From the NCBI RefSeq assembly GCF_001399755.1, contig NZ_LJCP01000008.1, positions 1 through 64,000 of the forward strand: 64,000 nt of DNA, given 5' to 3'. A program made the translations under genes and the position numbers. The first letter of the stretch is position 1. Every line of letters starts with the position of its first letter. The DNA is from Thiohalorhabdus denitrificans. Lineage in GTDB: Bacteria > Pseudomonadota > Gammaproteobacteria > Thiohalorhabdales > Thiohalorhabdaceae. Of this stretch, positions 1 through 64,000 are shown in pieces. The notes under the pieces are model-generated. The model saw nothing but the letters and a program-made list of their open reading frames with translations, did no database searches and was not told where the DNA came from.

Positions 1-553
1 CCGGGTGGAGCGGGACTTCCAGGCCGAGGCACCGGATACGCTCTGGGTCTCGGACATCACCTATGTACCCACGGACGCCGGTTTTCTGTACCTGGCCGTG
101 GTGCTCGATGTCTTCAGCCGCGGGGTGATCGGCTGGTCGATGGCCGGCCACATGCGCACCGAGCTGGTACTAAACGCCCTGGATATGGCGATTCAGAGTC
201 GCCAGCCGGAGTCGGTAATTCATCATTCGGACCAGGGTTGCCAGTACACGTCGCTGGCGTTCGGCCTGCGCTGCCAGGAGGCCGGTGTGGCCCAATCCAT
301 GGGCTCAGTCGGTGATTGCTACGACAACGCCCTGGCCGAGAGCTTTTTCGCTACCCTCGAATGCGAATTGATCGACCGCCAGCGCTTCCGAAACCATGCG
401 GAGGCCAAGCGGGCGATCTTCGAATTCATCGAGGGCTGGTACAACTTGAGGCGACGCCATTCCGCCCTCGGCCAGCAGGCCCCGAAGGCCTATGAAGCGG
501 CCTGGCGGGATGCCGCGTAAACCAAACTGTTACCTGTCCACTGAAACGGGGCA
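1..553 (+). mobile_element. IS3-family insertion sequence, right-hand part
   Basis: Only the 3' part of the element is in the window: the end of its transposase gene and its right terminal inverted repeat. The last bases read TGTCCACTGAAACGGGGCA (535-553), the complement of the TGCCCCG...GTGGACA ends common in IS3 elements. The left end lies outside the window, so target duplication cannot be checked. Confidence 0.85.
2..520 (+). CDS. IS3-family transposase OrfB, 5' truncated by window edge
   Basis: This is the catalytic rve/DDE integrase domain of an IS3-type transposase, which cuts and joins the element ends. The visible part (about 172 codons) contains the acidic triad in order: Asp in WVSDITY, Asp in HHSDQG and Glu in NALAESFF. 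There are 35 residues between the second and third, the DD(35)E spacing of IS3. The frame is open through the left window edge, so the N-terminal half and the upstream OrfA are outside. The C-terminal YNxxRxHSALG signature is intact, so the visible part is not obviously decayed. Confidence 0.92.
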   Translation, partial: RVERDFQAEAPDTLWVSDITYVPTDAGFLYLAVVLDVFSRGVIGWSMAGHMRTELVLNALDMAIQSRQPESVIHHSDQGCQYTSLAFGLRCQEAGVAQSMGSVGDCYDNALAESFFATLECELIDRQRFRNHAEAKRAIFEFIEGWYNLRRRHSALGQQAPKAYEAAWRDAA

Positions 554-886
554 ACTCCACTTTAGGTAGTGGGTGTCCTTTAGGTTGCTCGCCACTGGAT
601 AGGAGTGGAACTCCGGCCTTGGAGTAACGAGGAAGGCAATAAAAAGGAGACAAATACCCCAAACCAGGCGGGCTTTTCGGCCAGTTCTGAGAAAAATTGG
701 TAAAACCCTCCAGGCAACGACCACTCCTGCAGCAAGCACCGCCAACAAAGCCAAAATTGGCCAAAAAAGGCTCTTTGTTTTTCCACCTAACAGAAAATCC
801 AGGAAAACCGGTAGGACAGATATTAAGAACCCTACAACCACCCAGACCAAGAGCAGGGTTAAGATCCAGGCCCCTAACTTATTCAT
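530..886 (-). CDS. small membrane protein, unknown function, 3' end altered by repeat and IS
   Basis: I do not recognise this 118-residue protein. It has three hydrophobic segments: residues about 5-35, 42-60 and 75-88. The start ATG at 886 follows a GGACCAGGA stretch that could act as a ribosome-binding site at short spacing. The last 18 or so codons read through a GTGGGTGTCC repeat copy and then into the right end of the IS3 element. The native C-terminus has therefore probably been replaced. It belongs to the minus-strand accessory gene series. The coding status is moderately sure; the present 3' end is probably secondary. Confidence 0.5.
   Translation of the reverse strand: MNKLGAWILTLLLVWVVVGFLISVLPVFLDFLLGGKTKSLFWPILALLAVLAAGVVVAWRVLPIFLRTGRKARLVWGICLLFIAFLVTPRPEFHSYPVASNLKDTHYLKWSCPVSVDR
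569..578 (+). repeat. GTGGGTGTCC dispersed repeat, copy 1
   Basis: Core GTGGGTGTCC followed by TTTAGG, 16 bp inside the IS3 right end. It forms the 3' end of the membrane-protein gene read on the other strand. It is the first of nine co-oriented copies between here and 4661. Confidence 0.7.
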
Positions 887-913
887 TCCTGGTCCATTTC
901 CAGCTCATTCAGA

Positions 914-924
914 ATGGGTATCCC
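914..924 (+). repeat. ATGGGTATCCC dispersed repeat, copy 2
   Basis: Variant core ATGGGTATCCC followed by TTAC. It lies in the short gap between two membrane-protein genes and has the same orientation as the other copies. Confidence 0.6.
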
Positions 925-945
925 TTACCTGCGCTGGGTAGCAGA

Positions 946-1431
946 TCATTTGGCGTTAGGTTGATTGGGAAATTTTGAACTGACAGCCCGAGAAAAAAAG
1001 TACAACCTAGCATAAAATTGCCCATAAACCAGAATAATGAATATTGAATTTATTACCTCCCACTCCGTTACACCAACTCGGTAAAAACGGCTAAGAATAT
1101 AAGCTAGAGCGTTTAGCCCCAAAAAATAAATTAAAAAGGATTGAAGCATGAAAGGAGGGGAAACCAAGAATAAAAATCCAGAAAACCCCAATTCCTTTTC
1201 TATATTATAACTTTTAAAAGAAAAAGTGGTTCCTACAGCTATCATCAAAATAACTACCGGGATTTCCATAAATAAAATGGGATATTCTGGAGCAGACCCC
1301 AACATTGAATAATACCCCAGGGCAACAATTATAATTTGGGTAAGAATTACATACCTAACTAGAAAAATATTTTTATTATCCGCCCTAAAGAATGAATCCA
1401 TTGCCTTATTAGCACTTATATAATTCAGCAT
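946..1431 (-). CDS. AT-rich membrane protein, unknown function
   Basis: A 161-residue protein that I do not recognise. The start at 1431 (MLNYISANKAMDSFF) is chosen because a strong AAGGAGGGGG ribosome-binding site lies just before it; an in-frame codon 39 bases upstream has no such site. It has about four hydrophobic segments, including VRYVILTQIIIVALGYY, a central one around PVVILMIAVG and a C-terminal one around IFIILVYG. The coding strand is far more AT-rich than the chromosome backbone, with many ATA and AAT codons, which indicates foreign origin. It lies 49 bp downstream of another membrane-protein gene and may be co-transcribed with it. Confidence 0.65.
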   Translation of the reverse strand: MLNYISANKAMDSFFRADNKNIFLVRYVILTQIIIVALGYYSMLGSAPEYPILFMEIPVVILMIAVGTTFSFKSYNIEKELGFSGFLFLVSPPFMLQSFLIYFLGLNALAYILSRFYRVGVTEWEVINSIFIILVYGQFYARLYFFSRAVSSKFPNQPNAK

Positions 1432-1480
1432 ACCCCCCTCCTTTTTAAGCCCCCGCCCGGGGCCTGACATCTACTATCAA

Positions 1481-2077
1481 TTATCTACCGCTTCTTACCC
1501 AAATAACCGATACCAGGCCCGAAAAAAAAGCAACTGGGAAGAAGACCCTAGAATTCATTACCCATTTTCCAAGAACACCGGGAATGCGGAAAGTGGCCAG
1601 AATTGGGTCCCACCAACTTTCGACCGGTCTCATTGAGATGTTCCCTGGACCAAAGGGGACGTCTGGATTTTTGGGGACCGGTATCTCACCGAGGCTAATA
1701 ATCGACAAAGGCATGGTTACGAGTGGGGCAAGGAGAGCGACCAACAGGCTGATAAGAAGGATCCAAAAGAGCCCCTTAAGGGTTCCCCGCCTTTCGGCAC
1801 TCCAAATAGGAGTTTGAAGGCGCGGTACTTCCCGGCAGGACCCAGTCGAAGGTTGGCTTTGGGCAACCCATCGGGCCGTTAAACAGCCAGTGAGCAATCC
1901 CACCACAAAAAGGGTGACAAGGTGTTGGAAACCGAACCACCCCCAGGCCAGGCTCCAGAAGGGGTAGGTCAGCTGTTCCCACCAACTTGAATTCAAGCCG
2001 TACATCCGGAGGGTGAACGGCTGATAGAAAAAAGCCACAACCAGGCTCACCACAGCGCAGCGCCATAAAATGGCCAT
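1481..2077 (-). CDS. membrane protein, unknown function
   Basis: A 198-residue protein of unrecognised family with hydrophobic segments near residues 5-20, 50-70, 100-125 and 178-194. It is rich in Trp (WWEQLTYPFWSLAWGWFGF). The start ATG at 2077 follows AAAGGGGGCGAA, a plausible ribosome-binding site. It begins 12 bp after the stop codon of the REP-associated transposase on the same strand, so the two are probably on one transcript. A role cannot be assigned. Small membrane proteins near a DUF262 gene could be defence-related, but that is inference only. Confidence 0.6.
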   Translation of the reverse strand: MAILWRCAVVSLVVAFFYQPFTLRMYGLNSSWWEQLTYPFWSLAWGWFGFQHLVTLFVVGLLTGCLTARWVAQSQPSTGSCREVPRLQTPIWSAERRGTLKGLFWILLISLLVALLAPLVTMPLSIISLGEIPVPKNPDVPFGPGNISMRPVESWWDPILATFRIPGVLGKWVMNSRVFFPVAFFSGLVSVIWVRSGR

Positions 2078-2089
2078 TTCGCCCCCTTT

Positions 2090-3145
2090 TTAAATCGCCC
2101 CACCGGCTGCCCCGGTCCTCGGCACCTCCAAAGAAAGTGGGTGTCCCTTGGTGTCCCTACGCTGGCGCCGAGACCGGGCGGCTGTAAGCGAGGCCGGGGC
2201 ACCCACCGCCGAGCCGAAGGCCCGCAACAGCCGGTCGGACTCGGCGGCCAGGGCCTCGGCATCCATGCCAAGGCGGTCCAGGATCTTGGGCTTTCCTGGC
2301 GGAATGCGCCCCCGCTTGGCCGGATGCACCGCCCGGCCCAGCCAGTCCACCAGCTCCAGATAGTCGTCGAAGGCGTAGGGGATGGCCCAGCCCAAATGCC
2401 CCGTCGCATCGAAGGGCATCAACGGCGCCTTGGGCAAGGCAGCCGCCCCCTCCTCGGAGCCCTCCGCCTCCCCTTCGGCCACCGGACCGTCCACCCGCTC
2501 CGGCTCCCGCCCCAACCGCTGCTGGATGGACGTATAGTCCGATTCTTCGGGCGTCTCGGCCATGCCCGCCCGGATGGGGTTCAGGTCCACATAGGCCAAG
2601 GCCGCGATCAGCGCCTGCTCGTCCAACAGGGCCTGGCTCTTGAACCGCCCCTCCCAGAATCGCCCCTTCACCCCGTCCTCGGCATTGGCCTGCCAGGCGA
2701 TGCCCTCGTTCAGGGTGCGCATGAACCAGGACAAGTCCTGAAGCCGGGCCCGATACTGCTCGGCCCACTGAGACACGGCCAGGACCTCCCCTTCATCGAG
2801 CCCCTCGCGCCCTTCGGCCAGATACCGCCGAACCAATAGCGGCCCGGCGTACAGAGCTGTCCAGCGCCCCAAGACCTCGTCCAGGCTCCAATTGGCCGCA
2901 CGCTCCGTATCGATCCGCACCACCACGTGGAAGTGGTTGCTCATCACCGCGTAGCCCGCGACATCCACCGCAAACACCGAGGCAAGCTGCTGCAGGCGGT
3001 CGGCGATCCAGCCGCGCCGGTGCTCATAACTCACGCCTGTAAGCCGGTCCTCCCCACATAGAAAGGCCCGGCGAACGCAGCGGGAGACACAGTGGTACCA
3101 GGGGGTATCGGAGACAGAGACCAGGGTGGAGCGAGGCTGGGTCAT
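2090..3145 (-). CDS. REP-associated tyrosine transposase (Y1/HUH, IS200-like)
   Basis: This protein (351 residues from the ATG at 3145, which follows GGGAGGCCTGCCCC) belongs to the Y1_Tnp/RAYT group of HUH single-strand nucleases. The metal-binding HUH motif is HFHVVV at residues 71-76 in the context VMSNHFHVVVRID. The candidate nucleophile is Tyr185 in AYVDLNPIRAG. GRFWEGRFKSQ and the WYHCVSRCVRRAFLCG opening are typical of the large gammaproteobacterial branch. RAYT proteins recognise and mobilise short repeats; here GTGGGTGTCCC copies surround the gene. The C-terminus (KGHPLSL) is itself encoded by one copy, so the stop codon may have been set by the repeat. There is no second transposase or IS terminus around it. 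Confidence 0.85.
   Translation of the reverse strand: MTQPRSTLVSVSDTPWYHCVSRCVRRAFLCGEDRLTGVSYEHRRGWIADRLQQLASVFAVDVAGYAVMSNHFHVVVRIDTERAANWSLDEVLGRWTALYAGPLLVRRYLAEGREGLDEGEVLAVSQWAEQYRARLQDLSWFMRTLNEGIAWQANAEDGVKGRFWEGRFKSQALLDEQALIAALAYVDLNPIRAGMAETPEESDYTSIQQRLGREPERVDGPVAEGEAEGSEEGAAALPKAPLMPFDATGHLGWAIPYAFDDYLELVDWLGRAVHPAKRGRIPPGKPKILDRLGMDAEALAAESDRLLRAFGSAVGAPASLTAARSRRQRRDTKGHPLSLEVPRTGAAGGAI
2137..2160 (+). repeat. GTGGGTGTCCC repeat, copy 3, with adjacent half copy
   Basis: Core GTGGGTGTCCC at 2137-2147 is followed at 2150 by a second partial copy GGTGTCCCTAC. It lies inside the 3' end of the transposase gene, in the same orientation as the other copies. Confidence 0.7.
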
Positions 3146-3173
3146 GGGGCAGGCCTCCCGACAAGAACATATT

Positions 3174-3243
3174 GAGAACTCACCAGGGAGGGTACCCCAG
3201 GGCAATCAAAGTGGGTGTCCCTTATCTATCTCGGTGTCCCTTA
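3174..3243 (+). repeat. Extended repeat unit with GTGGGTGTCCC core, copy 4
   Basis: A 52-bp unit (3174-3225) ending in GTGGGTGTCCCTTAT aligns without gaps to 4559-4610 at 43 of 52 positions. A half copy, GGTGTCCCTTATCC, follows from 3233. The unit lies immediately upstream of the transposase start and overlaps its leader. Confidence 0.75.
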
Positions 3244-3265
3244 TCCAATCTCAGCCCTCCAGAAG

Positions 3266-3276
3266 GTGGGTGTCCC
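3266..3276 (+). repeat. GTGGGTGTCCC repeat, copy 5
   Basis: Perfect 11-bp core in the gap between the transposase and the next membrane-protein gene. The 3' end of that gene starts 8 bp further on. Confidence 0.7.
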
Positions 3277-3283
3277 TTTCCTT

Positions 3284-3733
3284 CTAGGAATACCTCTCAA
3301 GATTTCTTGCGGCATCAAGGCGAAGGTCGGTCCTTGCCCTAAACCAAGCCCGCCCGATGAAAAGATATATAGCCCAAGCCCAGGCCGAAGGGACGAGCCC
3401 TGGGGTTAGCTGAACCAAGATTAGCCAAGCGATAAAAGCCTCGAAAGCGGAAGCCAGGTGATGCCAGGGACGTCTAGTCAGCATTCCGAAGTCGTGCCCG
3501 ATTCCGAGAATGAGAACGGGGAGAAGGTTCCATTTCAGTAGCGTTGCCAGCCCCGCAAGCCCAAGCCCTTGGGTAAGGGCGAGCAAAACTGCGGATATAG
3601 CAATATAGACCTCGATCGCCTGGTAAACCTCAAGGCGCAAGCGTTTCCCCGCCAGTCGGAATCTCCTCCGGCGTGGTAATTGGGCAGTATAGTCGACCAG
3701 TTCATCAGAGAGCGGAGAGGGATCTTGAGTCAA
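3284..3733 (-). CDS. membrane protein, unknown function
   Basis: A 149-residue protein that I do not recognise. The N-terminal 30 residues are charged (LPRRRRFRLAGKRLRLE). Hydrophobic segments follow at about 40-65, 68-80 and 92-130, the last being two short helices (FIAWLILVQL, WAWAIYLFIG). The start is a TTG at 3733 with only a weak upstream ribosome-binding site, so the true start is uncertain. Repeat copies flank it on both sides (3266 and 3803), which makes it one unit of the cassette-like series. Base composition is closer to the host than that of the AT-rich neighbours. Confidence 0.5.
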   Translation of the reverse strand: MTQDPSPLSDELVDYTAQLPRRRRFRLAGKRLRLEVYQAIEVYIAISAVLLALTQGLGLAGLATLLKWNLLPVLILGIGHDFGMLTRRPWHHLASAFEAFIAWLILVQLTPGLVPSAWAWAIYLFIGRAWFRARTDLRLDAARNLERYS

Positions 3734-3802
3734 AGAGGGCTCGCAGGTTTCCGGTATTAAGGAGCTAAATGGGGCCCCCCTTGTTGGGAGGCCGCAAAGA
3801 AG

Positions 3803-3813
3803 ATGGGTGTCCC
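3803..3813 (+). repeat. ATGGGTGTCCC repeat, copy 6
   Basis: Core with one change from the consensus, in the 189-bp gap between two minus-strand accessory genes. Copy 7 follows 44 bp later. Confidence 0.65.
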
Positions 3814-3857
3814 TAGCAGAGTGAAATAACTTTCCATGATTACACCTGCCAAGCGAA

Positions 3858-3868
3858 GTGGGTGTCCC
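3858..3868 (+). repeat. GTGGGTGTCCC repeat, copy 7
   Basis: Perfect core followed by TTAGC, in the same gap as copy 6 and in the same orientation. Confidence 0.7.
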
Positions 3869-3922
3869 TTAGCTACGATCTGTTAGGTTCGCCCTGTCGC
3901 TGCATATCTATATCTACATCCC

Positions 3923-4405
3923 TTATCTTGCGAGTCGTTTGGTGATCCGAATTGGGGAGGTAGTTAATACTTCTTCACATCGAACCGACGGGTTTTCTTC
4001 GATTTTTATCCAAAAATCACCGTCCCAGTATTTTTGGGCTATCTGTGACATATTCATATTTAGGCCTGGCAGGGGTTGGACAAGGTTAAAGTCGGACCGA
4101 TGCTCCCCCGCTTCTGGGTCAACCTTTTCCACTTCGTAAATTACCGGCCAAAAACTATTAGGAGAATTTTTCTTAATAGCCTCTACGTATAAATTTAAAG
4201 ACTCTAGATTAGAACAGCAGAAGCAGGAATTAAGCCTTGAGGGTTTTTCTGGGTGATAAATGGAGCGCACCCTTTCTAGTTCGGTTTCTCTTTCCCAATG
4301 AGGATGCCCCTCTCCAACCGCACCGATTACTCGCCCATAATTTCCGGGAAGGATAACGCTTCCGATTTCTAGCAAAACGGGCGAAGAATGATATAACATA
4401 TTCAT
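3923..4405 (-). CDS. DUF2441-like protein
   Basis: A 160-residue soluble protein. The opening LYHSSPVLLEIGSVILPGNYGRVI, an internal RSIYHPEKPSRLNSCFCC, then YEVEKVDPEAGEHRSDFNLV and a C-terminal EVLTTSPIRI resemble proteins grouped as DUF2441. That fold recalls small ADP-ribose or nucleotide-transfer proteins, but I know of no proven activity. Conserved features are the Tyr-His start, the PSR..S block and the late T-T-S-P. Start ATG is at 4405; a second ATG two codons on is also possible. The AT-rich coding sequence differs from the host. It has its own repeat-flanked slot upstream of a DUF262 gene, so a defence role is possible but unproven. Confidence 0.6.
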   Translation of the reverse strand: MNMLYHSSPVLLEIGSVILPGNYGRVIGAVGEGHPHWERETELERVRSIYHPEKPSRLNSCFCCSNLESLNLYVEAIKKNSPNSFWPVIYEVEKVDPEAGEHRSDFNLVQPLPGLNMNMSQIAQKYWDGDFWIKIEENPSVRCEEVLTTSPIRITKRLAR

Positions 4406-4558
4406 TTTATTGGCCTTAGTAGAAACCAGATCAAAACGACAATTTGAGGGTATGAACCGCCCTCAGACAAAATGCAAAATCCACTTGCCGCGCTGAGGAG
4501 CCTTCAAAGAGGCCGAGCGGCATTTGGCATGGAGAAGCCTTCTTGAAATGGACATCCC

Positions 4559-4610
4559 GAGAACTTGCAAGGGAGGCTAACCCAAGGCAATCAAGGTGGG
4601 TATCCCATAT
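4559..4610 (+). repeat. Extended repeat unit with GTGGGTATCCC core, copy 8
   Basis: A 52-bp unit matching 3174-3225 at 43 of 52 positions without gaps; the core is GTGGGTATCCC at 4596-4606. It lies in the 277-bp gap between the DUF2441-like and DUF262 genes. That gap otherwise holds only copy 9 and a short CCTCAG/CTGAGG inverted repeat. Confidence 0.75.
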
Positions 4611-4650
4611 CCAATGGTCGACTTCGTCGAAGAAGTCGCGAACAGAGAAA

Positions 4651-4661
4651 GTGGGTGTCCC
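4651..4661 (+). repeat. GTGGGTGTCCC repeat, copy 9
   Basis: Perfect core followed by TTACCC, 22 bp from the 3' end of the DUF262 gene. It is the last copy; none was found in the core chromosome beyond the island. Confidence 0.7.
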
Positions 4662-4682
4662 TTACCCGATCCTACATCAATA

Positions 4683-6251
4683 TCATACCTCGCACAGTTC
4701 CCTGGCCTTTTGGGCGAGAATTTCTGCTCGTTCCTGCACAAAGGGAATAAATGTATCTTTAAAAAGTGAATGGGGACAAAGGTGAGATTCAAGGATCTCA
4801 TCAACATTTCCTGCCATATTCGTTTTATACTCACTCGGGGCCTTCTTCCCAATCTCTCTATTATCTGCCGCTGAAATAAAACACAGATTTGCCAACACAT
4901 TAGGATTGTAATCAGTCTGACCTGTACTTAACAAAAAGGCTTTCGGCATAATATGATGAAACTGCTTTCTGTTATACTTTTGCAATTTTTCACTAAGATC
5001 GACGGACGTCCCGCTCACGAAATTTTTTGGATTATATTGGGCTAGCATCGCTACAAATGTTTTTGTGCTTACCGAATTTATCTGGAACGCATTTCTAATG
5101 AAGAAACCCGGATCAATTGAAACACTGATATTATCGATAGAGGAACTAGCCCCTTCTTTCAACTTTACCATTTCTACAATATCTGCATCCATGTTTCGGA
5201 GTACGCCACTGCTAAATCTTTTAGAGAAAGAGGATCTCCAAAACCACCTATTTAATTTTTCTTTTTGTTCTCCAGAAAAATTAAAATCTACACCATCCTT
5301 CTTGGAGAAGAAAACAGATAGTGGAACTATTATATTATGGTACGGGAGATTTTCTATAGTTGGGAGTGAGTATTCGCCCCAAATAAAATCTAAAGCCCCT
5401 TTAATTCCATTTAACACCTCATCAAATCTAGCTCGAACGTCGGCCCCATTCAAATTAACCAAACTTTCCGGACGCGATGAACCTGTTAAAACCGATGCAG
5501 TACATCTCAGTAACAAGCTAATATCATTAGAAATATCAGTGAATCCATACTGATTCAATTCATCTATTAGATCCTGAAATTGCTCTTGCAACTGGAAATC
5601 TTCACTCCAGGTCCAAGCTGACAGCAATTGCAAGGTGTCCAGAGGGACACCTTGACGATTAATCCTTTCAAATATTATTGCGACTTTTTCTTTTTCATCA
5701 GTCTTGAATGTTTGCACAGGTATTCTTGCTTCTTTAAATACAGACTGCATTTGATCAATATTTGCAGCCAAATCGTCGTCCATTTCTTTGGTCATTTTTC
5801 TATATTCAGACGTGTTAAATATACAACTTAATGGAAAATGCTTGCTAGGGTCCACCTCATCTTCGGACAAAGCAAAAAATTGTGTTTCCTGTATATCTTC
5901 CGTCTTAGAAAAATCGTAATAAATTTCCTTCCAATCCGAAGAACTGCCGGACAACTCCGTTTGGAAAACACCAAAAATAGAGGTTATTCTTTGCTGACCA
6001 TCTAGAACATAATCAATAGGGAAATCTGAATTGGGCTCAGGCAAGTGGAATGGCCCAAGCTCTCTCTCTGTCTTTAGTTGCTCATTTGTTCTCCAAAATA
6101 GAAGGGTTCCAAAAGGGTAATTCTTGTAAACGCTATCAATCAAAAATGCAACCCTGTCCGGCTCCCAAACGAATCCCCTTTGGAATGCCGGTATTCTAAT
6201 TTGACCTCGGTAAACAGCATCCAATATTTCCCTTATTGTAAAGTTATCCAT
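4683..6251 (-). CDS. DUF262/DUF1524 protein (GmrSD-like nuclease)
   Basis: A 522-residue protein with two modules. The N-terminal DUF262 (ParB/Srx-like) domain has the signature IPAFQRGFVWE at residues 20-30 and the nucleotide-binding DGQQR at 84-88. The C-terminal DUF1524 has an HNH-like nuclease pattern: HH at 432-433 in FHHIMPKAFL, Asn in YNPNVLANL, and NREIGKKAPSEY. The family includes GmrSD type IV restriction enzymes, which cut modified phage DNA, and related single-gene phage-defence proteins. Function here is inferred from the domains. The gene is strongly AT-rich compared with the backbone. A GAGGAAAG ribosome-binding site precedes the ATG at 6251, and TATAAA-type boxes lie just upstream. 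The gene looks intact. Confidence 0.85.
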   Translation of the reverse strand: MDNFTIREILDAVYRGQIRIPAFQRGFVWEPDRVAFLIDSVYKNYPFGTLLFWRTNEQLKTERELGPFHLPEPNSDFPIDYVLDGQQRITSIFGVFQTELSGSSSDWKEIYYDFSKTEDIQETQFFALSEDEVDPSKHFPLSCIFNTSEYRKMTKEMDDDLAANIDQMQSVFKEARIPVQTFKTDEKEKVAIIFERINRQGVPLDTLQLLSAWTWSEDFQLQEQFQDLIDELNQYGFTDISNDISLLLRCTASVLTGSSRPESLVNLNGADVRARFDEVLNGIKGALDFIWGEYSLPTIENLPYHNIIVPLSVFFSKKDGVDFNFSGEQKEKLNRWFWRSSFSKRFSSGVLRNMDADIVEMVKLKEGASSSIDNISVSIDPGFFIRNAFQINSVSTKTFVAMLAQYNPKNFVSGTSVDLSEKLQKYNRKQFHHIMPKAFLLSTGQTDYNPNVLANLCFISAADNREIGKKAPSEYKTNMAGNVDEILESHLCPHSLFKDTFIPFVQERAEILAQKARELCEV

Positions 6252-6313
6252 AATAACTCTTTCCTCTATCCGGGGTTTTATAAGTTTCTTTATAAAGTTG
6301 CCTTTTAAGACAT

Positions 6314-7807
6314 CTAACCAAACCCACCCCCACCCGGCAACGCCAACTCCAACTCCTCCCCAGGCGACATCCCAAAAGCCGCCTTAGGTTCTAATTGGTT
6401 GCCTCCCAACACCACCCTTCCAGGCCGCCCAACCTCACCACCACCGGCCCCAGGCGCCCCGGCCCGAGTCCGCTCCGCCATCACCGACACATGCGCCGCC
6501 TCATCCACAGTCAGCCGCACCCGCTGGCCGCGGCCCCCGGTGTGAGTCCCGCCCCCACCGGACCCCTCAATCAACGACTTCTCCAGAATACGAACTGGCG
6601 TAGTAGCCTCGATCACCTCCACGGGGACCGCCTGCACCCCGCTCGGGAAGGCGGTGGCGTCGAGGCCGTCCCATTCCGGGCCGGCACCCATGCCGCCGCT
6701 TAGGAAGAAAGTCTGCGCCCAGGGGCGCTCGGTGCCCTGGATGTTCACGCCCCACAGGCCCGTGGCCCCCTCGGCGGGCAGGGGGATGGCCTGGCCGAGC
6801 GCGCCCATCACCGCCGGGGTGGCGAAGTGGCCGATGATGTGGCGGGCGGCCACGGGCTGGGGCGGAACGGCGTTCAGCAGGCAGCCCTCCGGGGCGGTGA
6901 CGTGGATGGGGCGGAAGGAGCCGGCGTTGTGCGGGATGTCCGCGGCCACGGCGCAGGTGACGGCGTAGATGGCGTAGGCGGCGGTGTAGTTGAGCACCAC
7001 GTTGATGCCCCGCGCCTGCGCGGGCGCCGTCCCGGCGAAGTCGCAGGTGATCTCCTCGCCGGCCACGGTCACCGTGCAGCGGATGGGCAGGGGCTCCTCG
7101 AAGCCGTCCAGCCAGACTTCGTGGGAATAGGTGCCGTCGGGGATGCGGGCGATGGCCTCGCGCACCGCCGCCTCGGAGCGGCCCAGGATCTCGTCGGCGA
7201 GGTCGTTGACGTCCAGGTCCAGGCTCTCCAGGCGGCGGGTGGCCACCTCGCCGCCGGTGACCTGGGCTCTAAGGTCGCCGAGCACCACCTCCGGCACGCG
7301 CACGTTCTCGCGGATGATGGCCTTGATGGTGGGGTCCGGCTCGCCCCGGCGGTGGAACTTCACCCACGGCAGGCCCAGGCCTTCCTCGAAGACGTCGCGG
7401 CCCTCGGTGGTGAGGCCCCGGCCGCCGATGTCGGCGGCGTGGCAGGTGGAGGCGAAGTAGGCGACGGGGGCGCCGCCGTTGAATACGGGGGTGACCACGG
7501 TGATGTCGTGGCGGTGGCCGGAGACGGCCCAGGGGTTGTTGGTGAGCAGGACGTCGCCCGCTTCCAGGGTCTCGGCGGGGACGTCTTCGAGCATGTCGGC
7601 CACGGCCTGGGCCATGGTGTTGATGTGGCCGGGGGTGCCGGTGACCGCCTGGGCGAGCATGCGGCCCTGGCGGTCGAAGACGCCGGCGGAGAGGTCGCCG
7701 GCCTCGCGCACCACGTTGGAGAAGGCGGTGCGCTGCAGGCTGGCGGCCTGTTCGTTGACCAGGGCGATGAGGCGGTTCCAGGCGGTGCGGAGGGCGATCT
7801 CGGTCAT
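6314..7807 (-). CDS. hyuB: hydantoinase B / 5-oxoprolinase B-subunit family protein
   Basis: A 497-residue member of the HyuB family, the partner of HyuA in ATP-dependent opening of cyclic amides such as 5-oxoproline or hydantoins. Family marks include QRTAFSNVVREAGDLSAGVFD, the TGTPGHINTM block, DVLLTNNPWAVSGHRHDI with metal-type His and Asp residues, and a Gly-rich C-terminus. It stops right after LPGGGGFG; many relatives continue for 15-30 residues from this motif, while others end there. The stop is 60 bp from the AT-rich island, so a trimmed end is possible. Its A subunit lies 4.5 kb upstream on the same strand, with glutamate dehydrogenase next to HyuB. Confidence 0.88.
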   Translation of the reverse strand: MTEIALRTAWNRLIALVNEQAASLQRTAFSNVVREAGDLSAGVFDRQGRMLAQAVTGTPGHINTMAQAVADMLEDVPAETLEAGDVLLTNNPWAVSGHRHDITVVTPVFNGGAPVAYFASTCHAADIGGRGLTTEGRDVFEEGLGLPWVKFHRRGEPDPTIKAIIRENVRVPEVVLGDLRAQVTGGEVATRRLESLDLDVNDLADEILGRSEAAVREAIARIPDGTYSHEVWLDGFEEPLPIRCTVTVAGEEITCDFAGTAPAQARGINVVLNYTAAYAIYAVTCAVAADIPHNAGSFRPIHVTAPEGCLLNAVPPQPVAARHIIGHFATPAVMGALGQAIPLPAEGATGLWGVNIQGTERPWAQTFFLSGGMGAGPEWDGLDATAFPSGVQAVPVEVIEATTPVRILEKSLIEGSGGGGTHTGGRGQRVRLTVDEAAHVSVMAERTRAGAPGAGGGEVGRPGRVVLGGNQLEPKAAFGMSPGEELELALPGGGGFG

Positions 7808-8176
7808 GGTTGGGATCTTTGCCCTCGTTTGGGGAGGGCGGTGGTGTTTCGGATCCGGGGTTTGTTTGGGTGGTCGCGACGGGGGCCGTCGCTCCTACGG
7901 AATTCTTTCCGCATTGTGCCGCATCGGGCGGGTCGCGGGCTGGAGCCCGCTCCTACACCCGTTTGGGGCCCGTTTGGGTGGTCGCGACGGGGGCCGTCGC
8001 TCCTACTGGAATTTCCCGCATTGTGGCGCATCGGGCGGGGACGCCGCTCCTACGGTTCCCTCCGCCCGGGTTGTTACTTCGAGCCCCTTTGTTCCCCCTG
8101 ATTTTTGGGGGCTTTGGGCTAGACGGTAGCGCCGTACGGGCTTGTCCGCAAGCGTGGGGGAGCGGGTCCGGAACCG
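7808..8176. repeat. Intergenic region with composite REP-like hairpins
   Basis: This 369-bp gap without a gene carries four hairpin-forming GC repeats ending in GCTCCTAC (7872-7898, 7931-7956, 7981-8006, 8035-8052). Two of them share the core GTCGCGACGGGGGCCGTCG plus about 35 bp of following sequence (CGCATTGTG.CGCATCGGGC), giving a 108-bp repeat period. They match the general form of REP elements seen in pseudomonads and relatives. No promoter was recognised. Confidence 0.75.
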
Positions 8177-9607
8177 TCAGTAAATGCCCACGTCCAGGTA
8201 GGAGCGGGCGATCTTGCGGATGGCGATGACGTAGGCGGCGGTGCGGTAGTCGTGGACGGTGTTGTCCTCCTCCAGGACCTCGCGGATCTCCTGGAAGGCC
8301 AAGCGCATGGTGTCGTCGAGGCCGGAGCGGATCAGGTCGATCTCGTGGGGGGCGCGGGTGAGGCCTTCCTTGGCGTGCGCGGGCATGTGGATGCCGGCGT
8401 GGTCCTCCAGCAGGGTGGCCATCTGCATGCCGCGCAGCTGGTCGTGGCGCCGCTGCATGAGGCCGAAGCGGATGTGGGAGAGGTTGCGGATCCACTCGAA
8501 GTAGGAAACGGTGACGCCGCCGGCGTTCACCAGGCTGTCGGGCAGGATCACCACGCCCCGCCGGTGCAGGATCTCGTCGGCGGCGAAGGTGACCGGCCCG
8601 TTGGCCGCCTCCACCACCAGGCCGGCGCGGATGCGCCCGGCGTTGCCGGAGTGGATTTGGCCTTCCAGGGCGGCGGGAATGAGGATGTCGCAGTCCATCT
8701 CCAGCGCTTGGGCGCCCTCCTCGCTGAACTCCGCCTTGGGGAAGCCGCGCAGGCCGCGGTGGCGCTCCAGGTAGCGGCGCACCTCCTCCACGGGCAGGCC
8801 GTCCTCGTCCACCACCACGCCGTCGCGCTCAATGACGGCGACGACGCGCGCGCCGTCCTCCTCGGCGAGGAACCGGGCCAGGTGGTAGCCCACGTTGCCC
8901 AGGCCCTGCACCACGATGCGCTTGCCGCGCAGGTCGCCCTCCAGGCCGGCCTCCCCCACCGCCTCCGGGTGGCGGAAGAATTCCCGCAGCACGTACTGCA
9001 CGCCGCGCCCGGTGGCCTCCACCCGGCCGCGGATGCCGCCCTGGTCCACGGGCTTGCCGGTGACCGCCGCCAGGTAGTTGATGTCCTCGGGGTAGAGGTG
9101 CTTGTAGGTGTCGGCGATCCAGGCCATCTCCCGCTGGCCGGTGCCCATGTCCGGCGCCGGCACGTTGGTGGCCGGGCTCAGCACCCCCTTGCGCACCAGC
9201 TCCAGGGTGAAGCGGCGGGTGATGAGCATGAGCTCCTTGCGCGTGTACTCCCGGGGGTCGATGAGCAGGCCGCCCTTGGCGCCGCCGAAGGGGATGTCCA
9301 CGGTGGCGCACTTGTAGCTCATCAAGGCCGCGAGGGCCTCCACCTCGTCCTGGCAGACCTCGGGGGCGAAGCGCAGCCCGCCCTTGGCGGGCAGGCGGTG
9401 GGTGCTGTGGGTGGCGCGCCAGCCGGTGAACACCCGCACCTCCCCCTGCAGCTCCACGGGGAAGGTGACCTGGATCACCGAGTTGCAGGGCTTGATGGCG
9501 GCGGCCACGCCGGAATCCAGGCCGATGGCCTCCACGGCCCGGTCCACCATGCGCTCCACGTTCTCCCGGAAGGAGGTTCGCGGCTCGACGGCCTCCGCTT
9601 CGGCCAT
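8177..9607 (-). CDS. glutamate dehydrogenase (Glu/Leu/Phe/Val family)
   Basis: A 476-residue NAD(P)-linked dehydrogenase that interconverts glutamate and 2-oxoglutarate plus ammonia in the cytoplasm. Substrate-binding Lys75 lies in RLPAKGGLRF, catalytic Lys111 in PFGGAKGG and Asp153 in PAPDMGTG. The Rossmann fold begins with VVQGLGNVGYH at about 232-242. The start at 9607 (MAEAEAVEPRTSF) is chosen because a longer reading to 9835 would pass through non-conserved sequence and REP-like hairpins; CGGAG sits upstream of the chosen ATG. Cofactor preference (NAD or NADP) cannot be settled by eye. Its placement between the two oxoprolinase subunits suggests a glutamate-related cluster. Confidence 0.93.
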   Translation of the reverse strand: MAEAEAVEPRTSFRENVERMVDRAVEAIGLDSGVAAAIKPCNSVIQVTFPVELQGEVRVFTGWRATHSTHRLPAKGGLRFAPEVCQDEVEALAALMSYKCATVDIPFGGAKGGLLIDPREYTRKELMLITRRFTLELVRKGVLSPATNVPAPDMGTGQREMAWIADTYKHLYPEDINYLAAVTGKPVDQGGIRGRVEATGRGVQYVLREFFRHPEAVGEAGLEGDLRGKRIVVQGLGNVGYHLARFLAEEDGARVVAVIERDGVVVDEDGLPVEEVRRYLERHRGLRGFPKAEFSEEGAQALEMDCDILIPAALEGQIHSGNAGRIRAGLVVEAANGPVTFAADEILHRRGVVILPDSLVNAGGVTVSYFEWIRNLSHIRFGLMQRRHDQLRGMQMATLLEDHAGIHMPAHAKEGLTRAPHEIDLIRSGLDDTMRLAFQEIREVLEEDNTVHDYRTAAYVIAIRKIARSYLDVGIY

Positions 9608-9765
9608 GGGCGGGCTCCGTTGTGGGGAAGGAAACACCCGGGGCGTACCGCCGCCCCGTACCCCCATCCTTAGCCGGACCGCAGGCGCCGGGCAATCGGC
9701 AAGGGCCCTGTCGGGAGATGCGGGGAAGCTCTTTTGCGGGGCTGGGGGTTCGCTGTGGGGGTGCT

Positions 9766-9833
9766 GTGGGAGCGGTCCGTGACCGCGACAACCAAAGGGG
9801 GCCACCAGGGTCGCGGTCATGGACCGCTCCCAC
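9766..9833. repeat. REP-like inverted pair (GTGGGAG type)
   Basis: Two inverted copies of GTGGGAGCGGTCCGTGACCG (9766-9788 and 9811-9833) separated by 22 bp, each with its own internal palindrome. This is a BIME-like arrangement between glutamate dehydrogenase and the TANGO2-like gene. Single or paired copies recur at 17569, 20267 and 26742. Confidence 0.8.
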
Positions 9834-9886
9834 AACTGCCTTTTCCCCCTCAGTCCCTTTTGTCCAGGCCAGGCGCCGACCGCTTC

Positions 9887-10642
9887 CTAGTAGGGCACGG
9901 CGATGGGCTCGTAGGGGGCGCGGTCCGGGGGGCCGGCGGCGAACAGGAAGTGGACGCCGCCGCCGTAGCCGGGGTAGCGCGGCACGGCCACCAGGTGGCT
10001 GCAGATGGTGCCGAAGCCGTTCTCCTCCAGGTTCATGGCGGCGTCGGGGTAGCCGCGGGGGTAGCCGCGGTCGGCGAGCACCGTGCGCCAGGTGTCCCAG
10101 TTCTCCTCCTGGGGCTGGGGGACCTCGGCCTCGCGGAAGCGCGGCAGGTTGAAGTTGATGCGGTGGTCGGTGGGGTCGTCGAGGTCGCCGCTGGTGAGCA
10201 TGTGCAGGCCCTCGGGCACCTCCCGGACCTCAATGTCGCTGCCCTGCTCGTCGCGGTGGGCGACCCAGTAGGCGGCGGTGGGGCCACCCACGAACAGGTT
10301 GAAGGCGCGGTAGGCGCGCGGCTCCAGCTCCGCCAGGGCCTCGGCGGCGCGCTCCGCCTCGGCGTGCTCCAGGGCCTCCAGCACCAGCTCGCCCCGGCTG
10401 CGCCGCCCCTCCTGCGGGCCCAGGGTGCCGCGCCGGTTGGCCACCGCCGCCACCAAGCCGTAGCGGTTCACGGCGAACCAGCTGCCGTGGCCGTGCTCGT
10501 CCAGGCCGCCCACCACCTCGGGCCGCTCCGGCCAGTGGACCCCCGGCCGCTCCCAGGAGCGGCCGCGCATCTCGTCCCGGTTGGCCCCCACCAGCAGGGG
10601 CCAGTCGTGGTCGGGGCGGCGGAGGACGACGAGGGTGCACAT
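9887..10642 (-). CDS. NRDE (TANGO2-like) family protein
   Basis: A 251-residue protein of the NRDE/DUF833 family, related to eukaryotic TANGO2. It begins MCTLVVLRR, with the Cys2 typical of the family and compatible with an N-terminal nucleophile fold. It carries GANRDE (residues about 19-24), the motif the family is named for. The start at 10642 is chosen because conservation begins exactly there. The biochemical role is not established; links to haem or acyl-CoA handling have been proposed for eukaryotic relatives. REP-like pairs flank it on both sides. Confidence 0.88.
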   Translation of the reverse strand: MCTLVVLRRPDHDWPLLVGANRDEMRGRSWERPGVHWPERPEVVGGLDEHGHGSWFAVNRYGLVAAVANRRGTLGPQEGRRSRGELVLEALEHAEAERAAEALAELEPRAYRAFNLFVGGPTAAYWVAHRDEQGSDIEVREVPEGLHMLTSGDLDDPTDHRINFNLPRFREAEVPQPQEENWDTWRTVLADRGYPRGYPDAAMNLEENGFGTICSHLVAVPRYPGYGGGVHFLFAAGPPDRAPYEPIAVPY

Positions 10643-10741
10643 GGGAGCTCTCGGTGGGGGTTGCGGTGTTTGGTACGTCCGCTCCTGGCCCATGGATGCG
10701 GCATCGGAGCCAGGTGTTCAAGGGTGGAGAATCCCTAGCGG

Positions 10742-10807
10742 GGTCGCGGCGGGGACGCCGCTCCTACCCCGCAATTGCCCGTAGGAGCGACGGCCCCCGT
10801 CGCGACC
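10742..10807. repeat. REP-like inverted pair (GTAGGAG type)
   Basis: Copies at 10742-10767 (ending GCTCCTAC) and 10781-10807 (starting GTAGGAGCGACGGC) face each other across 13 bp. The second copy is the inverse of the repeats at 7872 and 7981. It lies between the ppnN stop and the NRDE gene start. Confidence 0.78.
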
Positions 10808-10833
10808 ACCCTGCGGGGAGGTGCGGAGGGGCC

Positions 10834-12192
10834 TCATTCGATCCGGTAGGGCCGCCGGTACTCTCCGTGCAGCTTCATGCGCCCGTTGGCAGCGAACCAC
10901 CGGATCAGCTCGTCGGTGGCCTCCAGGATGTCGCGGTCGCCGTAGATGCGCGGCAGCTCGCCGCCCCAGGCCTCCTCCTCGTCGGGGTACTTCACGGCCA
11001 GGTGCACCAGGGAGGAGAAGAAGCGGCGCAGGTTCACCAGCAGGTCGAAGGGCGACTGGTCCCGGGACAGGTCCAGGGCCTCCAGGTTCTCGAAGGTGAC
11101 CCGGAACGGGGTCTGGATCTCCGTGGGCACGTAGAGCGCGTCGTTCCAGAGCTGGGCGGTGTCGATGGCGTCGCCGGTGTCGTGGACGTACTCGGCGTAG
11201 GAGCGCGGGCCGCCCACGTGGACGTGCATGAGGCCGTCCAGGGCGTCGCCGAAGCAGGTGCGCAGCCACTCGGTGACCCGTTGGGCGTAGTCGCCCCCGG
11301 GGCGCTCCACCAGGTCGAAGGGGTAGACCGCCTCGGCGTTGGCGGGGTGGGCCTTCACGCCCAGGAAGGTGAGCATCTCCTCCACCGTGCCGGCGCCGCC
11401 GGGGTGGATGCGGCCGCGGTGGGAGGCGCGGATGAAGGCCTCCATGCGCTTCTCCACGTCCGGGAAGATCACCAGCTCGGAGATGATGCCGTTGGGGGCC
11501 TCGGCGGCGATAATGCCGCGCTCGGAGAAGCCGATGTAGTCGCGGTGGATGCCGCGCTTGTGGTAGTCCTGCTTGCCGTAGGCCACCAGGGAGCCCTTGA
11601 AGGGCGCCTTCATCACCCCGGGCCCGCAGCCGGTGATGAACTCGGTGCCGTTGCCGAGGGCGTCCCAGTAGCCGGTCTCCTTGGCGAAGTCGTACTCGTC
11701 GCGGCTCACGGCGTGGCCGCCCCAGACGAAGGTGCGCGGCCGCGGCGCCTGGTCCAGCAGCGGGGTGCGCGCCACGAAGCTGCGCACGTAGCGGGAAGTC
11801 GCGGCGGAGGGGTCGGTGGCCTCGGGGAAGGCCGGCTCCATGACGAAGTCGCGCACGGCCTGGCAGATCTGGCGCTTCTGCCGCGCGGGCAGGTCGCCGT
11901 TCAGCAGCGATCCCGGGGGCATCCCGGTGCAGCGCAGGACCAGCCCGCGGTCGGTGCGCCGCACGGTGATCTCCATGGCGGAGAACTTCTCGCGCAGCTC
12001 CCGCTTGTCGTCGTTGTCTTCCTTGTGGATGTCGATGAGGGCGGCCACGGTCTCGCGGAAGCCGTTGCGCTCGGTCTGGATCCGCTCGGCGATGCGGTCG
12101 GCCACCGGGCCGTGGAAGGTGTCGATGCCCAGGATCTCGGGGCGGATGTCCACCTCGAGCGTTTCCGTATAGGGGGGCGGATTCAAAGTCAT
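10834..12192 (-). CDS. ppnN: pyrimidine/purine nucleotide 5'-monophosphate nucleosidase
   Basis: A 452-residue PpnN (YgdH), close to the E. coli length of 454. It hydrolyses nucleoside monophosphates to base plus ribose 5-phosphate and is a (p)ppGpp target in E. coli. The N-terminal DUF3412-type domain (about 1-145) is followed by a LOG-like lysine-decarboxylase fold. That fold has GCGPGVMKAPFKG at 188-200 and the active-site motif PGGAGTVEE at 264-272. The C-terminal region covers 300-452. The ATG at 12192 gives the family start (MTLNPPPYTETLEVDI). It lies in the same strand series as hyuA and the dehydrogenase. Confidence 0.93.
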   Translation of the reverse strand: MTLNPPPYTETLEVDIRPEILGIDTFHGPVADRIAERIQTERNGFRETVAALIDIHKEDNDDKRELREKFSAMEITVRRTDRGLVLRCTGMPPGSLLNGDLPARQKRQICQAVRDFVMEPAFPEATDPSAATSRYVRSFVARTPLLDQAPRPRTFVWGGHAVSRDEYDFAKETGYWDALGNGTEFITGCGPGVMKAPFKGSLVAYGKQDYHKRGIHRDYIGFSERGIIAAEAPNGIISELVIFPDVEKRMEAFIRASHRGRIHPGGAGTVEEMLTFLGVKAHPANAEAVYPFDLVERPGGDYAQRVTEWLRTCFGDALDGLMHVHVGGPRSYAEYVHDTGDAIDTAQLWNDALYVPTEIQTPFRVTFENLEALDLSRDQSPFDLLVNLRRFFSSLVHLAVKYPDEEEAWGGELPRIYGDRDILEATDELIRWFAANGRMKLHGEYRRPYRIE

Positions 12193-12326
12193 GGCGCCTC
12201 GCTATGGTTGCAAAGCCGCCCCGGCGTGCGGAGGCCGGACTTCCCACCATAGCAGCTTGTCGCCCGCCGCCGATCCCCCCGAGCCGGGAGGCCGGCGGGC
12301 GCTGGCGTGACCGCGGACGGGGAAGA

Positions 12327-14324
12327 TCAGGAAAGCGTGAGCCGCAGGCTGCCGTCGCCGAGCAGGTCCACCTGGCTGTCCGGTGGCACCACCAGGGTGG
12401 AGGCGGCGTCGACGATGAGGGCCGGGCCCTCCAGGTGGGGCGGCAGGTCGGCGCGGCGGTAGCGGGGGGTGTCCACCCAGTCGCCGTCGAACACGGCGGG
12501 TGCCTCGGCGTAGGGCGCGCCGCCGCCCGGGGCCACCCGCGGCCAGCCGACCTCCGGCGCCGGCCCGGTGGCGCGGACGCGCCAGGACACCGCCTCCACC
12601 GGGTTGCCGGGGGCGGTGCGGCCGAACAGCTCCGCGTAGGCGGTTTCGAAGCGCGCCCGCACGTCGTCGGCGTCCAGCTTGCCCTCCGCCAGGGCCACGG
12701 GGACCTCCGTGCCCTGCCCCGCGTAGCGCAGGGTGGCCCAGCGCTCCACCGCCACCTCGCGCGCCCCGGCGTGGCTAAGGCGCTCCAGGCAGTCGTCCTC
12801 CAGCTCCTTGAGAAGCCGGTCCACGGCGTCCAGGTCCAGCTCCCCCAGCACCCCCGGCCAGGAGCGGGTGCGCTCGAAGGCCGGGGCCTGGGCCAGGCAG
12901 CCGTGGGCCGAGGCCACCCCCGCGCCCACCGGCAGCAGCACCGAGCGCACCCCCAGCCGCCGCGCCACCGAGGCCGCGTGCACCGGCCCGGCGCCGCCGA
13001 AGGCCACCATGCTGTACTCCGCCGGCTCCAGGCCCTTCTCCACGGCGTGGATGCGGGTGGCCTCCACCATGTCCTCGTCGATGGCCTGGCGCACCGCCCA
13101 GGCCACCTCCACCGGATCGTCGCCCAGGGTGGCCAGGGCCCGGCGGGCGCCCTCCACGTCCAGGGCCATGGACCCGGCGGCGAAGGCCTCGGGATCCAGA
13201 TAGCCCAGCAGCAGGTCGGCGTCGGTGACGGTGGGCTCGGTGCCGCCGCGGCCGTAGCACACCGGGCCGGGATCGGCCCCGGCGCTGTCGGGGCCCGCGT
13301 GGATCAGGCCCAGGGAGTCGCGGCGGGCGATGGAGCCGCCGCCGGCGCCGATCTCGATGAGGTCCACCACCGGCACCAGCAGCGGCAGGCCGGAGCCGGC
13401 CTTGTGCCGGTGGACGCGGGCGGCCTCGAACCGGGGCTCGATGAGCGGCCGGCCGCCCTTGATGTAGCAGGCCTTGGCGGTGGTGCCGCCGATGTCGAAG
13501 GACAGGATCCGGTCCTCGCCCGGCATGGAGCGGGCCGCCTCCGTGGCGCCGGCGGCCGGGCCCGACTCCAGGATGCGGATGGGGAAGTGGGCGGCGTCCT
13601 CGGGGGTGGTGATGCCCTCGTGGGACAGGGCGATGTACAGCGGCGCCCGCAGGCCCTCGGCGGCCAGGGCGTCGCGCATGCGCTCCAGGTAGCGGCGGGC
13701 GATGGGCAGCACGTAGGCGTTGGCCATGGCCGTGGTCATGCGGGGGTGCTCGCGGATCTCCGGGGCCGCCTCCGAGGACAGGGAGACGTCCACGCCGTCC
13801 GGCAGGGCGTCGCGCACCGCCCGCTCCTGGGCGCCGCTGGCGTAGGCGTGCAGCAGGCACACCGCCACCGCCTCCACCCCGGAGAGGTCGAGGTTGCGCA
13901 CCGCCTCGGGGTCCACGGCCTCCAGCTCGGTGCCGTCGGCCTTGAGCCGCCCGGGCACCTCGAAGCGCCGCTCGGGCGGCACCAGCGGCTCGGGCTTGCG
14001 CAGGGCCAGGTCGTAGAGGTCGTAGCGGCCCTCGTCGCCGATGTCGGGGAGGTCCTTGAATCCGGCGTTGGTGATCAAGGCGGTGGGGACGCCCTTGCGC
14101 TCGATGAGGGCGTTGGTGATGAGGGTGGTGGCGTGGACCACCGCCTCGGCGGCGCCGAAGTCCACGCCCTCCGCCGCCAGGCCGCGAATCCCTTCCAGCA
14201 CCCCCTGGATGGGGTCGTCGGGGGTGGTGAGGACCTTGCGGTCCACGCGCCGGTGGCTGCCCGGCTCCACCGCCACCACGTCCGTGAAGGTCCCGCCGAT
14301 GTCCACGCCGATGCGCCAGGCCAT
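12327..14324 (-). CDS. hyuA: hydantoinase A / 5-oxoprolinase A-subunit family protein
   Basis: A 665-residue actin-like ATPase subunit of the HyuA family. It opens with IGVDIGGTFTDVVAV at residues 5-19, the first phosphate-binding loop. Further family blocks are HATTLITNALIERKG, FDIGGTTAKACYI and IEIGAGGGSIAR. The subunit phosphorylates the cyclic amide that the HyuA/HyuB complex opens. Start 14324 has a strong GGGAGGGAAC ribosome-binding site; upstream reading adds only low-complexity sequence. Substrate (5-oxoproline, hydantoin or other) is not decided by sequence. The B subunit is not adjacent but lies at the other end of a four-gene co-oriented stretch, an unusual separation. Confidence 0.9.
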   Translation of the reverse strand: MAWRIGVDIGGTFTDVVAVEPGSHRRVDRKVLTTPDDPIQGVLEGIRGLAAEGVDFGAAEAVVHATTLITNALIERKGVPTALITNAGFKDLPDIGDEGRYDLYDLALRKPEPLVPPERRFEVPGRLKADGTELEAVDPEAVRNLDLSGVEAVAVCLLHAYASGAQERAVRDALPDGVDVSLSSEAAPEIREHPRMTTAMANAYVLPIARRYLERMRDALAAEGLRAPLYIALSHEGITTPEDAAHFPIRILESGPAAGATEAARSMPGEDRILSFDIGGTTAKACYIKGGRPLIEPRFEAARVHRHKAGSGLPLLVPVVDLIEIGAGGGSIARRDSLGLIHAGPDSAGADPGPVCYGRGGTEPTVTDADLLLGYLDPEAFAAGSMALDVEGARRALATLGDDPVEVAWAVRQAIDEDMVEATRIHAVEKGLEPAEYSMVAFGGAGPVHAASVARRLGVRSVLLPVGAGVASAHGCLAQAPAFERTRSWPGVLGELDLDAVDRLLKELEDDCLERLSHAGAREVAVERWATLRYAGQGTEVPVALAEGKLDADDVRARFETAYAELFGRTAPGNPVEAVSWRVRATGPAPEVGWPRVAPGGGAPYAEAPAVFDGDWVDTPRYRRADLPPHLEGPALIVDAASTLVVPPDSQVDLLGDGSLRLTLS

Positions 14325-14529
14325 GTTCCCTCCCGTTCCCTGCTGGCCGTGTCCCGCGCCCGAGCCCGGCAAGGGTAGCGCCCCCCGCGCTCTGGGGGGA
14401 AGCCCCGCGTCCCCTAGGTAGCCGCAGCCCCCGTCCATCCCTGGGCAGCGCCGGTCCCGTGGGCTAACAATCGAATTTTAGCCCTTTTCTCCCAATCCGG
14501 CCGAACGGCCCGGAGCAAGGAAGGTTTCC

Positions 14530-15318
14530 ATGCAGGCACGAACTTGGCTCCAGACCGGCCTCGCCGGCCTCCTGGCCCTGGCCGCCTGGCAGGCACAGGC
14601 CGGGCTGGAGATCGTCGGCGAGGAGGACACGACCACCCTGGTCTCCGAGGGCCAGCTGAAGAGCGAGGCGCGGGGGCCGGAGGACGTGACCCACATCTTC
14701 GACGTCAACGCGGGCACCATCACCCTCGTCCACCCCACGGAGGGAATTCACGCCACCGGCACCCCGGCGGACTACTGCCAGGCGCTCAAGGAGCTCCAGG
14801 AGGAGATGGAGGCGGACCTGACCGAGGAGGAGCGCCGGATGGTGGAGGAGTTCAAGCGCGGCCTCCGCGAGCAGACCAAGGAGAACCCCGAGGTGCGCGT
14901 GGAGGAGCGCGGCCCGGGGGAGCAGGTGGCCGGCTACGGCACCCGCCACTACCGGGTCTTGGTGGACGACCAGCTCACCGAGGAGGTGTGGCTGAGCAAC
15001 GATCCGAGCCTGCTCGGGGAGTTCGGGGACTACGGCAAGCTCATCGACATGACCACCGAGGTCAGCCGGTGCGTCTCCGACACCATGGGGATCGCCGGGG
15101 GCTCCCTGGAGGAGCAGGCGGCCTACCAGGATCTGATGCGCAAGGGGATTGAGCTGAAATCCACGGAGCACAGCGACGGCCAGACCGCCACCGAGCGGGT
15201 CCAGGCCGTCCGGGAGCGCAACATCCCCGCCGAGGTCTTCCGCCCCCCCGAGGACTCCCGGGAGGCCACCATCAAGGAGGTGATGCGCGCTGCCCAGGAG
15301 GCCGGATCCGGGCCGTAG
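14530..15318 (+). CDS. secreted DUF4412-like protein
   Basis: A 262-residue exported protein with a signal peptide (residues about 1-24, ending AAWQAQA before GLEIV). The mature part has a beta-rich opening (GEEDTTTLVSEGQLKSEA, ITLVHPTEGIHATGT). A charged helical stretch at about 95-125 is followed by VAGYGTRHYRVLVDDQLTEEVWLS. This arrangement resembles DUF4412-type periplasmic proteins; the function is unknown. Start ATG at 14530 follows AAGGAAGG. The upstream gap (14325-14529) shows no clear promoter. Confidence 0.7.
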   Translation: MQARTWLQTGLAGLLALAAWQAQAGLEIVGEEDTTTLVSEGQLKSEARGPEDVTHIFDVNAGTITLVHPTEGIHATGTPADYCQALKELQEEMEADLTEEERRMVEEFKRGLREQTKENPEVRVEERGPGEQVAGYGTRHYRVLVDDQLTEEVWLSNDPSLLGEFGDYGKLIDMTTEVSRCVSDTMGIAGGSLEEQAAYQDLMRKGIELKSTEHSDGQTATERVQAVRERNIPAEVFRPPEDSREATIKEVMRAAQEAGSGP

Positions 15319-15337
15319 GGGCTCGGGGCCGCGGGCC

Positions 15338-15784
15338 TCAGCCCCGGATCCGGGTGAACAGCTCGGCGCGCGCCCCGCTGTCGAGCAGGCCGTCGATGCC
15401 CGGGTACAGCACCTGCTCCTCCTTGGCGTTGTGCAGCCCCAGGCGGTCCTGGAGCTGCTCCTCCAGGTCCGGGAGCCCCTCGGGGCGTCCCGCCGCCAGC
15501 GCCTCGTCCATGTAGCCGAGGACCCGCTCGATCTCGCGGTGCTCTTGGCGCATCACCTCCGTGGGTCCGGCCAGCTGCATGCCGGTGTGCTCCTCGAAGA
15601 GGGGGAACAGGTGCTCCTCCTCCCAGGCGATATGTTGCCGAAGGCCCTGCTGGAAGTCGCCGAGCAGGGCCGGCGCCTCCTCGGGGCGGTTGGCGCGGGC
15701 CTCCTGATAGCGCTCGTACAGCGTATCCAGGCGGCGGTGGTCGTTCTGAAAGAAGGCGGTGACGGTTTCCGTTTGCGCATCCAT
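15338..15784 (-). CDS. hemerythrin HHE domain protein
   Basis: A 148-residue four-helix hemerythrin-like protein that should bind a di-iron centre and O2 or act in iron or redox handling. Candidate ligands are His16 in FFQNDHRRLD, His and Glu in LRQHIAWEEEHLFP, the His in MRQEHREIERV and His with Glu in GLHNAKEEQVLYPGI. It is convergent with the upstream DUF4412-like gene (19-bp gap). Start ATG at 15784. Confidence 0.88.
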   Translation of the reverse strand: MDAQTETVTAFFQNDHRRLDTLYERYQEARANRPEEAPALLGDFQQGLRQHIAWEEEHLFPLFEEHTGMQLAGPTEVMRQEHREIERVLGYMDEALAAGRPEGLPDLEEQLQDRLGLHNAKEEQVLYPGIDGLLDSGARAELFTRIRG

Positions 15785-15963
15785 GGCCGGGCCTCGCTGT
15801 CTGCCGCGCGGCGGGGACGCCGCGGTTGCCGAAGGGACGAACCCAGCCTAGACCCTACCCCTTTGGTGGGAATTGACGACCGTCAACGGGCCGGTCGAGA
15901 ATACGCCGGTCGAGCGTTCCAGTGCGGCATTCTCCGCGAAGCCACCGACCGGGAGACTCCCAA

Positions 15964-16587
15964 GTGACCAGACAGAAGGGCCCGCCGGGGCGCGTGGTCT
16001 ACCCCATCGGCAACCGGCTGTACGTCAACCTCACCAACGGGTGCAGCCTGAAGTGCAGCTTCTGCTTCAAGAACACCGGGCAGGGGCCGCAGGTGGACGA
16101 CTATGACCTGACCCTGGAGCGCCAGCCCTCCCCCACCGACATCCGCAAGGGCCTCGCCGACCTGGAGGGCTACGAGGAGGTGGTGTTCTGCGGCTTCGGC
16201 GAGCCCACCCTGCGCCTGCCCACCATGCTGGAGATCGCGGAGTTCATCCAGCGCAAGGGCAAGCCGGTGCGGCTGAACACCGACGGCCTAGCCAACCGGG
16301 TGTTCCGCCGCGACGTGACCCCCCAGCTCGCGGGCCGCGTCGACCGCGTTTCCGTCTCCCTGAACGCCCAGGACGCCGAAACCTACAACCGCCTCTGCCG
16401 CCCCCCCTGGCCCGACGCCTTCGACTACCTGCAGGACTTCATCCGCAAGGCCCGCGAGCATGTGGAGCAGGTCACCGCCACCGCCGTGGAGGGACTGGAG
16501 GGGGTGGACATCGAGGCCTGCCGTCGGCTCGCCGAGGAGGAGCTGGGGGTGGAGTTCCGCCCCCGCCAGCTGGACCGCGTGGGCTGA
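15964..16587 (+). CDS. radical SAM protein, TatD-associated type
   Basis: A 207-residue short radical SAM protein. The 4Fe-4S ligands are Cys27, Cys31 and Cys34 in CSLKCSFC. The pattern LYVNLTNGC...FCFKNTG, then EEVVFCGFGEPTLRL (SAM-binding Gly motif) and VRLNTDGLAN, and SVSLNAQDAETYNRLCRPP matches the small radical SAM family usually found next to or fused with TatD nucleases. No tatD lies beside it here. The GTG start at 15964 is chosen because similarity begins there and a GGGAG-type site lies upstream. The reaction is not known. It is followed 18 bp later by a cation transporter, so co-transcription is likely. Confidence 0.85.
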   Translation: MTRQKGPPGRVVYPIGNRLYVNLTNGCSLKCSFCFKNTGQGPQVDDYDLTLERQPSPTDIRKGLADLEGYEEVVFCGFGEPTLRLPTMLEIAEFIQRKGKPVRLNTDGLANRVFRRDVTPQLAGRVDRVSVSLNAQDAETYNRLCRPPWPDAFDYLQDFIRKAREHVEQVTATAVEGLEGVDIEACRRLAEEELGVEFRPRQLDRVG

Positions 16588-16605
16588 CCCCGCCCGGAGT
16601 CCCTC

Positions 16606-17538
16606 TTGGCCACCCACCATCACGACCACAACCACGGGCACGGCCACGCCCCCGCCAACGGCCGGTTACTGCGGTGGGCCCTGGCCCTGACCCTGGGCTT
16701 CGCCGCCGTGGAGGCCGTAGGCGGCTGGCTCTCCGGCTCCCTGGCCCTGCTCGGCGACGCCGGGCACATGCTCACCGACTCCGTGTCCCTCGGCCTGGCC
16801 GCCCTGGCGGCGCGGGTGGCCCAGCGCCCGCCCAGCGCCCGGCACTCCTACGGCCTGGGGCGTATCGAGGTGCTCGCCGCCCTGGTGAACGGCGCCTTCA
16901 TGCTGGCGGTGGTGGCGGGCATCGCCGTGGCCGCCCTGGACCGCTTCGCCAACCCCCGCGAGGTGGCCGGGGGCACGGTGCTGGTGGTGGCGGCCCTGGG
17001 GCTGGTGGTGAACCTGGGCGCGGCCTGGCTGCTGCACGGCGGCGAAGGCCTGAATGTGCGCGGGGCCCTGCTGCACGTCATGGGCGACCTGCTCGGCTCC
17101 GTGGCCGCCATCGCCTCCGGCGCGGTGATCCTGCTCACCGGCTGGACGCCCATCGACCCCATCCTGTCGCTGGTGATCTGCGTCCTCATCCTCTTCGCCA
17201 GCTTCAACCTGCTGCGCGAGGGGGTGCACGTGCTCATGGAGGGGGTGCCGCCGCACCTGGACCTGCCGGAGGTGGGCCGGACCCTGGCGGAGGTGGAGGG
17301 AGTGCACTCGGTGCACGACCTGCACATCTGGGTGCCGGACTCGGGCATGACCGCCCTGTCCGCCCATGTGGTGGTGGAGGACCTGAAGGACTGGGAGGTG
17401 CTGCTGGACCGCCTGCACGACGTGCTGCGCGCGGAGTTCGGCATCGAGCACGCCACCCTGCAGCCGGAGCCCCTGCACAAGCCGCTGCACCCCATGCCCT
17501 TTGAGGAGGCGCCGCACCGCGGACCCTCCGCGGAGTGA
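16606..17538 (+). CDS. cation diffusion facilitator (Zn2+/Co2+ efflux)
   Basis: A 310-residue CDF transporter of the CzcD/ZitB type exporting divalent metal by proton exchange across the inner membrane. A His-rich N-terminus (HHHDHNHGHGH) precedes six transmembrane helices. The metal site is formed by His54/Asp58 (DAGHMLTD) and His157/Asp161 (LLHVMGD), the HxxxD pair of zinc carriers. The cytoplasmic C-terminal domain runs from about 205 with HSVHDLHIWVPDSG. The start is an unusual TTG at 16606, supported by a GGAG site 6 bp upstream and by the family-typical His-rich opening. The gene is read right after the radical SAM gene. Confidence 0.93.
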   Translation: MATHHHDHNHGHGHAPANGRLLRWALALTLGFAAVEAVGGWLSGSLALLGDAGHMLTDSVSLGLAALAARVAQRPPSARHSYGLGRIEVLAALVNGAFMLAVVAGIAVAALDRFANPREVAGGTVLVVAALGLVVNLGAAWLLHGGEGLNVRGALLHVMGDLLGSVAAIASGAVILLTGWTPIDPILSLVICVLILFASFNLLREGVHVLMEGVPPHLDLPEVGRTLAEVEGVHSVHDLHIWVPDSGMTALSAHVVVEDLKDWEVLLDRLHDVLRAEFGIEHATLQPEPLHKPLHPMPFEEAPHRGPSAE

Positions 17539-17929
17539 TTGCCAACCCCTGTGGGAGCAGTCAGCCATGTGGGAGCGGTCCGTGACCGCGACCGAAAAGC
17601 CCTACAAACCATCGCCGGGGTGTGGGGGAATGCGCCTCGTTCCCGGGAGCCCCGGGCTCCCGGGCTACGGGCGTCTGTCCCCGTCCTCGCAATCCCCGTA
17701 CCAGAAAACCCTTTTTTCCCAGACAGCAGAAAATAAAGGCCTTTTCCGGACCGGCTTGAAACCGGCCCGGGAGCCCGTCAAATCCGCCTTCACCCGCCGG
17801 TCGCCGACCCACCCCCCTAAAGGAGGTTCCGGAGCCCCGGCCGGAGGGGCGAGCCCCCGGATCAGGCTGGCCCGGAGCCGCCGGCTCCGGGGTTGGGCCC
17901 CGTTAAACGGGCGGACACCCCCATCCTTC
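17539..17929. repeat. Intergenic region with REP-like repeat
   Basis: A 391-bp gap between convergent genes. It holds one full REP-like copy (17569-17591, core GTGGGAGCGGTCCGTGACCG), a partial copy at 17551-17560 (GTGGGAGCAG), and a GGGAGCCCCGGGCTCCC palindrome near 17645. No coding sequence or promoter was recognised. Confidence 0.7.
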
Positions 17930-19591
17930 CTATTCCAGCCGCGCGCCCCGCAGCCGGTTCAGCGCGGCCATGGCCTCGAACACCCGGGGCCGGGCCAGGT
18001 CGCCGTCGGGCTTGTCGAACAGGCGGTGCCACTCCGCCCCCTCCAGACGCTCGCGCAGCCAGGCGGGCGGGTCGGCCACCGTGCCGCCCTCGTCGCTCAG
18101 CTTGGCCAGCAGCTGGCCGACGGCACGCACCTGGGAGGTGTCGGCCACCTGCTCCACCGCGCGCAGGTCCACGTCCTCGCGGCCGAACACCAGGTGGTCC
18201 CGGCCCTTGCCCTGCACCTTGCGCTTGCCCTGCTTGACCGTGGGGTCCACCGAGCGGGTGTCCAGCGCCCGGACCCGGGGGGCCTCCAGGTCCGTCTCGT
18301 GCTCCTCGCGCCGGCCGGTGACGTGGGTGGCGGCGATCTCGCGGGCCTTGTCGGTGACGTCGAGGGGCACGTACTCCTGCATCTGCACCACCGTGTCGGC
18401 GCAGTCGAAATAGTCGCCGGAGCCGCCCATGACCAGGATGGTGGAGATGCCCAGGCGGTCACGGAGCTGGCGGATGCGGTCCACGAAGGGGGTGATGGGC
18501 TCGCTCTCCTTGGCCACCAGCGCCTGCATGCGCTCGTCGCGGATCATGAAGTTGGTGGCGGAAGTGTCCTCGTCCACCAGCAGGGACCGGCAGCCCGCCT
18601 CCAGGGCCTCCTGCAGCGCGGCGGCCTGGGAGGTGGAGCCGGAGGCCAGGTCGGTGGAGAAGGCGCTGGTGGACTTGCCGTAGGGCAGGTGGTTGATGAA
18701 GGGGGACAGGTCCACGCCCGAGACGGCGCGCCCGTCCTCGGCACGCACCTTCACCGCCGTGGGGTCGGCCACGATCTGCTCGCGGCCGTCCCCGGGAACG
18801 TGGTCGTAGACCCCCGTCTCCAGGGCGTTCAGGAGGGTGGACTTGCCGTGGAAGCCGCCGCCCACGATGAGGGTGATGCCGCGCGGGACCCCCATGCCCG
18901 TCACCTCGCCGGCGTTGGGGGTGGGCAGGGTCACGCGCAGGGACTCGGGGCTCTGCCAGGGGATGGCATCGGCCAGCGGCCGGTCGTCCACGCCGGAACG
19001 GCGCGGCAGCACCGCGCCGTCGCCGACGAAGGCCACCAGGTCGCGCTCCGCCAGGGCCTCGCGCAGGGCCACTTGGTCCTCCACCGCCGCGCAATGGCGC
19101 AGCAGGGCCCCGGTGTCCAGGCGCGCCGCCTCGGCGGCGTCCCGGACGATGCGGGGCAGGCGGTCGCACAGCAGCTCCCGGGCCTTGCGGCCGAGGATCT
19201 TGCGCCCCGCCGCCGGCAGGCTGGCGGTGAAGCGCAGCTCCACCCCCGCCTCGGTGAACAGGCAGGCGGTGCGCTCGAGGACGGTCTGGCGGCCGGCGTC
19301 GATGCCCACGTCCTGCTCCTCGCGCGCGGCGCGGCGGAAGGCCCGGGCCAGGAAGTCCCTCGCCGCCCGCGCCCGGGACGGCGAGGCGTGCACGGCCTCC
19401 GGCAGGTCCGCCACCGCCCAGGGCACAACGGCCCGCAGCCGCGAGGGGGCCGCGAAGGGGTCGGCCTGGACGTGGTCGATGAGGAGGGTGAAGCGCTCGA
19501 AGTCGTAGCGCCCGGCGATGTCCTTGTAGGCCTTGTAGCCGCGGCCGTCGATGCGCTCCAGGGTCTGCTCCAGCTGCTTGGCGTCGGCCAT
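17930..19591 (-). CDS. predicted ATPase of the ABC class (ABC_ATPase family)
   Basis: A 553-residue cytosolic protein of the uncharacterised ABC_ATPase family, with no membrane segments. Walker A is GGGFHGKST at 244-252. A signature-like SGSTSQAAALQEALEAG and a Walker B LLVDEDTSATNFM follow. A C-terminal region (about 430-553) with QGKRKVQGKGRDHL closes the protein. The start at 19591 follows GAGGAGCG and overlaps the thpR stop by one base (TGATG), so translation is coupled. The pairing with an RNA 2',3'-phosphodiesterase hints at RNA metabolism, but the function is unknown. Confidence 0.88.
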   Translation of the reverse strand: MADAKQLEQTLERIDGRGYKAYKDIAGRYDFERFTLLIDHVQADPFAAPSRLRAVVPWAVADLPEAVHASPSRARAARDFLARAFRRAAREEQDVGIDAGRQTVLERTACLFTEAGVELRFTASLPAAGRKILGRKARELLCDRLPRIVRDAAEAARLDTGALLRHCAAVEDQVALREALAERDLVAFVGDGAVLPRRSGVDDRPLADAIPWQSPESLRVTLPTPNAGEVTGMGVPRGITLIVGGGFHGKSTLLNALETGVYDHVPGDGREQIVADPTAVKVRAEDGRAVSGVDLSPFINHLPYGKSTSAFSTDLASGSTSQAAALQEALEAGCRSLLVDEDTSATNFMIRDERMQALVAKESEPITPFVDRIRQLRDRLGISTILVMGGSGDYFDCADTVVQMQEYVPLDVTDKAREIAATHVTGRREEHETDLEAPRVRALDTRSVDPTVKQGKRKVQGKGRDHLVFGREDVDLRAVEQVADTSQVRAVGQLLAKLSDEGGTVADPPAWLRERLEGAEWHRLFDKPDGDLARPRVFEAMAALNRLRGARLE

Positions 19592-20157
19592 CAGCGCTCC
19601 TCGCTGGCTTGTGCGTTGCCGGTGTCGGCGAGCGGCCATTCCCGCAGGGTGGTGTAGGCGGCGCCCTGCGGCCCCAGGCTGGAGGCCACCAGCACGAAGC
19701 GGTCCACCCGCCACTCCAGGGGGCCGATCACCTGGCGGCCCGGCATCCGGGCCGCCTTGCGGGCCACGGTGATGTGCACCTGGAAGGGGCGGCGGTCCCG
19801 CTCCACGCCGCAGGGCTCCAGCGCCCGCCCCAGTTCGTCGGCCAGGGCCGGGAGGGCCTCGGGGGTCCGGGTGGGCCCGGCCCAGAGCAGGCCCCGGCGG
19901 GCCCAGTACCCCAGGCGGTCGAGGGTCAGGGGGAAGGCCTCACCGTTTAGCGTGTCCGCGGCTTCCTCGGCGCAGCGCCGGGCCTCGGGCCCCACCTCGC
20001 CGAGGAAGGCGAGGGTCACGTGCAGGTTCTCGGCGGGCACCAGGCGGCCCCGCCGTCCTCCCAGGGCCGCGCGGGCGGCCTCCGCCAGCTCCTTTTGAAG
20101 GTCCGCCGGCGGCCACAGGGCGAAGAACAGTCGCTGGGCTTCCTCGGTTTCCGCCAT
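19591..20157 (-). CDS. thpR: RNA 2',3'-cyclic phosphodiesterase
   Basis: A 188-residue 2H phosphoesterase. The two catalytic HxTx motifs are HVTL at 46-49 and HITV at 128-131. The enzyme opens 2',3'-cyclic phosphates at RNA ends, giving 2'-phosphates, and can work as a ligase in vitro in some members. The start at 20157 (MAETEEAQRLFFALWPP) is where family similarity begins. It is the first gene of a two-gene unit with the ABC-class ATPase. Confidence 0.92.
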   Translation of the reverse strand: MAETEEAQRLFFALWPPADLQKELAEAARAALGGRRGRLVPAENLHVTLAFLGEVGPEARRCAEEAADTLNGEAFPLTLDRLGYWARRGLLWAGPTRTPEALPALADELGRALEPCGVERDRRPFQVHITVARKAARMPGRQVIGPLEWRVDRFVLVASSLGPQGAAYTTLREWPLADTGNAQASEER

Positions 20158-20266
20158 GCCATCCCCCGAACCGGGAAAGGCTATCAACCCGCCGGAGGCC
20201 CTTCCAAACGCCCCCCGGGCCTTTCCCGCCATTCTACAGAGGGCGGCGCCAGGGGCAGCCCGCCCC

Positions 20267-20290
20267 GTGGGAGCGATCCGTGACCGCGAC
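20267..20290. repeat. REP-like element, single copy
   Basis: GTGGGAGCGATCCGTGACCG followed by CGAC, a one-base variant of the repeat at 9766. It lies upstream of thpR and the CbiM-like gene. Confidence 0.7.
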
Positions 20291-20428
20291 CGGCCGGAAG
20301 GGAACCTCCGGGCCGGCCTGCCCTCTTACTCGCATAATACCCACCGGTCGGGCCCCTTCCCGAGGGGGCTCCCAGGGACGTTACAATAGGACCCCTGGAC
20401 CCTGTATGCCCTTAAGGTAGCTCTAACC

Positions 20429-21103
20429 ATGGACCTTCCCGACGGACTCCTGCCCACCTCCTGGGTTCTCGGAAGCCACCTGCTGTTCGCCTTCCTGCTC
20501 GCGGGGCTCGTCCGCACGGCACCCTGGCGGAACCTGGCCAACCGGCCGGACCTGGCGCTGGTGTTCGCCGGCTTCCTGGCCGGGGTGGTCTTCCTGTGGA
20601 CCGCCCGCGCGGGGATCCCGCAGAACCCCGGGCTCAACCTGCACCTGCTCGGGGCGGCCATCCTAACCCTCGCCTTCGGCTGGCCGCTGGCCCTCCTGGG
20701 GCTGATCATCGTCCTGCTGATCACCACCTTCCTGGGGAACTCCGGCTGGGAGACCTTCTCCCTCAACGCCCTGCTGCTGGCGGGGGTTCCGGTGCTAGTG
20801 GCCGCGGGGGTGCACCAGTTCGTCCACCGCCGACTGCCCAACCACCCCTTCGTCTACATCTTCGTCAGCGCCTTCCTGGGCGGCGCGCTGACCATGGGGG
20901 CCCTGGCCGCGGTATCGGGGGCCGTGCTCTCGCTGTCCGGCACCTACGGCGTGGAGGCCCTGGTGCGGGAGTACCTGCGCTACTTCCCGCTGCTCATATT
21001 CCCGGAGGCCTTCCTCACCGGCGGCATCCTCGCCATCCTCGTGGTGTATCGGCCGGAGTGGGTGGCCACCTTCGACGACGAGGCCTACATCAAGGGCAAG
21101 TAG
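20429..21103 (+). CDS. CbiM-like energy-coupling permease family membrane protein
   Basis: A 224-residue integral membrane protein of the COG3235/CbiM-like group, with about six or seven hydrophobic segments. CbiM and NikM, the substrate-binding parts of cobalt/nickel transporters, start MHIPDG and use His2 as a metal ligand. This protein starts MDLPDGLLPTSW, with Asp in place of His2, so the substrate may differ. No CbiN, CbiQ or ATPase lies nearby and no cobalamin riboswitch was seen in the leader. Start ATG at 20429. Confidence 0.78.
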   Translation: MDLPDGLLPTSWVLGSHLLFAFLLAGLVRTAPWRNLANRPDLALVFAGFLAGVVFLWTARAGIPQNPGLNLHLLGAAILTLAFGWPLALLGLIIVLLITTFLGNSGWETFSLNALLLAGVPVLVAAGVHQFVHRRLPNHPFVYIFVSAFLGGALTMGALAAVSGAVLSLSGTYGVEALVREYLRYFPLLIFPEAFLTGGILAILVVYRPEWVATFDDEAYIKGK

Positions 21104-21120
21104 GAGCGGCCGTCCACAAA

Positions 21121-21148
21121 AAAGGCCCCGGCTCATGCCGGGGCCTTT
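21121..21148. terminator. bidirectional terminator
   Basis: Perfect 12-bp stem AAAGGCCCCGGC / GCCGGGGCCTTT with a TCAT loop between two convergent genes. On the minus strand the stem is followed by a run of T (TTTTTTGTGG), making it a strong intrinsic terminator for osmC/acs readthrough or antisense transcription; the plus side has a shorter T tract. Confidence 0.9.
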
Positions 21149-21169
21149 GCTCGTCGCGCCGGGGCGGCC

Positions 21170-21625
21170 TCAGGCGAGGGGGCTGCCCGTTTCGTCGGTG
21201 ACCGTGACCCGCACGGGGATCCCCTGGCGCACGCTGGAGGTGACGGGGCAGTGGTCCTCGAACAGCTCGGTGCAGCGGCGCACCTTGGTGTCCACCTCCA
21301 GGCCGCGTACCCGCAGGGTTACCTCCAGGCTGCCGACGCGTAGGTGACCGCGCTCGTTGCGGGTCATGAACCCCCGCACGGTGGTCTCCAGCCCCTCCGG
21401 CTCGCGCTCGAACTTGCGCAGGCAGAACAGCAGGCTCGCCGACAGGCAGTCGCCCACCGCCGCCGCCAGGGTGCGGGCGGCGTCCGGACCGGTCTGGTCC
21501 CCCAGGGGGGCGGGCTCGTCCATCACGCCGTGGGCCACGCCCTCCTGCCGGAAGTCCACGTCGAAGGCCCACCGGCCGCGGTGGGCCAGCTCGACCTCGA
21601 AGTCCGGAGCGCCGGAGTCCGCCAT
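21170..21625 (-). CDS. OsmC family peroxide-reactive protein
   Basis: A 151-residue OsmC/Ohr-type protein. The conserved cysteine pair is Cys60 in AVGDCLSASL and Cys126 in FEDHCPVTSSVRQG, as in thiol peroxidases of this fold. It is 10 bp downstream of acs on the same strand and probably co-transcribed. Whether it reduces organic hydroperoxides or has another role cannot be told. Confidence 0.88.
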   Translation of the reverse strand: MADSGAPDFEVELAHRGRWAFDVDFRQEGVAHGVMDEPAPLGDQTGPDAARTLAAAVGDCLSASLLFCLRKFEREPEGLETTVRGFMTRNERGHLRVGSLEVTLRVRGLEVDTKVRRCTELFEDHCPVTSSVRQGIPVRVTVTDETGSPLA

Positions 21626-21635
21626 GGGCCGGTCC

Positions 21636-23609
21636 TCAGGCCTTGCCCTGCAGTTGGCGCACCACGTTCTCGTCCTCCAGGGTGGAGATGTCCTGGGTCA
21701 CCTCCTCGCCGGAGGCGATGGTGCGCAGCAGCCGCCGCATGATCTTACCCGAGCGGGTCTTGGGCAGGGCGTCGGCGAAGCGGATCTCGTCGGGCCGGGC
21801 GATGGCGCCGATCTCGTCGGTGACGTGCGCCCGCAGGGCCTCGCGCAGGGCCTCCAGGTCCTCGTCCTCCCGTTTCCCCTGCAGGATCACGAAGGCGAAG
21901 ATGGAGTTGCCCTTCACCTCGTCGGGACGGCCCACCACCGCGGCCTCCGCCACCTTGTCGTGGGCGACCAGGGCCGACTCGACCTCCATGGTGCCCATGC
22001 GGTGGCCGGAGACGTTGATGACGTCGTCGATGCGGCCGAGGATCCAGAAGTAGCCGTCTTCGTCACGCGTGGCGGAGTCGCCGGCCAGGTACATGTACTG
22101 GTCGGGGAAGTGGGACCAGTAGGTATCGATGTAGCGCTGGTCGTCGCCCCACACGGTGCGCAGCATGGAGGGCACCGGCCGGCGCAGCACGAGCAGCCCG
22201 CCGTGGTGGCTGCCGGGTTCCACCGTATTGCCCTCCTCGTCCACCACGTCGGCCATCACCCCGGGCAGCGGCAGGGTGCAGGAGCCGGGCTTCAGCGGCA
22301 CGGCGCCGGGCAGCGGGCTGATCATGTGGCTGCCGGTCTCCGTCTGCCACCAGGTGTCCACGATGGGGCAGCGCCCGCCGCCGATGACCTGGTAGTACCA
22401 CATCCAGGCGGCGGGGTTGATGGGCTCGCCCACGGTGCCCAGCAGCCGCAGCTTGGACAGGTCGTGCTTGTTCGGCCACTCATCGCCCTGCTTCATGAGC
22501 GCCCGGATGGCGGTGGGGGCGGTGTAGAACACGGTGGTGCCGGTGCGCTCGGCGATGGACCACAGCCGGCCCGGGTCGGGGACGGTGGGCGCGCCCTCGT
22601 ACATGACCTGGGTGGCCCCCACGGCCATGGGCCCGTAGGCGATGTAGGTGTGGCCGGTGATCCAGCCCACGTCGGCGGTGCACCAGTAGACGTCGTCCTC
22701 GCCGATGTCGAACACCCACTTCATGGAGGTGATGGCGCCGAGCAGGTAGCCGGCGCTGGAGTGCACCACGCCCTTGGGCTTACCGGTGGAGCCGGAGGTG
22801 TAGAGGATGAACAGCGGGTGCTCGGCCTCCACCGGCTCCGGGGCGCAATCCGCGGACTCGCGCTCCATGATCTCGCGGAACCAGACGTCGCGGCCCTCGG
22901 TCCAGTCGATCTCGTTCTCGGCGCGCTGGAGCACCACCACGTGCTCCACCGTGTCGCAGCCCTCGTTGAGGGCGCGGTCCACGTTCTTCTTCAGGGCCAC
23001 GGTCTTGCCGCCGCGGATGCCGCCGTCGGCGGTGATCACCACCTTGGCCCCGGCGTCCTCGATGCGGTCCTTGAGCGCCTCGGCGGAGAAGCCGCCGAAC
23101 ACCACCGAGTGGGTGGCCCCGATGCGAGCGCAGGCCTGCATGGCCACCACGGCCTCGGGGACCATAGGCATGTAGATCACCACCCGGTCGCCCTTCTCCA
23201 CACCGTAGGACTTCAGGGCGTTGCCGAGCTTGCCCACCTCCTCGAGGAGCTCGGCGTAGGTGAAGTTGCGGGTGTCCCCGGGCTCGCCCTCCCAGAGGAT
23301 GGCGGGGCGGTCGCCGTTGCCGGCCTCGATGTGGCGGTCCAGGCAGTTGTAGCTGACGTTGAGGGTGCCGTCGGCGAACCACTTGTAGAAGGGCGGGTTG
23401 CTCTCGTCGAGCACCTGGCTGAAGGGCTTGCTCCAGGTGATCTCCTGCCGGGCCTGCTCGGCCCAGAAGCCCTCGTAGTCCTGGGTGGCCTGCCTGGCCA
23501 TGTCCAGGTACTGCTCCATACCGGCGATGCGGGCATGCTCGGCGAATTCGGCGGGCACCTCGAACACGCGGTTCTCGGTGAGCACTGTCTCCAAGGTCTC
23601 GTCCGTCAT
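21636..23609 (-). CDS. acs: acetate-CoA ligase (acetyl-CoA synthetase)
   Basis: A 657-residue AMP-forming acetyl-CoA synthetase, full length for the family. It activates acetate to acetyl-CoA through acetyl-AMP. The P-loop-like motif [12 protein letters not shown], the acetate-pocket [28 protein letters not shown] and the C-terminal [14 protein letters not shown] are all intact; the Lys of the last is the residue acetylated for control in homologues. Start ATG at 23609. Confidence 0.97.
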
Positions 23610-23808
23610 AACGCCCCGTCCTTGCCGTTCCAGGTGAGCTTTCCGGCCTCCCGCGCGCGGCGCCGGGAACCGGCCTTTATCTCCGCCGGACCCGCCGGAC
23701 GGGTCCGGTTCCTTCCTCGCATGTCCGCATCCGGGGGCAGCCGTCGGCCTCCGAGCCTCCTAAAAGAATAGCCGCTTCCGGGCGCCCTCCTCCACCGCCC
23801 CCGCCCCT

Positions 23809-24936
23809 TCAGGGCAGGGGCTCCCAGCCGACCGAGGCGACCCGGAATTCCCCGGGGCACCCGGTGAGCCGCAGGATCTCCATCCCGGGCCGCCTTCCGG
23901 CCCCGTCGGCGGGCGCCCTATCGTACCCCACCACGTAGCGGTCGGGACGCACCCGGCGCACCCACAGGTTCTCCGGGTCTCCCGCCTCCCGATCCGCGAG
24001 GAAGGCCTTGACCCGCCACAGGATTTCCGGACCGGCGGGCCGCTCCAGGTGCTCCGCGGCCAGCAGGCGTGGGGAGCTTCCCTCTTTCGCGGTGAAATAC
24101 AGGCGCTGGCGCCCGAAGGCGATGCCGTCGGGCGCGCAGCGGAAGCGCTCGAAGTCGTAGACCAGCCGGTGGCCGTTTTCCTTGTAGATCCGGACCTCGT
24201 CGATGTCCATCCGGCGCTGGGGGTAGGCCGCCGCGCGGCGTTCGATCCTTCGCAGGTAGGCCCCCGCGTCCTCCCCCCGGTCGTTGCGGAAGTCCGGGTG
24301 TATCAGGGCGTCCAGGGCGGCGTGATCGCCGCTTTCCCGGGCCTCCAGGAAGCGGTCGAGCCGCTCCAGGAGCTCGGCGCGGCGCTCCTCGTACCGGCTG
24401 GGGGCCAGGAGGTCCGGCCTGCCGGTTATGACCACCGGGGTGCCGATGTCCAGCGCCTCCTTGAGGACCTCCAGGCTGGTATTGTCGAAGGCCACGCAGC
24501 CCTTGGTGTCCGTCTTGTCCTCGTCTTCCTCGTCCACCCCGTGGAGCCAGATGCCGTAGCCGGTCTTGTCGCGGATCCGGTCGACGATGTTGGGGTAGTT
24601 CAGGGGGAAGGCCCCGGCGCCGTACCGCGGGGCCAGACGCGGCTCGGGGAGATAGCGCTGGATGTAGTACACCCCCTCGGGGGTGCGCTTGTCCCCCTCC
24701 ACCCGCTTGTCGCCCGGGTTGGCCCCGAGCAGGATGCGGCCGAAGCGCCGCACCACCCGGGGCCGGTCGTCCTCGGCCTCCACCAGGTAGGCGGAGCGAA
24801 CGTCCTTGGCCACCAGCACCATGCGGTGGGGCGGGGCGTCGCGGAAGAAAGCGTTCCCCACCACCTTTTCGGCGGCGTGGACGCTCGCCGCCGTCATGCC
24901 CCCCAGAAGCACTCCGGCCAGGATGCCGATGCGCAT
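23809..24936 (-). CDS. L,D-transpeptidase (YkuD domain), exported
   Basis: A 375-residue exported protein with a signal peptide (1-21, ending SVHA). The YkuD catalytic motif is present: His132-Gly in GIWLHGVD and Cys147 in DTKGCVAFDN. The C-terminal domain from about residue 185 looks like an NTF2-like fold, as in LdtF/DpaA relatives. Such enzymes cross-link peptidoglycan or attach or release lipoproteins. GGGGGGACC precedes the ATG. It is downstream of cimA and separated from acs by a 199-bp gap that contains a GCCGGACCCG.CGGGTCCGG hairpin. Confidence 0.88.
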   Translation of the reverse strand: MRIGILAGVLLGGMTAASVHAAEKVVGNAFFRDAPPHRMVLVAKDVRSAYLVEAEDDRPRVVRRFGRILLGANPGDKRVEGDKRTPEGVYYIQRYLPEPRLAPRYGAGAFPLNYPNIVDRIRDKTGYGIWLHGVDEEDEDKTDTKGCVAFDNTSLEVLKEALDIGTPVVITGRPDLLAPSRYEERRAELLERLDRFLEARESGDHAALDALIHPDFRNDRGEDAGAYLRRIERRAAAYPQRRMDIDEVRIYKENGHRLVYDFERFRCAPDGIAFGRQRLYFTAKEGSSPRLLAAEHLERPAGPEILWRVKAFLADREAGDPENLWVRRVRPDRYVVGYDRAPADGAGRRPGMEILRLTGCPGEFRVASVGWEPLP

Positions 24937-25016
24937 GGTCCCCCCTTGCGGCCCGCCCGGCCGCCTCCCCCTTGTTCTTCCCGATGCCCCGGGCGGGCTT
25001 CCCCGCCCGTTGCTCC

Positions 25017-26678
25017 TCAGCCCTCGTCGAGCCCCGATCCGGATGCCTGCTCAACAACCCCGCCCGCCAGCAGGTGATCGGAGCGGCCGTTCTTGGCGAG
25101 CTTGTAGGTCACGGCGTCCACCAGGGCCTGGTAGGAGGCCTCGATGACGTTGGCGGACACCCCCACCGTACCCCAGTGCTCGTGCGGGTCGCCCGACTCG
25201 ATCAGCACCCGCACCGCGGCGTCGGTGCCGCCCCCGGCGGACACCACCCGCACCTTGAAGTCCACCAGGTCCATCTCGCGCAGCTCCGGGTAGAAGCCCA
25301 CCAGGGCCTTGCGCAAGGCGTGGTCCAGGGCGTTCACGGGGCCGTTCCCGGTGCCCGCGGTGTGGGCCCGTTCGCCGCCCACCTCCAGCATGACCGTGGC
25401 CTCGCTCTCGGGGGCCTCGCCAGCGTGGCGCTTGGCGTCGAGCACGCGGAAGCCCACCAGGCGGAAGTACTCGGGCAGGTCGCCGATGACCCGGCGCACC
25501 ACCAGCTCGAAGGAGGCGTCCGCGCCCTCGAACTGGTAGCCCTGGTGCTCCAGGTCCTTGATGCGCTCCACCACCTGGGCCACCGCGGCGTCGTTGCCTT
25601 CCAGGCGGTCGAGAAGCCCCAGCTCCTGGAGCTTGTGGACGATGTTGGAGCGCCCCGATTGGTCGGAGACCAGGATGCGGCGCACGTTGCCCACCGCCTC
25701 GGGGGCGATGTGCTCGTAGGTGCGCGCGTCCTTGCGTACCGCGGATACGTGGACCCCGCCCTTGTGGGCGAAGGCGGACTGCCCCACGAAGGGCTGGTTG
25801 TTCCGGGGGCTGCGGTTGGCCAGCTCGTCCACCAACCGGGAGGTGGCGGTGAGCCGTTCCAGCTCCTCCGGCCCCAGCTGCGCCCCGCGGTAGCCCAGTT
25901 TGAGGATCAGGTTGGGCAGGATGGCGGTAAGGTCGGCGTTGCCGCAGCGCTCGCCCAGGCCGTTGAGGGTGCCCTGCACGTGGCGCACGCCGTGCTCCAC
26001 GGCGGCCAGGGTGTTGGCCACCGCCAGGCCGCCGTCGTTGTGGCAGTGGATGCCCAGCACCTCGCCGGGCAGGCGCTCCCGCACCGCGTCCACCGCCGCG
26101 CCGATCTGTGCCGGCAGGCCGCCGCCGTTGGTGTCGCACAGGACGAGGCGGTCGGCGCCGCCGTCGGCCGCGGCTTCCAGGACGCGCAGGGCGTAGTCGG
26201 GGTGGTTGGCGTAGCCGTCGAAGAAGTGCTCGGCGTCGAACAGCACCACGCCGAGCTGCTCCTTGAGGTAGGCCACGGAGTCGCGCACCAGGGCCAGGTT
26301 CTCCTCCAGGCCGATGCCCAGGCCCAGCTCCACGTGCAGGTCCCACGCCTTGCCGAAGATCACCGCGCCGTCCGGGCCGGCGGCCACCAGGCCCGAGAGG
26401 ACCGGATCCTGCGCGGGGGTGTTGCCCGAGCGCATGGTGGAGCCGAAGGCCAGCAGCCGGGCATGGCGGAGCGTGCGCTCCCGCGCCGCCTCGAAGAAGG
26501 CGTCGTCGCGGGGGTTGGCCCCGGGCCAGCCGCCCTCGATGAAGTCCACGCCCAGATGGTCGAGGGCCTCCGCGAGGTGCAGCTTGTCCTCCACCGAGAA
26601 GGACACGGCCTCCGACTGCCCGCCGTCGCGGAGGGTGGTGTCGAAGACCTCGATGTTGCTATCGGTCGGGTTGGTCAA
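25017..26678 (-). CDS. cimA: (R)-citramalate synthase
   Basis: A 553-residue member of the citramalate synthase branch of the isopropylmalate-synthase family. It condenses pyruvate with acetyl-CoA, giving a threonine-independent route to isoleucine. The HMGL-like barrel has DTTLRDGGQS at about 13-22 and VLCDTNGGGLP, with HCHNDGGLAVANT as the metal-site His pair. The C-terminal LeuA regulatory domain runs from about 420. The TTG start at 26678 is chosen because upstream codons run into a REP-like inverted pair; the ribosome-binding site is weak, so the start is uncertain. The distinction from LeuA rests on the CimA-type spacing and the GGGLP motif. Confidence 0.88.
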   Translation of the reverse strand: MTNPTDSNIEVFDTTLRDGGQSEAVSFSVEDKLHLAEALDHLGVDFIEGGWPGANPRDDAFFEAARERTLRHARLLAFGSTMRSGNTPAQDPVLSGLVAAGPDGAVIFGKAWDLHVELGLGIGLEENLALVRDSVAYLKEQLGVVLFDAEHFFDGYANHPDYALRVLEAAADGGADRLVLCDTNGGGLPAQIGAAVDAVRERLPGEVLGIHCHNDGGLAVANTLAAVEHGVRHVQGTLNGLGERCGNADLTAILPNLILKLGYRGAQLGPEELERLTATSRLVDELANRSPRNNQPFVGQSAFAHKGGVHVSAVRKDARTYEHIAPEAVGNVRRILVSDQSGRSNIVHKLQELGLLDRLEGNDAAVAQVVERIKDLEHQGYQFEGADASFELVVRRVIGDLPEYFRLVGFRVLDAKRHAGEAPESEATVMLEVGGERAHTAGTGNGPVNALDHALRKALVGFYPELREMDLVDFKVRVVSAGGGTDAAVRVLIESGDPHEHWGTVGVSANVIEASYQALVDAVTYKLAKNGRSDHLLAGGVVEQASGSGLDEG

Positions 26679-26741
26679 GGCGTATCGGTCCGGGGGAACG
26701 GTCAGGCATTTAAAGTGGGACGCGGATGGGGCGCACCACCC

Positions 26742-26808
26742 GTGGGAGCGGTCCGTGACCGCGATCCGTATCCGGAGCCTCATCGTCGCGGTCAGGGACC
26801 CCTCCCAC
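26742..26808. repeat. REP-like inverted pair
   Basis: Inverted copies at 26742-26764 (GTGGGAGCGGTCCGTGACCG) and 26786-26808, separated by 21 bp. They fill most of the 144-bp gap between lysC and cimA. Confidence 0.8.
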
Positions 26809-26822
26809 GGCGGCCGCGCCCC

Positions 26823-28064
26823 TCAATGGATGTGGTCGCGCTCCTCCACCGGCTTGTCCAGCTCGAAGGCCTCGTGCAGGGCGCGCACCGCCAGCTCGGT
26901 GTACTTCTGGTCCACCACCACCGAGACCTTGATCTCCGAGGTGGCGATCATCTGGATGTTCACGCCCTCGTTGGACAGGGCCTCGAACATGCGGTCCGCC
27001 ACACCGGCGTGGTTGCGCATGCCCACGCCCACCACGGAGATCTTGGCGATGCGGTCGCTGCCGGTGAGGGCCTCGGCCTCGATCTCCTTGCAGACCGGGT
27101 CGAGCACCTCCATCACCTGCTTGTAGTCGGAGCGCGGCACGGTGAAGGTGAAGTCCGTCTTGCCGTGCTCGCCCTGGTTCTGAATGATCATGTCGACGTT
27201 GATGCTGGCCTTGGCGGCGGCGCCGATCACCGCGTGGGCGATTCCCGGTCGGTCCGGGACGCCGATGATGGTCACCTTGGCCTCGTCCTCGTTATGGGCG
27301 ATCCCGGAAACTAGGGCCTTTTCCATGGCCTCCTCCTCGACGGTGATGAGCGTGCCTTCCCCTTCCCCGAAGGTAGACCGCACACGCACCGGGACGTTGT
27401 ACTTGCCGGCGAACTCCACGGCCCGGATCTGCAGCACCTTGGCGCCCAGGCTGGCCAGCTCGATCATCTCCTCGAAGGTGATCTTATCCAGCCGCCGGGC
27501 ATCGGCCACGATGCGCGGGTCGGTGGTGTAAACGCCGTCCACGTCGGTGTAGATGTGGCACTCGTCGGCTTCCAGGGCCGCCGCCAGGGCCACGGCCGTG
27601 GTGTCGGAGCCGCCCCGGCCCAGGGTGGTCACCGAGCCGTCGGGCCCCAGGCCCTGGAAGCCGGCCACCACCGGGATGCCGCCCGCCTCCAGCTCGGCCC
27701 GCAGGTTCTCGCGGTCGATGTCGTGGATGCGCGCCTTGGTGTGGACGTCGTCGGTGTGTACGGGCACCTGCCAGCCCGCGAAGGAGCGCGACGCGTGGCC
27801 GCGCTGCTGCAGGGCCATGGCCATGAGGCTGATGGTGACCTGCTCCCCGGTGGCCAGCAGCTGGTCCATCTCCCGTTCCGGCGGCTGCTCGTGGAGGGCC
27901 TCCGCCATCTCCACGAGGTCGTCGGTCTGTCCGCCCATGGCGGAGACCACCACCACCACGTCGTTGCCGCGCTCGCGCTCGGCGAGCACGCGCTCGGCGG
28001 CGTGGCGGATCTTGCCCACGTCCGCCAGCGAGCTGCCCCCGAATTTCTGAACGATTAACGCCAT
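26823..28064 (-). CDS. lysC: aspartate kinase
   Basis: A 413-residue monofunctional aspartokinase, the first step to lysine, threonine and methionine. The N-terminal kinase domain starts MALIVQKFGGSSLADV; GRGGSDTTAVALA and YTDVDGVYTTDPR follow. Two ACT domains lie in the C-terminal 150 residues (VTIIGVPDRPGIA, ISVVGVGMRNHAGVA), giving feedback control. The start at 28064 coincides with family similarity. A GCACC-N5-GGTGC palindrome lies 39 bp upstream. In many gammaproteobacteria lysC follows alaS; here it is 9 kb away beside cimA. Confidence 0.95.
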   Translation of the reverse strand: MALIVQKFGGSSLADVGKIRHAAERVLAERERGNDVVVVVSAMGGQTDDLVEMAEALHEQPPEREMDQLLATGEQVTISLMAMALQQRGHASRSFAGWQVPVHTDDVHTKARIHDIDRENLRAELEAGGIPVVAGFQGLGPDGSVTTLGRGGSDTTAVALAAALEADECHIYTDVDGVYTTDPRIVADARRLDKITFEEMIELASLGAKVLQIRAVEFAGKYNVPVRVRSTFGEGEGTLITVEEEAMEKALVSGIAHNEDEAKVTIIGVPDRPGIAHAVIGAAAKASINVDMIIQNQGEHGKTDFTFTVPRSDYKQVMEVLDPVCKEIEAEALTGSDRIAKISVVGVGMRNHAGVADRMFEALSNEGVNIQMIATSEIKVSVVVDQKYTELAVRALHEAFELDKPVEERDHIH

Positions 28065-28102
28065 GGATTCCCTATGTTGGTGCGCTCCGCGTCCCGACGG
28101 AC

Positions 28103-28118
28103 GCACCATTTTGGTGCA
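28103..28118. promoter_or_regulatory. NtrC-like palindromic site
   Basis: GCACCATTTTGGTGCA; on the minus strand TGCACCAAAATGGTGC, which fits the NtrC consensus TGCACC-N5-GGTGCA in all but the last base. It lies between the divergent lysC and PDC-sensor genes. Binding by NtrC itself is inference. Confidence 0.5.
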
Positions 28119-28167
28119 TTCGCGATCCGTAAGCGGCCATTGTATCGCACGCGGCGACGCTCCGGGA

Positions 28168-28181
28168 GGCACGGGGGCCGC
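28168..28181 (+). promoter_or_regulatory. possible sigma-54 promoter
   Basis: GGCACGGGGGCCGC has the GG-N10-GC spacing and the GGCAC left half of sigma-54 promoters. It lies about 50 bp downstream of the NtrC-like palindrome and about 80 bp before the PDC-sensor gene. The right half lacks the usual TTGC, and the GC-rich setting makes chance matches likely. Confidence 0.3.
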
Positions 28182-28261
28182 CTTCCGCCGCCACCCGGCC
28201 GAACCGGCATCCCCCTTGCAAGAGGTCCTCCGGAAGCACCAAACCGGAAAGGCCCGCCCCG

Positions 28262-29314
28262 ATGAGCAGCATGAGCTACCTCCACATCCTCGAGCGCTAC
28301 CAGGACCACCGCGGGGCCATCGCCGAGCTGTTGGCCTCCCTGGTGACCGGGATCGCCGAGCATCGCGCCGTGGACGACCCCGCGTCCCTGCAGGGGGAGG
28401 TCCACGCCCTGGCCGAGCGCTACCCCTTTCTCGACATGGTCTACACCCTCGATGCCCAGGGAATCCAGACCAGCGACAACATGGTGAACCAGGGCAAGGC
28501 CCTTGCCCGCACCGGGGTGGGCGCCGACCGCAGCCAGCGCCCCTATTTCCGCCTCGCCCGCGGGACGCAGGAGGTCGTCGTCACCGAGCCCTACCTCTCG
28601 GCCACGGGCCACAACCTCTGCCTGTCGGCGGCCCTGGAGCTGCGCGACGCCACGGGCCGGGCCCGGGGCTACCTGGTTCTCGACGCGGACCTGGCGGAGA
28701 TCGTGGCCTTCCTCCTGGGGGACCGCGAACGCCGGCGGTTCCAGCCCGTGTTCAAGGCCGTCTACTCCCTGATTGTGGCCGGGCTCCTGGCGGTGGTGGG
28801 GGTGCTGCTGGCCTTCTCGGTCCAGGAGCTCGGGGCGCTGCTGCCCGGGGCGGACGGCGGTTCCGACAGGGCGCTGCACCTCAAGCCCTTCGGGGTGATC
28901 ATCTTCCTCACCCTGTCGCTGGCCATCTTCGATCTGGCCAAGACCATCCTCGAGGAGGAGGTGCTCACCCACAAGGACATCTTCCGCCACAGCTCCACCC
29001 GCCGCACCATCACCCGTTTCATCGCCGCCATCCTGATCGCGGTGTCCATCGAATCTTTGCTGCTGATGTTCAAGGCGGCCCTCGGCGAAGGGGAAGGCAT
29101 CCTGCCCGCCGTGGCCATGATGCTCACCGTGGTGGGCCTGCTACTGGGCCTGGGGGTCTACGTCTACCTCGGCAGCCGCGCGGAGGTGACCCTCCTGAGC
29201 TGGCAGAAGCGCCGGGAGGAGCCCTTCCCGGCCGCGTCGCCCGCGGCTCCGGCCCGGCACCCGGAGGCCCCGGGACCGGCGGCGCCTCGACCCGAGCGGG
29301 CGCTGACGGAATAG
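28262..29314 (+). CDS. PDC-sensor membrane protein, unknown function
   Basis: A 350-residue protein. Residues about 15-155 resemble a PDC/Cache sensor domain, with GADRSQRPYFRLA at 87-99 and VTEPYLSATGHNLCLS at 107-122. Four transmembrane segments follow (about 166-189, 208-228, 250-271, 281-303), then a Pro/Ala-rich tail. No signal peptide or helix precedes the sensor domain, whereas PDC domains are usually extracytoplasmic between two helices. No HAMP, kinase, GGDEF or MCP output domain is present. Two close ATG codons (28262, 28271) are possible starts; neither has a strong ribosome-binding site. Confidence 0.7.
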   Translation: MSSMSYLHILERYQDHRGAIAELLASLVTGIAEHRAVDDPASLQGEVHALAERYPFLDMVYTLDAQGIQTSDNMVNQGKALARTGVGADRSQRPYFRLARGTQEVVVTEPYLSATGHNLCLSAALELRDATGRARGYLVLDADLAEIVAFLLGDRERRRFQPVFKAVYSLIVAGLLAVVGVLLAFSVQELGALLPGADGGSDRALHLKPFGVIIFLTLSLAIFDLAKTILEEEVLTHKDIFRHSSTRRTITRFIAAILIAVSIESLLLMFKAALGEGEGILPAVAMMLTVVGLLLGLGVYVYLGSRAEVTLLSWQKRREEPFPAASPAAPARHPEAPGPAAPRPERALTE

Positions 29315-29374
29315 GCGGGGGCGAACCCCGCCGGGAACCCGATCCGGCACCCGGGGTCGGAGGATGCGAAACGT

Positions 29375-29393
29375 ATTGCGAATCGTTCCCATT
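29375..29393. promoter_or_regulatory. Fur-box-like operator of bfd
   Basis: ATTGCGAATCGTTCCCATT matches the inverted-repeat Fur consensus AATGAGAATCATTCTCATT at 15 of 19 positions. It lies 46 bp before the bacterioferritin-associated ferredoxin start, where iron-starvation induction is expected. Confidence 0.65.
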
Positions 29394-29438
29394 TCTTCTA
29401 TGTTGTGTGGAACAACTTCCACCCGGTGGGGATTGCTC

Positions 29439-29639
29439 ATGTACGTCTGCATCTGCAAGGGGGTGACCGAGCGCCAGATCCATCAGGCCGTGGCCGAGGG
29501 CGCCCGGGACCTGGAGGACCTCCAGAACCGGCTGGGCGCATCCACGGGCTGCGGCACCTGCGCGGAGTTCACCACCGAGTGCCTGCGCGAGGCCCTGGAG
29601 CAGTTCGCCCCCGAGACGACCCTTCCCCAGCCCGCCTGA
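29439..29639 (+). CDS. bfd: bacterioferritin-associated ferredoxin
   Basis: A 66-residue [2Fe-2S] protein. Its four ligands are Cys4, Cys6, Cys38 and Cys41 (CICKG and GCGTC), the BFD spacing. It passes electrons to bacterioferritin to release stored iron. Start 29439 gives the standard MYVCICKGVTERQI opening. A Fur-like box lies just upstream and a CGGGGC/GCCCCG hairpin (29648-29665) just downstream. No bacterioferritin gene is in the window. Confidence 0.93.
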   Translation: MYVCICKGVTERQIHQAVAEGARDLEDLQNRLGASTGCGTCAEFTTECLREALEQFAPETTLPQPA

Positions 29640-29835
29640 CCGGAGGCCGGGGCGGAAAAGCCCCGCTCCTCCGTCTCCCCGGATCTCGTTCGCGGAAAAC
29701 CCCCAGCACCCTCTCCGCCCGACCGCGCGTCTGCTAACTTGGACAGAAGGCCTTTCCGGCCCGTCGCCTCCCCACGACGGACCGGGGGTCGGGGCCTTTC
29801 CGACGGCCCGGACCGGGCCGCCGTACCGAGACCCG

Positions 29836-31707
29836 TTGCCGCCCGCCCAGGGGCGGCGGAAATGGCTTGCTTTGCCCCCACGCCCGCGGCCCCGCCCTTC
29901 CGCTCCCGGACCACCGTCGCCGCTGCGGCGCGCGGGGGCGCTGCTCGTCCTCGCCCTGGTGCCCGGGCTCGCCCCGGCCGATCCGGACACCCTGCGCCTG
30001 GAGGTGGACGGCGTGAGCGGGGAGCTGGAGCGGAACATCCGCGCCTACCTATCCATCGCCGAGCTGGCCGGGACCGAGGACCCTGACCCCACGAACATAA
30101 GCCGGAACCACCGCGCCGCCCCCGAGGAGATCCGGGAGGCCCTCCAGCCCTTCGGCTTCTACAACCCGGATATCCGGGGCTCCCTGGACCGGGATGGCGA
30201 CGCCTGGGTGGCCCGCTACGAGGTGGATCGCGGGCCGCCCACCATCATCACCGAGCTGGAACTGCGGATCATGGGACCCGGGCGGGACGATGGTGGGCTG
30301 GCCCGGGTCCTGGAGGACTCGGGCCTCAAGGAGGGGGAACGCCTACGCCACGACCGCTATTCCGCCACCAAGGACGACCTTCTGGAGCAGGCCGTGGCGT
30401 CCGGCTACCTGGACGCCCGCTTCACCCGCAACGAGATCCGGGTCCATCCCGCCCGCAACGAGGCCCGGGTGGCGCTGGTCATGGACAGTGGCCCGGCCTA
30501 CTACTTCGGCAATATCCGCGTGGAGCAGGACATCCTGGACCCCGCTTTCGTGGAACGGCTGCTGCCCGTGGAACGCGCCGAGCGGCTCACCTCCCGGCGG
30601 CTCCTGGATCTGCAGTTCGCCCTCTCCGATACGGACTACTTCGAGCGCGTGGCCGTGAACATGGCGCGGCAAGAGGCCGCGCCCTACACGCCGGAGGAGG
30701 ACGGAGCGGAGGAGGCCCGAATCGTCCCCGTGGAGGTGGCCACCGACCCGAAGAAGCCCCGCCTCTACAGCATCGGCGTGGGGTACGGCACGGACACCGG
30801 CCCCCGGCTCACCGGCGCCGTGGAGTTCCGGCACATCAACCAGCAGGGCCACCAGTTCCGCACCGACCTGTTCCTCTCCGAGGTGCGCCAGGGGCTGGCG
30901 GCCCGCTACCGGATCCCCATCAAGAACGTGCGCACCGACAGCTACAACATCCTGGGGCGGATCACCCAGGAGGAGCTGGGCGACACCCGCAACCACCGCT
31001 ACCTCTTCGGCGTCAGCGAGGACCGGGGCTTTCTCGGCTGGCAGCGCAGCCTCTACGCCAACGTCTCCCGCGACTTCACCTTCGTGGGGGACGACGACCG
31101 CGACTACACCTTCCTGGCCCCCGGGGGCAGCATGTCCCGCTCCAAGGCCGACGACCGCCTCTACCCGCGCCGCGGCTGGAGCCTGTTCTTCGACCTGCAC
31201 GGGGCCCATGAGAGCCTGCTCTCCGACGCCAGCTTCCTGCAGGGCCAGACCCGGGCCCAGGGGATCCTGCCCCTGGGCCCGCAAACCCGCCTGCTGGGCC
31301 GGGTCCACGCGGGGGCCACCCGAGTGAACCGGGTCACGGACATCCCCGCCTCGGAGCGCTTCTTCGCCGGTGGTGACCGCAGCGTCCGCGGCTATCCCTA
31401 CCAGGACCTGGGGCCGCAGGACGCCGACGGCCACACCATCGGCGGCCGCTATCTCCTCACCGGCAGCGTGGAGGTGGACCACCGGGTGTGGGGCAACTTC
31501 GGCGTGGCCGCCTTCTGGGACGCCGGCAACGCCTCCAACCAGTGGCCTCCGGATCCCGTGGAGGCCGTGGGCGTGGGACTCCGCTACGCCTCGCCCCTGG
31601 GGATGATCCGCCTGGACTTCGCCACCCCGCAGGACACGATCATCCGCGAGGACCTGGAGATGGCCCCGGACTGGCGCCTGCACTTCAGCATGGGGCCGGA
31701 CCTGTGA
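29836..31707 (+). CDS. tamA: outer-membrane assembly factor TamA (Omp85 family)
   Basis: About 623 residues: a signal segment (ALLVLALVPGLAPA), three POTRA-like repeats up to about 290, then a 16-strand barrel. The barrel has the Omp85 signature FFAGGDRSVRGYPY and a C-terminal strand ending in Leu. With TamB it helps insert outer-membrane proteins or move lipids across the periplasm. The start is uncertain: TTG at 29836 and TTG at 29872 are both in frame and no good ribosome-binding site decides. Its stop overlaps the tamB start by 4 bases. Confidence 0.9.
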   Translation: MPPAQGRRKWLALPPRPRPRPSAPGPPSPLRRAGALLVLALVPGLAPADPDTLRLEVDGVSGELERNIRAYLSIAELAGTEDPDPTNISRNHRAAPEEIREALQPFGFYNPDIRGSLDRDGDAWVARYEVDRGPPTIITELELRIMGPGRDDGGLARVLEDSGLKEGERLRHDRYSATKDDLLEQAVASGYLDARFTRNEIRVHPARNEARVALVMDSGPAYYFGNIRVEQDILDPAFVERLLPVERAERLTSRRLLDLQFALSDTDYFERVAVNMARQEAAPYTPEEDGAEEARIVPVEVATDPKKPRLYSIGVGYGTDTGPRLTGAVEFRHINQQGHQFRTDLFLSEVRQGLAARYRIPIKNVRTDSYNILGRITQEELGDTRNHRYLFGVSEDRGFLGWQRSLYANVSRDFTFVGDDDRDYTFLAPGGSMSRSKADDRLYPRRGWSLFFDLHGAHESLLSDASFLQGQTRAQGILPLGPQTRLLGRVHAGATRVNRVTDIPASERFFAGGDRSVRGYPYQDLGPQDADGHTIGGRYLLTGSVEVDHRVWGNFGVAAFWDAGNASNQWPPDPVEAVGVGLRYASPLGMIRLDFATPQDTIIREDLEMAPDWRLHFSMGPDL

Positions 31708-34700
31708 GGCGGCGCTGGATCGCCTTCTGGATCGTCCTCGCCGCCCTCCTCGGCGGCGGGGCCTTCCTGCTGCTCACCGAGACCGGCCTGCAGTGGACGT
31801 GGCGGCTGGTCCGACCCGCCCTCCCGGAGGGCCTGGAGGTGGCCTCCGTGGAGGGGCGGCTGGTGGGCCCCGTCCGGGTGCGGGACGCGACCCTGGAGAC
31901 AGCCTCCTTCCGGGCGCGCATGGCCCGCGGGGAGCTGGACTGGCGGGCCTCGGACCTGCTGCGCGGCCGGATCACGGTGAGCCGCCTGATCGTGGAGGAC
32001 TACCGCTACACCGCCCTGCCTGGCGCCCCGGAGCCCGAACCGGAGACCGGGGAAGGGCCGACCACCTCCGCCTTCCTGCCCGTCCGCATCGAGGACGCCC
32101 GCTTCCTGAACGGCGAGATCCGCGGCGCCCCGGACGCCGAGCCCACCCTGGTGACCGCCCTCACCGGCGCCGTGGGGATCGGCCCGGAGGGGCTGTACTG
32201 GGACAACCTGGAGCTGGAAACCCCGGAGCTGGAGGCATGGAGCGGCGGGCGCATCGACCACGCGGACGACGCCCCCGACGGCGTGGCGGGGAGCCTGGGC
32301 TGGACCCTCCGGCTGCCCGACCAGCCGGAGATGGCGGGACGGCTCGAGGTTTCGGGTACTCTTCAGGCCCTGGAATTCGACCACCGGGTGACCCGGCCCT
32401 GGGCCGTCGCCACCACGGGACGCATCGATGACCCCCTGGAGGAGCCCCGCTGGGAGGCCCGGATTACCGGGGAGGATCTGGACCTGCGGACCCTCGGCCC
32501 CGGGCTCCCCGCGGGTGCGGGGGATCTGGACCTGCGCCTGCACGGCAGCACCGAGGACCTGGAGGCCTCCGGGGGGGTGGACCTACGGCTCCCGGAGCGC
32601 CCGCCCCTGCACCTGGAGGTCGACCTGGCGGGGAACCTGCCGGAGCGGGCCGTGGATATCCGCGAGCTGTTGGTTACCGCCGAGGGCCTGCCCGCCCGGC
32701 TGAGCGCCCGGGGGCGGGTGGCCATGCCGGCGGAGGGGCCGGAGGTGGATCTGCGCGGCGACTGGCGGGACTTGCGCTGGCCCCTGGAGGACGAGGCGGC
32801 CCCCTGGCAGTCGGCGCAGGGCAATTGGCGGGCTTTCGGCGACTGGGAGGCGCTGCACGCGCGCATGGAGGGCGCCCTGGGCGATGGGGACTTCCACGCC
32901 GCCGCCACCTACCAGGGCGGACCCTTGGGCCTGGCCATCAACTGGCACAATCTGCGCTGGCCCGGCCCACGCGCCCTGGCCTCGCCCCGCGGCCACGCCA
33001 CCCTTGCCGGGACCATGGAGGACTACCGCCTCCGCCTCGATGCGGCGGGCCGCGCCGAGGAGCTGCCCGACCTCCACCTGACCGGCCGGGCCCGGGGCGG
33101 CCCGGACAGCCTGGATCTCCAGAGCCTGCGCCTGGAGGCCCTGGAGGGCACCCTCGAGGCCAGCGGGGACGTGGGCTGGGGGGAACGCTTCGCCGCCGAC
33201 CTCGCGCTCCGGGGCCGGGACCTCAACCCCGGCCCCCTGCTGCCTCAGTGGCCCGGGGCCCTGGATATGGAGGCCGGGGTGCAGGCGGAGATGAGTCCCG
33301 AAGGGCCCGCGGCGGAGGTCTCCGACCTGCTCGTGGAGGGACGGCTCCGGGGCCGCCCGGTGCGGGTCAGCGGCAGCGGCGCCTATGGCGGCGGGGCGCT
33401 GGAGCTGACGCGTCTGCGGCTGCGCAGTGGGGCCTCCACCCTCGCGGCGGAGGGCCGGGTGGGGGAGGAGCTGGACCTGGCCTGGAACATTTCCAGCGAC
33501 GACCTGGAGGAGGTCCATCCGGAGGCCGGGGGCACCCTGCACGGCGAAGGGCGGGTCACCGGGCGCCTGCCGCTGCCCCGGGTGAGCGCCGAGCTGACCG
33601 GCGAGGGCCTGCGGTGGGGAGAGTCCACCGTGGAGGGCGTGGAGCTGGAGGCCGAGATCCACCCGCGGGGCGCCGCCCCCTCCCGCCTGAAGGTGGCGGT
33701 GCGCAACGCCCGGGCCGGTGACACCCGCCTCGCCACCCTCGCCCTGGAGGGCCGCGGGACGCCCGATGACCACGCCATCCGGCTGGACCTCGACTCCTCC
33801 CAGGGGCAGGCGGATCTCCGGACCTCGGGGAGCTGGCGGGAGGCGGCCCAGGAGCTGACCTTCCGCCTGGAGCAGGCCCACCTCCGCCCGGCGAACCTGC
33901 CCGACTGGCGGCTGGAAGCCCCGGTGGAGGGGGCCATCGGCGCCGCCACCGCCCGCCTCGGGCGCGGCTGCTGGAGCGACGGCGAGGGACGGCTCTGCCT
34001 GGAGGGGGAGCGCGGCCCCGAGGAGGTCCACGGGGCGCTCGCCGCCCAGGGGATCCCGCTGGGCTACCTCCTGCCCCTGCTGCCGCCGGACACCGGTATC
34101 GAGGGCACCCTCAGCGCCTCCGGGACCTTCACCATGCCCACGGACGGCCCGCCCACCGGCCGGATGACGGTGGTCACCAGCGCGGGGCGCATCCTGCAGA
34201 CCGGGGACGCCGAGGCCCTCAACGGCCAGCAGGTGCTGGAACTCCGCCCGAGCTGGGCGACGGCGGAGATCGACGGCCAGCGGGCGGTAACCGATTTCGC
34301 CCTGAACCTCGGCGACGACGACCGGCTCACCGCCCATGCCGAACTGGGCCTGGGCGAGGGCCCCATGGCCGACCAGCCCCTGTCCGGCCGGCTGCGGGGC
34401 GCCATCACCGACCTCGAGCCCATCTCCATCTTCGCCCCCGACATCCAGGACGTGGATGGCGCCCTGCGCGCCGACCTCCGGGTGGACGGCACGGTGGCCG
34501 AGCCCCGCCCCTCCGGGGAGCTGGGCCTCCAGGCCGACACCGCCACCCTGGTCCCCGCCGGCCTGACCATCCGCAACTTCCGCCTGGTGGCCACACCCGA
34601 ATCCACCCGCTCCATCAGCCTCCAGGGCCACGCGGAATCGGGAGAAGGCTCCCTGGACCTGGCGGGCGCGGCCGCCATGGGCGAAGACGGCCCCACCGCG

Positions 34701-35681
34701 GACCTGGCCATCACCGGGGAGGACTTCCTCGCCTACGACACCACCGACATCCGGGTCTGGATCTCCCCCGACCTCAAGGTGGAGGCGCAGCGTCCGCGGG
34801 TCGACGTCACCGGGACGGTGCGCATTCCCCGGGCGGAGATCGAGATCAAGGAGCTGCCCGCCTCCGGGGTGGTGCAGGTCTCCGAGGACCAGGTCCTGGT
34901 GACCGAGGAGGACGAGGTGGAGGGCGTGGAGCCGCCCTGGGAGGTCTCCGCCCGCGTGCGGGTGGTCCTGGGCGACCTGGTACGGTTCGAGGGCTTCGGC
35001 CTGAAGACCCGAATCGTGGGGGACCTGACGGTGCAGGAGAGCCCGGGGCAGCCCACCACCGCCACCGGCGAGGTGCGCACCGAGGAGGGCGAGTACAAGG
35101 CCTACGGCCAGGACCTGGAGATCCGCACCGGACGGCTGGTGTTCGGCGGGGGACCGGTCTCCTCCCCGGGCCTGGAGGTGCGGGCGGTGCGCACGCCCCG
35201 GCCCGACATCACCGTAGGGGTGGAGGCCAAGGGCCCCCTGCGCGAGCCGGAATTCTCCCTGTTCTCCGAACCCGGCATGTCGCAGACGGAGCAGCTGTCC
35301 TGGCTGGTGCTGGGCCGGCCGCTGGATCAGGCCTCGCGGGGGGAACAGTCGGCCCTGAGCCAGGCGGCCATCCTCCTGGGTCGCAAGGGCGGCCAATTCC
35401 TGGCGGAGACCATCGGCGAGGACCTGGGCCTCGACGAAGTGTCGCTGGAGGCCCAGGAGACCACCACCGAGGAGGGGGAGCAGACCGAGGAAGCCGCCCT
35501 GGTGCTGGGCAAATACCTCTCGCCGCGCCTATACGTGAGCTACGGCATCGGCCTGTTCGACTCCGCCAACACCTTCCGCATGACCTACACCCTCGCCCGC
35601 CATTGGCGGCTGGTCACCGAGTCCAGCGCCCAGGAGACCGGCGGCGACTTGTTCTACACCATCGAGAGCGGCGGGGACTGA
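31704..35681 (+). CDS. tamB: translocation and assembly module protein TamB
   Basis: A 1325-residue inner-membrane-anchored periplasmic protein. The single N-terminal helix (IAFWIVLAALLGGGAFLLL) is followed by a very long run of beta-rich repeats forming the groove predicted for lipid transfer. A TamB/DUF490 C-terminal domain, about the last 330 residues, includes GEYKAYGQDLEIRTGRLVF and LSWLVLGRPL. The GTG start at 31704 overlaps the tamA stop (GTGA), so translation is coupled. Length is near the E. coli protein (1259). The high Glu/Asp content is typical of this genome. Confidence 0.93.
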   Translation: MRRRWIAFWIVLAALLGGGAFLLLTETGLQWTWRLVRPALPEGLEVASVEGRLVGPVRVRDATLETASFRARMARGELDWRASDLLRGRITVSRLIVEDYRYTALPGAPEPEPETGEGPTTSAFLPVRIEDARFLNGEIRGAPDAEPTLVTALTGAVGIGPEGLYWDNLELETPELEAWSGGRIDHADDAPDGVAGSLGWTLRLPDQPEMAGRLEVSGTLQALEFDHRVTRPWAVATTGRIDDPLEEPRWEARITGEDLDLRTLGPGLPAGAGDLDLRLHGSTEDLEASGGVDLRLPERPPLHLEVDLAGNLPERAVDIRELLVTAEGLPARLSARGRVAMPAEGPEVDLRGDWRDLRWPLEDEAAPWQSAQGNWRAFGDWEALHARMEGALGDGDFHAAATYQGGPLGLAINWHNLRWPGPRALASPRGHATLAGTMEDYRLRLDAAGRAEELPDLHLTGRARGGPDSLDLQSLRLEALEGTLEASGDVGWGERFAADLALRGRDLNPGPLLPQWPGALDMEAGVQAEMSPEGPAAEVSDLLVEGRLRGRPVRVSGSGAYGGGALELTRLRLRSGASTLAAEGRVGEELDLAWNISSDDLEEVHPEAGGTLHGEGRVTGRLPLPRVSAELTGEGLRWGESTVEGVELEAEIHPRGAAPSRLKVAVRNARAGDTRLATLALEGRGTPDDHAIRLDLDSSQGQADLRTSGSWREAAQELTFRLEQAHLRPANLPDWRLEAPVEGAIGAATARLGRGCWSDGEGRLCLEGERGPEEVHGALAAQGIPLGYLLPLLPPDTGIEGTLSASGTFTMPTDGPPTGRMTVVTSAGRILQTGDAEALNGQQVLELRPSWATAEIDGQRAVTDFALNLGDDDRLTAHAELGLGEGPMADQPLSGRLRGAITDLEPISIFAPDIQDVDGALRADLRVDGTVAEPRPSGELGLQADTATLVPAGLTIRNFRLVATPESTRSISLQGHAESGEGSLDLAGAAAMGEDGPTADLAITGEDFLAYDTTDIRVWISPDLKVEAQRPRVDVTGTVRIPRAEIEIKELPASGVVQVSEDQVLVTEEDEVEGVEPPWEVSARVRVVLGDLVRFEGFGLKTRIVGDLTVQESPGQPTTATGEVRTEEGEYKAYGQDLEIRTGRLVFGGGPVSSPGLEVRAVRTPRPDITVGVEAKGPLREPEFSLFSEPGMSQTEQLSWLVLGRPLDQASRGEQSALSQAAILLGRKGGQFLAETIGEDLGLDEVSLEAQETTTEEGEQTEEAALVLGKYLSPRLYVSYGIGLFDSANTFRMTYTLARHWRLVTESSAQETGGDLFYTIESGGD

Positions 35682-35739
35682 ACCGGCCGCCCTTCCCTGC
35701 TAGGATGTGCGGCCTTTCGAACCGCTCCCGGATGGCCCC

Positions 35740-37488
35740 ATGGCGCACACCCATCTCAAGGGCAAGGACTGCCCCCTTGAAGCCACCATCGAGACCCTCT
35801 CCGCGCGCCTGGCCGAGGCCGGCTTCGCCGTGGAGGAGGCCTCCTGGCTGAACCCCGTGGCCCACGTCCACTCCGTGCACATCCGCGAGGTGGACTGCCC
35901 GCTGCTGTTCACCAACGGCAAGGGCGCCTCCCGCAAGGCCTGTCTGGCCAGCGGGCTGGGGGAGTTCGTGGAGCGGCTGGCCAACAACTACTTCTTCGCC
36001 GACTTCTACCTGGGCCCGGAGCTCGCCGCGGCGCCCTTCGTCCACTACCCCTTCGAGCGCTGGTTCCCCATCCCTGGGGACGGTGGGATCCCCGAAGGCC
36101 TGCTGGACGAGGACCTGCTGGCCGTCTACGACCCCGAGGGCGAGCTGCGCGCCGAGCACCTGGTGGACACCAACTCCGGCGCCTTCGAGCGCGGCGTCTG
36201 CGCCCTGCCCTACGTGCGCCAGCGCGACGGCACCACGCGCTGGTTCCCGGTCAGCCTGATCGGCAACCTCTACGTCAGCAACGGCATGTCCGCCGGCAAC
36301 ACCCCCGAGGAAGCCCAGGTGCAGGGCCTGGCGGAGATCCTCGAGCGCGCCGTGAAGAGCCGCGTCATCGCCGAGGGCCTCGCCTTGCCGCAGGTGCCGG
36401 AAGCGGTGCTGGACCGCTACCCGGCCATCCGGGAGGGCATCCGCGGCCTGGAGGCGGCCGGCTTCGGCGTGCGGGTGTGCGACGCGTCCCTGGGCGGGCG
36501 CTACCCGGTGATGAACGTCACCCTGCTCAACCCCGCCGACGGCAGCGTGTTCGCCTCCTTCGGGGCCCATCCCACCTTCGAGATCGCCCTGGAACGGGCC
36601 CTTACCGAGCTGCTGCAGGGCCGCGGCCTGGACCAGCTGGACGGCTTCCGCCCGCCCACCTTCGACATGGCGGAGGTGGCCGATCCGCAGAACCTGGAGC
36701 TGCACTTCATCGACTCCAGCGGCGTGGTGGCCTGGGATTTCCTGCGGGAGGAGCCGGACCATCCCTTCGCCGACTGGAACCTGGAGGCCGACAACGCCAC
36801 CGAGCGCGACCACCTGGTCGGCCTCCTGCACGAGGAGGGCTTCGACGTCTTCATCGCCGACTACACCCACCTCGGCGCCTACGCCTGCCGCATCCTGGTG
36901 CCCGGGCTCTCGGAGATCTATCCGGTGGACGAGCTGGTGGTGAACAACAACAACGAGGGCGCCCGGGTCCGCGAGCGGATCCTTTCCCTGCCGGACCTGG
37001 GGGCCGCGCAGTGGGCCGCCCTGTACGAGGAGCTGGAGGAGGGCGCCCACAACGACTACCAGCCCGTGCACGAGCTCATCGGCGTCGCTCCGGAGCCGGA
37101 CACCCTGTGGGCGCAGATGCGCCTCGGCGAGCTCAAGGCCCTGCTGGCACTGGCCCTGGGCCGGGAGGAGGAGGCCTTGGGCTGGGTGGAGTGGTGCCTG
37201 CACACCGGCGAGCTCCCGGAGGCGCGCCTGCCGCTGTTCCGCTGTCTGCAGGCCCTGCTGGAGATGGCCCTGGCGGGCCGAGCGCCCGAGGACTTCCGGC
37301 CCGCCCTCGCCCGGCTGTACGGGGTGGCGACCGTGGCCCGCGCCGAGGCCGTCCTAAACGGGCGGGAGCTATTCCCCGGCCTGGGCCGCCCCGGCCCAAG
37401 CCTGGAGGGCTTCGAACGGCACCGGGCCCTGCTGGCGGCCTACCGCAAGCTCCACGAGGTCAAGGAAGGGGCCGCCCTGGCCCAATAA
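35740..37488 (+). CDS. ycaO: YcaO family protein (ribosomal S12 methylthiotransferase accessory)
   Basis: A 582-residue YcaO close to the E. coli protein (586) in length and start; the opening MAHTHLKGKDCPLEATIETL aligns to its N-terminus, which fixes the ATG at 35740. YcaO enzymes use ATP to activate amide backbones; the E. coli member assists RimO-dependent methylthiolation of ribosomal protein S12. Characteristic blocks are FTNGKGASRKACLASGLGEF, ERLANNYFFADF and QGLAEILERAVKSRVI. A C-terminal TPR-like helical region spans about 440-582. No rimO or azole-peptide genes are nearby, so the housekeeping role is the best guess. Confidence 0.93.
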   Translation: MAHTHLKGKDCPLEATIETLSARLAEAGFAVEEASWLNPVAHVHSVHIREVDCPLLFTNGKGASRKACLASGLGEFVERLANNYFFADFYLGPELAAAPFVHYPFERWFPIPGDGGIPEGLLDEDLLAVYDPEGELRAEHLVDTNSGAFERGVCALPYVRQRDGTTRWFPVSLIGNLYVSNGMSAGNTPEEAQVQGLAEILERAVKSRVIAEGLALPQVPEAVLDRYPAIREGIRGLEAAGFGVRVCDASLGGRYPVMNVTLLNPADGSVFASFGAHPTFEIALERALTELLQGRGLDQLDGFRPPTFDMAEVADPQNLELHFIDSSGVVAWDFLREEPDHPFADWNLEADNATERDHLVGLLHEEGFDVFIADYTHLGAYACRILVPGLSEIYPVDELVVNNNNEGARVRERILSLPDLGAAQWAALYEELEEGAHNDYQPVHELIGVAPEPDTLWAQMRLGELKALLALALGREEEALGWVEWCLHTGELPEARLPLFRCLQALLEMALAGRAPEDFRPALARLYGVATVARAEAVLNGRELFPGLGRPGPSLEGFERHRALLAAYRKLHEVKEGAALAQ

Positions 37489-37515
37489 CCGATCCGTAAC
37501 CGGGGGGACGAAACA

Positions 37516-37545
37516 AAACGGGCAACCCCTCAGGGCCGCCCGTTT
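37516..37545. terminator. bidirectional terminator between ycaO and alaS
   Basis: Stem AAACGGGC / GCCCGTTT with an inner GC-rich loop. On the minus strand it is followed by TTTTGTTTCG, serving alaS; on the plus strand by TTTCCGGTTT, serving ycaO. Confidence 0.8.
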
Positions 37546-37570
37546 CCGGTTTGGCCGACCTGGCGGTGGC

Positions 37571-40216
<2,646 letters not shown>

Positions 40217-40277
40217 GACGGGCCTCTTCCGCAATCCAGTGGGGGGAGTCGGTGCGCCCTTCCGGGGGCGCAAGGCA

Positions 40278-40314
40278 CGGACGGGCGGGGCCTCGGCATG
40301 GCCCCGCCCGTCCG
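40278..40314. terminator. 15-bp perfect hairpin between recX and alaS
   Basis: CGGACGGGCGGGGCC and its exact complement (40300-40314) around a 7-base loop. There is no T run on either strand, so it may be an attenuator, RNA-stability structure or Rho-associated site rather than a simple intrinsic terminator. Confidence 0.55.
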
Positions 40315-40331
40315 CGTCCTCGGTTCGTGGT

Positions 40332-40823
40332 TTAGAAACCCGCTTCGTCCTCCGGGTTTCCGCCGCCCCGCAGCAGCCCGGCGCAGACTTCCGGATCAAA
40401 GCCGCGCTGCTGCAGATAACGCGTGCGCTTGGCCCGCTCCCGGACATCCGCGGGCGGTGTGTGGCCGAAGCGCTTGGCAAGCTGATCGGCCGCCAGGCGC
40501 CGCTCCTCGTCCCGCTCCAGGGCGGCGTGCCGCAGCCCCTCGCCGTCCACGCCGTGCTCGCGCAGCTCCGCCTCCACCCGGCGCGGGCCGAAGCCCTTGG
40601 CGAAGCGGGCGCGGGCGTATTCCTCGGCGAAACGCCGGTCCGACTGGGCCCCCTCCGCCTCCAGGCGGTCCAGGGCGGCATCGGCGGCCGGGCGCGGGTG
40701 GTCCCGCTCGGCCAGCTTGCGGGCCAGCTCCCGCCGGCTGTGATCCCGGCGCACCAGGAGCTTGAGCGCCTGCGCGTAGGCGGCCTCCACGGCCTCGTCG
40801 TCCCGGCCTTCCGGCTCCGTCAT
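40332..40823 (-). CDS. recX: regulatory protein RecX
   Basis: A 163-residue RecX, three-helix repeats that bind the RecA filament and inhibit it. Family blocks are [38 protein letters not shown] and [11 protein letters not shown]. It begins 16 bp after the recA stop on the same strand. Start ATG at 40823. Confidence 0.94.
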
Positions 40824-40839
40824 GGCGCCCCGTCCGGAC

Positions 40840-41958
40840 CTAGGCCTGCCCCTGCTCCGCCTTGCCGCCGGCATCCTTGCCGCCGCCGGCCTTCTTCTCG
40901 GCGCCCTGGGCCGCGCCCTTGTCCGCGGCGGCTTCGGCGGCCTTTGGCTCCCCGTCGCCGACCGGCGCGGGGCTCAGGCCGGCGGCCTCGCGGATCTTGG
41001 ATTCCAGCTCCGCCGCCATCTCGGGGTTGTCCTTGAGGAACTGGCGGACGTTCTGCTTGCCCTGGCCGATGCGCTCCCCGTTATAGGAGTACCACGCCCC
41101 GGACTTCTCGATCAGGCCGTGCTCCACGCCCAGGTCGATGATCTCGCTCTCCCGGGAGACGCCCTCGCCGTAGAGGATGTCGAACTCGGCCTCGCGGAAC
41201 GGCGGGGCCACCTTGTTCTTGATCACCTTGACCCGGGTGTGGTTCCCCAGGACCTCTTCGCCCTGCTTGATGGCGCCGGTGCGGCGGATGTCCAGGCGCA
41301 CGGCGGAGTAGAACTTGAGGGCGTTGCCGCCGGTGGTCGTTTCCGGGCTGCCGAACATGACACCGATCTTCATGCGGATCTGGTTGATGAAGAAGACGGT
41401 GGTCTTGGAGTTGTTGATGGAGCCCGTGAGCTTGCGCAGGGCCTGGGACAGCAGGCGGGCCTGCAGGCCCACGTGGGAGTCGCCCATCTCGCCCTCGATC
41501 TCGGCCTTGGGCACCAGGGCGGCCACCGAGTCGATCACCACCGCGTGCACCGCCCCGGAGCGCACCAGCATGTCGGCGATCTCCAGGGCCTGCTCGCCGG
41601 TGTCCGGCTGGGAGACCAGCAGCTCGTCCACGTTGACGCCCAGCTTGCGGGCGTAGGTGGGGTCCAGGGCGTGCTCGGCGTCGATAAAGGCCGCCACGCC
41701 GCCGGCCCTCTGGGCCTCGGCCAGGGCGTGCAGGGTCAGGGTGGTCTTGCCCGAGGACTCCGGACCGAAGATCTCGATCACCCGGCCGCGCGGATAGCCC
41801 CCCACGCCCATGGCGATGTCCAGGTTCAGGGAGCCCGACGGGGTCACGGGGACGTCGAAGGCCTCCTGGTCCCCCAGGCGCATGACCGAGCCCTTGCCGA
41901 ACTGCCGGTCGATGTTCTTGATCGCCGAGTCGAGCGCCTTCTGCTTTTCCGCATCCAT
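40840..41958 (-). CDS. recA: recombinase RecA
   Basis: A 372-residue RecA. Walker A is GPESSGKTT at 65-73; the Walker B region is [12 protein letters not shown], and loop L2 is around [16 protein letters not shown]. The C-terminal tail is an Ala/Lys/Glu-rich extension (about 330-372), somewhat longer than in E. coli (353 total). It drives strand exchange and triggers LexA self-cleavage. A GAGAAC-N5-GAGAAC direct repeat 90 bp upstream is a likely LexA operator. Confidence 0.98.
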
Positions 41959-42047
41959 AGCCGCCACCTTTTCGGAACGCCGGCGCCTCTCGGGCACCGC
42001 GGAATATTCGGACTGTTATCCGCAGGGTAACGCACCCGGAACGTTTT

Positions 42048-42064
42048 GAGAACTTTCCGAGAAC
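42048..42064. promoter_or_regulatory. SOS operator of recA, direct-repeat type
   Basis: On the minus strand GTTCTCGGAAAGTTCTC, i.e. GTTC-N7-GTTC, 90 bp before the recA start. The same direct repeat with a different spacer lies in front of lexA (62415-62431). No CTGT-N8-ACAG box was seen. Confidence 0.75.
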
Positions 42065-42101
42065 AAAAAGCCGGCCGACCCCGGGGAGCCCCCGGCCGGA
42101 T

Positions 42102-43034
42102 TCACTCCACCAGCTCCAGGGCCAGGGCGATGGCGGCGTTCACCGTCCGCCAGCGGACCTCCCCGCGGGTGCCGGGGAGCACGAAGCGCCGGGCCTCGGG
42201 GGCGGCGTCGCGGCCCCCGGCGCCGATCCACACCGTGCCCACCGGCTTCTCCCCGGTGCCTCCCCCGGGGCCGGCGATCCCGGTGACGGCCAGGGCCAGA
42301 TCGGCCGGGCTCCGCTCCAGGGCCCCCTGGACCATGGCGCGGGCCACCGGCTCGCTCACGGCCCCATGGCGCTCCAGGACGCCGCCGGGGACACCCAGCA
42401 GGGCCTCCTTGGCGGCGTTGGTGTAGGTGACCCAGCCGCGCTCCACGTAGGCGGAGCTGCCGGGGACCGCCGTGAGCCGCTCGGCAATGCCGCCGCCGGT
42501 GCACGATTCCGCGGTGGCGATGGTCCGCCCGGCGGCCGTCAGGCGCTGCCCCAGGTGGCGCTCGGGGGACCGCAGCCCGGGATCCAGCCAGGGATCCCGG
42601 GCGCCCGCCGCATCGTCCACCCACCACTCGCCGGGGAGGCCGGGGCTCAGGGTGGCGCCTGCCGGCAGGCGGGCGCGCAGGCCCTCCTCGTCGGGGGCCA
42701 CGGCAGCGAACCGGCCCGGCCGCCGCGGGTCCAGCCCGGCCGCCGCCAGGGCCGCCACCAGGGCCTCCTCGGCCAGCTCGGGCTGGCGGATGCGCACGGC
42801 GAGGATCCCCTCCTCCCGGGACCAATCCGCCACCGCCAGCCCGTCCAGGACCACCGGCTGGCCCGCCTCCGGGCCCGCACCGGGGGCCAGGGTGACCCAC
42901 AGGTCCGGGCGGGCCGCCTCCGGGACGGGCGCGAAGCCGGACAAGCCGACAAGTGTCCGAAGCCGGGCGAGCCGGGCGGCCAGCCAGGGCTCGGCCACCT
43001 GTCCGGGGACATGGATGACGGCCTGTCCGGACAT
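42102..43034 (-). CDS. CinA C-terminal (PncC-like) protein with unusual N-terminal domain
   Basis: A 310-residue protein. The C-terminal half (about 160-310) is the CinA/PncC NMN amidohydrolase domain with the catalytic Ser in [13 protein letters not shown], then [16 protein letters not shown] and [23 protein letters not shown]. Stand-alone PncC is about 165 residues, and full CinA carries a MoCF domain of about 250 in front. The first about 155 residues here match neither by eye; they look like a small alpha/beta unit ([11 protein letters not shown]-type strands, [18 protein letters not shown]). The position before recA is classical. Start GTG or ATG context: ATG at 43034. Confidence 0.85.
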
Positions 43035-43052
43035 GGCGCGTACCTCCGGGGC

Positions 43053-43520
43053 CTAGCCCGCGTAGCCCCCGGGCCACCAGCGGAACAGGAGCTGGAGCAC
43101 CGCCAGGGCGTAGAGCCCCGCCACCACATCGTCCAGCATGATGCCCAGTCCGCCGGAGATCCGGGCATCCAGCCAGCCGATGGGAAATGGCTTGAGAATA
43201 TCAAAGGCCCGAAAGAGGATAAAGCCGGCCACGATGGGGCCCCAGCCGGGAGGCGCGGCGGTCATGGCGATGAGGTAGCCCACCACCTCGTCCCAGACCA
43301 CGGGAGAGGGATCGCCCACCCCGTAGGCCCGCGCACCCACGGAGCAGATCCAGACGTGGAGGGGGAAGGCGGCCAGAACCACCAGCAGGTAGAGGTGCCA
43401 GGGCAGGACCGCCGACAGGGCCATATACAGCGGGATGCCGAGCAGGGTGCCGAAGGTGCCCGGAGCCAGGGGGAGGCGGCCCAGCCCCAGCCCCTCCGCC
43501 AGCCAGACCACGGGCTTCAC
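43053..43520 (-). CDS. pgpA: phosphatidylglycerophosphatase A
   Basis: A 155-residue membrane enzyme that removes the phosphate from phosphatidylglycerophosphate. The conserved acidic motifs are PGTFGTLLGIPLY, VWDEVVGYLIAM and ILKPFPIGWLD. Four hydrophobic helices are visible. It starts with GTG at 43520, overlapping the thiL stop by 4 bases (GTGA), as is usual for this gene pair. Confidence 0.95.
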   Translation of the reverse strand: MKPVVWLAEGLGLGRLPLAPGTFGTLLGIPLYMALSAVLPWHLYLLVVLAAFPLHVWICSVGARAYGVGDPSPVVWDEVVGYLIAMTAAPPGWGPIVAGFILFRAFDILKPFPIGWLDARISGGLGIMLDDVVAGLYALAVLQLLFRWWPGGYAG

Positions 43521-44536
43521 GCGCCGTCCCTTTCCTCGGCGGGGAAATGGTCGTAGCCGCCACTCTCCCCGGGCACGCCCGCGCCGAACACCTCACCAGG
43601 GCGCTCCGCCACCACCCGGCCGATGGGGGTGAAGCGGGTATCGGCCTCGTACTTGGCCCGGTGAATGCCCTCGAAGGCCTCCTCCCCGGCGGCGAAGACC
43701 AGCTCGAAGTCCTCGCCCCCGGACAGGGCCAGGGGCAGGGGGTCCCGCCCGGTGGCCCAGGACCACTCGCCCATGGGGGCCGACAGGGGCAGCCGCGCGG
43801 TGTCCAGCTCGAGGCCCACCCCGCTGGCCGACGCCAGATGGCGCAGGTCCGCGAGCAGGCCGTCGCTCACGTCGATGGCGGCGGAGGCCACCCCGGCGAT
43901 TCCCTGGCCGTAGGCCAGCGGGGGGCGCGGGCGCAGATGGCGCTCCACCAGGAGGTCGTAGGCGGGCAGCCAGTCCGCGGGGGGATCGCGGAGCAGCTCC
44001 AGCCCAGCGGCGGCGTCCCCCAGGGTGCCCGTGACGTACACGGTCTCGCCGGGGCGGGCGCCGTCGCGGCGCAGGGCCCGCTCCGGGGCCACCCGGCCGA
44101 GCAGGGTGAGGGATAGGGCCAACGGCCCCGGCGTGGCCACCGTGTCGCCGCCCACCAGGGCGATGCCCCACGTCTCCAGCGCCTCCTGCAGGCCGTCGGC
44201 CAGGAGGCCGGCCCGCTCCCGGGCCAGGTCCTTTGGCAGGGAGGCGGCGAGCAGGGCGTGGCGGGGCCGGGCCCCCATGGCGGCGAGGTCGGAGACGTTC
44301 ACGGCCACCGCCTTCCAGCCCAGCGCCGCGGCGTCGCCGCCCGGCAGGGCGTGCACGCCCTCCTCCACGGTGTCCACGGCCGCCACCCAGTCCGCGTCCC
44401 CGCCGTGGGCGAGCAGGGCGGCGTCGTCGCCGATGCCGGCGTGGACATCCGCCGGCCGGGAACGGTCGCGGTGGAAAAGCTCCTCGATGAGGGCGAATTC
44501 CCCCGCCGTGCCGATGCGCCCTTCCCTATCCGTCAC
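43517..44536 (-). CDS. thiL: thiamine-monophosphate kinase
   Basis: A 339-residue ThiL that phosphorylates thiamine phosphate to thiamine diphosphate. Metal and nucleotide sites are in GIGDDAALL, AVNVSDLAAMGARP, LVGGDTVATPGPL and AIDVSDGLLADLRHLA. It starts with GTG at 44536 and overlaps the nusB end by 11 bases. Confidence 0.95.
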   Translation of the reverse strand: MTDREGRIGTAGEFALIEELFHRDRSRPADVHAGIGDDAALLAHGGDADWVAAVDTVEEGVHALPGGDAAALGWKAVAVNVSDLAAMGARPRHALLAASLPKDLARERAGLLADGLQEALETWGIALVGGDTVATPGPLALSLTLLGRVAPERALRRDGARPGETVYVTGTLGDAAAGLELLRDPPADWLPAYDLLVERHLRPRPPLAYGQGIAGVASAAIDVSDGLLADLRHLASASGVGLELDTARLPLSAPMGEWSWATGRDPLPLALSGGEDFELVFAAGEEAFEGIHRAKYEADTRFTPIGRVVAERPGEVFGAGVPGESGGYDHFPAEERDGA

Positions 44537-44963
44537 CGGCGGAGCCCCCGTCCCCCTGGGCGCGGCGCTCGCGGGCGATGCGGTCGAGGACGGCGTTGAC
44601 GAAGCGATAGCCCTGGTCCGTGCCGAAGGACTTGGCCAGCTCCACCCCCTCGTTGATCACCACCCGGTAGGGCACGTCCTCCCGCTCCAGGAGCTCCCCG
44701 ACCCCGGCGCGCAGGATGGCCTGCTCCACGCCGGTGAGCTCGGAGAGGCGCCGGGGCATGATGGCCGGGGCGATGAGGGCGTCGATCTCCTCGTGGCGCT
44801 CCACGGCCTTGCGCAGCAGGTGCTGGAAATAGGCGCGCTCCGCCCCCTCCAGGTACCCGGCGTCGAGGAACTCCATCTCCAGCTCCCGGGGGTCCTGGGG
44901 GTTGTAATGCCACTGGTACAGCGCCTGCACCAGGGCCTCGCGGGCGCGGTGTCGTTCGTTCAT
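44526..44963 (-). CDS. nusB: transcription antitermination factor NusB
   Basis: A 145-residue all-helical RNA-binding protein. It acts with NusE/S10 in the antitermination complex on rRNA operons. Marks are RAREALVQALYQW at the N-terminus, RLSELTGVEQAILR and PYRVVINEGVELAKSFG. Start ATG at 44963, where family similarity begins. In most gammaproteobacteria it follows ribH closely; here 233 bp containing a REP-like element separate them. Confidence 0.96.
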   Translation of the reverse strand: MNERHRAREALVQALYQWHYNPQDPRELEMEFLDAGYLEGAERAYFQHLLRKAVERHEEIDALIAPAIMPRRLSELTGVEQAILRAGVGELLEREDVPYRVVINEGVELAKSFGTDQGYRFVNAVLDRIARERRAQGDGGSAGDG

Positions 44964-45071
44964 GGGACGGATGATTCCTGCCAGATGTGCTCGGTATAGA
45001 ATTCTATTAAGGAAAGGGGCCGTCCGCGTGCTCGCCCGCCAAAAGGGCTTCAGAACGTGCGCAGGCCGCAT

Positions 45072-45094
45072 GTAGGAGCCCGCTTCAGCGGGCG
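45072..45094. repeat. REP-like element (GTAGGAG type)
   Basis: GTAGGAGCCCGCTTCAGCGG followed by GCGA, close in form to Pseudomonas REP sequences; a weaker GAGCTCCTAC copy faces it near 45140. It lies between ribH and nusB, where it breaks an otherwise tight operon. Confidence 0.7.
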
Positions 45095-45196
45095 ATGGCC
45101 GGATAGGGCCCGCAGGGCTGGGTAGACATCGCTCCCTAAAGTGAGCTCCTACGAGTGAGCTCCCCCAGTTCCGAAGGCCGTTGTACCGGCCCGGCC

Positions 45197-45650
45197 TCAG
45201 CCCTCGAGCTGCCCCATCACCCGCACCATCTCCAGGGCGGCCATGGCGGCGTCGGCGCCCTTGTTGCCGGCCTTGGTGCCGGCGCGCTCGATGGCCTGCT
45301 CCAGGGTGTCGGTGGTGATGATGCCGTATCCCACCGGCACGCCCGATTCCATCTGCACCTGAGCCAGGCCCTTGCTAACCTCGGCGGCCACGTAGTCGAA
45401 ATGGGGGGTGGAGCCGCGGATCACCGCGCCCAGGGCGATGACGGCGTCGAAGCGGCCGCTGGCCGCCATGCGCTGGGCCGCCAAGGGGATCTCGAAGGAG
45501 CCGGGCACCCGCACCAGGGTCAGGTCGTCGCCGTCCGCTCCGTTGCGGACCAGGATGTCCTCGGCCCCGCCCACCATGTGGTCCACCACCAAGCTGTTGA
45601 AACGGCTGGCGATCAGGCCGAAGCGGAGTCCGCTCGCGTCCAGCCGGCCC

Positions 45651-45664
<14 letters not shown>
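45197..45664 (-). CDS. ribH: 6,7-dimethyl-8-ribityllumazine synthase
   Basis: A 155-residue lumazine synthase that joins the ribBA and ribD branch products to form the riboflavin precursor. Family marks are [52 protein letters not shown] and [23 protein letters not shown]. It overlaps the ribBA 3' end by 14 bases. Confidence 0.97.
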
Positions 45665-46943
<1,279 letters not shown>

Positions 46944-47112
46944 GGTCTCGTTGCTGCCAGCCGGGTGGGCGCCCGAATCCTCGGGCAGAATGGGTCACGG
47001 GCCGGGGCCTTGCCCCGACCCCGGATTCGCTCCGGCGGAGGGCGGGGCTCCGCCGCGGCTACGGATGAGACAGCCGCCCCCGCACGGGGTTCGGGATGGC
47101 CGGGGCCCGGCC

Positions 47113-47784
47113 CTAGCCGCCTTCCCCGAGCCCGGAAAAACCGGCCCGGGCCAGGGACGCCGCGTCCAGGCCGCCGCCCTCCCCGGATGCGTCCTCACCC
47201 CGCACGAGCCGCTCCAGGTAGCGGGCGATCAGGTCCACCTCCAGATTGAGCCGGTCGCCGGGGTGCCGGTCGCCCAGGGTGGTGTGGGCCAGGGTGTGCG
47301 GCACTAGGTTGACGTCGAAGCGGTTCCCCTCCACCCCGTTCACCGTCAGGCTCACCCCGTCCAGGCAGACCGAGCCCTTCTCGGCCACGTAGCGGCTCAG
47401 GTGCGCGGGGACCTCCAGGACGAAGCGCTCGCTGCGCGCCTCCTGGCGCCGTTCCTGCAGCACCGCCAGGCCGTCCACGTGGCCGGAGACCAGATGCCCC
47501 CCCAGCCGGGTGGTGGGCAGCAGGGCTTTCTCCAGGTTCACCCGGGAGCCCACCGTCAGGTCGCCGAAAGCGGTGCGCTCCCAGGTCTCCACAGAGACGT
47601 CGGCGGCGAAGCCCCCCTCCTCCAGGGCCACCACCGTGAGGCAGGGTCCGGAGACGGCGATGCTGTCGCCCAGGGCCACGTCGCCCAGCTCCAGACCGCC
47701 GGCGCGGATGGCGACCCGCCAGTCGCCCGCCGCGGGCTGGATGGAGCGCACGGTACCGACCGCCTGGATGATGCCTGTGAACAC
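47113..47784 (-). CDS. ribE: riboflavin synthase, alpha subunit
   Basis: A 223-residue enzyme that dismutates two lumazines to riboflavin. Two repeated barrel halves are visible: FTGIIQAVGTV at the start with GDSIAVSGPCLTV, and LGGHLVSGHVDG with GSVCLDGVSLTVNGV. The GTG start at 47784 gives the standard (M)FTGII opening. It lies between ribD and ribBA in the usual order. Confidence 0.96.
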   Translation of the reverse strand: MFTGIIQAVGTVRSIQPAAGDWRVAIRAGGLELGDVALGDSIAVSGPCLTVVALEEGGFAADVSVETWERTAFGDLTVGSRVNLEKALLPTTRLGGHLVSGHVDGLAVLQERRQEARSERFVLEVPAHLSRYVAEKGSVCLDGVSLTVNGVEGNRFDVNLVPHTLAHTTLGDRHPGDRLNLEVDLIARYLERLVRGEDASGEGGGLDAASLARAGFSGLGEGG

Positions 47785-47920
47785 GTTCGAAACCTTCCCG
47801 GCGGGGCCGGAGCAGCGGGGTCGGCGGAAGGCCGGGGCACGGCGCCTCTCCGCCCCATAGAGGATACCCGCCGCCACCCTTCGGGAAAACCCACCCGGGG
47901 TCCTCCCGGTTTCCCGGGAA

Positions 47921-49042
47921 TCACCCTTCCCGGTGCGGCTCGGCGACGATCCGGGTATCGGTACCGACGCCCCGGCGCTCCAGGATGCGCAGATTGATGC
48001 GCTCGGCCATGGAACCGATGGGCGGGCCCTCGAACATACCCAGCCCCCCGGCGCCGATGATGCTCGGCGCCTGGTAGGCCACCAGCCGGTCCACCCAGCC
48101 GCCGCGCAGCAGGGCCCCCGCCAGGGTGGCGCCGCACTCGGCCAGCACGGAGTTGATCTCCCGTCGGCCCAGCTCGTGGAGGACGGCGCCCAGGGCGGGG
48201 CAGCCCCCGTCGCCTTCCTCCAGGGTGATCACCTCGGCCCCCGCCGCTTCCAGGGCCCGGCGCCGCTCCGCCGAGGCTCCCGGGCCACCCACCATCAGGA
48301 CCCCCCCCGGGCCGGTCACCACCCGGGCCCCGGGCGGCGTGCGCAGGCGGCTGTCCAGGACCACCCGCAGGGGATGGGCGCCCCCCTCGGGGAGGCGCGC
48401 GGTGAGGGAGGGGTTGTCGGCGAGGACCGTGCCGCTGCCGGTGAGGAGGGCGGCGTGGGCGTGCCGCAGACGGTGGACGTCGGCGCGCGCCGCCTCGGAG
48501 GTGATCCACTGGCTCTCGCCGGTGCTGGTGGCCGTGTGGCCGTCCAGGCTGGAGGCCAACTTGAGGGTGAGCCACGGCCGGCCGCTGCGCACCCGGCTGA
48601 GGAAGCCGGCGTTCACCGCTTCCGCCTCCTCCGCCAGGAGCCCGCTCTCCGTGGCGATGCCGGCCTCCTCCAAGCGCCGCAGCCCGCGGCCCCGGACCCG
48701 CTCGTCCGGGTCCACCAGGGCGGCCACCACGCGCCCCACCCCCGCCTCCACCAGGCGGTCGGCGCAGGGCGGCGTGCGCCCGTGGTGGCTGCAGGGCTCC
48801 AGGGTGACGTAGGCCGTGGCGCCCCGGGCGGCCTCCCCGGCCCGCTCCAGGGCCCGCACCTCGGCGTGCGGTCCGCCCACGCGCTCGTGAAACCCCTCCC
48901 CCACCACGCGGCCGTCGCGCACCAGCACGCAGCCCACCATGGGGTTGGGGTCGGTCCAGCCCAGCCCCCGCCGCGCCAAGGCCAGGGCCCGGCGCATGTG
49001 GCGGGTATCCTCGGCGTGGGTGGCGGGCGGGGAATCCGGCAT
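47921..49042 (-). CDS. ribD: riboflavin deaminase/reductase
   Basis: A 373-residue bifunctional RibD. The deaminase domain (about 1-150) has the zinc site HAEVRAL and PCSHHGRTPPC. The reductase domain (about 155-373) has LKLASSLDGHTATSTGESQWITS and LAECGATLAGALL. ATG at 49042 is the family start; longer reading upstream runs into nrdR in another frame. Confidence 0.96.
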   Translation of the reverse strand: MPDSPPATHAEDTRHMRRALALARRGLGWTDPNPMVGCVLVRDGRVVGEGFHERVGGPHAEVRALERAGEAARGATAYVTLEPCSHHGRTPPCADRLVEAGVGRVVAALVDPDERVRGRGLRRLEEAGIATESGLLAEEAEAVNAGFLSRVRSGRPWLTLKLASSLDGHTATSTGESQWITSEAARADVHRLRHAHAALLTGSGTVLADNPSLTARLPEGGAHPLRVVLDSRLRTPPGARVVTGPGGVLMVGGPGASAERRRALEAAGAEVITLEEGDGGCPALGAVLHELGRREINSVLAECGATLAGALLRGGWVDRLVAYQAPSIIGAGGLGMFEGPPIGSMAERINLRILERRGVGTDTRIVAEPHREG

Positions 49043-49104
49043 GGGCGCCTGTCCGGTCAGCACCGGAGGGGGGGACGGTCGACGGCCGGGCCGGCGCGCA
49101 CGCC

Positions 49105-49563
49105 TCAGCCCTCCTCCCGGTTGAGGCGGTCCAACTCCGCCCGGAAGGCGTTGACGTCCTCGAAGCGGCGGTAGACCGAAGCGAAGCGCACGTAGGCCAC
49201 CTCGTCCAGGTCGCGCAGGGCCTCCATGACCCACTCGCCGATGCGCCGGGAGGGCAGCTCCTTCTCCCCGGACTGCATGAGGCGCTGCTTGATGTCCTGC
49301 ACCACCCCCTCCACGGCCTCGGAGGCCACGGGCCGCTTCTCCAGGGCCCGCATGAGCCCGGCGCGGAGCTTGTCCTCGCTGAAGGGCTCGCGGCGGCCGT
49401 CGCCCTTCACCACCTGGGGGAGGCGCATCTCCACCCGCTCGAAGGTGGTGAAGCGCGCCCCGCAGGCCTGGCAGGCGCGCCGGCGGCGAACCGCCGCGCC
49501 TCCCTCGGCCAGACGGCTGTCCTGGACCCGGGTCTCCTCGTTGCTGCAGAAGGGGCAGCGCAA
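49105..49563 (-). CDS. nrdR: transcriptional repressor NrdR
   Basis: A 152-residue NrdR, which senses ATP/dATP and represses ribonucleotide reductase genes. The zinc ribbon uses Cys3, Cys6, Cys31 and Cys34 (CPFC and CQAC); an ATP-cone follows ([20 protein letters not shown]). The start is a TTG at 49563 (normally MxCPFC), 17 bp after the glyA stop with GGAAAG upstream. Confidence 0.95.
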
Positions 49564-49580
49564 GGGGCGCCCAGCTTTCC

Positions 49581-50834
<1,254 letters not shown>

Positions 50835-50911
50835 GGACTGGTCTTCTCCTGCTGCTGGGACTGGTTGGCGCCGCCCCGAACGGGGCGGCGTGTTGCGGCG
50901 GGGAGGGCCGG

Positions 50912-51349
50912 TCAGCCCTCGATGGACTCGATCTTCTCCACCCGGTTGGCGTGCCGCCCGCCCTCGAACTCCGCGCTCATCCACGCATCGAAGATGCTCG
51001 CGGCCAGGCCGGGGCCGATGGCGCGGCCGCCCAGGACCAGCACGTTGGCGTCGTTGTGCTGCCGGGACATGCGGGCCTCGAACTCGTTGTGGCAGAGAGC
51101 GGCGCGGACGCCCTTGTGGCGGTTGGCGGCCATGCTGATGCCCAGGCCGGTGCCGCACACCAGCACGGCCCGATCGGCCTCGCCGCTGCGCATCTTCTCC
51201 ACGGCCATCACGGCGTAGTCGGGGTAGTCCACGCTGGCGTCCTCGTGGGTCCCCAAGTCCACCACCTCGTAACCGCGCTCGCGTGCGTGCTCCAGAACCA
51301 TGCGTCGCAGCTCAAGGCCGCCGTGATCGGATGCCATTACAATGCGCAT
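50912..51349 (-). CDS. rpiB: ribose-5-phosphate isomerase B
   Basis: A 145-residue RpiB/LacAB isomerase. Active-site blocks are [27 protein letters not shown] with the catalytic Cys, and [11 protein letters not shown]. Start 51349 is where similarity begins. The order rpiB-glyA-nrdR is common in proteobacteria. It is divergent from the RqcH gene. Confidence 0.95.
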
Positions 51350-51456
51350 GCCCGCCTCCAGAAAATTCAAGGGCCGAAGCGTGGTTCGGCTCGTCATTGG
51401 GCAACTGATAAACTATTTAACTTACGAAATCCGCCTTCCCAGTGCAAGCATAGACC

Positions 51457-53151
51457 ATGGACGTCATCCAGCTACATGCCGCCGCGGCCAGCCTCGCGCC
51501 TCGGTTCACGGGCCGCGCCGTGCGGGCCGTGGGCGGGCCCGAGCAGGCCCCCGAGCTGCACTTCGGCGCCCCCCCCATCCTGCGCGTGTCCCTCACGGGC
51601 CAGTTCCGGGGCCTGTTCCCCCTGAGCGAGACCCAGGGGGACGCGGAGGGCGGCTTCCCGGCCTACCTCCACCAGCGTCTGGCCGGGTTCCACCTGGAGG
51701 CCATCGAGCATCCCTGGCCCGACCGAGTGGTGGTGCTGCGCTTCGCCCGCAAGCGCCTCACCGGCAAATACGACCGCCGCGCCCTGGTGGCCGAGTTCCT
51801 GGGCAAGCGCTGCAACGCCGCCCTGCTCACCAGCGACGACCGGGTGGACCGGCCCCTGCACCGGCCCGATCTCACCGACCCCGACGCCCGCTTCCTGCCG
51901 GGCATGGCCTACCGCCCCCCGGCGGCCCCGCCCGGCAGCGAGGCGGCCCAATGGAGCCTCCTGGAGGGTCCTCCTCCGGCCGACCTCGACCTCTCCGGAC
52001 CCGCCGAGGAGGTGGCCCGGCGGGTGGTACCCCTGCCGCCACGGCTAGCCCAGGCCCTCGAGGAGCTGGGTGCCGGGGAACGCCGCGACCTGCTGGCCAC
52101 CGCCGCCGAAGCCCTCGCCGAGCCAACCACGCAGTGGTTCCTCCACGAGGTGGAGGGCAAGCGCTTCCTCTACCCTTTCCCCCTGCCCAACTGGGCGGAG
52201 CCCGTGCCGGCCGGCCCCCTGGAGGAGGCCTGGCCGGGCTACATCGAGGCCACCATCCGCGCGGCCCGCGAGGAGCGCCTGCGCCAGCGCCTGGCCAGCC
52301 GCCTGCGCGGCCACCGCAAGCGCCTGGAGGATCGCCTGGAGAAGGTGCTGGCGGACGAGGCCCGGCACGCCCACCCGGAGGAGTACCGGCGGTACGGCCA
52401 GGCCCTTACCAGCCTAGGCGGCGGCGTGGCGCGGGAGGAGAACGTAGCCGCCACCGACTACCTGGCCAACCCGCCCGAGACCATTCGGGTCCCAGCGACG
52501 CCCGGTCGCAGCTACCAGGAGGAGGCCGAGCGCTACTTCAACAAGGCGCGCAAGGCGGAGCGCGGCCAGGAGCTCGCGGCCCGGCGGCGCTTCGAGACGG
52601 AGAGCGATCTCGCGGAGGTGGCCCGCCTGGAGGCGGACCTGGAGGAGGCCGACGCGGACACCCTGGAGGCCGTCGCCGACCGCCTGGATCGGCTGGAGGC
52701 GCTGCCGGCCGAGGAGCGCCACGGCACCCGCAAGCGCTCCCCCGAGGGCCCCGAGCCGCCTCGCGAGTACCAGTACGGGGGCCACACCATCCTGGTGGGC
52801 ACCACCCGCGCCACCAACGACTGGCTCACCTTCCGACGGTCCCGGCCGTGGGACATCTGGCTCCACGTCCAGGGTCTGCCCGGCGCCCACGTGGTCATCC
52901 CGCGCGACCGCAAGGACCCCCTACCCCCGGACGAGGTGCTGGAGCACGCCGCCCGCTTGGTCGTCACCCACAGCCCCAAGGCGGACCGCAAGGCCGAGGT
53001 GGACTGGACCGAGGTGAAATACGTCCGCCGCCACCCCAACGGCAAGCCCGGCCAGGCCCTGTACACCCACTACCAGACCATCCTGGCCGAGGCCCTGCCC
53101 CCGGACGAGCTGTCCGCCGAGGCCCCGGCCCCTTCCGGACAGGAGCCATGA
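51457..53151 (+). CDS. NFACT family protein (RqcH-like)
   Basis: A 564-residue NFACT protein, the bacterial relative of Rqc2/NEMF. RqcH binds obstructed 50S-peptidyl-tRNA complexes and adds C-terminal Ala tails that mark the chain for decay. The NFACT-N part (about 1-180) has PDRVVVLRF; Asp89-Arg90 correspond in position to the Asp-Arg pair needed for tailing in Bacillus RqcH. Next are the helical coiled-coil middle (about 250-420) and the NFACT-R domain with TNDWLTFRRSRPWDIWLHVQ and PGAHVVI. The family is rare in gammaproteobacteria. Start ATG at 51457. The stop overlaps maf (ATGA), so the two are coupled. Confidence 0.87.
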   Translation: MDVIQLHAAAASLAPRFTGRAVRAVGGPEQAPELHFGAPPILRVSLTGQFRGLFPLSETQGDAEGGFPAYLHQRLAGFHLEAIEHPWPDRVVVLRFARKRLTGKYDRRALVAEFLGKRCNAALLTSDDRVDRPLHRPDLTDPDARFLPGMAYRPPAAPPGSEAAQWSLLEGPPPADLDLSGPAEEVARRVVPLPPRLAQALEELGAGERRDLLATAAEALAEPTTQWFLHEVEGKRFLYPFPLPNWAEPVPAGPLEEAWPGYIEATIRAAREERLRQRLASRLRGHRKRLEDRLEKVLADEARHAHPEEYRRYGQALTSLGGGVAREENVAATDYLANPPETIRVPATPGRSYQEEAERYFNKARKAERGQELAARRRFETESDLAEVARLEADLEEADADTLEAVADRLDRLEALPAEERHGTRKRSPEGPEPPREYQYGGHTILVGTTRATNDWLTFRRSRPWDIWLHVQGLPGAHVVIPRDRKDPLPPDEVLEHAARLVVTHSPKADRKAEVDWTEVKYVRRHPNGKPGQALYTHYQTILAEALPPDELSAEAPAPSGQEP

Positions 53152-53732
53152 GCGCGCCCCCGCTGATCCTCGCCTCCACCTCCCCCTACCGCGCCGCCCA
53201 GCTCCGCCAGCTGGGGCTGGACTTCGAAACCGTCCCCCCCGGCGCGGACGAAACGCCCCGCCCCGGGGAGACCCCGGAAGCCCTTGCCGGGCGCCTCGCC
53301 GATGCCAAGGCAACCGCGGTGGCCCGCCGGCGCCCGGAGGCGGTGGTCATCGGCTCGGACCAGTGCGCCGCCCTCGGCCCGCGGATCCTCGGTAAGCCCG
53401 GGGATTTCGATACCGCCCGTGAGCAGCTTCGGGCGGCCTCGGGAAACACCGTGGTCTTCCACACGGGCGTCTGTGTCCGCCGGGGGGACAGCGGATTCCA
53501 CCGCACGATGGTGGTGCCCTTCGCCGCCACCTTCCGGGAGCTGAGCGACGACCGGATCGCCCGCTACCTGGAGCACGACCGGCCCTACGACTGCGCGGGG
53601 AGCATCCGCACCGAGGGTTTGGGCCCGGCGCTCCTGGAACGCACCGAAGGTGACGACCCCACCGCGGTCACCGGGCTGCCGCTGATCCACACCGTGCGCC
53701 TGCTGGAGGCCGCCGGACGGCCCGTGCTCTGA
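53148..53732 (+). CDS. Maf-family nucleoside triphosphate pyrophosphatase
   Basis: A 194-residue Maf enzyme that hydrolyses non-canonical or modified NTPs. Motifs are LILASTSPYRAAQL at the N-terminus, VIGSDQ with the catalytic Asp, and YDCAGSIRTEGLG. The SIRTEG-type C-terminal pattern suggests the YceF (m7GTP) branch over the dTTP/UTP branch, with moderate confidence. It overlaps the NFACT gene by 4 bases. Confidence 0.92.
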   Translation: MSAPPLILASTSPYRAAQLRQLGLDFETVPPGADETPRPGETPEALAGRLADAKATAVARRRPEAVVIGSDQCAALGPRILGKPGDFDTAREQLRAASGNTVVFHTGVCVRRGDSGFHRTMVVPFAATFRELSDDRIARYLEHDRPYDCAGSIRTEGLGPALLERTEGDDPTAVTGLPLIHTVRLLEAAGRPVL

Positions 53733-53761
53733 GCTCCTGTCGCTTTTTTTGGCGACCTCCT

Positions 53762-53990
53762 CTTGACAAATTGTTCACATCCTTCCGGGCACCCCCGAAC
53801 CCCCACTGTCCGATCCAACCACCCTGTCAAGGACAACCAGAAACTAACATTAATAGACTGTTTTTAAAGGTTTTTATATGTATGCCCAAGAACTAGGCAG
53901 GACCGCCCAACCTCCCGTGTCCCAAGGGCTCAGCGGCGCTACACAAGGGTTTTCCCCAAGGTTTTCCACAGGAACTGTGGGGAATCGTTC
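53762..53990 (+). repeat. DnaA-box module, copy 1
   Basis: Four landmarks in order: CTTGAC plus TTGTTCACA (53762-53779); an AT-rich patch at 53841-53884; CAAGGGCTCAGCG at 53923-53935; and TTTTCCCCAAGG with TTTTCCACAGGAACTGTGG from 53950, ending at 53990. TTGTTCACA and TTTTCCACA each differ from the DnaA box TTATNCACA at position 3. The module matches copies 2 and 3 in spacing. Confidence 0.8.
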
Positions 53991-54127
53991 ATCCCCGAGC
54001 GCCGCTCCGTGGGGCCTGGGGCCCGCCTTCGACCGGCTTTCCCAGGGGATCCGGGGAAGCGGCCCGAAGGCCCCCTGACGAGACCGGCCCTTTCGCCGGA
54101 CCCCATGGACAGTCCCCCCACTTTCCC

Positions 54128-54353
54128 CTTGACTTTTGTTCACAGAGCGACCCAGGCCCCCACCCGGATCCGGACAAGCCCCCAGCATCCCGCCATTCCC
54201 GGAAGCCAAGAATGCATCTTTCTGTTTTTACTTTATTTTTTAAGGTGCCTACACCTTAACCCGAAATGCCGAAAGCCCGACGACACAAGGGCTCAGCGGC
54301 ATTTCCCAGGCCTTTTCCCCAAGGTTATCCACAGGGCGTGTTAGGAATTGTCC
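54128..54353 (+). repeat. DnaA-box module, copy 2
   Basis: CTTGAC with TTGTTCACA (54128-54144), AT-rich patch 54211-54245, CAAGGGCTCAGCG at 54286-54298, then TTTTCCCCAAGG and a perfect DnaA box TTATCCACA at 54325-54333. The last 29 bases align to copies 1 and 3 without gaps. It is in the same orientation as copy 1. Confidence 0.8.
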
Positions 54354-54484
54354 GAACCCGACTACGGGCCTCCCCTGGAGGAAGGACACCCCGCCCCCGA
54401 ACGGCCTTCATTCGGCGCCGCCCGCATCCCCGGAAGGGCCACGCCCTGGTATGCTGGCCGATCCGTCCGGCCCCGGAGGAGCCC

Positions 54485-55006
54485 ATGACCCCCAGCGCCC
54501 CCAATCCGCCCCGGGTGTCGGCCCGGCGGCTGCCCGACGACGGCACCTACCCGAACAATCCGCGCCTGCCCCTGCTGGTCTACACGGGGGCCTTCCCCCC
54601 GAATGACCCGGAGGCCATCGAGGCGGTGTTGGCCGCCAACGGCTGGCCGCCCGCCTGGCGGTTCGGGGTCTTCAGCCATCACCACTACCACGCCACCGCC
54701 CACGAGGTGCTCGGCTGCTTCCAGGGCTCCGCCAGCCTCCAATTGGGCGGCCCGGAAGGCCCGATCCTGGAGGCCGCCGCGGGGGACGTGGTGGTTCTGC
54801 CCGCCGGCACCGCCCACAAGGCCGTGGAGAGCCACGGCGGCTTCCTCTGCGTGGGCGCCTACCCCGCCGGCCAGGACCCGGCCATGAACACCGGGCGCCC
54901 CGGCGAGCACGAGGACGCCGTTGCGCGCATCGCGCGGGTGCCCGTGCCCGAGGCCGATCCCGCCTACGGGCCGCAGGGGCCCCTCCTGGAGCACTGGGGC
55001 ACGTAA
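54485..55006 (+). CDS. cupin-domain protein (YjlB-like)
   Basis: A 173-residue single-domain cupin. Metal-type residues are in FSHHHYHATAHEVLGCFQG (first cupin motif, His and Glu), and AAGDVVVLPAGTAHKAV is the second motif with its His. The N-terminal part (LPLLVYTGAFPPNDPEAIEAVLAANGW) resembles the YjlB subgroup. The substrate is unknown. Start ATG at 54485, with GGAGGAGCCC upstream. The DnaA-box modules lie directly before it. Confidence 0.85.
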   Translation: MTPSAPNPPRVSARRLPDDGTYPNNPRLPLLVYTGAFPPNDPEAIEAVLAANGWPPAWRFGVFSHHHYHATAHEVLGCFQGSASLQLGGPEGPILEAAAGDVVVLPAGTAHKAVESHGGFLCVGAYPAGQDPAMNTGRPGEHEDAVARIARVPVPEADPAYGPQGPLLEHWGT

Positions 55007-55046
55007 GGTCCCGCAACGGGCCTTCGGAGAGAAGGAAGTTCGGCAC

Positions 55047-57017
55047 TCATTCCCGGCTTTCCAGGGCGCGCAACCGGTTCCAGTCCGCGATGAGGTAGGT
55101 GCCGAGGGCGGGCTCGTCGGCGATGCGCGCCGCCATCCAGGCCGCCGCCTCCTGGCCGCGCCGCCGGTACTCCTGGTTCCCGGTCCGGGCCCCCAGTTCC
55201 GCCAGCACCCGCGCACCCAGGGCATTGGCGGAGGGCAGCGGGTTGTCGTTGAAGGGCTTGGTGCGCAGCCACTCCCCAGCCGGGGTCGGCCCTCCGGCGT
55301 AGAAGCCGCCGTTGCCCCCGTCCCAGAAGTGCTCCACGGCGGCGTCGGCCAGGGCCCGCGCCCGGGCGAGCCACCGCCCCGTGCCGGTCTGCCCGTGCAG
55401 GGCCAGCCCGGCCTCGGCCAGGGCCAGGTAGTCCTCCGCGGCGCCCGGCGGCCCGGCTTGCCCCGGCAGGGCGCTGCGCCTGACCCGGACCGGCTCCGCC
55501 GTCGGATCCACGAGGCGGTCCCAGACCGCCTCCGCCGCCTTCTCCGCCCTGCGGACGTAGCGGGCCTCCCCCAGAGCGCCGCCCGCGCGGGCCAGGGCGG
55601 TGATCATGTGGCCGTTCCAGGCGGCCACCAGCTTGTCGTCGGCGGGCGGGGCCGGCCGCTGGCGTCGCGCCCGCAGCAGCCGGGTGCGCGCCTCCCGGAG
55701 GTGGCGGTCCACCGCCTCCGGGGACAGCCCGAGCTCCTCCGCCACCGCCTCCCGGTCCCGGGCCCGGTAGAGCACATTGGCGCGGCCCAGCTCCGCGCTC
55801 TCCCCGGTGTTGCCCCCGGGCTTGACCCCGAAGCGCGCCGCCGCCACCGCGCGGCGCTCCCCCTTCCCCAGGGCTTGCGTGAACTGCTCCCAGGTCCAGG
55901 TGTAGTAGGCCCCCTCGGCGCTCCCCTGCGGGCGCTCCGGCCGGGCGCTGTCGGCGCTCAGGGCCGCCCGGTAGCCGCCCTCCGGCAGGGCCATTTGCCG
56001 CTCCACGAAGGCCAGGGTCTCCCGGGCCACCTCGGCCCAGCGATCCCCGCCGTATCGCTCCCCGGCCGCCAGCAGCGCCCGCACCAGCAGGGCCTGGTTG
56101 TAGAGCATCTTCTCGAAATGGGGCACCCGCCAGTCCGGGTCCACCGCGTAGCGGTGGAAGCCTCCGCCCAGCTGATCCCGGATCCCGCCCTCGGCCATGG
56201 CCTCGAGCGTGGTGCGCGCCATGTCGGCCTCGTCCTCGCCCCGGCCGAGCAGGAACAAGAGATCGGCCGGGCGGGGAAACTTGGGAGCCGTTCCGAAACC
56301 GCCCTGGAAGGGGGCGAACTCCCCGCGCAGGGCCTTCGCCGCCCGCCGGGGGAGGTCGGACCGCAGACCCCCGGGATCCACCGTCAGGCCGCGCCGGATC
56401 AGGGCCGCCCCCTCCTCCGCCCCCTGACGCACCCCCTCCTCGTCCTCCGTCCAGCGCCGGACCACCTCGCGGAGGAGCCCCTTCATGCCCGGCTGGCCCT
56501 CCTCCGCCTCGGGCGGGAAGTAGACCCCGCCCAGGAAGGGCTTGCCCTCCGGGGTGGCCCAGACGTTCAGGGGCCACCCGGCCGTTCCCGCGGTCTCCTC
56601 CACGAAGCGGCGGTAGGCCTGGTCCAGATCCGGGCGCTGCTCGCGGTCCACCTTCACCGCCACGAAATGGCGGTTCAGGAGCCGGGCGATCTCGGGGTCC
56701 GTGAAGGATTCCCGCTCCATCACGTGGCACCAGTGGCAGGTGAAGTAGCCCACGGAGATGAACAGGGGCCGGTTGGTGCGGCGGGCCCGCTCGAAGGCCG
56801 CCTCGCCCCAGGGGTACCACTCCACGGGGTTGTCGGCGTGCATGCGCAGGTACGGGCTCGCCGCCTGCTCCAGGCGCCAGCCCCCGCTGCGCTCCGCCTC
56901 CTTCTCGCCGCCCGCGTGGAGCGGCAGCGCCAGGGCCAGCATCCCCAGGACCACGCCCACCACGCGACCGGGGTTCCTGTCCACCGACCCCCGTAGAGGC
57001 CCTTCGTCGCTTGACAT
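55047..57017 (-). CDS. thioredoxin-domain protein, YyaL/SSP411 type
   Basis: A 656-residue protein. It has an N-terminal hydrophobic segment (VVGVVLGMLALALPLHA, about 19-35), probably a signal or anchor. A thioredoxin-like domain (DUF255) with Cys94-His-Trp-Cys97 in FTCHWCHVM follows. A long alpha/alpha-barrel part comes next, with LGGGFHRYAVDPDWRVPHFEKMLYNQA, as in mannose-6-P-isomerase-like and AGE-type folds. The activity is unknown. The ATG at 57017 has a GGAGGG site, and start and leader overlap the left end of DnaA-box module copy 3. A start further in, nearer the hydrophobic segment, is also possible. Confidence 0.87.
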   Translation of the reverse strand: MSSDEGPLRGSVDRNPGRVVGVVLGMLALALPLHAGGEKEAERSGGWRLEQAASPYLRMHADNPVEWYPWGEAAFERARRTNRPLFISVGYFTCHWCHVMERESFTDPEIARLLNRHFVAVKVDREQRPDLDQAYRRFVEETAGTAGWPLNVWATPEGKPFLGGVYFPPEAEEGQPGMKGLLREVVRRWTEDEEGVRQGAEEGAALIRRGLTVDPGGLRSDLPRRAAKALRGEFAPFQGGFGTAPKFPRPADLLFLLGRGEDEADMARTTLEAMAEGGIRDQLGGGFHRYAVDPDWRVPHFEKMLYNQALLVRALLAAGERYGGDRWAEVARETLAFVERQMALPEGGYRAALSADSARPERPQGSAEGAYYTWTWEQFTQALGKGERRAVAAARFGVKPGGNTGESAELGRANVLYRARDREAVAEELGLSPEAVDRHLREARTRLLRARRQRPAPPADDKLVAAWNGHMITALARAGGALGEARYVRRAEKAAEAVWDRLVDPTAEPVRVRRSALPGQAGPPGAAEDYLALAEAGLALHGQTGTGRWLARARALADAAVEHFWDGGNGGFYAGGPTPAGEWLRTKPFNDNPLPSANALGARVLAELGARTGNQEYRRRGQEAAAWMAARIADEPALGTYLIADWNRLRALESRE

Positions 57018-57234
57018 CCGTTCACAACCCTCCGCGGCCCGAACCGAGCACCGCCTTTCGGCGAGGAAAGTTCCGTCCTTCCAGGGGTATACGCATAAGA
57101 ACCTGAAAATAAAACACTTACTTTTCTGCCTACACGCTGAGCCGATCCGCCCACCTGCCCGGCGCACAAGGGCCAGCGTCCCCTTTCAAGGCCCTGTCCA
57201 CAACCTTTTCCACAGCCTCTGTGAGGAACTTCCC
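57010..57234 (+). repeat. DnaA-box module, copy 3
   Basis: CTTGAC with CCGTTCACA (57010-57026), AT-rich patch 57087-57128, CAAGGGCCAGCG at 57167-57178, and TTTTCCACA at 57206-57214 followed by GCCTCTGTGAGGAAC. It is 225 bp long, in the same orientation and spacing as copies 1 and 2, 2.9 kb from copy 2. Its left end overlaps the start of the thioredoxin-domain gene. Confidence 0.75.
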
Positions 57235-57316
57235 CCAACCGGCTCGGGCTTTCCCCATTCCGAAACCCGCTACCGGGCTTTCCGCTTTTGCTTTCCGCCC
57301 TCCCGGCCATCCTCCT

Positions 57317-60300
57317 TTACACTGCCCGTAGCCGGTCCACATCCAGCGTCGCCACGCCCTGCTCCAGGCGCACCACGCCCTCGGCCACGAAAGGGCCGAA
57401 GGCATGGAGCAGGCCGCCGTCGGCGGCGTAGGCGTCGGGGAACAGCACACACTCGGCGAGGCCGGTGCGGTCCTCCAGGGTGAGGAAGCACATGGGCCGG
57501 CCCTCGGCGCGGGTACGGGCGGGCTTGCGGGTCACCTGCCAGCCGGCCACCCGCACCCGGCGGCCGGCGTGCTCCGCCAGGCGCGTCGCCGGCACCATGC
57601 CGCGCCGCCACGGCGCCAGGCGGTGGCGGAACAGCGCCAGGGGATGGTCGCTGGCGGTCAGGCCCAGATATTCCAGCTCCCAGCGCAGTCGCTCCTGCGC
57701 GTCCTCGGCGGGCACCGGCGCTGGCTGCGGGGCCTCCGCCATGGCGGGAAACAGGTCGCCCGTGCCGGTGGCCCGCCCGCGGTCCCGGCCCCGCCCCTCC
57801 AGGGCCCAGAACAGGGCCCGGCGGCTCGCCCCCAGGCCGTCCAGCGCCCCGCAGCCCGCCAGGGCCTCCAGCCCGGCGCGGGCCAGCTCCGGCACGCGCC
57901 GCCGCAGGTCCTCGAAACCGGCGAAGGCGCCGCCCCGCGCCCGCTCCGCCACCATGGCCTCCGCCGCCTCGGCGGTGAGGCCGCGCACCCGGTCCAGGCC
58001 CAGGCGCACGGCCCACCCGCCGCGGCTGGCGGCGTCCGGCTCGACGCCCGGCGCCACGGCGCTGGCGTTCACGTGGGGCGGGCGCACCGCCACGCCCAGG
58101 CGCTTGGTCTCGTCCACATAGGCCTGGGGCCCGTAGTAGCCGCCGCCGTTGGCCAGCACCGCCGCCATGAACTCGGCGGGATAATGGGCCTTGAGGTAGG
58201 CCACCTGGAAGGACAGCAGGGCGAAGCTGGCGGAGTGGGCCTTGCAGAAGGCGTAGCCGGCGAAGCTCTCGATCTCCGTCCACAGGGCCTCGATCGCCTC
58301 GTCCGCCACGCCCCGCTCCTGGGCGCCCTGCGCAAAGCGCTCCCGGTAGGTCTCCATGGCGTGCCAGTCGCGCTTCTTGGACATGCAGCGGCGCAGGTCG
58401 TCGGCCTCGCCCAGGGACATGCCGGCGATCACGCCCACGGTCTTGATGACGTCCTCCTGGTAGACCATCACCCCGCAGGTGGTGTCCAGCACCGCTTCCA
58501 GGGCGGGATGGGCGTAGGCCACCGGCTCCTCGCCGCGGTGGCGGCGGATGAAGCGCTCCATGACCCCGGACTGGGAGACCCCGGGACGGATGATGGAGGA
58601 GGCCGCCACCAGGGTCTCGAAATCGCGGCAGTCGAGGCGCGCCTGCACCTGGCGCATGGAGGGGGACTCGATGTAGAAGCAGCCCATGGTGGCCCCGCGC
58701 GCCACCAGCTCGCGGGTGGCGGGATCGGCCGCGGGGTCGAGGGTCTCGAAGTCCACCGTCTCGCCCCGGTTGGCGCGCACCGCGTCCACGGTGTCCAGCA
58801 GCGCGGTGAGGGAGCGGTTGCCCAGCAGATCGATCTTGATCAGGCCCATGGCCTCGGCGGGGTACATGGCGTACTGGGTGGTAACCAGCCCCTTGGGGCT
58901 GCGCTCCACCGGCACCCAGGCGTCCACCCGGTCCGGGGCCACCACCAGGCCGCAGGGATGGGTGCCCAGGCCCTTGGGGTTGCCGTCCAGGTACGCCCCC
59001 ACCCGCAGCACCGTGGCCAGAGGCTCGCGCTCGGGGTGCAGGGCGACCCCGGCGGGGTGCTCGGCCAGGGCCCGCGGCAGGTGGCGCAGCGGCACCCGCG
59101 GCAGGCGCTTGGACACCGCCGCCAGTTCCTCGCGGGCGAAGCCCAACGCCGCACCGATCTCCTGGAACAGGCCGCGCGCCTCGTAGGTGGTGAAGGCGCC
59201 CACCATGGCCACCCGCTCGGCGCCGTAGCGGGCGTAGACGTAGTCCACCATCTCGTCGCGGCGGTCCCAGGGGAAATCCAGGTCGATGTCGGGAGGGTCG
59301 CGGCGCTCGGGGTTCAGGAAGCGCTCGAAGAACAGGCCGTGCCGAACCGGCTCCACGTGGGTGATGCGCAGCACGTAGGCGACGATGGAGTTGGCCACCG
59401 AGCCCCGCCCCAGGGTGGGGATGCCGCGCGCCTCGGCGGCCTCCACGAGGTCGTGGACCACCAGGAAGTAGGTGGCGTAGCCCATGTCGGTGATTACCGC
59501 CAGCTCGCGCTCCAGGCGCCGCTGGGCCTCCAGGGGCACCACCGCGCCGTAGCGCCGCCGCAGGCCGCTGCGGCACAGGCGGCGCAGGCGGCCGGCGGCG
59601 TCCTCCCCCGGCGGCAGCGGGAAGGGCGGAAAGCGCAGCTCGTCCAGCACGGGGTCGAGCACCCGCTCGGCGCAGGCGTCGGCGATGCGCAGGGCGTTAT
59701 TCAGCGCCTCGCGGTCGTTCACGTAGGCGGTGCGCAGGCGCTCGGCGTCGCGCAGCCACGCCCCCTCCGGGGCGTGCCGCTCCGGGTCCAGACGGGCCAG
59801 CGTGGTGCCGGCGCCCATGGCCGCCGCCACCCGGTGGGCCTCATGGGCCTCGGGGTCGACGAATGCGGCATCCAGGGCCGCCGCCTGGGGCAGGCGGCGG
59901 TGGCGGGCGTGGCGGACCAGGCGCTCGCGGGCCGCGCGCTCGGCCCGACTGCGGCACAGGTCCGCCGGCACCCGGCGCACGAACAGGGCGCGGGCGGCGC
60001 GCAGGGCGGCGCAGTCCAGACGGTCCACCCACGCCCGCGTCCCGGCGAGGAAGAACAGGCGCCCCGCCGCCTCGCGGGCGACGGCCAGCCAGTCCCCACC
60101 CAGCCGGCGGGCGCTCACCAGCCGGCACAGGGCCCGGTAACCGTCCAGGTCCCGCGCCAGCACCACGCAGCCGGGGTCGGCCGCGCCGTCCACCAGCCGC
60201 GCGCCGAGGATGGGCTTGACCCCCGCCGCCAGCGCCGCGCGGTAGAAGTCCACCGCGCCGTACAGGCCCTCCACGTCGGTGAGGGCGACGGCGTCGATGC

Positions 60301-60394
60301 CGCGCGCGGCGGCCGCCTCCGCCAGGGCCTCGGGGCTGTCGATGCCGTAGTGGAAGGAGTAGTGGGAATGGACGCAGAGGTGGGTAGCGCGCAT
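57317..60394 (-). CDS. dnaE2: error-prone DNA polymerase DnaE2 (ImuC)
   Basis: A 1025-residue C-family polymerase of the DnaE2/ImuC type, used for damage-induced mutagenic bypass. The N-terminal PHP domain begins HLCVHSHYSFHYG. Catalytic aspartates are in PDIDLDF at 368-374. GLIKIDLLGNRSL and EPVRHGLFFERFLNPERRDPP are typical of the DnaE2 branch. The C-terminal OB fold (VRVAGWQVTRKPARTRAEGRPMCFLTLED) is present. It is shorter than replicative DnaE (about 1160). It is the last gene of the lexA-imuB-dnaE2 unit, separated from imuB by 236 bp with an inverted repeat. Confidence 0.93.
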   Translation of the reverse strand: MRATHLCVHSHYSFHYGIDSPEALAEAAAARGIDAVALTDVEGLYGAVDFYRAALAAGVKPILGARLVDGAADPGCVVLARDLDGYRALCRLVSARRLGGDWLAVAREAAGRLFFLAGTRAWVDRLDCAALRAARALFVRRVPADLCRSRAERAARERLVRHARHRRLPQAAALDAAFVDPEAHEAHRVAAAMGAGTTLARLDPERHAPEGAWLRDAERLRTAYVNDREALNNALRIADACAERVLDPVLDELRFPPFPLPPGEDAAGRLRRLCRSGLRRRYGAVVPLEAQRRLERELAVITDMGYATYFLVVHDLVEAAEARGIPTLGRGSVANSIVAYVLRITHVEPVRHGLFFERFLNPERRDPPDIDLDFPWDRRDEMVDYVYARYGAERVAMVGAFTTYEARGLFQEIGAALGFAREELAAVSKRLPRVPLRHLPRALAEHPAGVALHPEREPLATVLRVGAYLDGNPKGLGTHPCGLVVAPDRVDAWVPVERSPKGLVTTQYAMYPAEAMGLIKIDLLGNRSLTALLDTVDAVRANRGETVDFETLDPAADPATRELVARGATMGCFYIESPSMRQVQARLDCRDFETLVAASSIIRPGVSQSGVMERFIRRHRGEEPVAYAHPALEAVLDTTCGVMVYQEDVIKTVGVIAGMSLGEADDLRRCMSKKRDWHAMETYRERFAQGAQERGVADEAIEALWTEIESFAGYAFCKAHSASFALLSFQVAYLKAHYPAEFMAAVLANGGGYYGPQAYVDETKRLGVAVRPPHVNASAVAPGVEPDAASRGGWAVRLGLDRVRGLTAEAAEAMVAERARGGAFAGFEDLRRRVPELARAGLEALAGCGALDGLGASRRALFWALEGRGRDRGRATGTGDLFPAMAEAPQPAPVPAEDAQERLRWELEYLGLTASDHPLALFRHRLAPWRRGMVPATRLAEHAGRRVRVAGWQVTRKPARTRAEGRPMCFLTLEDRTGLAECVLFPDAYAADGGLLHAFGPFVAEGVVRLEQGVATLDVDRLRAV

Positions 60395-60429
60395 TTCGTG
60401 GCTCCGGCTTCAGGAGGAGAAGAGGCTTT

Positions 60430-60603
60430 GAACCGCCAAGGACGCCAAGCGCGCCAAGAAAAACGAAAAGAAGCCCCTGAATAACGGCCAGGCGCGTCGC
60501 CTGTATCTGAATCCCTCGGGCGCCCTCCTGAATTCCGCCCGGGGAGATCCTGTCGTTGGTGTTTCCCTTTCTTCCTTGGCGTGCTTGGCGCCCGTGGCGG
60601 TTC
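60430..60603. repeat. Inverted repeat pair (GAACCGCCA...GCGCCAAG)
   Basis: Left arm 60430-60460 and right arm 60573-60603 are complementary at 27 of 31 positions; each arm is built from GCCAAG repeats. They enclose 112 bp between imuB and dnaE2 and could form a large stem-loop. GCCAAG-rich intergenic repeats of this kind occur in many bacteria. Confidence 0.75.
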
Positions 60604-60630
60604 ACCGGAGTTTTCTCGTCGTTCCCCGGA

Positions 60631-61779
60631 TCAGGCACCGCCGTCCAGCCGCCGGCCCCACTGCACGGCGTACGCGCCGAAGCGGTCGCGCACGGCGTCA
60701 ATGCCGCGCAGCAGGCGATCCATGCGGTCGTCGGCGGGGAACAGCTCGCCCTGGCCGCCGCCGGTGCGCTCCACCACCGCCACCGTCACCCGCCGCGCCG
60801 CCACGCGCCGCTCCCAGGCGGCCTGCAGCAGGGCGCTCGCGGCCTCGAACAGCTCGAAGTCGCGGTCGGTGGGCTCCAGCCGGGCGCTGCGGGCGCGCTC
60901 CACGCCGTCGCGGTGCACCAGGCCCACCTGCACCTGCGCGGCCCGCTCGGCGCGATCGCGCAGGCGGCGCCCCAGGCGCTCGCTCGCGCCCAGCAGCGCC
61001 GGTCCCGCGGCGGCCACCGACTGCTCCTGCGGCGACAGCGGCAGGCTCAGCCGCCATTCCTCCGCGTCGCCCCCCGCCCCCGGCTCCGCCACCGGCCGGG
61101 GGTCCAGCCCCCGGCTCCACTGGCCCCACAGGCGGCCACCGGGGCCGAAGGCCGCCTCCAGGCGCGGCAAGGGCACCGCCGCCACGTCGCCGAGCCGGCG
61201 CAGCCCCAGCCGCTCCAGCCGCTCCCGCTGAACCGGGCCCAGGCCGGGCAGCACGGACACCGGGAAGCCGCTGACGAAGCGGGGCTCGCCGCCGGGCAGG
61301 ATGCGCGTCACCCGCTCGGTGCCCAGGGCCGCGGCCATGCGCGCCACCGCCTTGCCCGAGGACAGGGCGGCCTGCACGGGCAGCCGCAGGTCCTCGGCCA
61401 CCGCGCCGGCCGCGTCGCTGAGCAGGTCCACGGGCGGCCTGCGGAAGTAGCGGCGGGTGCCGGAGAGGTCCAGGTACCAGGCGCCGCCCCCTGCGTTCTC
61501 CACCTGGGGGGTGTAGCGGTAGAGCGCGCTGCCCACCTCGCGGCGGGCGCGCGCCACGGCCTCGGGGTCCAGCGGGGTCACCGCGGCATGGCGCCGCGCC
61601 CGCCCCGCGGGGGTGCCGGGGCCCACCCCCGCCTCCCGGGCCTCCGCCGAGGCCGCCACCACCGTGGCGCCGCGCGCCACGGCCACCGGCCGGCCGCGCA
61701 GGGCGGGGTCGGCGCGGCGCGCCAGGGCCACGGGCAGGTCGGGAAGCACCAGGGAGGCGATGTCGCGGGCGGCGCTCAC
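60631..61779 (-). CDS. imuB: ImuB-like inactive Y-family polymerase
   Basis: A 382-residue DinB-fold protein that lacks the catalytic acids. The position of the first Asp pair reads VLPDLPVALA, where active DinB has HVDMDCFF. The Asp-Glu of SLDEAYLD is replaced by GGGAWYLD (97-104). A clamp-binding QxxLF motif, QGELF, lies at 343-347. These are the features of ImuB, which recruits DnaE2 to the sliding clamp. It starts 10 bp after the lexA stop. Confidence 0.85.
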   Translation of the reverse strand: MSAARDIASLVLPDLPVALARRADPALRGRPVAVARGATVVAASAEAREAGVGPGTPAGRARRHAAVTPLDPEAVARARREVGSALYRYTPQVENAGGGAWYLDLSGTRRYFRRPPVDLLSDAAGAVAEDLRLPVQAALSSGKAVARMAAALGTERVTRILPGGEPRFVSGFPVSVLPGLGPVQRERLERLGLRRLGDVAAVPLPRLEAAFGPGGRLWGQWSRGLDPRPVAEPGAGGDAEEWRLSLPLSPQEQSVAAAGPALLGASERLGRRLRDRAERAAQVQVGLVHRDGVERARSARLEPTDRDFELFEAASALLQAAWERRVAARRVTVAVVERTGGGQGELFPADDRMDRLLRGIDAVRDRFGAYAVQWGRRLDGGA

Positions 61780-61789
61780 GGCTTCCTCC

Positions 61790-62392
61790 TCAACGCTTGC
61801 GGTAGGAGCGCATCTGGCCGATGACCACGCCCCGCACGCGCACCCGCTCGGCGGCGTACTCCAGGGGCGCGTAGGCGGCGTTGGCGGGCTCCAGCACCAC
61901 GGTGGCGCCGCGGTGGTGGATGCGCTTGAGGGTGGCCTCCTCGCCGTCCACCAGGGCCACCACCACCTCGCCGTCCTCGGCGGTGTCGCGGCGCTCCACG
62001 ATCACCCAGTCGCCGTCGAGGATGCCGTCCTCGGCCATGGAGTCGCCCCGCACTTCGAGGGCGTAGGTCTCGCCGCTGCCGAGGAAGGCCTCCGGGATCT
62101 GGATGGCCTCCGGATCCTCCACGGCGTCGATGGGCCGCCCCGCGGCCACCCGTCCCAGCAGCGGCACGGTGGCCAGCCCGGGGCCCGCCTCGTCCACCAG
62201 CTCCAGGCCGCGCGCCCGGCCGGGCCGGGTGCGGATCGCCCCCGCCGCCTCCAGGGCGGCGAGGTGCTTGTGCACCGTGGCCTTGGAGGCCAATCCCGCG
62301 TCCCGGGCCAGCTCCTCCAGGGTGGGCGCCACCCCGTCGCGGGCGACGGCGGCGCGGATCAGCTCGAGGATCTCCCGCTGGCGTGGCGTCAT
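61790..62392 (-). CDS. lexA: LexA repressor
   Basis: A 200-residue LexA. The winged helix-turn-helix is at 1-65 (TLEELARDAGLASKATVHKHLAAL). The cleavage site is Ala84-Gly85 in GRVAAGRP, and the catalytic dyad is Ser118 (RGDSMAEDGI) and Lys155 (ATLKRI). The recognition helix differs from that of E. coli LexA, in keeping with a different operator. It heads the mutagenesis unit and is divergent from metK. Start ATG at 62392. Confidence 0.95.
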   Translation of the reverse strand: MTPRQREILELIRAAVARDGVAPTLEELARDAGLASKATVHKHLAALEAAGAIRTRPGRARGLELVDEAGPGLATVPLLGRVAAGRPIDAVEDPEAIQIPEAFLGSGETYALEVRGDSMAEDGILDGDWVIVERRDTAEDGEVVVALVDGEEATLKRIHHRGATVVLEPANAAYAPLEYAAERVRVRGVVIGQMRSYRKR

Positions 62393-62414
62393 GGCCGGCG
62401 CTCCCGTTCCGTTC

Positions 62415-62431
62415 GTTCTCTATATGTTCTC
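62415..62431. promoter_or_regulatory. SOS operator of lexA-imuB-dnaE2, direct-repeat type
   Basis: GTTCTCTATATGTTCTC, i.e. GTTCTC-N5-GTTCTC, 23-39 bp upstream of the lexA start. It contains GTTC-N7-GTTC, the alphaproteobacterial LexA box, and matches the recA upstream site (42048-42064) in both half-sites. Confidence 0.8.
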
Positions 62432-62577
62432 AATATAGGCAAACAGGAGGCGAACGGCAAGGGCGCGGCACGCCCCGGCCCGTACGTCCCCGCGGGCCGG
62501 GGAGAATCGCGCGGGCCGCCGATGGACACGCCCCCCGGCCGGTCCTACCCTGAAGGGCTCTACCCCCGGAGGGCGCC

Positions 62578-63726
62578 ATGGAGACCATCCACACCGCCGA
62601 GTCGGTGGCCAGGGGCCACCCCGACAAGGTCTGCGACCAAATCTCCGACCGGATCCTCGACCGCCTGCTGGAGCAGGATCCCGGGGCCCGGGTGGCGGTG
62701 GAGGCGGCGGTAAAAACCGGGCTGGTGGTGCTGCTCGGGGAGGTGACCGCCGACGCCCGGATCGACCTCTCCGCGTGGGCGCGGGAGATCATCGACGAGA
62801 TCGGCTACCACCGCGAGGGCCTGGGGTTCAGCGCCGAGGCCGCGGGGGTGGTGGACGCCATCGAGGCCCAGAGCCCGGACATCGCCCGCGGGGTGGACCG
62901 GGAGGGCGGCGCGCTCGGCGCCGGGGACCAGGGGATCATGGTGGGCTACGCCTGCGACGACACCGCGGCCCTGATGCCCGCCCCCCAGCATTACGCCCAC
63001 CGCATCATGGCCCGCCAGGCGGAGGCGCTCCGGGAGAACCGCCTGGCCTGGCTGCGCCCCGACGGCAAGTGCCAGCTCTCGGTGCGCTACCGCGACGGCC
63101 GGCCCGTGGGCCTGGACAAGCTCGTGATTTCCTTGCAGCACGCACCGGACGCCGACCCCGCAGCGGAGCGGGAGGCAGTGGTGGAGGAGCTGCTACGCCC
63201 CACCCTGCCGGAGGGCTGGCTGCCGCCCGCCGGGGACCTCCTCATCAACCCCACGGGCCGCTTTGTGGTGGGCGGACCCAAGGGGGACGCCGGGGTCACC
63301 GGCCGCAAGATCGTCCAGGACACCTACGGGCCGCAGCGCCCCCACGGCGGCGGCGGCTTCTCCGGCAAGGACCCCACCAAGGTGGACCGGGCCGCCGCCT
63401 ACATGGCCCGTTACACCGCCAAGAACCTGGTGGCCGCCGGGCTGGCGCGCTGCGCCGAGGTACGCCTGGCCTACGCCATCGGCGTGGCCGAGCCCGTCAT
63501 GGTGGCGGTGGACACTCTCGGCACGGGGGCTGCGGACGACCGGCGTTTGGCGGCGGCCTTACGCGCGGTCTTCGACTTCACCCCGCGCGGCTGCATCGAC
63601 GCCCTGGACCTGCGCCGACCCATCTACACGGACACCGCGCGCTTCGGGCACTTCGGGCGCGACGAGCCCGCCTTCACCTGGGAGCGCACCGACCGGACGG
63701 AGGAGCTGCGGTCGGCCCTGGGATGA
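62578..63726 (+). CDS. metK: S-adenosylmethionine synthase
   Basis: A 382-residue MetK that makes SAM from methionine and ATP. Signatures are ESVARGHPDKVCDQISD, GAGDQGIMVGYACDDT (the usual GAGDQG hexapeptide) and GRKIVQDTYGPQRPHGGGGFSGKDPTKVDR. Start ATG at 62578 follows CGGAGGGCGCC. No SAM riboswitch pattern was seen in the 185 bp shared with lexA. Confidence 0.97.
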   Translation: METIHTAESVARGHPDKVCDQISDRILDRLLEQDPGARVAVEAAVKTGLVVLLGEVTADARIDLSAWAREIIDEIGYHREGLGFSAEAAGVVDAIEAQSPDIARGVDREGGALGAGDQGIMVGYACDDTAALMPAPQHYAHRIMARQAEALRENRLAWLRPDGKCQLSVRYRDGRPVGLDKLVISLQHAPDADPAAEREAVVEELLRPTLPEGWLPPAGDLLINPTGRFVVGGPKGDAGVTGRKIVQDTYGPQRPHGGGGFSGKDPTKVDRAAAYMARYTAKNLVAAGLARCAEVRLAYAIGVAEPVMVAVDTLGTGAADDRRLAAALRAVFDFTPRGCIDALDLRRPIYTDTARFGHFGRDEPAFTWERTDRTEELRSALG

Positions 63727-63816
63727 GGCCCGGACGGGCCCGCCGTATCCCCAATTTGCCGCGGGATCCCGGCGCGCTACGGTCTACCGGTGACCATCCG
63801 GCACGGGAGAGGAGCC

Positions 63817-64000
63817 ATGCGTATCGCGGTGTTCGAGGTGGAATCCTGGGAGATGGCGGCCTTCGCCGACCTGGAAGCCGAGGGCCACCGGCTCAGCTAC
63901 CACCCGGAGCCCCTGGAGGCGGCCAACGCCGCCGACTTCGCCGACGCCGAGGCCGTCTGCACCTTTATATACTCGGCGGTGGACGCGTGCGTCCTCGATG
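63817..64000 (+). CDS. D-isomer 2-hydroxyacid dehydrogenase-like protein, 3' cut by window edge
   Basis: The first 61 codons of a gene starting at an ATG with a GAGAGGAGCC ribosome-binding site. MRIAVFEVESWEMAAF, EPLEAANAADFADAEAVCTFIYS and the remaining strand resemble the N-terminal substrate domain of D-lactate and other 2-hydroxyacid dehydrogenases. The NAD domain lies beyond the window, so the identification is tentative. Confidence 0.65.
   Translation, partial: MRIAVFEVESWEMAAFADLEAEGHRLSYHPEPLEAANAADFADAEAVCTFIYSAVDACVLD

Follow-up and report, generated by a model that had tools for sequence, protein, structure and literature searches.

RqcH, MutS2 and RqcP in two gammaproteobacterial orders point to a probable RQC pathway of the Bacillus subtilis type

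We found that rqcH is near-universal in two orders of Gammaproteobacteria and is accompanied there by MutS2 and RqcP, encoded in conserved operons; the picture of one odd gene, given by the first-pass annotation, was not borne out. The gene under study lies in a 64,000-nucleotide stretch of DNA from Thiohalorhabdus denitrificans (contig NZ_LJCP01000008.1, positions 1 to 64,000), which as a whole is called the window. Judging from sequence comparisons, it very probably encodes a bona fide RqcH that acts in an RQC pathway of the B. subtilis type, the module being an old trait common to the window's order and to the Acidithiobacillus order. What deserves attention is that two orders carry a whole RQC set as a fixed trait although their class has been described as lacking RQC; this corrects the published account, in which RQC is undetected in any Proteobacteria.

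The expectation of the first-pass annotation that RqcH is generally absent from proteobacteria agrees with the available text of a published survey, which reports rqcH in 0 of 6,080 Proteobacteria (Callan 2024, PMC11633108). The same survey, carried out with DNA profiles, gives rqcH in 0/14 Acidithiobacillia and 0/2,704 Gammaproteobacteria, and mutS2 in 5/14 Acidithiobacillia. As cited there, Takada 2024 reportedly observed RqcH in 0.14% of 15,204 proteobacterial genomes. The main text of Takada 2024 (PMC11317155) holds no word starting with Proteobacteria or Pseudomonadota, and therefore the presence of RqcH in these lineages is probably already contained in its supplementary table. A literature search for RqcH, NFACT or RQC together with gammaproteobacteria, proteobacteria, Acidithiobacillus or Acidithiobacillia returned, among the portions of text retrieved, no discussion of RqcH in these lineages.

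The rqcH gene (positions 51457-53151, plus strand) codes for a 564-aa protein of the RqcH/NEMF family with NFACT-N, HhH, CC-M and NFACT-R parts, an identity proposed at first pass and now upheld by Pfam, a PDB sequence search, an AlphaFold2 model with its fold matches and a family tree. The Pfam NFACT_N match, which takes in the N-terminal and middle domains, covered residues 66-422 (51652-52722, plus strand; the span in the genome search was nearly equal, 51649-52722) at 2.8e-27. The NFACT-R domain, also recognised earlier, was matched by NFACT-R_1 over residues 442-528 (52780-53040, plus strand) at 4.8e-7. Both scores were above the curated cut-offs, and NFACT-N and NFACT-R stand together in one protein, the combination that defines RqcH as the bacterial NEMF family. 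When the window protein was searched against the PDB, chains of B. subtilis RqcH were the best matches (6e-29, residues 69-543). In this alignment D89-R90 (codons at 51721-51726, plus strand) fall on B. subtilis RqcH positions 97-98, an offset of 8, which confirms that Asp89-Arg90 is kept in NFACT-N; the pair was invariant in alignments A1 and A3 of RqcH proteins. The identity between the two proteins, ~20%, counts against a pathway of the B. subtilis type. The GC3 of rqcH was 0.93, inside the range of 0.88-0.96 spanned by six neighbouring genes, as the earlier remark on GC-rich codon use like that of the neighbours would have it. Compared with G121, the closest sister genome, the dN/dS of rqcH was 0.17 (555 codons), a value that shows purifying selection. 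On sequence grounds, then, rqcH is a real, maintained gene, and its product is an ordinary member of the family.

The predicted structure leads to the same family. The AlphaFold2 model, built from a 21-row alignment of the window protein and the locus proteins, had a mean pLDDT of 87.3 and a pTM of 0.58. Its best Foldseek matches were B. subtilis RqcH 8s1u and 7aqc (E ~1e-28), and 8s1u, 7aqc and 7as8 matched model residues 1-546 or beyond, that is, the whole-length fold of ribosome-bound RqcH including HhH and coiled-coil/M. Alignment with VIA-align to 8s1u, 7aqc, 7as8 and 7ope gave Z 22.6-24.5 over 465-510 residues at a global rmsd of ~19-22, which probably reflects different domain angles in the model. 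The N-terminal half of the model fits FBPS 5h3x with Z 22.8 and an rmsd of 3.1 over 253 residues, and eukaryotic NEMF/Rqc2 structures were matched with Z 19.8 (9gy4) and Z 17.5 (8aaf).

Two NCBIfam labels for the window protein, EfbA and RqcH_arch, were dropped because both scores were far below cut-off. NF041120 RqcH_arch, taken from its name as an archaeal equivalog, gave 37.7 bits against a curated cut-off of 400, and the protein was not filed there; this low score also counts against the B. subtilis-type reading. The best NCBIfam match was the exception model fibro_bind_EfbA, and this match, like the old family name FbpA/PavA, would suggest a fibronectin-binding protein of the cell surface, although the score was 102 bits against a cut-off of 1025. 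We regard such a function as extremely improbable, given the whole-length match of the model to ribosome-bound RqcH and co-occurring partners that act on ribosomes. The NFACT-R part of the model is also like the DNA-binding CCDC25, a resemblance that would suit another history of the gene: rqcH would have come from another phylum in one old horizontal transfer and then been kept for a non-tailing function such as nucleic-acid binding by NFACT-R.

The distribution of rqcH bears on that history. The gene was present in 3/3 genomes of the window's order (the copy in G236 is cut by a contig end) and, by profile search, in 28/31 genomes of the Acidithiobacillus order, to which G280 belongs; from these counts, the window's rqcH is not isolated, and it was not acquired recently. 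The three Acidithiobacillus-order genomes without a match are 69-81% complete; with a completeness threshold of 90% and a contamination limit of 5%, 25/25 genomes carry the gene. A scan of named genomes gave 32 loci, including those of Acidithiobacillus ferrivorans, sulfurivorans, concretivorus and sulfuriphilus and of Igneacidithiobacillus. Across the class, PF05833 was above its cut-off in 5 of 369 genomes, and a sixth true copy, that of G280, was below it; in a 398-genome sample of the phylum the RqcH profile matched two, the window and G397. Such scarcity in other Pseudomonadota speaks for the transfer. Weak PF05833 matches in 17 further genomes of the class were taken as not RqcH, from their span alone (profile ~164-286), which is the region where helix-hairpin-helix proteins are expected to match. 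The copy in G397 (L107:910-2460, G397:C3), from another class of the phylum, is a divergent RqcH relative with ER, not DR, and by eye it lies beside a ParA-like gene.

The family tree was made from 51 loci with a match, of which eight were left out (seven duplicates and the partial L060), leaving 43 rows. The tree is unrooted, its outgroups were picked by sequence pattern, and G397 is one of several rows with long branches. A branch supported at 97/94 has all 21 Pseudomonadota rows, that of G397 included, on the same side. The Asp-Arg motif in NFACT-N that marks RqcH was present in 19/19 full-length copies from the window's and the Acidithiobacillus orders, and a clade without the tailing residues, named beforehand as evidence that would speak against the assignment, was not found. 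The other 24 rows had DR in 12, ER in 3 (G397 included) and another or missing pair in 9, some of these from truncation or misalignment. The placement of all Pseudomonadota copies on the same side of that branch, together with mutS2 and rqcP operons common to both orders, would also fit a history in which the ancestor of Gammaproteobacteria had RQC and most of the class has since lost it, so that the two orders are a remnant; the alternative is a gain in the common ancestor of both. Since the tree is unrooted and the outgroup sampling is biased by the search pattern, we consider ancestral RQC plausible but somewhat short of an even chance.

We also compared the neighbourhood of rqcH. In the window the gene is followed by maf (53148-53732, plus strand; Pfam Maf 4e-49, also NCBIfam), which codes for a Maf-family nucleotide pyrophosphatase and whose ATG start lies within the rqcH stop (ATGA). 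The translational coupling to maf proposed at first pass is thus real as an overlap in the window, but it is not kept within the genus: in G121 maf lies ~78 nt downstream without overlap, and in G236 the overlap is GTGA. Among the Acidithiobacillus-order loci compared, no common maf neighbour was found. The coupling was therefore rejected as a functional clue, and maf, with a dN/dS of 0.40 against G121 (194 codons), is probably only a neighbour of rqcH. After maf, positions 53733-54300 are A/T-richer and by eye hold a short repeated motif around AAGGGCTCAGCGGC.

On the opposite side a divergent unit begins with rpiB (50912-51397, minus strand; Pfam LacAB_rpiB 1e-57) and continues with glyA (49581-50834, minus strand; Pfam SHMT 1.3e-173) and nrdR, which lies between glyA and ribD. 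The ribD, ribE, ribBA and nusB genes of this nrdR/riboflavin/nusB unit (44526-49234, minus strand; Pfam) are conserved in G121, G026 and G172. The spacer that separates the divergent rpiB and rqcH genes (51398-51456), compared by eye, is largely conserved in G121 and may carry promoters for both directions. In G026 and G172, which belong to the other order, the glyA-to-nusB unit with a divergent rqcH recurs without rpiB between them, and there the glyA orthologue, its identity confirmed for G172, is the immediate divergent neighbour; rqcH is divergent from the glyA unit in families f1 and f27. At four Acidithiobacillaceae loci (L116, L117, L037 and L038) rqcH instead adjoins an ATP-sulfurylase/APS-kinase gene, and this change of neighbours is a further point in favour of horizontal transfer.

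The partner genes weigh on the other side. MutS2 with both ATPase and SMR parts, as belongs to bacterial RQC, was found: MutS2 that matches almost the whole profile (from position 3 or 8 up to 789 or 790) occurred in 5/369 genomes of the class, namely the window genome (G000), G121, G236, G026 and G172, all of which carry RqcH. A MutS2-length frame with SMR was present in 24 of 25 RqcH-positive genomes (25 tested of the 31 found), and in the 25th, G280, mutS2 is interrupted by a run of N; at this locus (L103, G280:C6) MutS2 stops at the N run and the SMR part is in a separate frame. The MutS2 of the window genome (G000:C7) scored 676 bits against an NCBIfam mutS2 cut-off of 400 and had B. subtilis MutS2 in 7qv3 as its best PDB match (6.7e-105); it has Walker A and the SMR domain, and by eye also a KOW-like stretch. 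The SMR residues were DLR in 4/4 proteins checked, including that of the window genome, and DLR is likewise given for B. subtilis MutS2 in the available text of PMC10897456. Additional MutS2-like and SMR proteins were noted. In the window genome another MutS2-like ATPase, 533 aa long (L102:503-2104, G000:C7:192008-193549), covers the first 513 profile positions only, without the SMR end, and short MutS2-like forms above cut-off were seen in 18/369 class genomes, including 5/6 RqcH-positive ones. A separate SMR protein with DLH occurs beside MutS2 in G000 and G385 (L122 and L124) and matches the NCBI SmrA and SmrB models, below both cut-offs.

The search for rqcP suggested at first pass was successful in all 8 genomes tested of the 31 RqcH-positive ones. 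The rule for RqcP given in the available text of Takada 2024 (PMC11317155) asks for R2, D4, KRR and a length, counted from R2 to the C-terminus, of no more than 110 residues; the S4 proteins found here have R2, D4 and KRR, and in the four measured this length is 82-88 residues. That of the window genome (G000:C8:156369) matched YabO/RqcP in the PDB at 1.4e-13 versus Hsp15 at 2.3e-3, and the NCBIfam Hsp15 score of the RqcP-type protein was 19.4 bits against a cut-off of 148.

Both partner genes keep their positions across the two orders (operon gene names are in part from Pfam and otherwise by similarity). We found mutS2 between yqeY and dnaG-rpoD in G000, G026, G385 and G389, and rqcP just upstream of pdxA-ksgA in G000, G026 and G385; in G000 rqcP is also just downstream of surA, and a homologous gene occupies the same place in G026. 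A conserved rpsU-gatB-mutS2-dnaG-rpoD cluster of Acidithiobacillia is mentioned in the available text of a 2023 paper (PMC10561277). The same mutS2 and rqcP operons in both orders suggest old common inheritance, and the shared positions speak for a single origin of the two genes. Because the co-occurrence rests on two lineages, it may stand for just one or two evolutionary events, and the location of rqcH, which is not near rqcP or mutS2 and is a different one in Acidithiobacillaceae, counts against a B. subtilis-type module. Nevertheless, a transferred gene with a non-tailing role appears very improbable to us: the DR site is kept in all 19 copies, RqcP and MutS2 are present wherever tested in operons common to both orders, and a role outside RQC leaves the co-retention of these two proteins unexplained.

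RqcH-positive genomes also have other means of ribosome rescue. Full-length tmRNA was found in 13/13 genomes tested, among them the window genome, where the ssrA gene asked after at first pass encodes the tag ADNEEFAVAA. ArfA was found in 0/13 of these genomes, and the E. coli control gave a match. ArfB-sized RF-1 frames were present in 5/13, all of the window's genus or f27; the 8 Acidithiobacillaceae genomes had none. The view that proteobacteria rely on ArfA/B therefore fails for the Acidithiobacillaceae, with neither found in 8/8 tested genomes.

From the genes, domains, key residues, co-occurrence and operon positions described above, we infer each biochemical step of the B. subtilis-type pathway in these bacteria. 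MutS2 would recognise collided ribosomes and split the stalled one, so that peptidyl-tRNA stays on the 50S, and RqcP would hold the P-site tRNA. The window RqcH would bind the obstructed 50S through NFACT-N, HhH and CC-M, recruit Ala-tRNA with the help of D89-R90 and add an untemplated alanine tail, which would expose the chain for release by Pth and for decay by proteases. Pth and ClpXP would form the end of the pathway. RQC would run beside tmRNA and, in the window's genus and f27, beside ArfB as well.

A wider scenario is offered tentatively, as one that we think unlikely to hold in full. The complete MutS2-RqcH-RqcP set may have been fixed in the two orders from one ancestor and may be the sole known backup of tmRNA in Acidithiobacillaceae (no ArfA or ArfB found). 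In the rest of the class, RqcH and full-length MutS2 may have disappeared and SmrB-type cleavage persisted, and an RqcP-type S4 protein may have become Hsp15; E. coli Hsp15 would then be left over from an RQC pathway that has been lost. Should Acidithiobacillaceae have no backup other than RQC, joint loss of ssrA and rqcH would be expected to be lethal. These lineages provide cultivable hosts for comparing tmRNA, RQC and, in some, ArfB, and the relation of RqcP to Hsp15 and of MutS2 splitting to SmrB cleavage becomes testable within one class.

Compared with known systems, the window protein shares with eukaryotic NEMF/Rqc2 the arrangement of NFACT-N, coiled-coil and NFACT-R. According to the available text of PMC8012679, NEMF has an extra C-terminal NFACT-C domain; in contrast, the 564-aa window protein ends soon after NFACT-R, and there is thus no room for NFACT-C. 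The rescue set of E. coli (SmrB, tmRNA, ArfA/ArfB and Hsp15) is alike in the tmRNA found throughout and in the ArfB-sized RF-1 frames of some genomes, and unlike in that RqcH, an RqcP-type S4 protein and full-length MutS2 are present here and ArfA was found in none of the 13 genomes tested. The RqcH/RqcP/MutS2(RqcU) system of B. subtilis differs in RqcH identity (~20%), in the gammaproteobacterial host, in the ArfB that the window's genus also has and in the separate DLH SMR protein beside MutS2. It is nonetheless alike in the domain set and DR site of RqcH, in tmRNA running in parallel, in an RqcP-type partner that has KRR without a long C-terminal extension, and in a MutS2 with Walker A and the DLR of the SMR domain.
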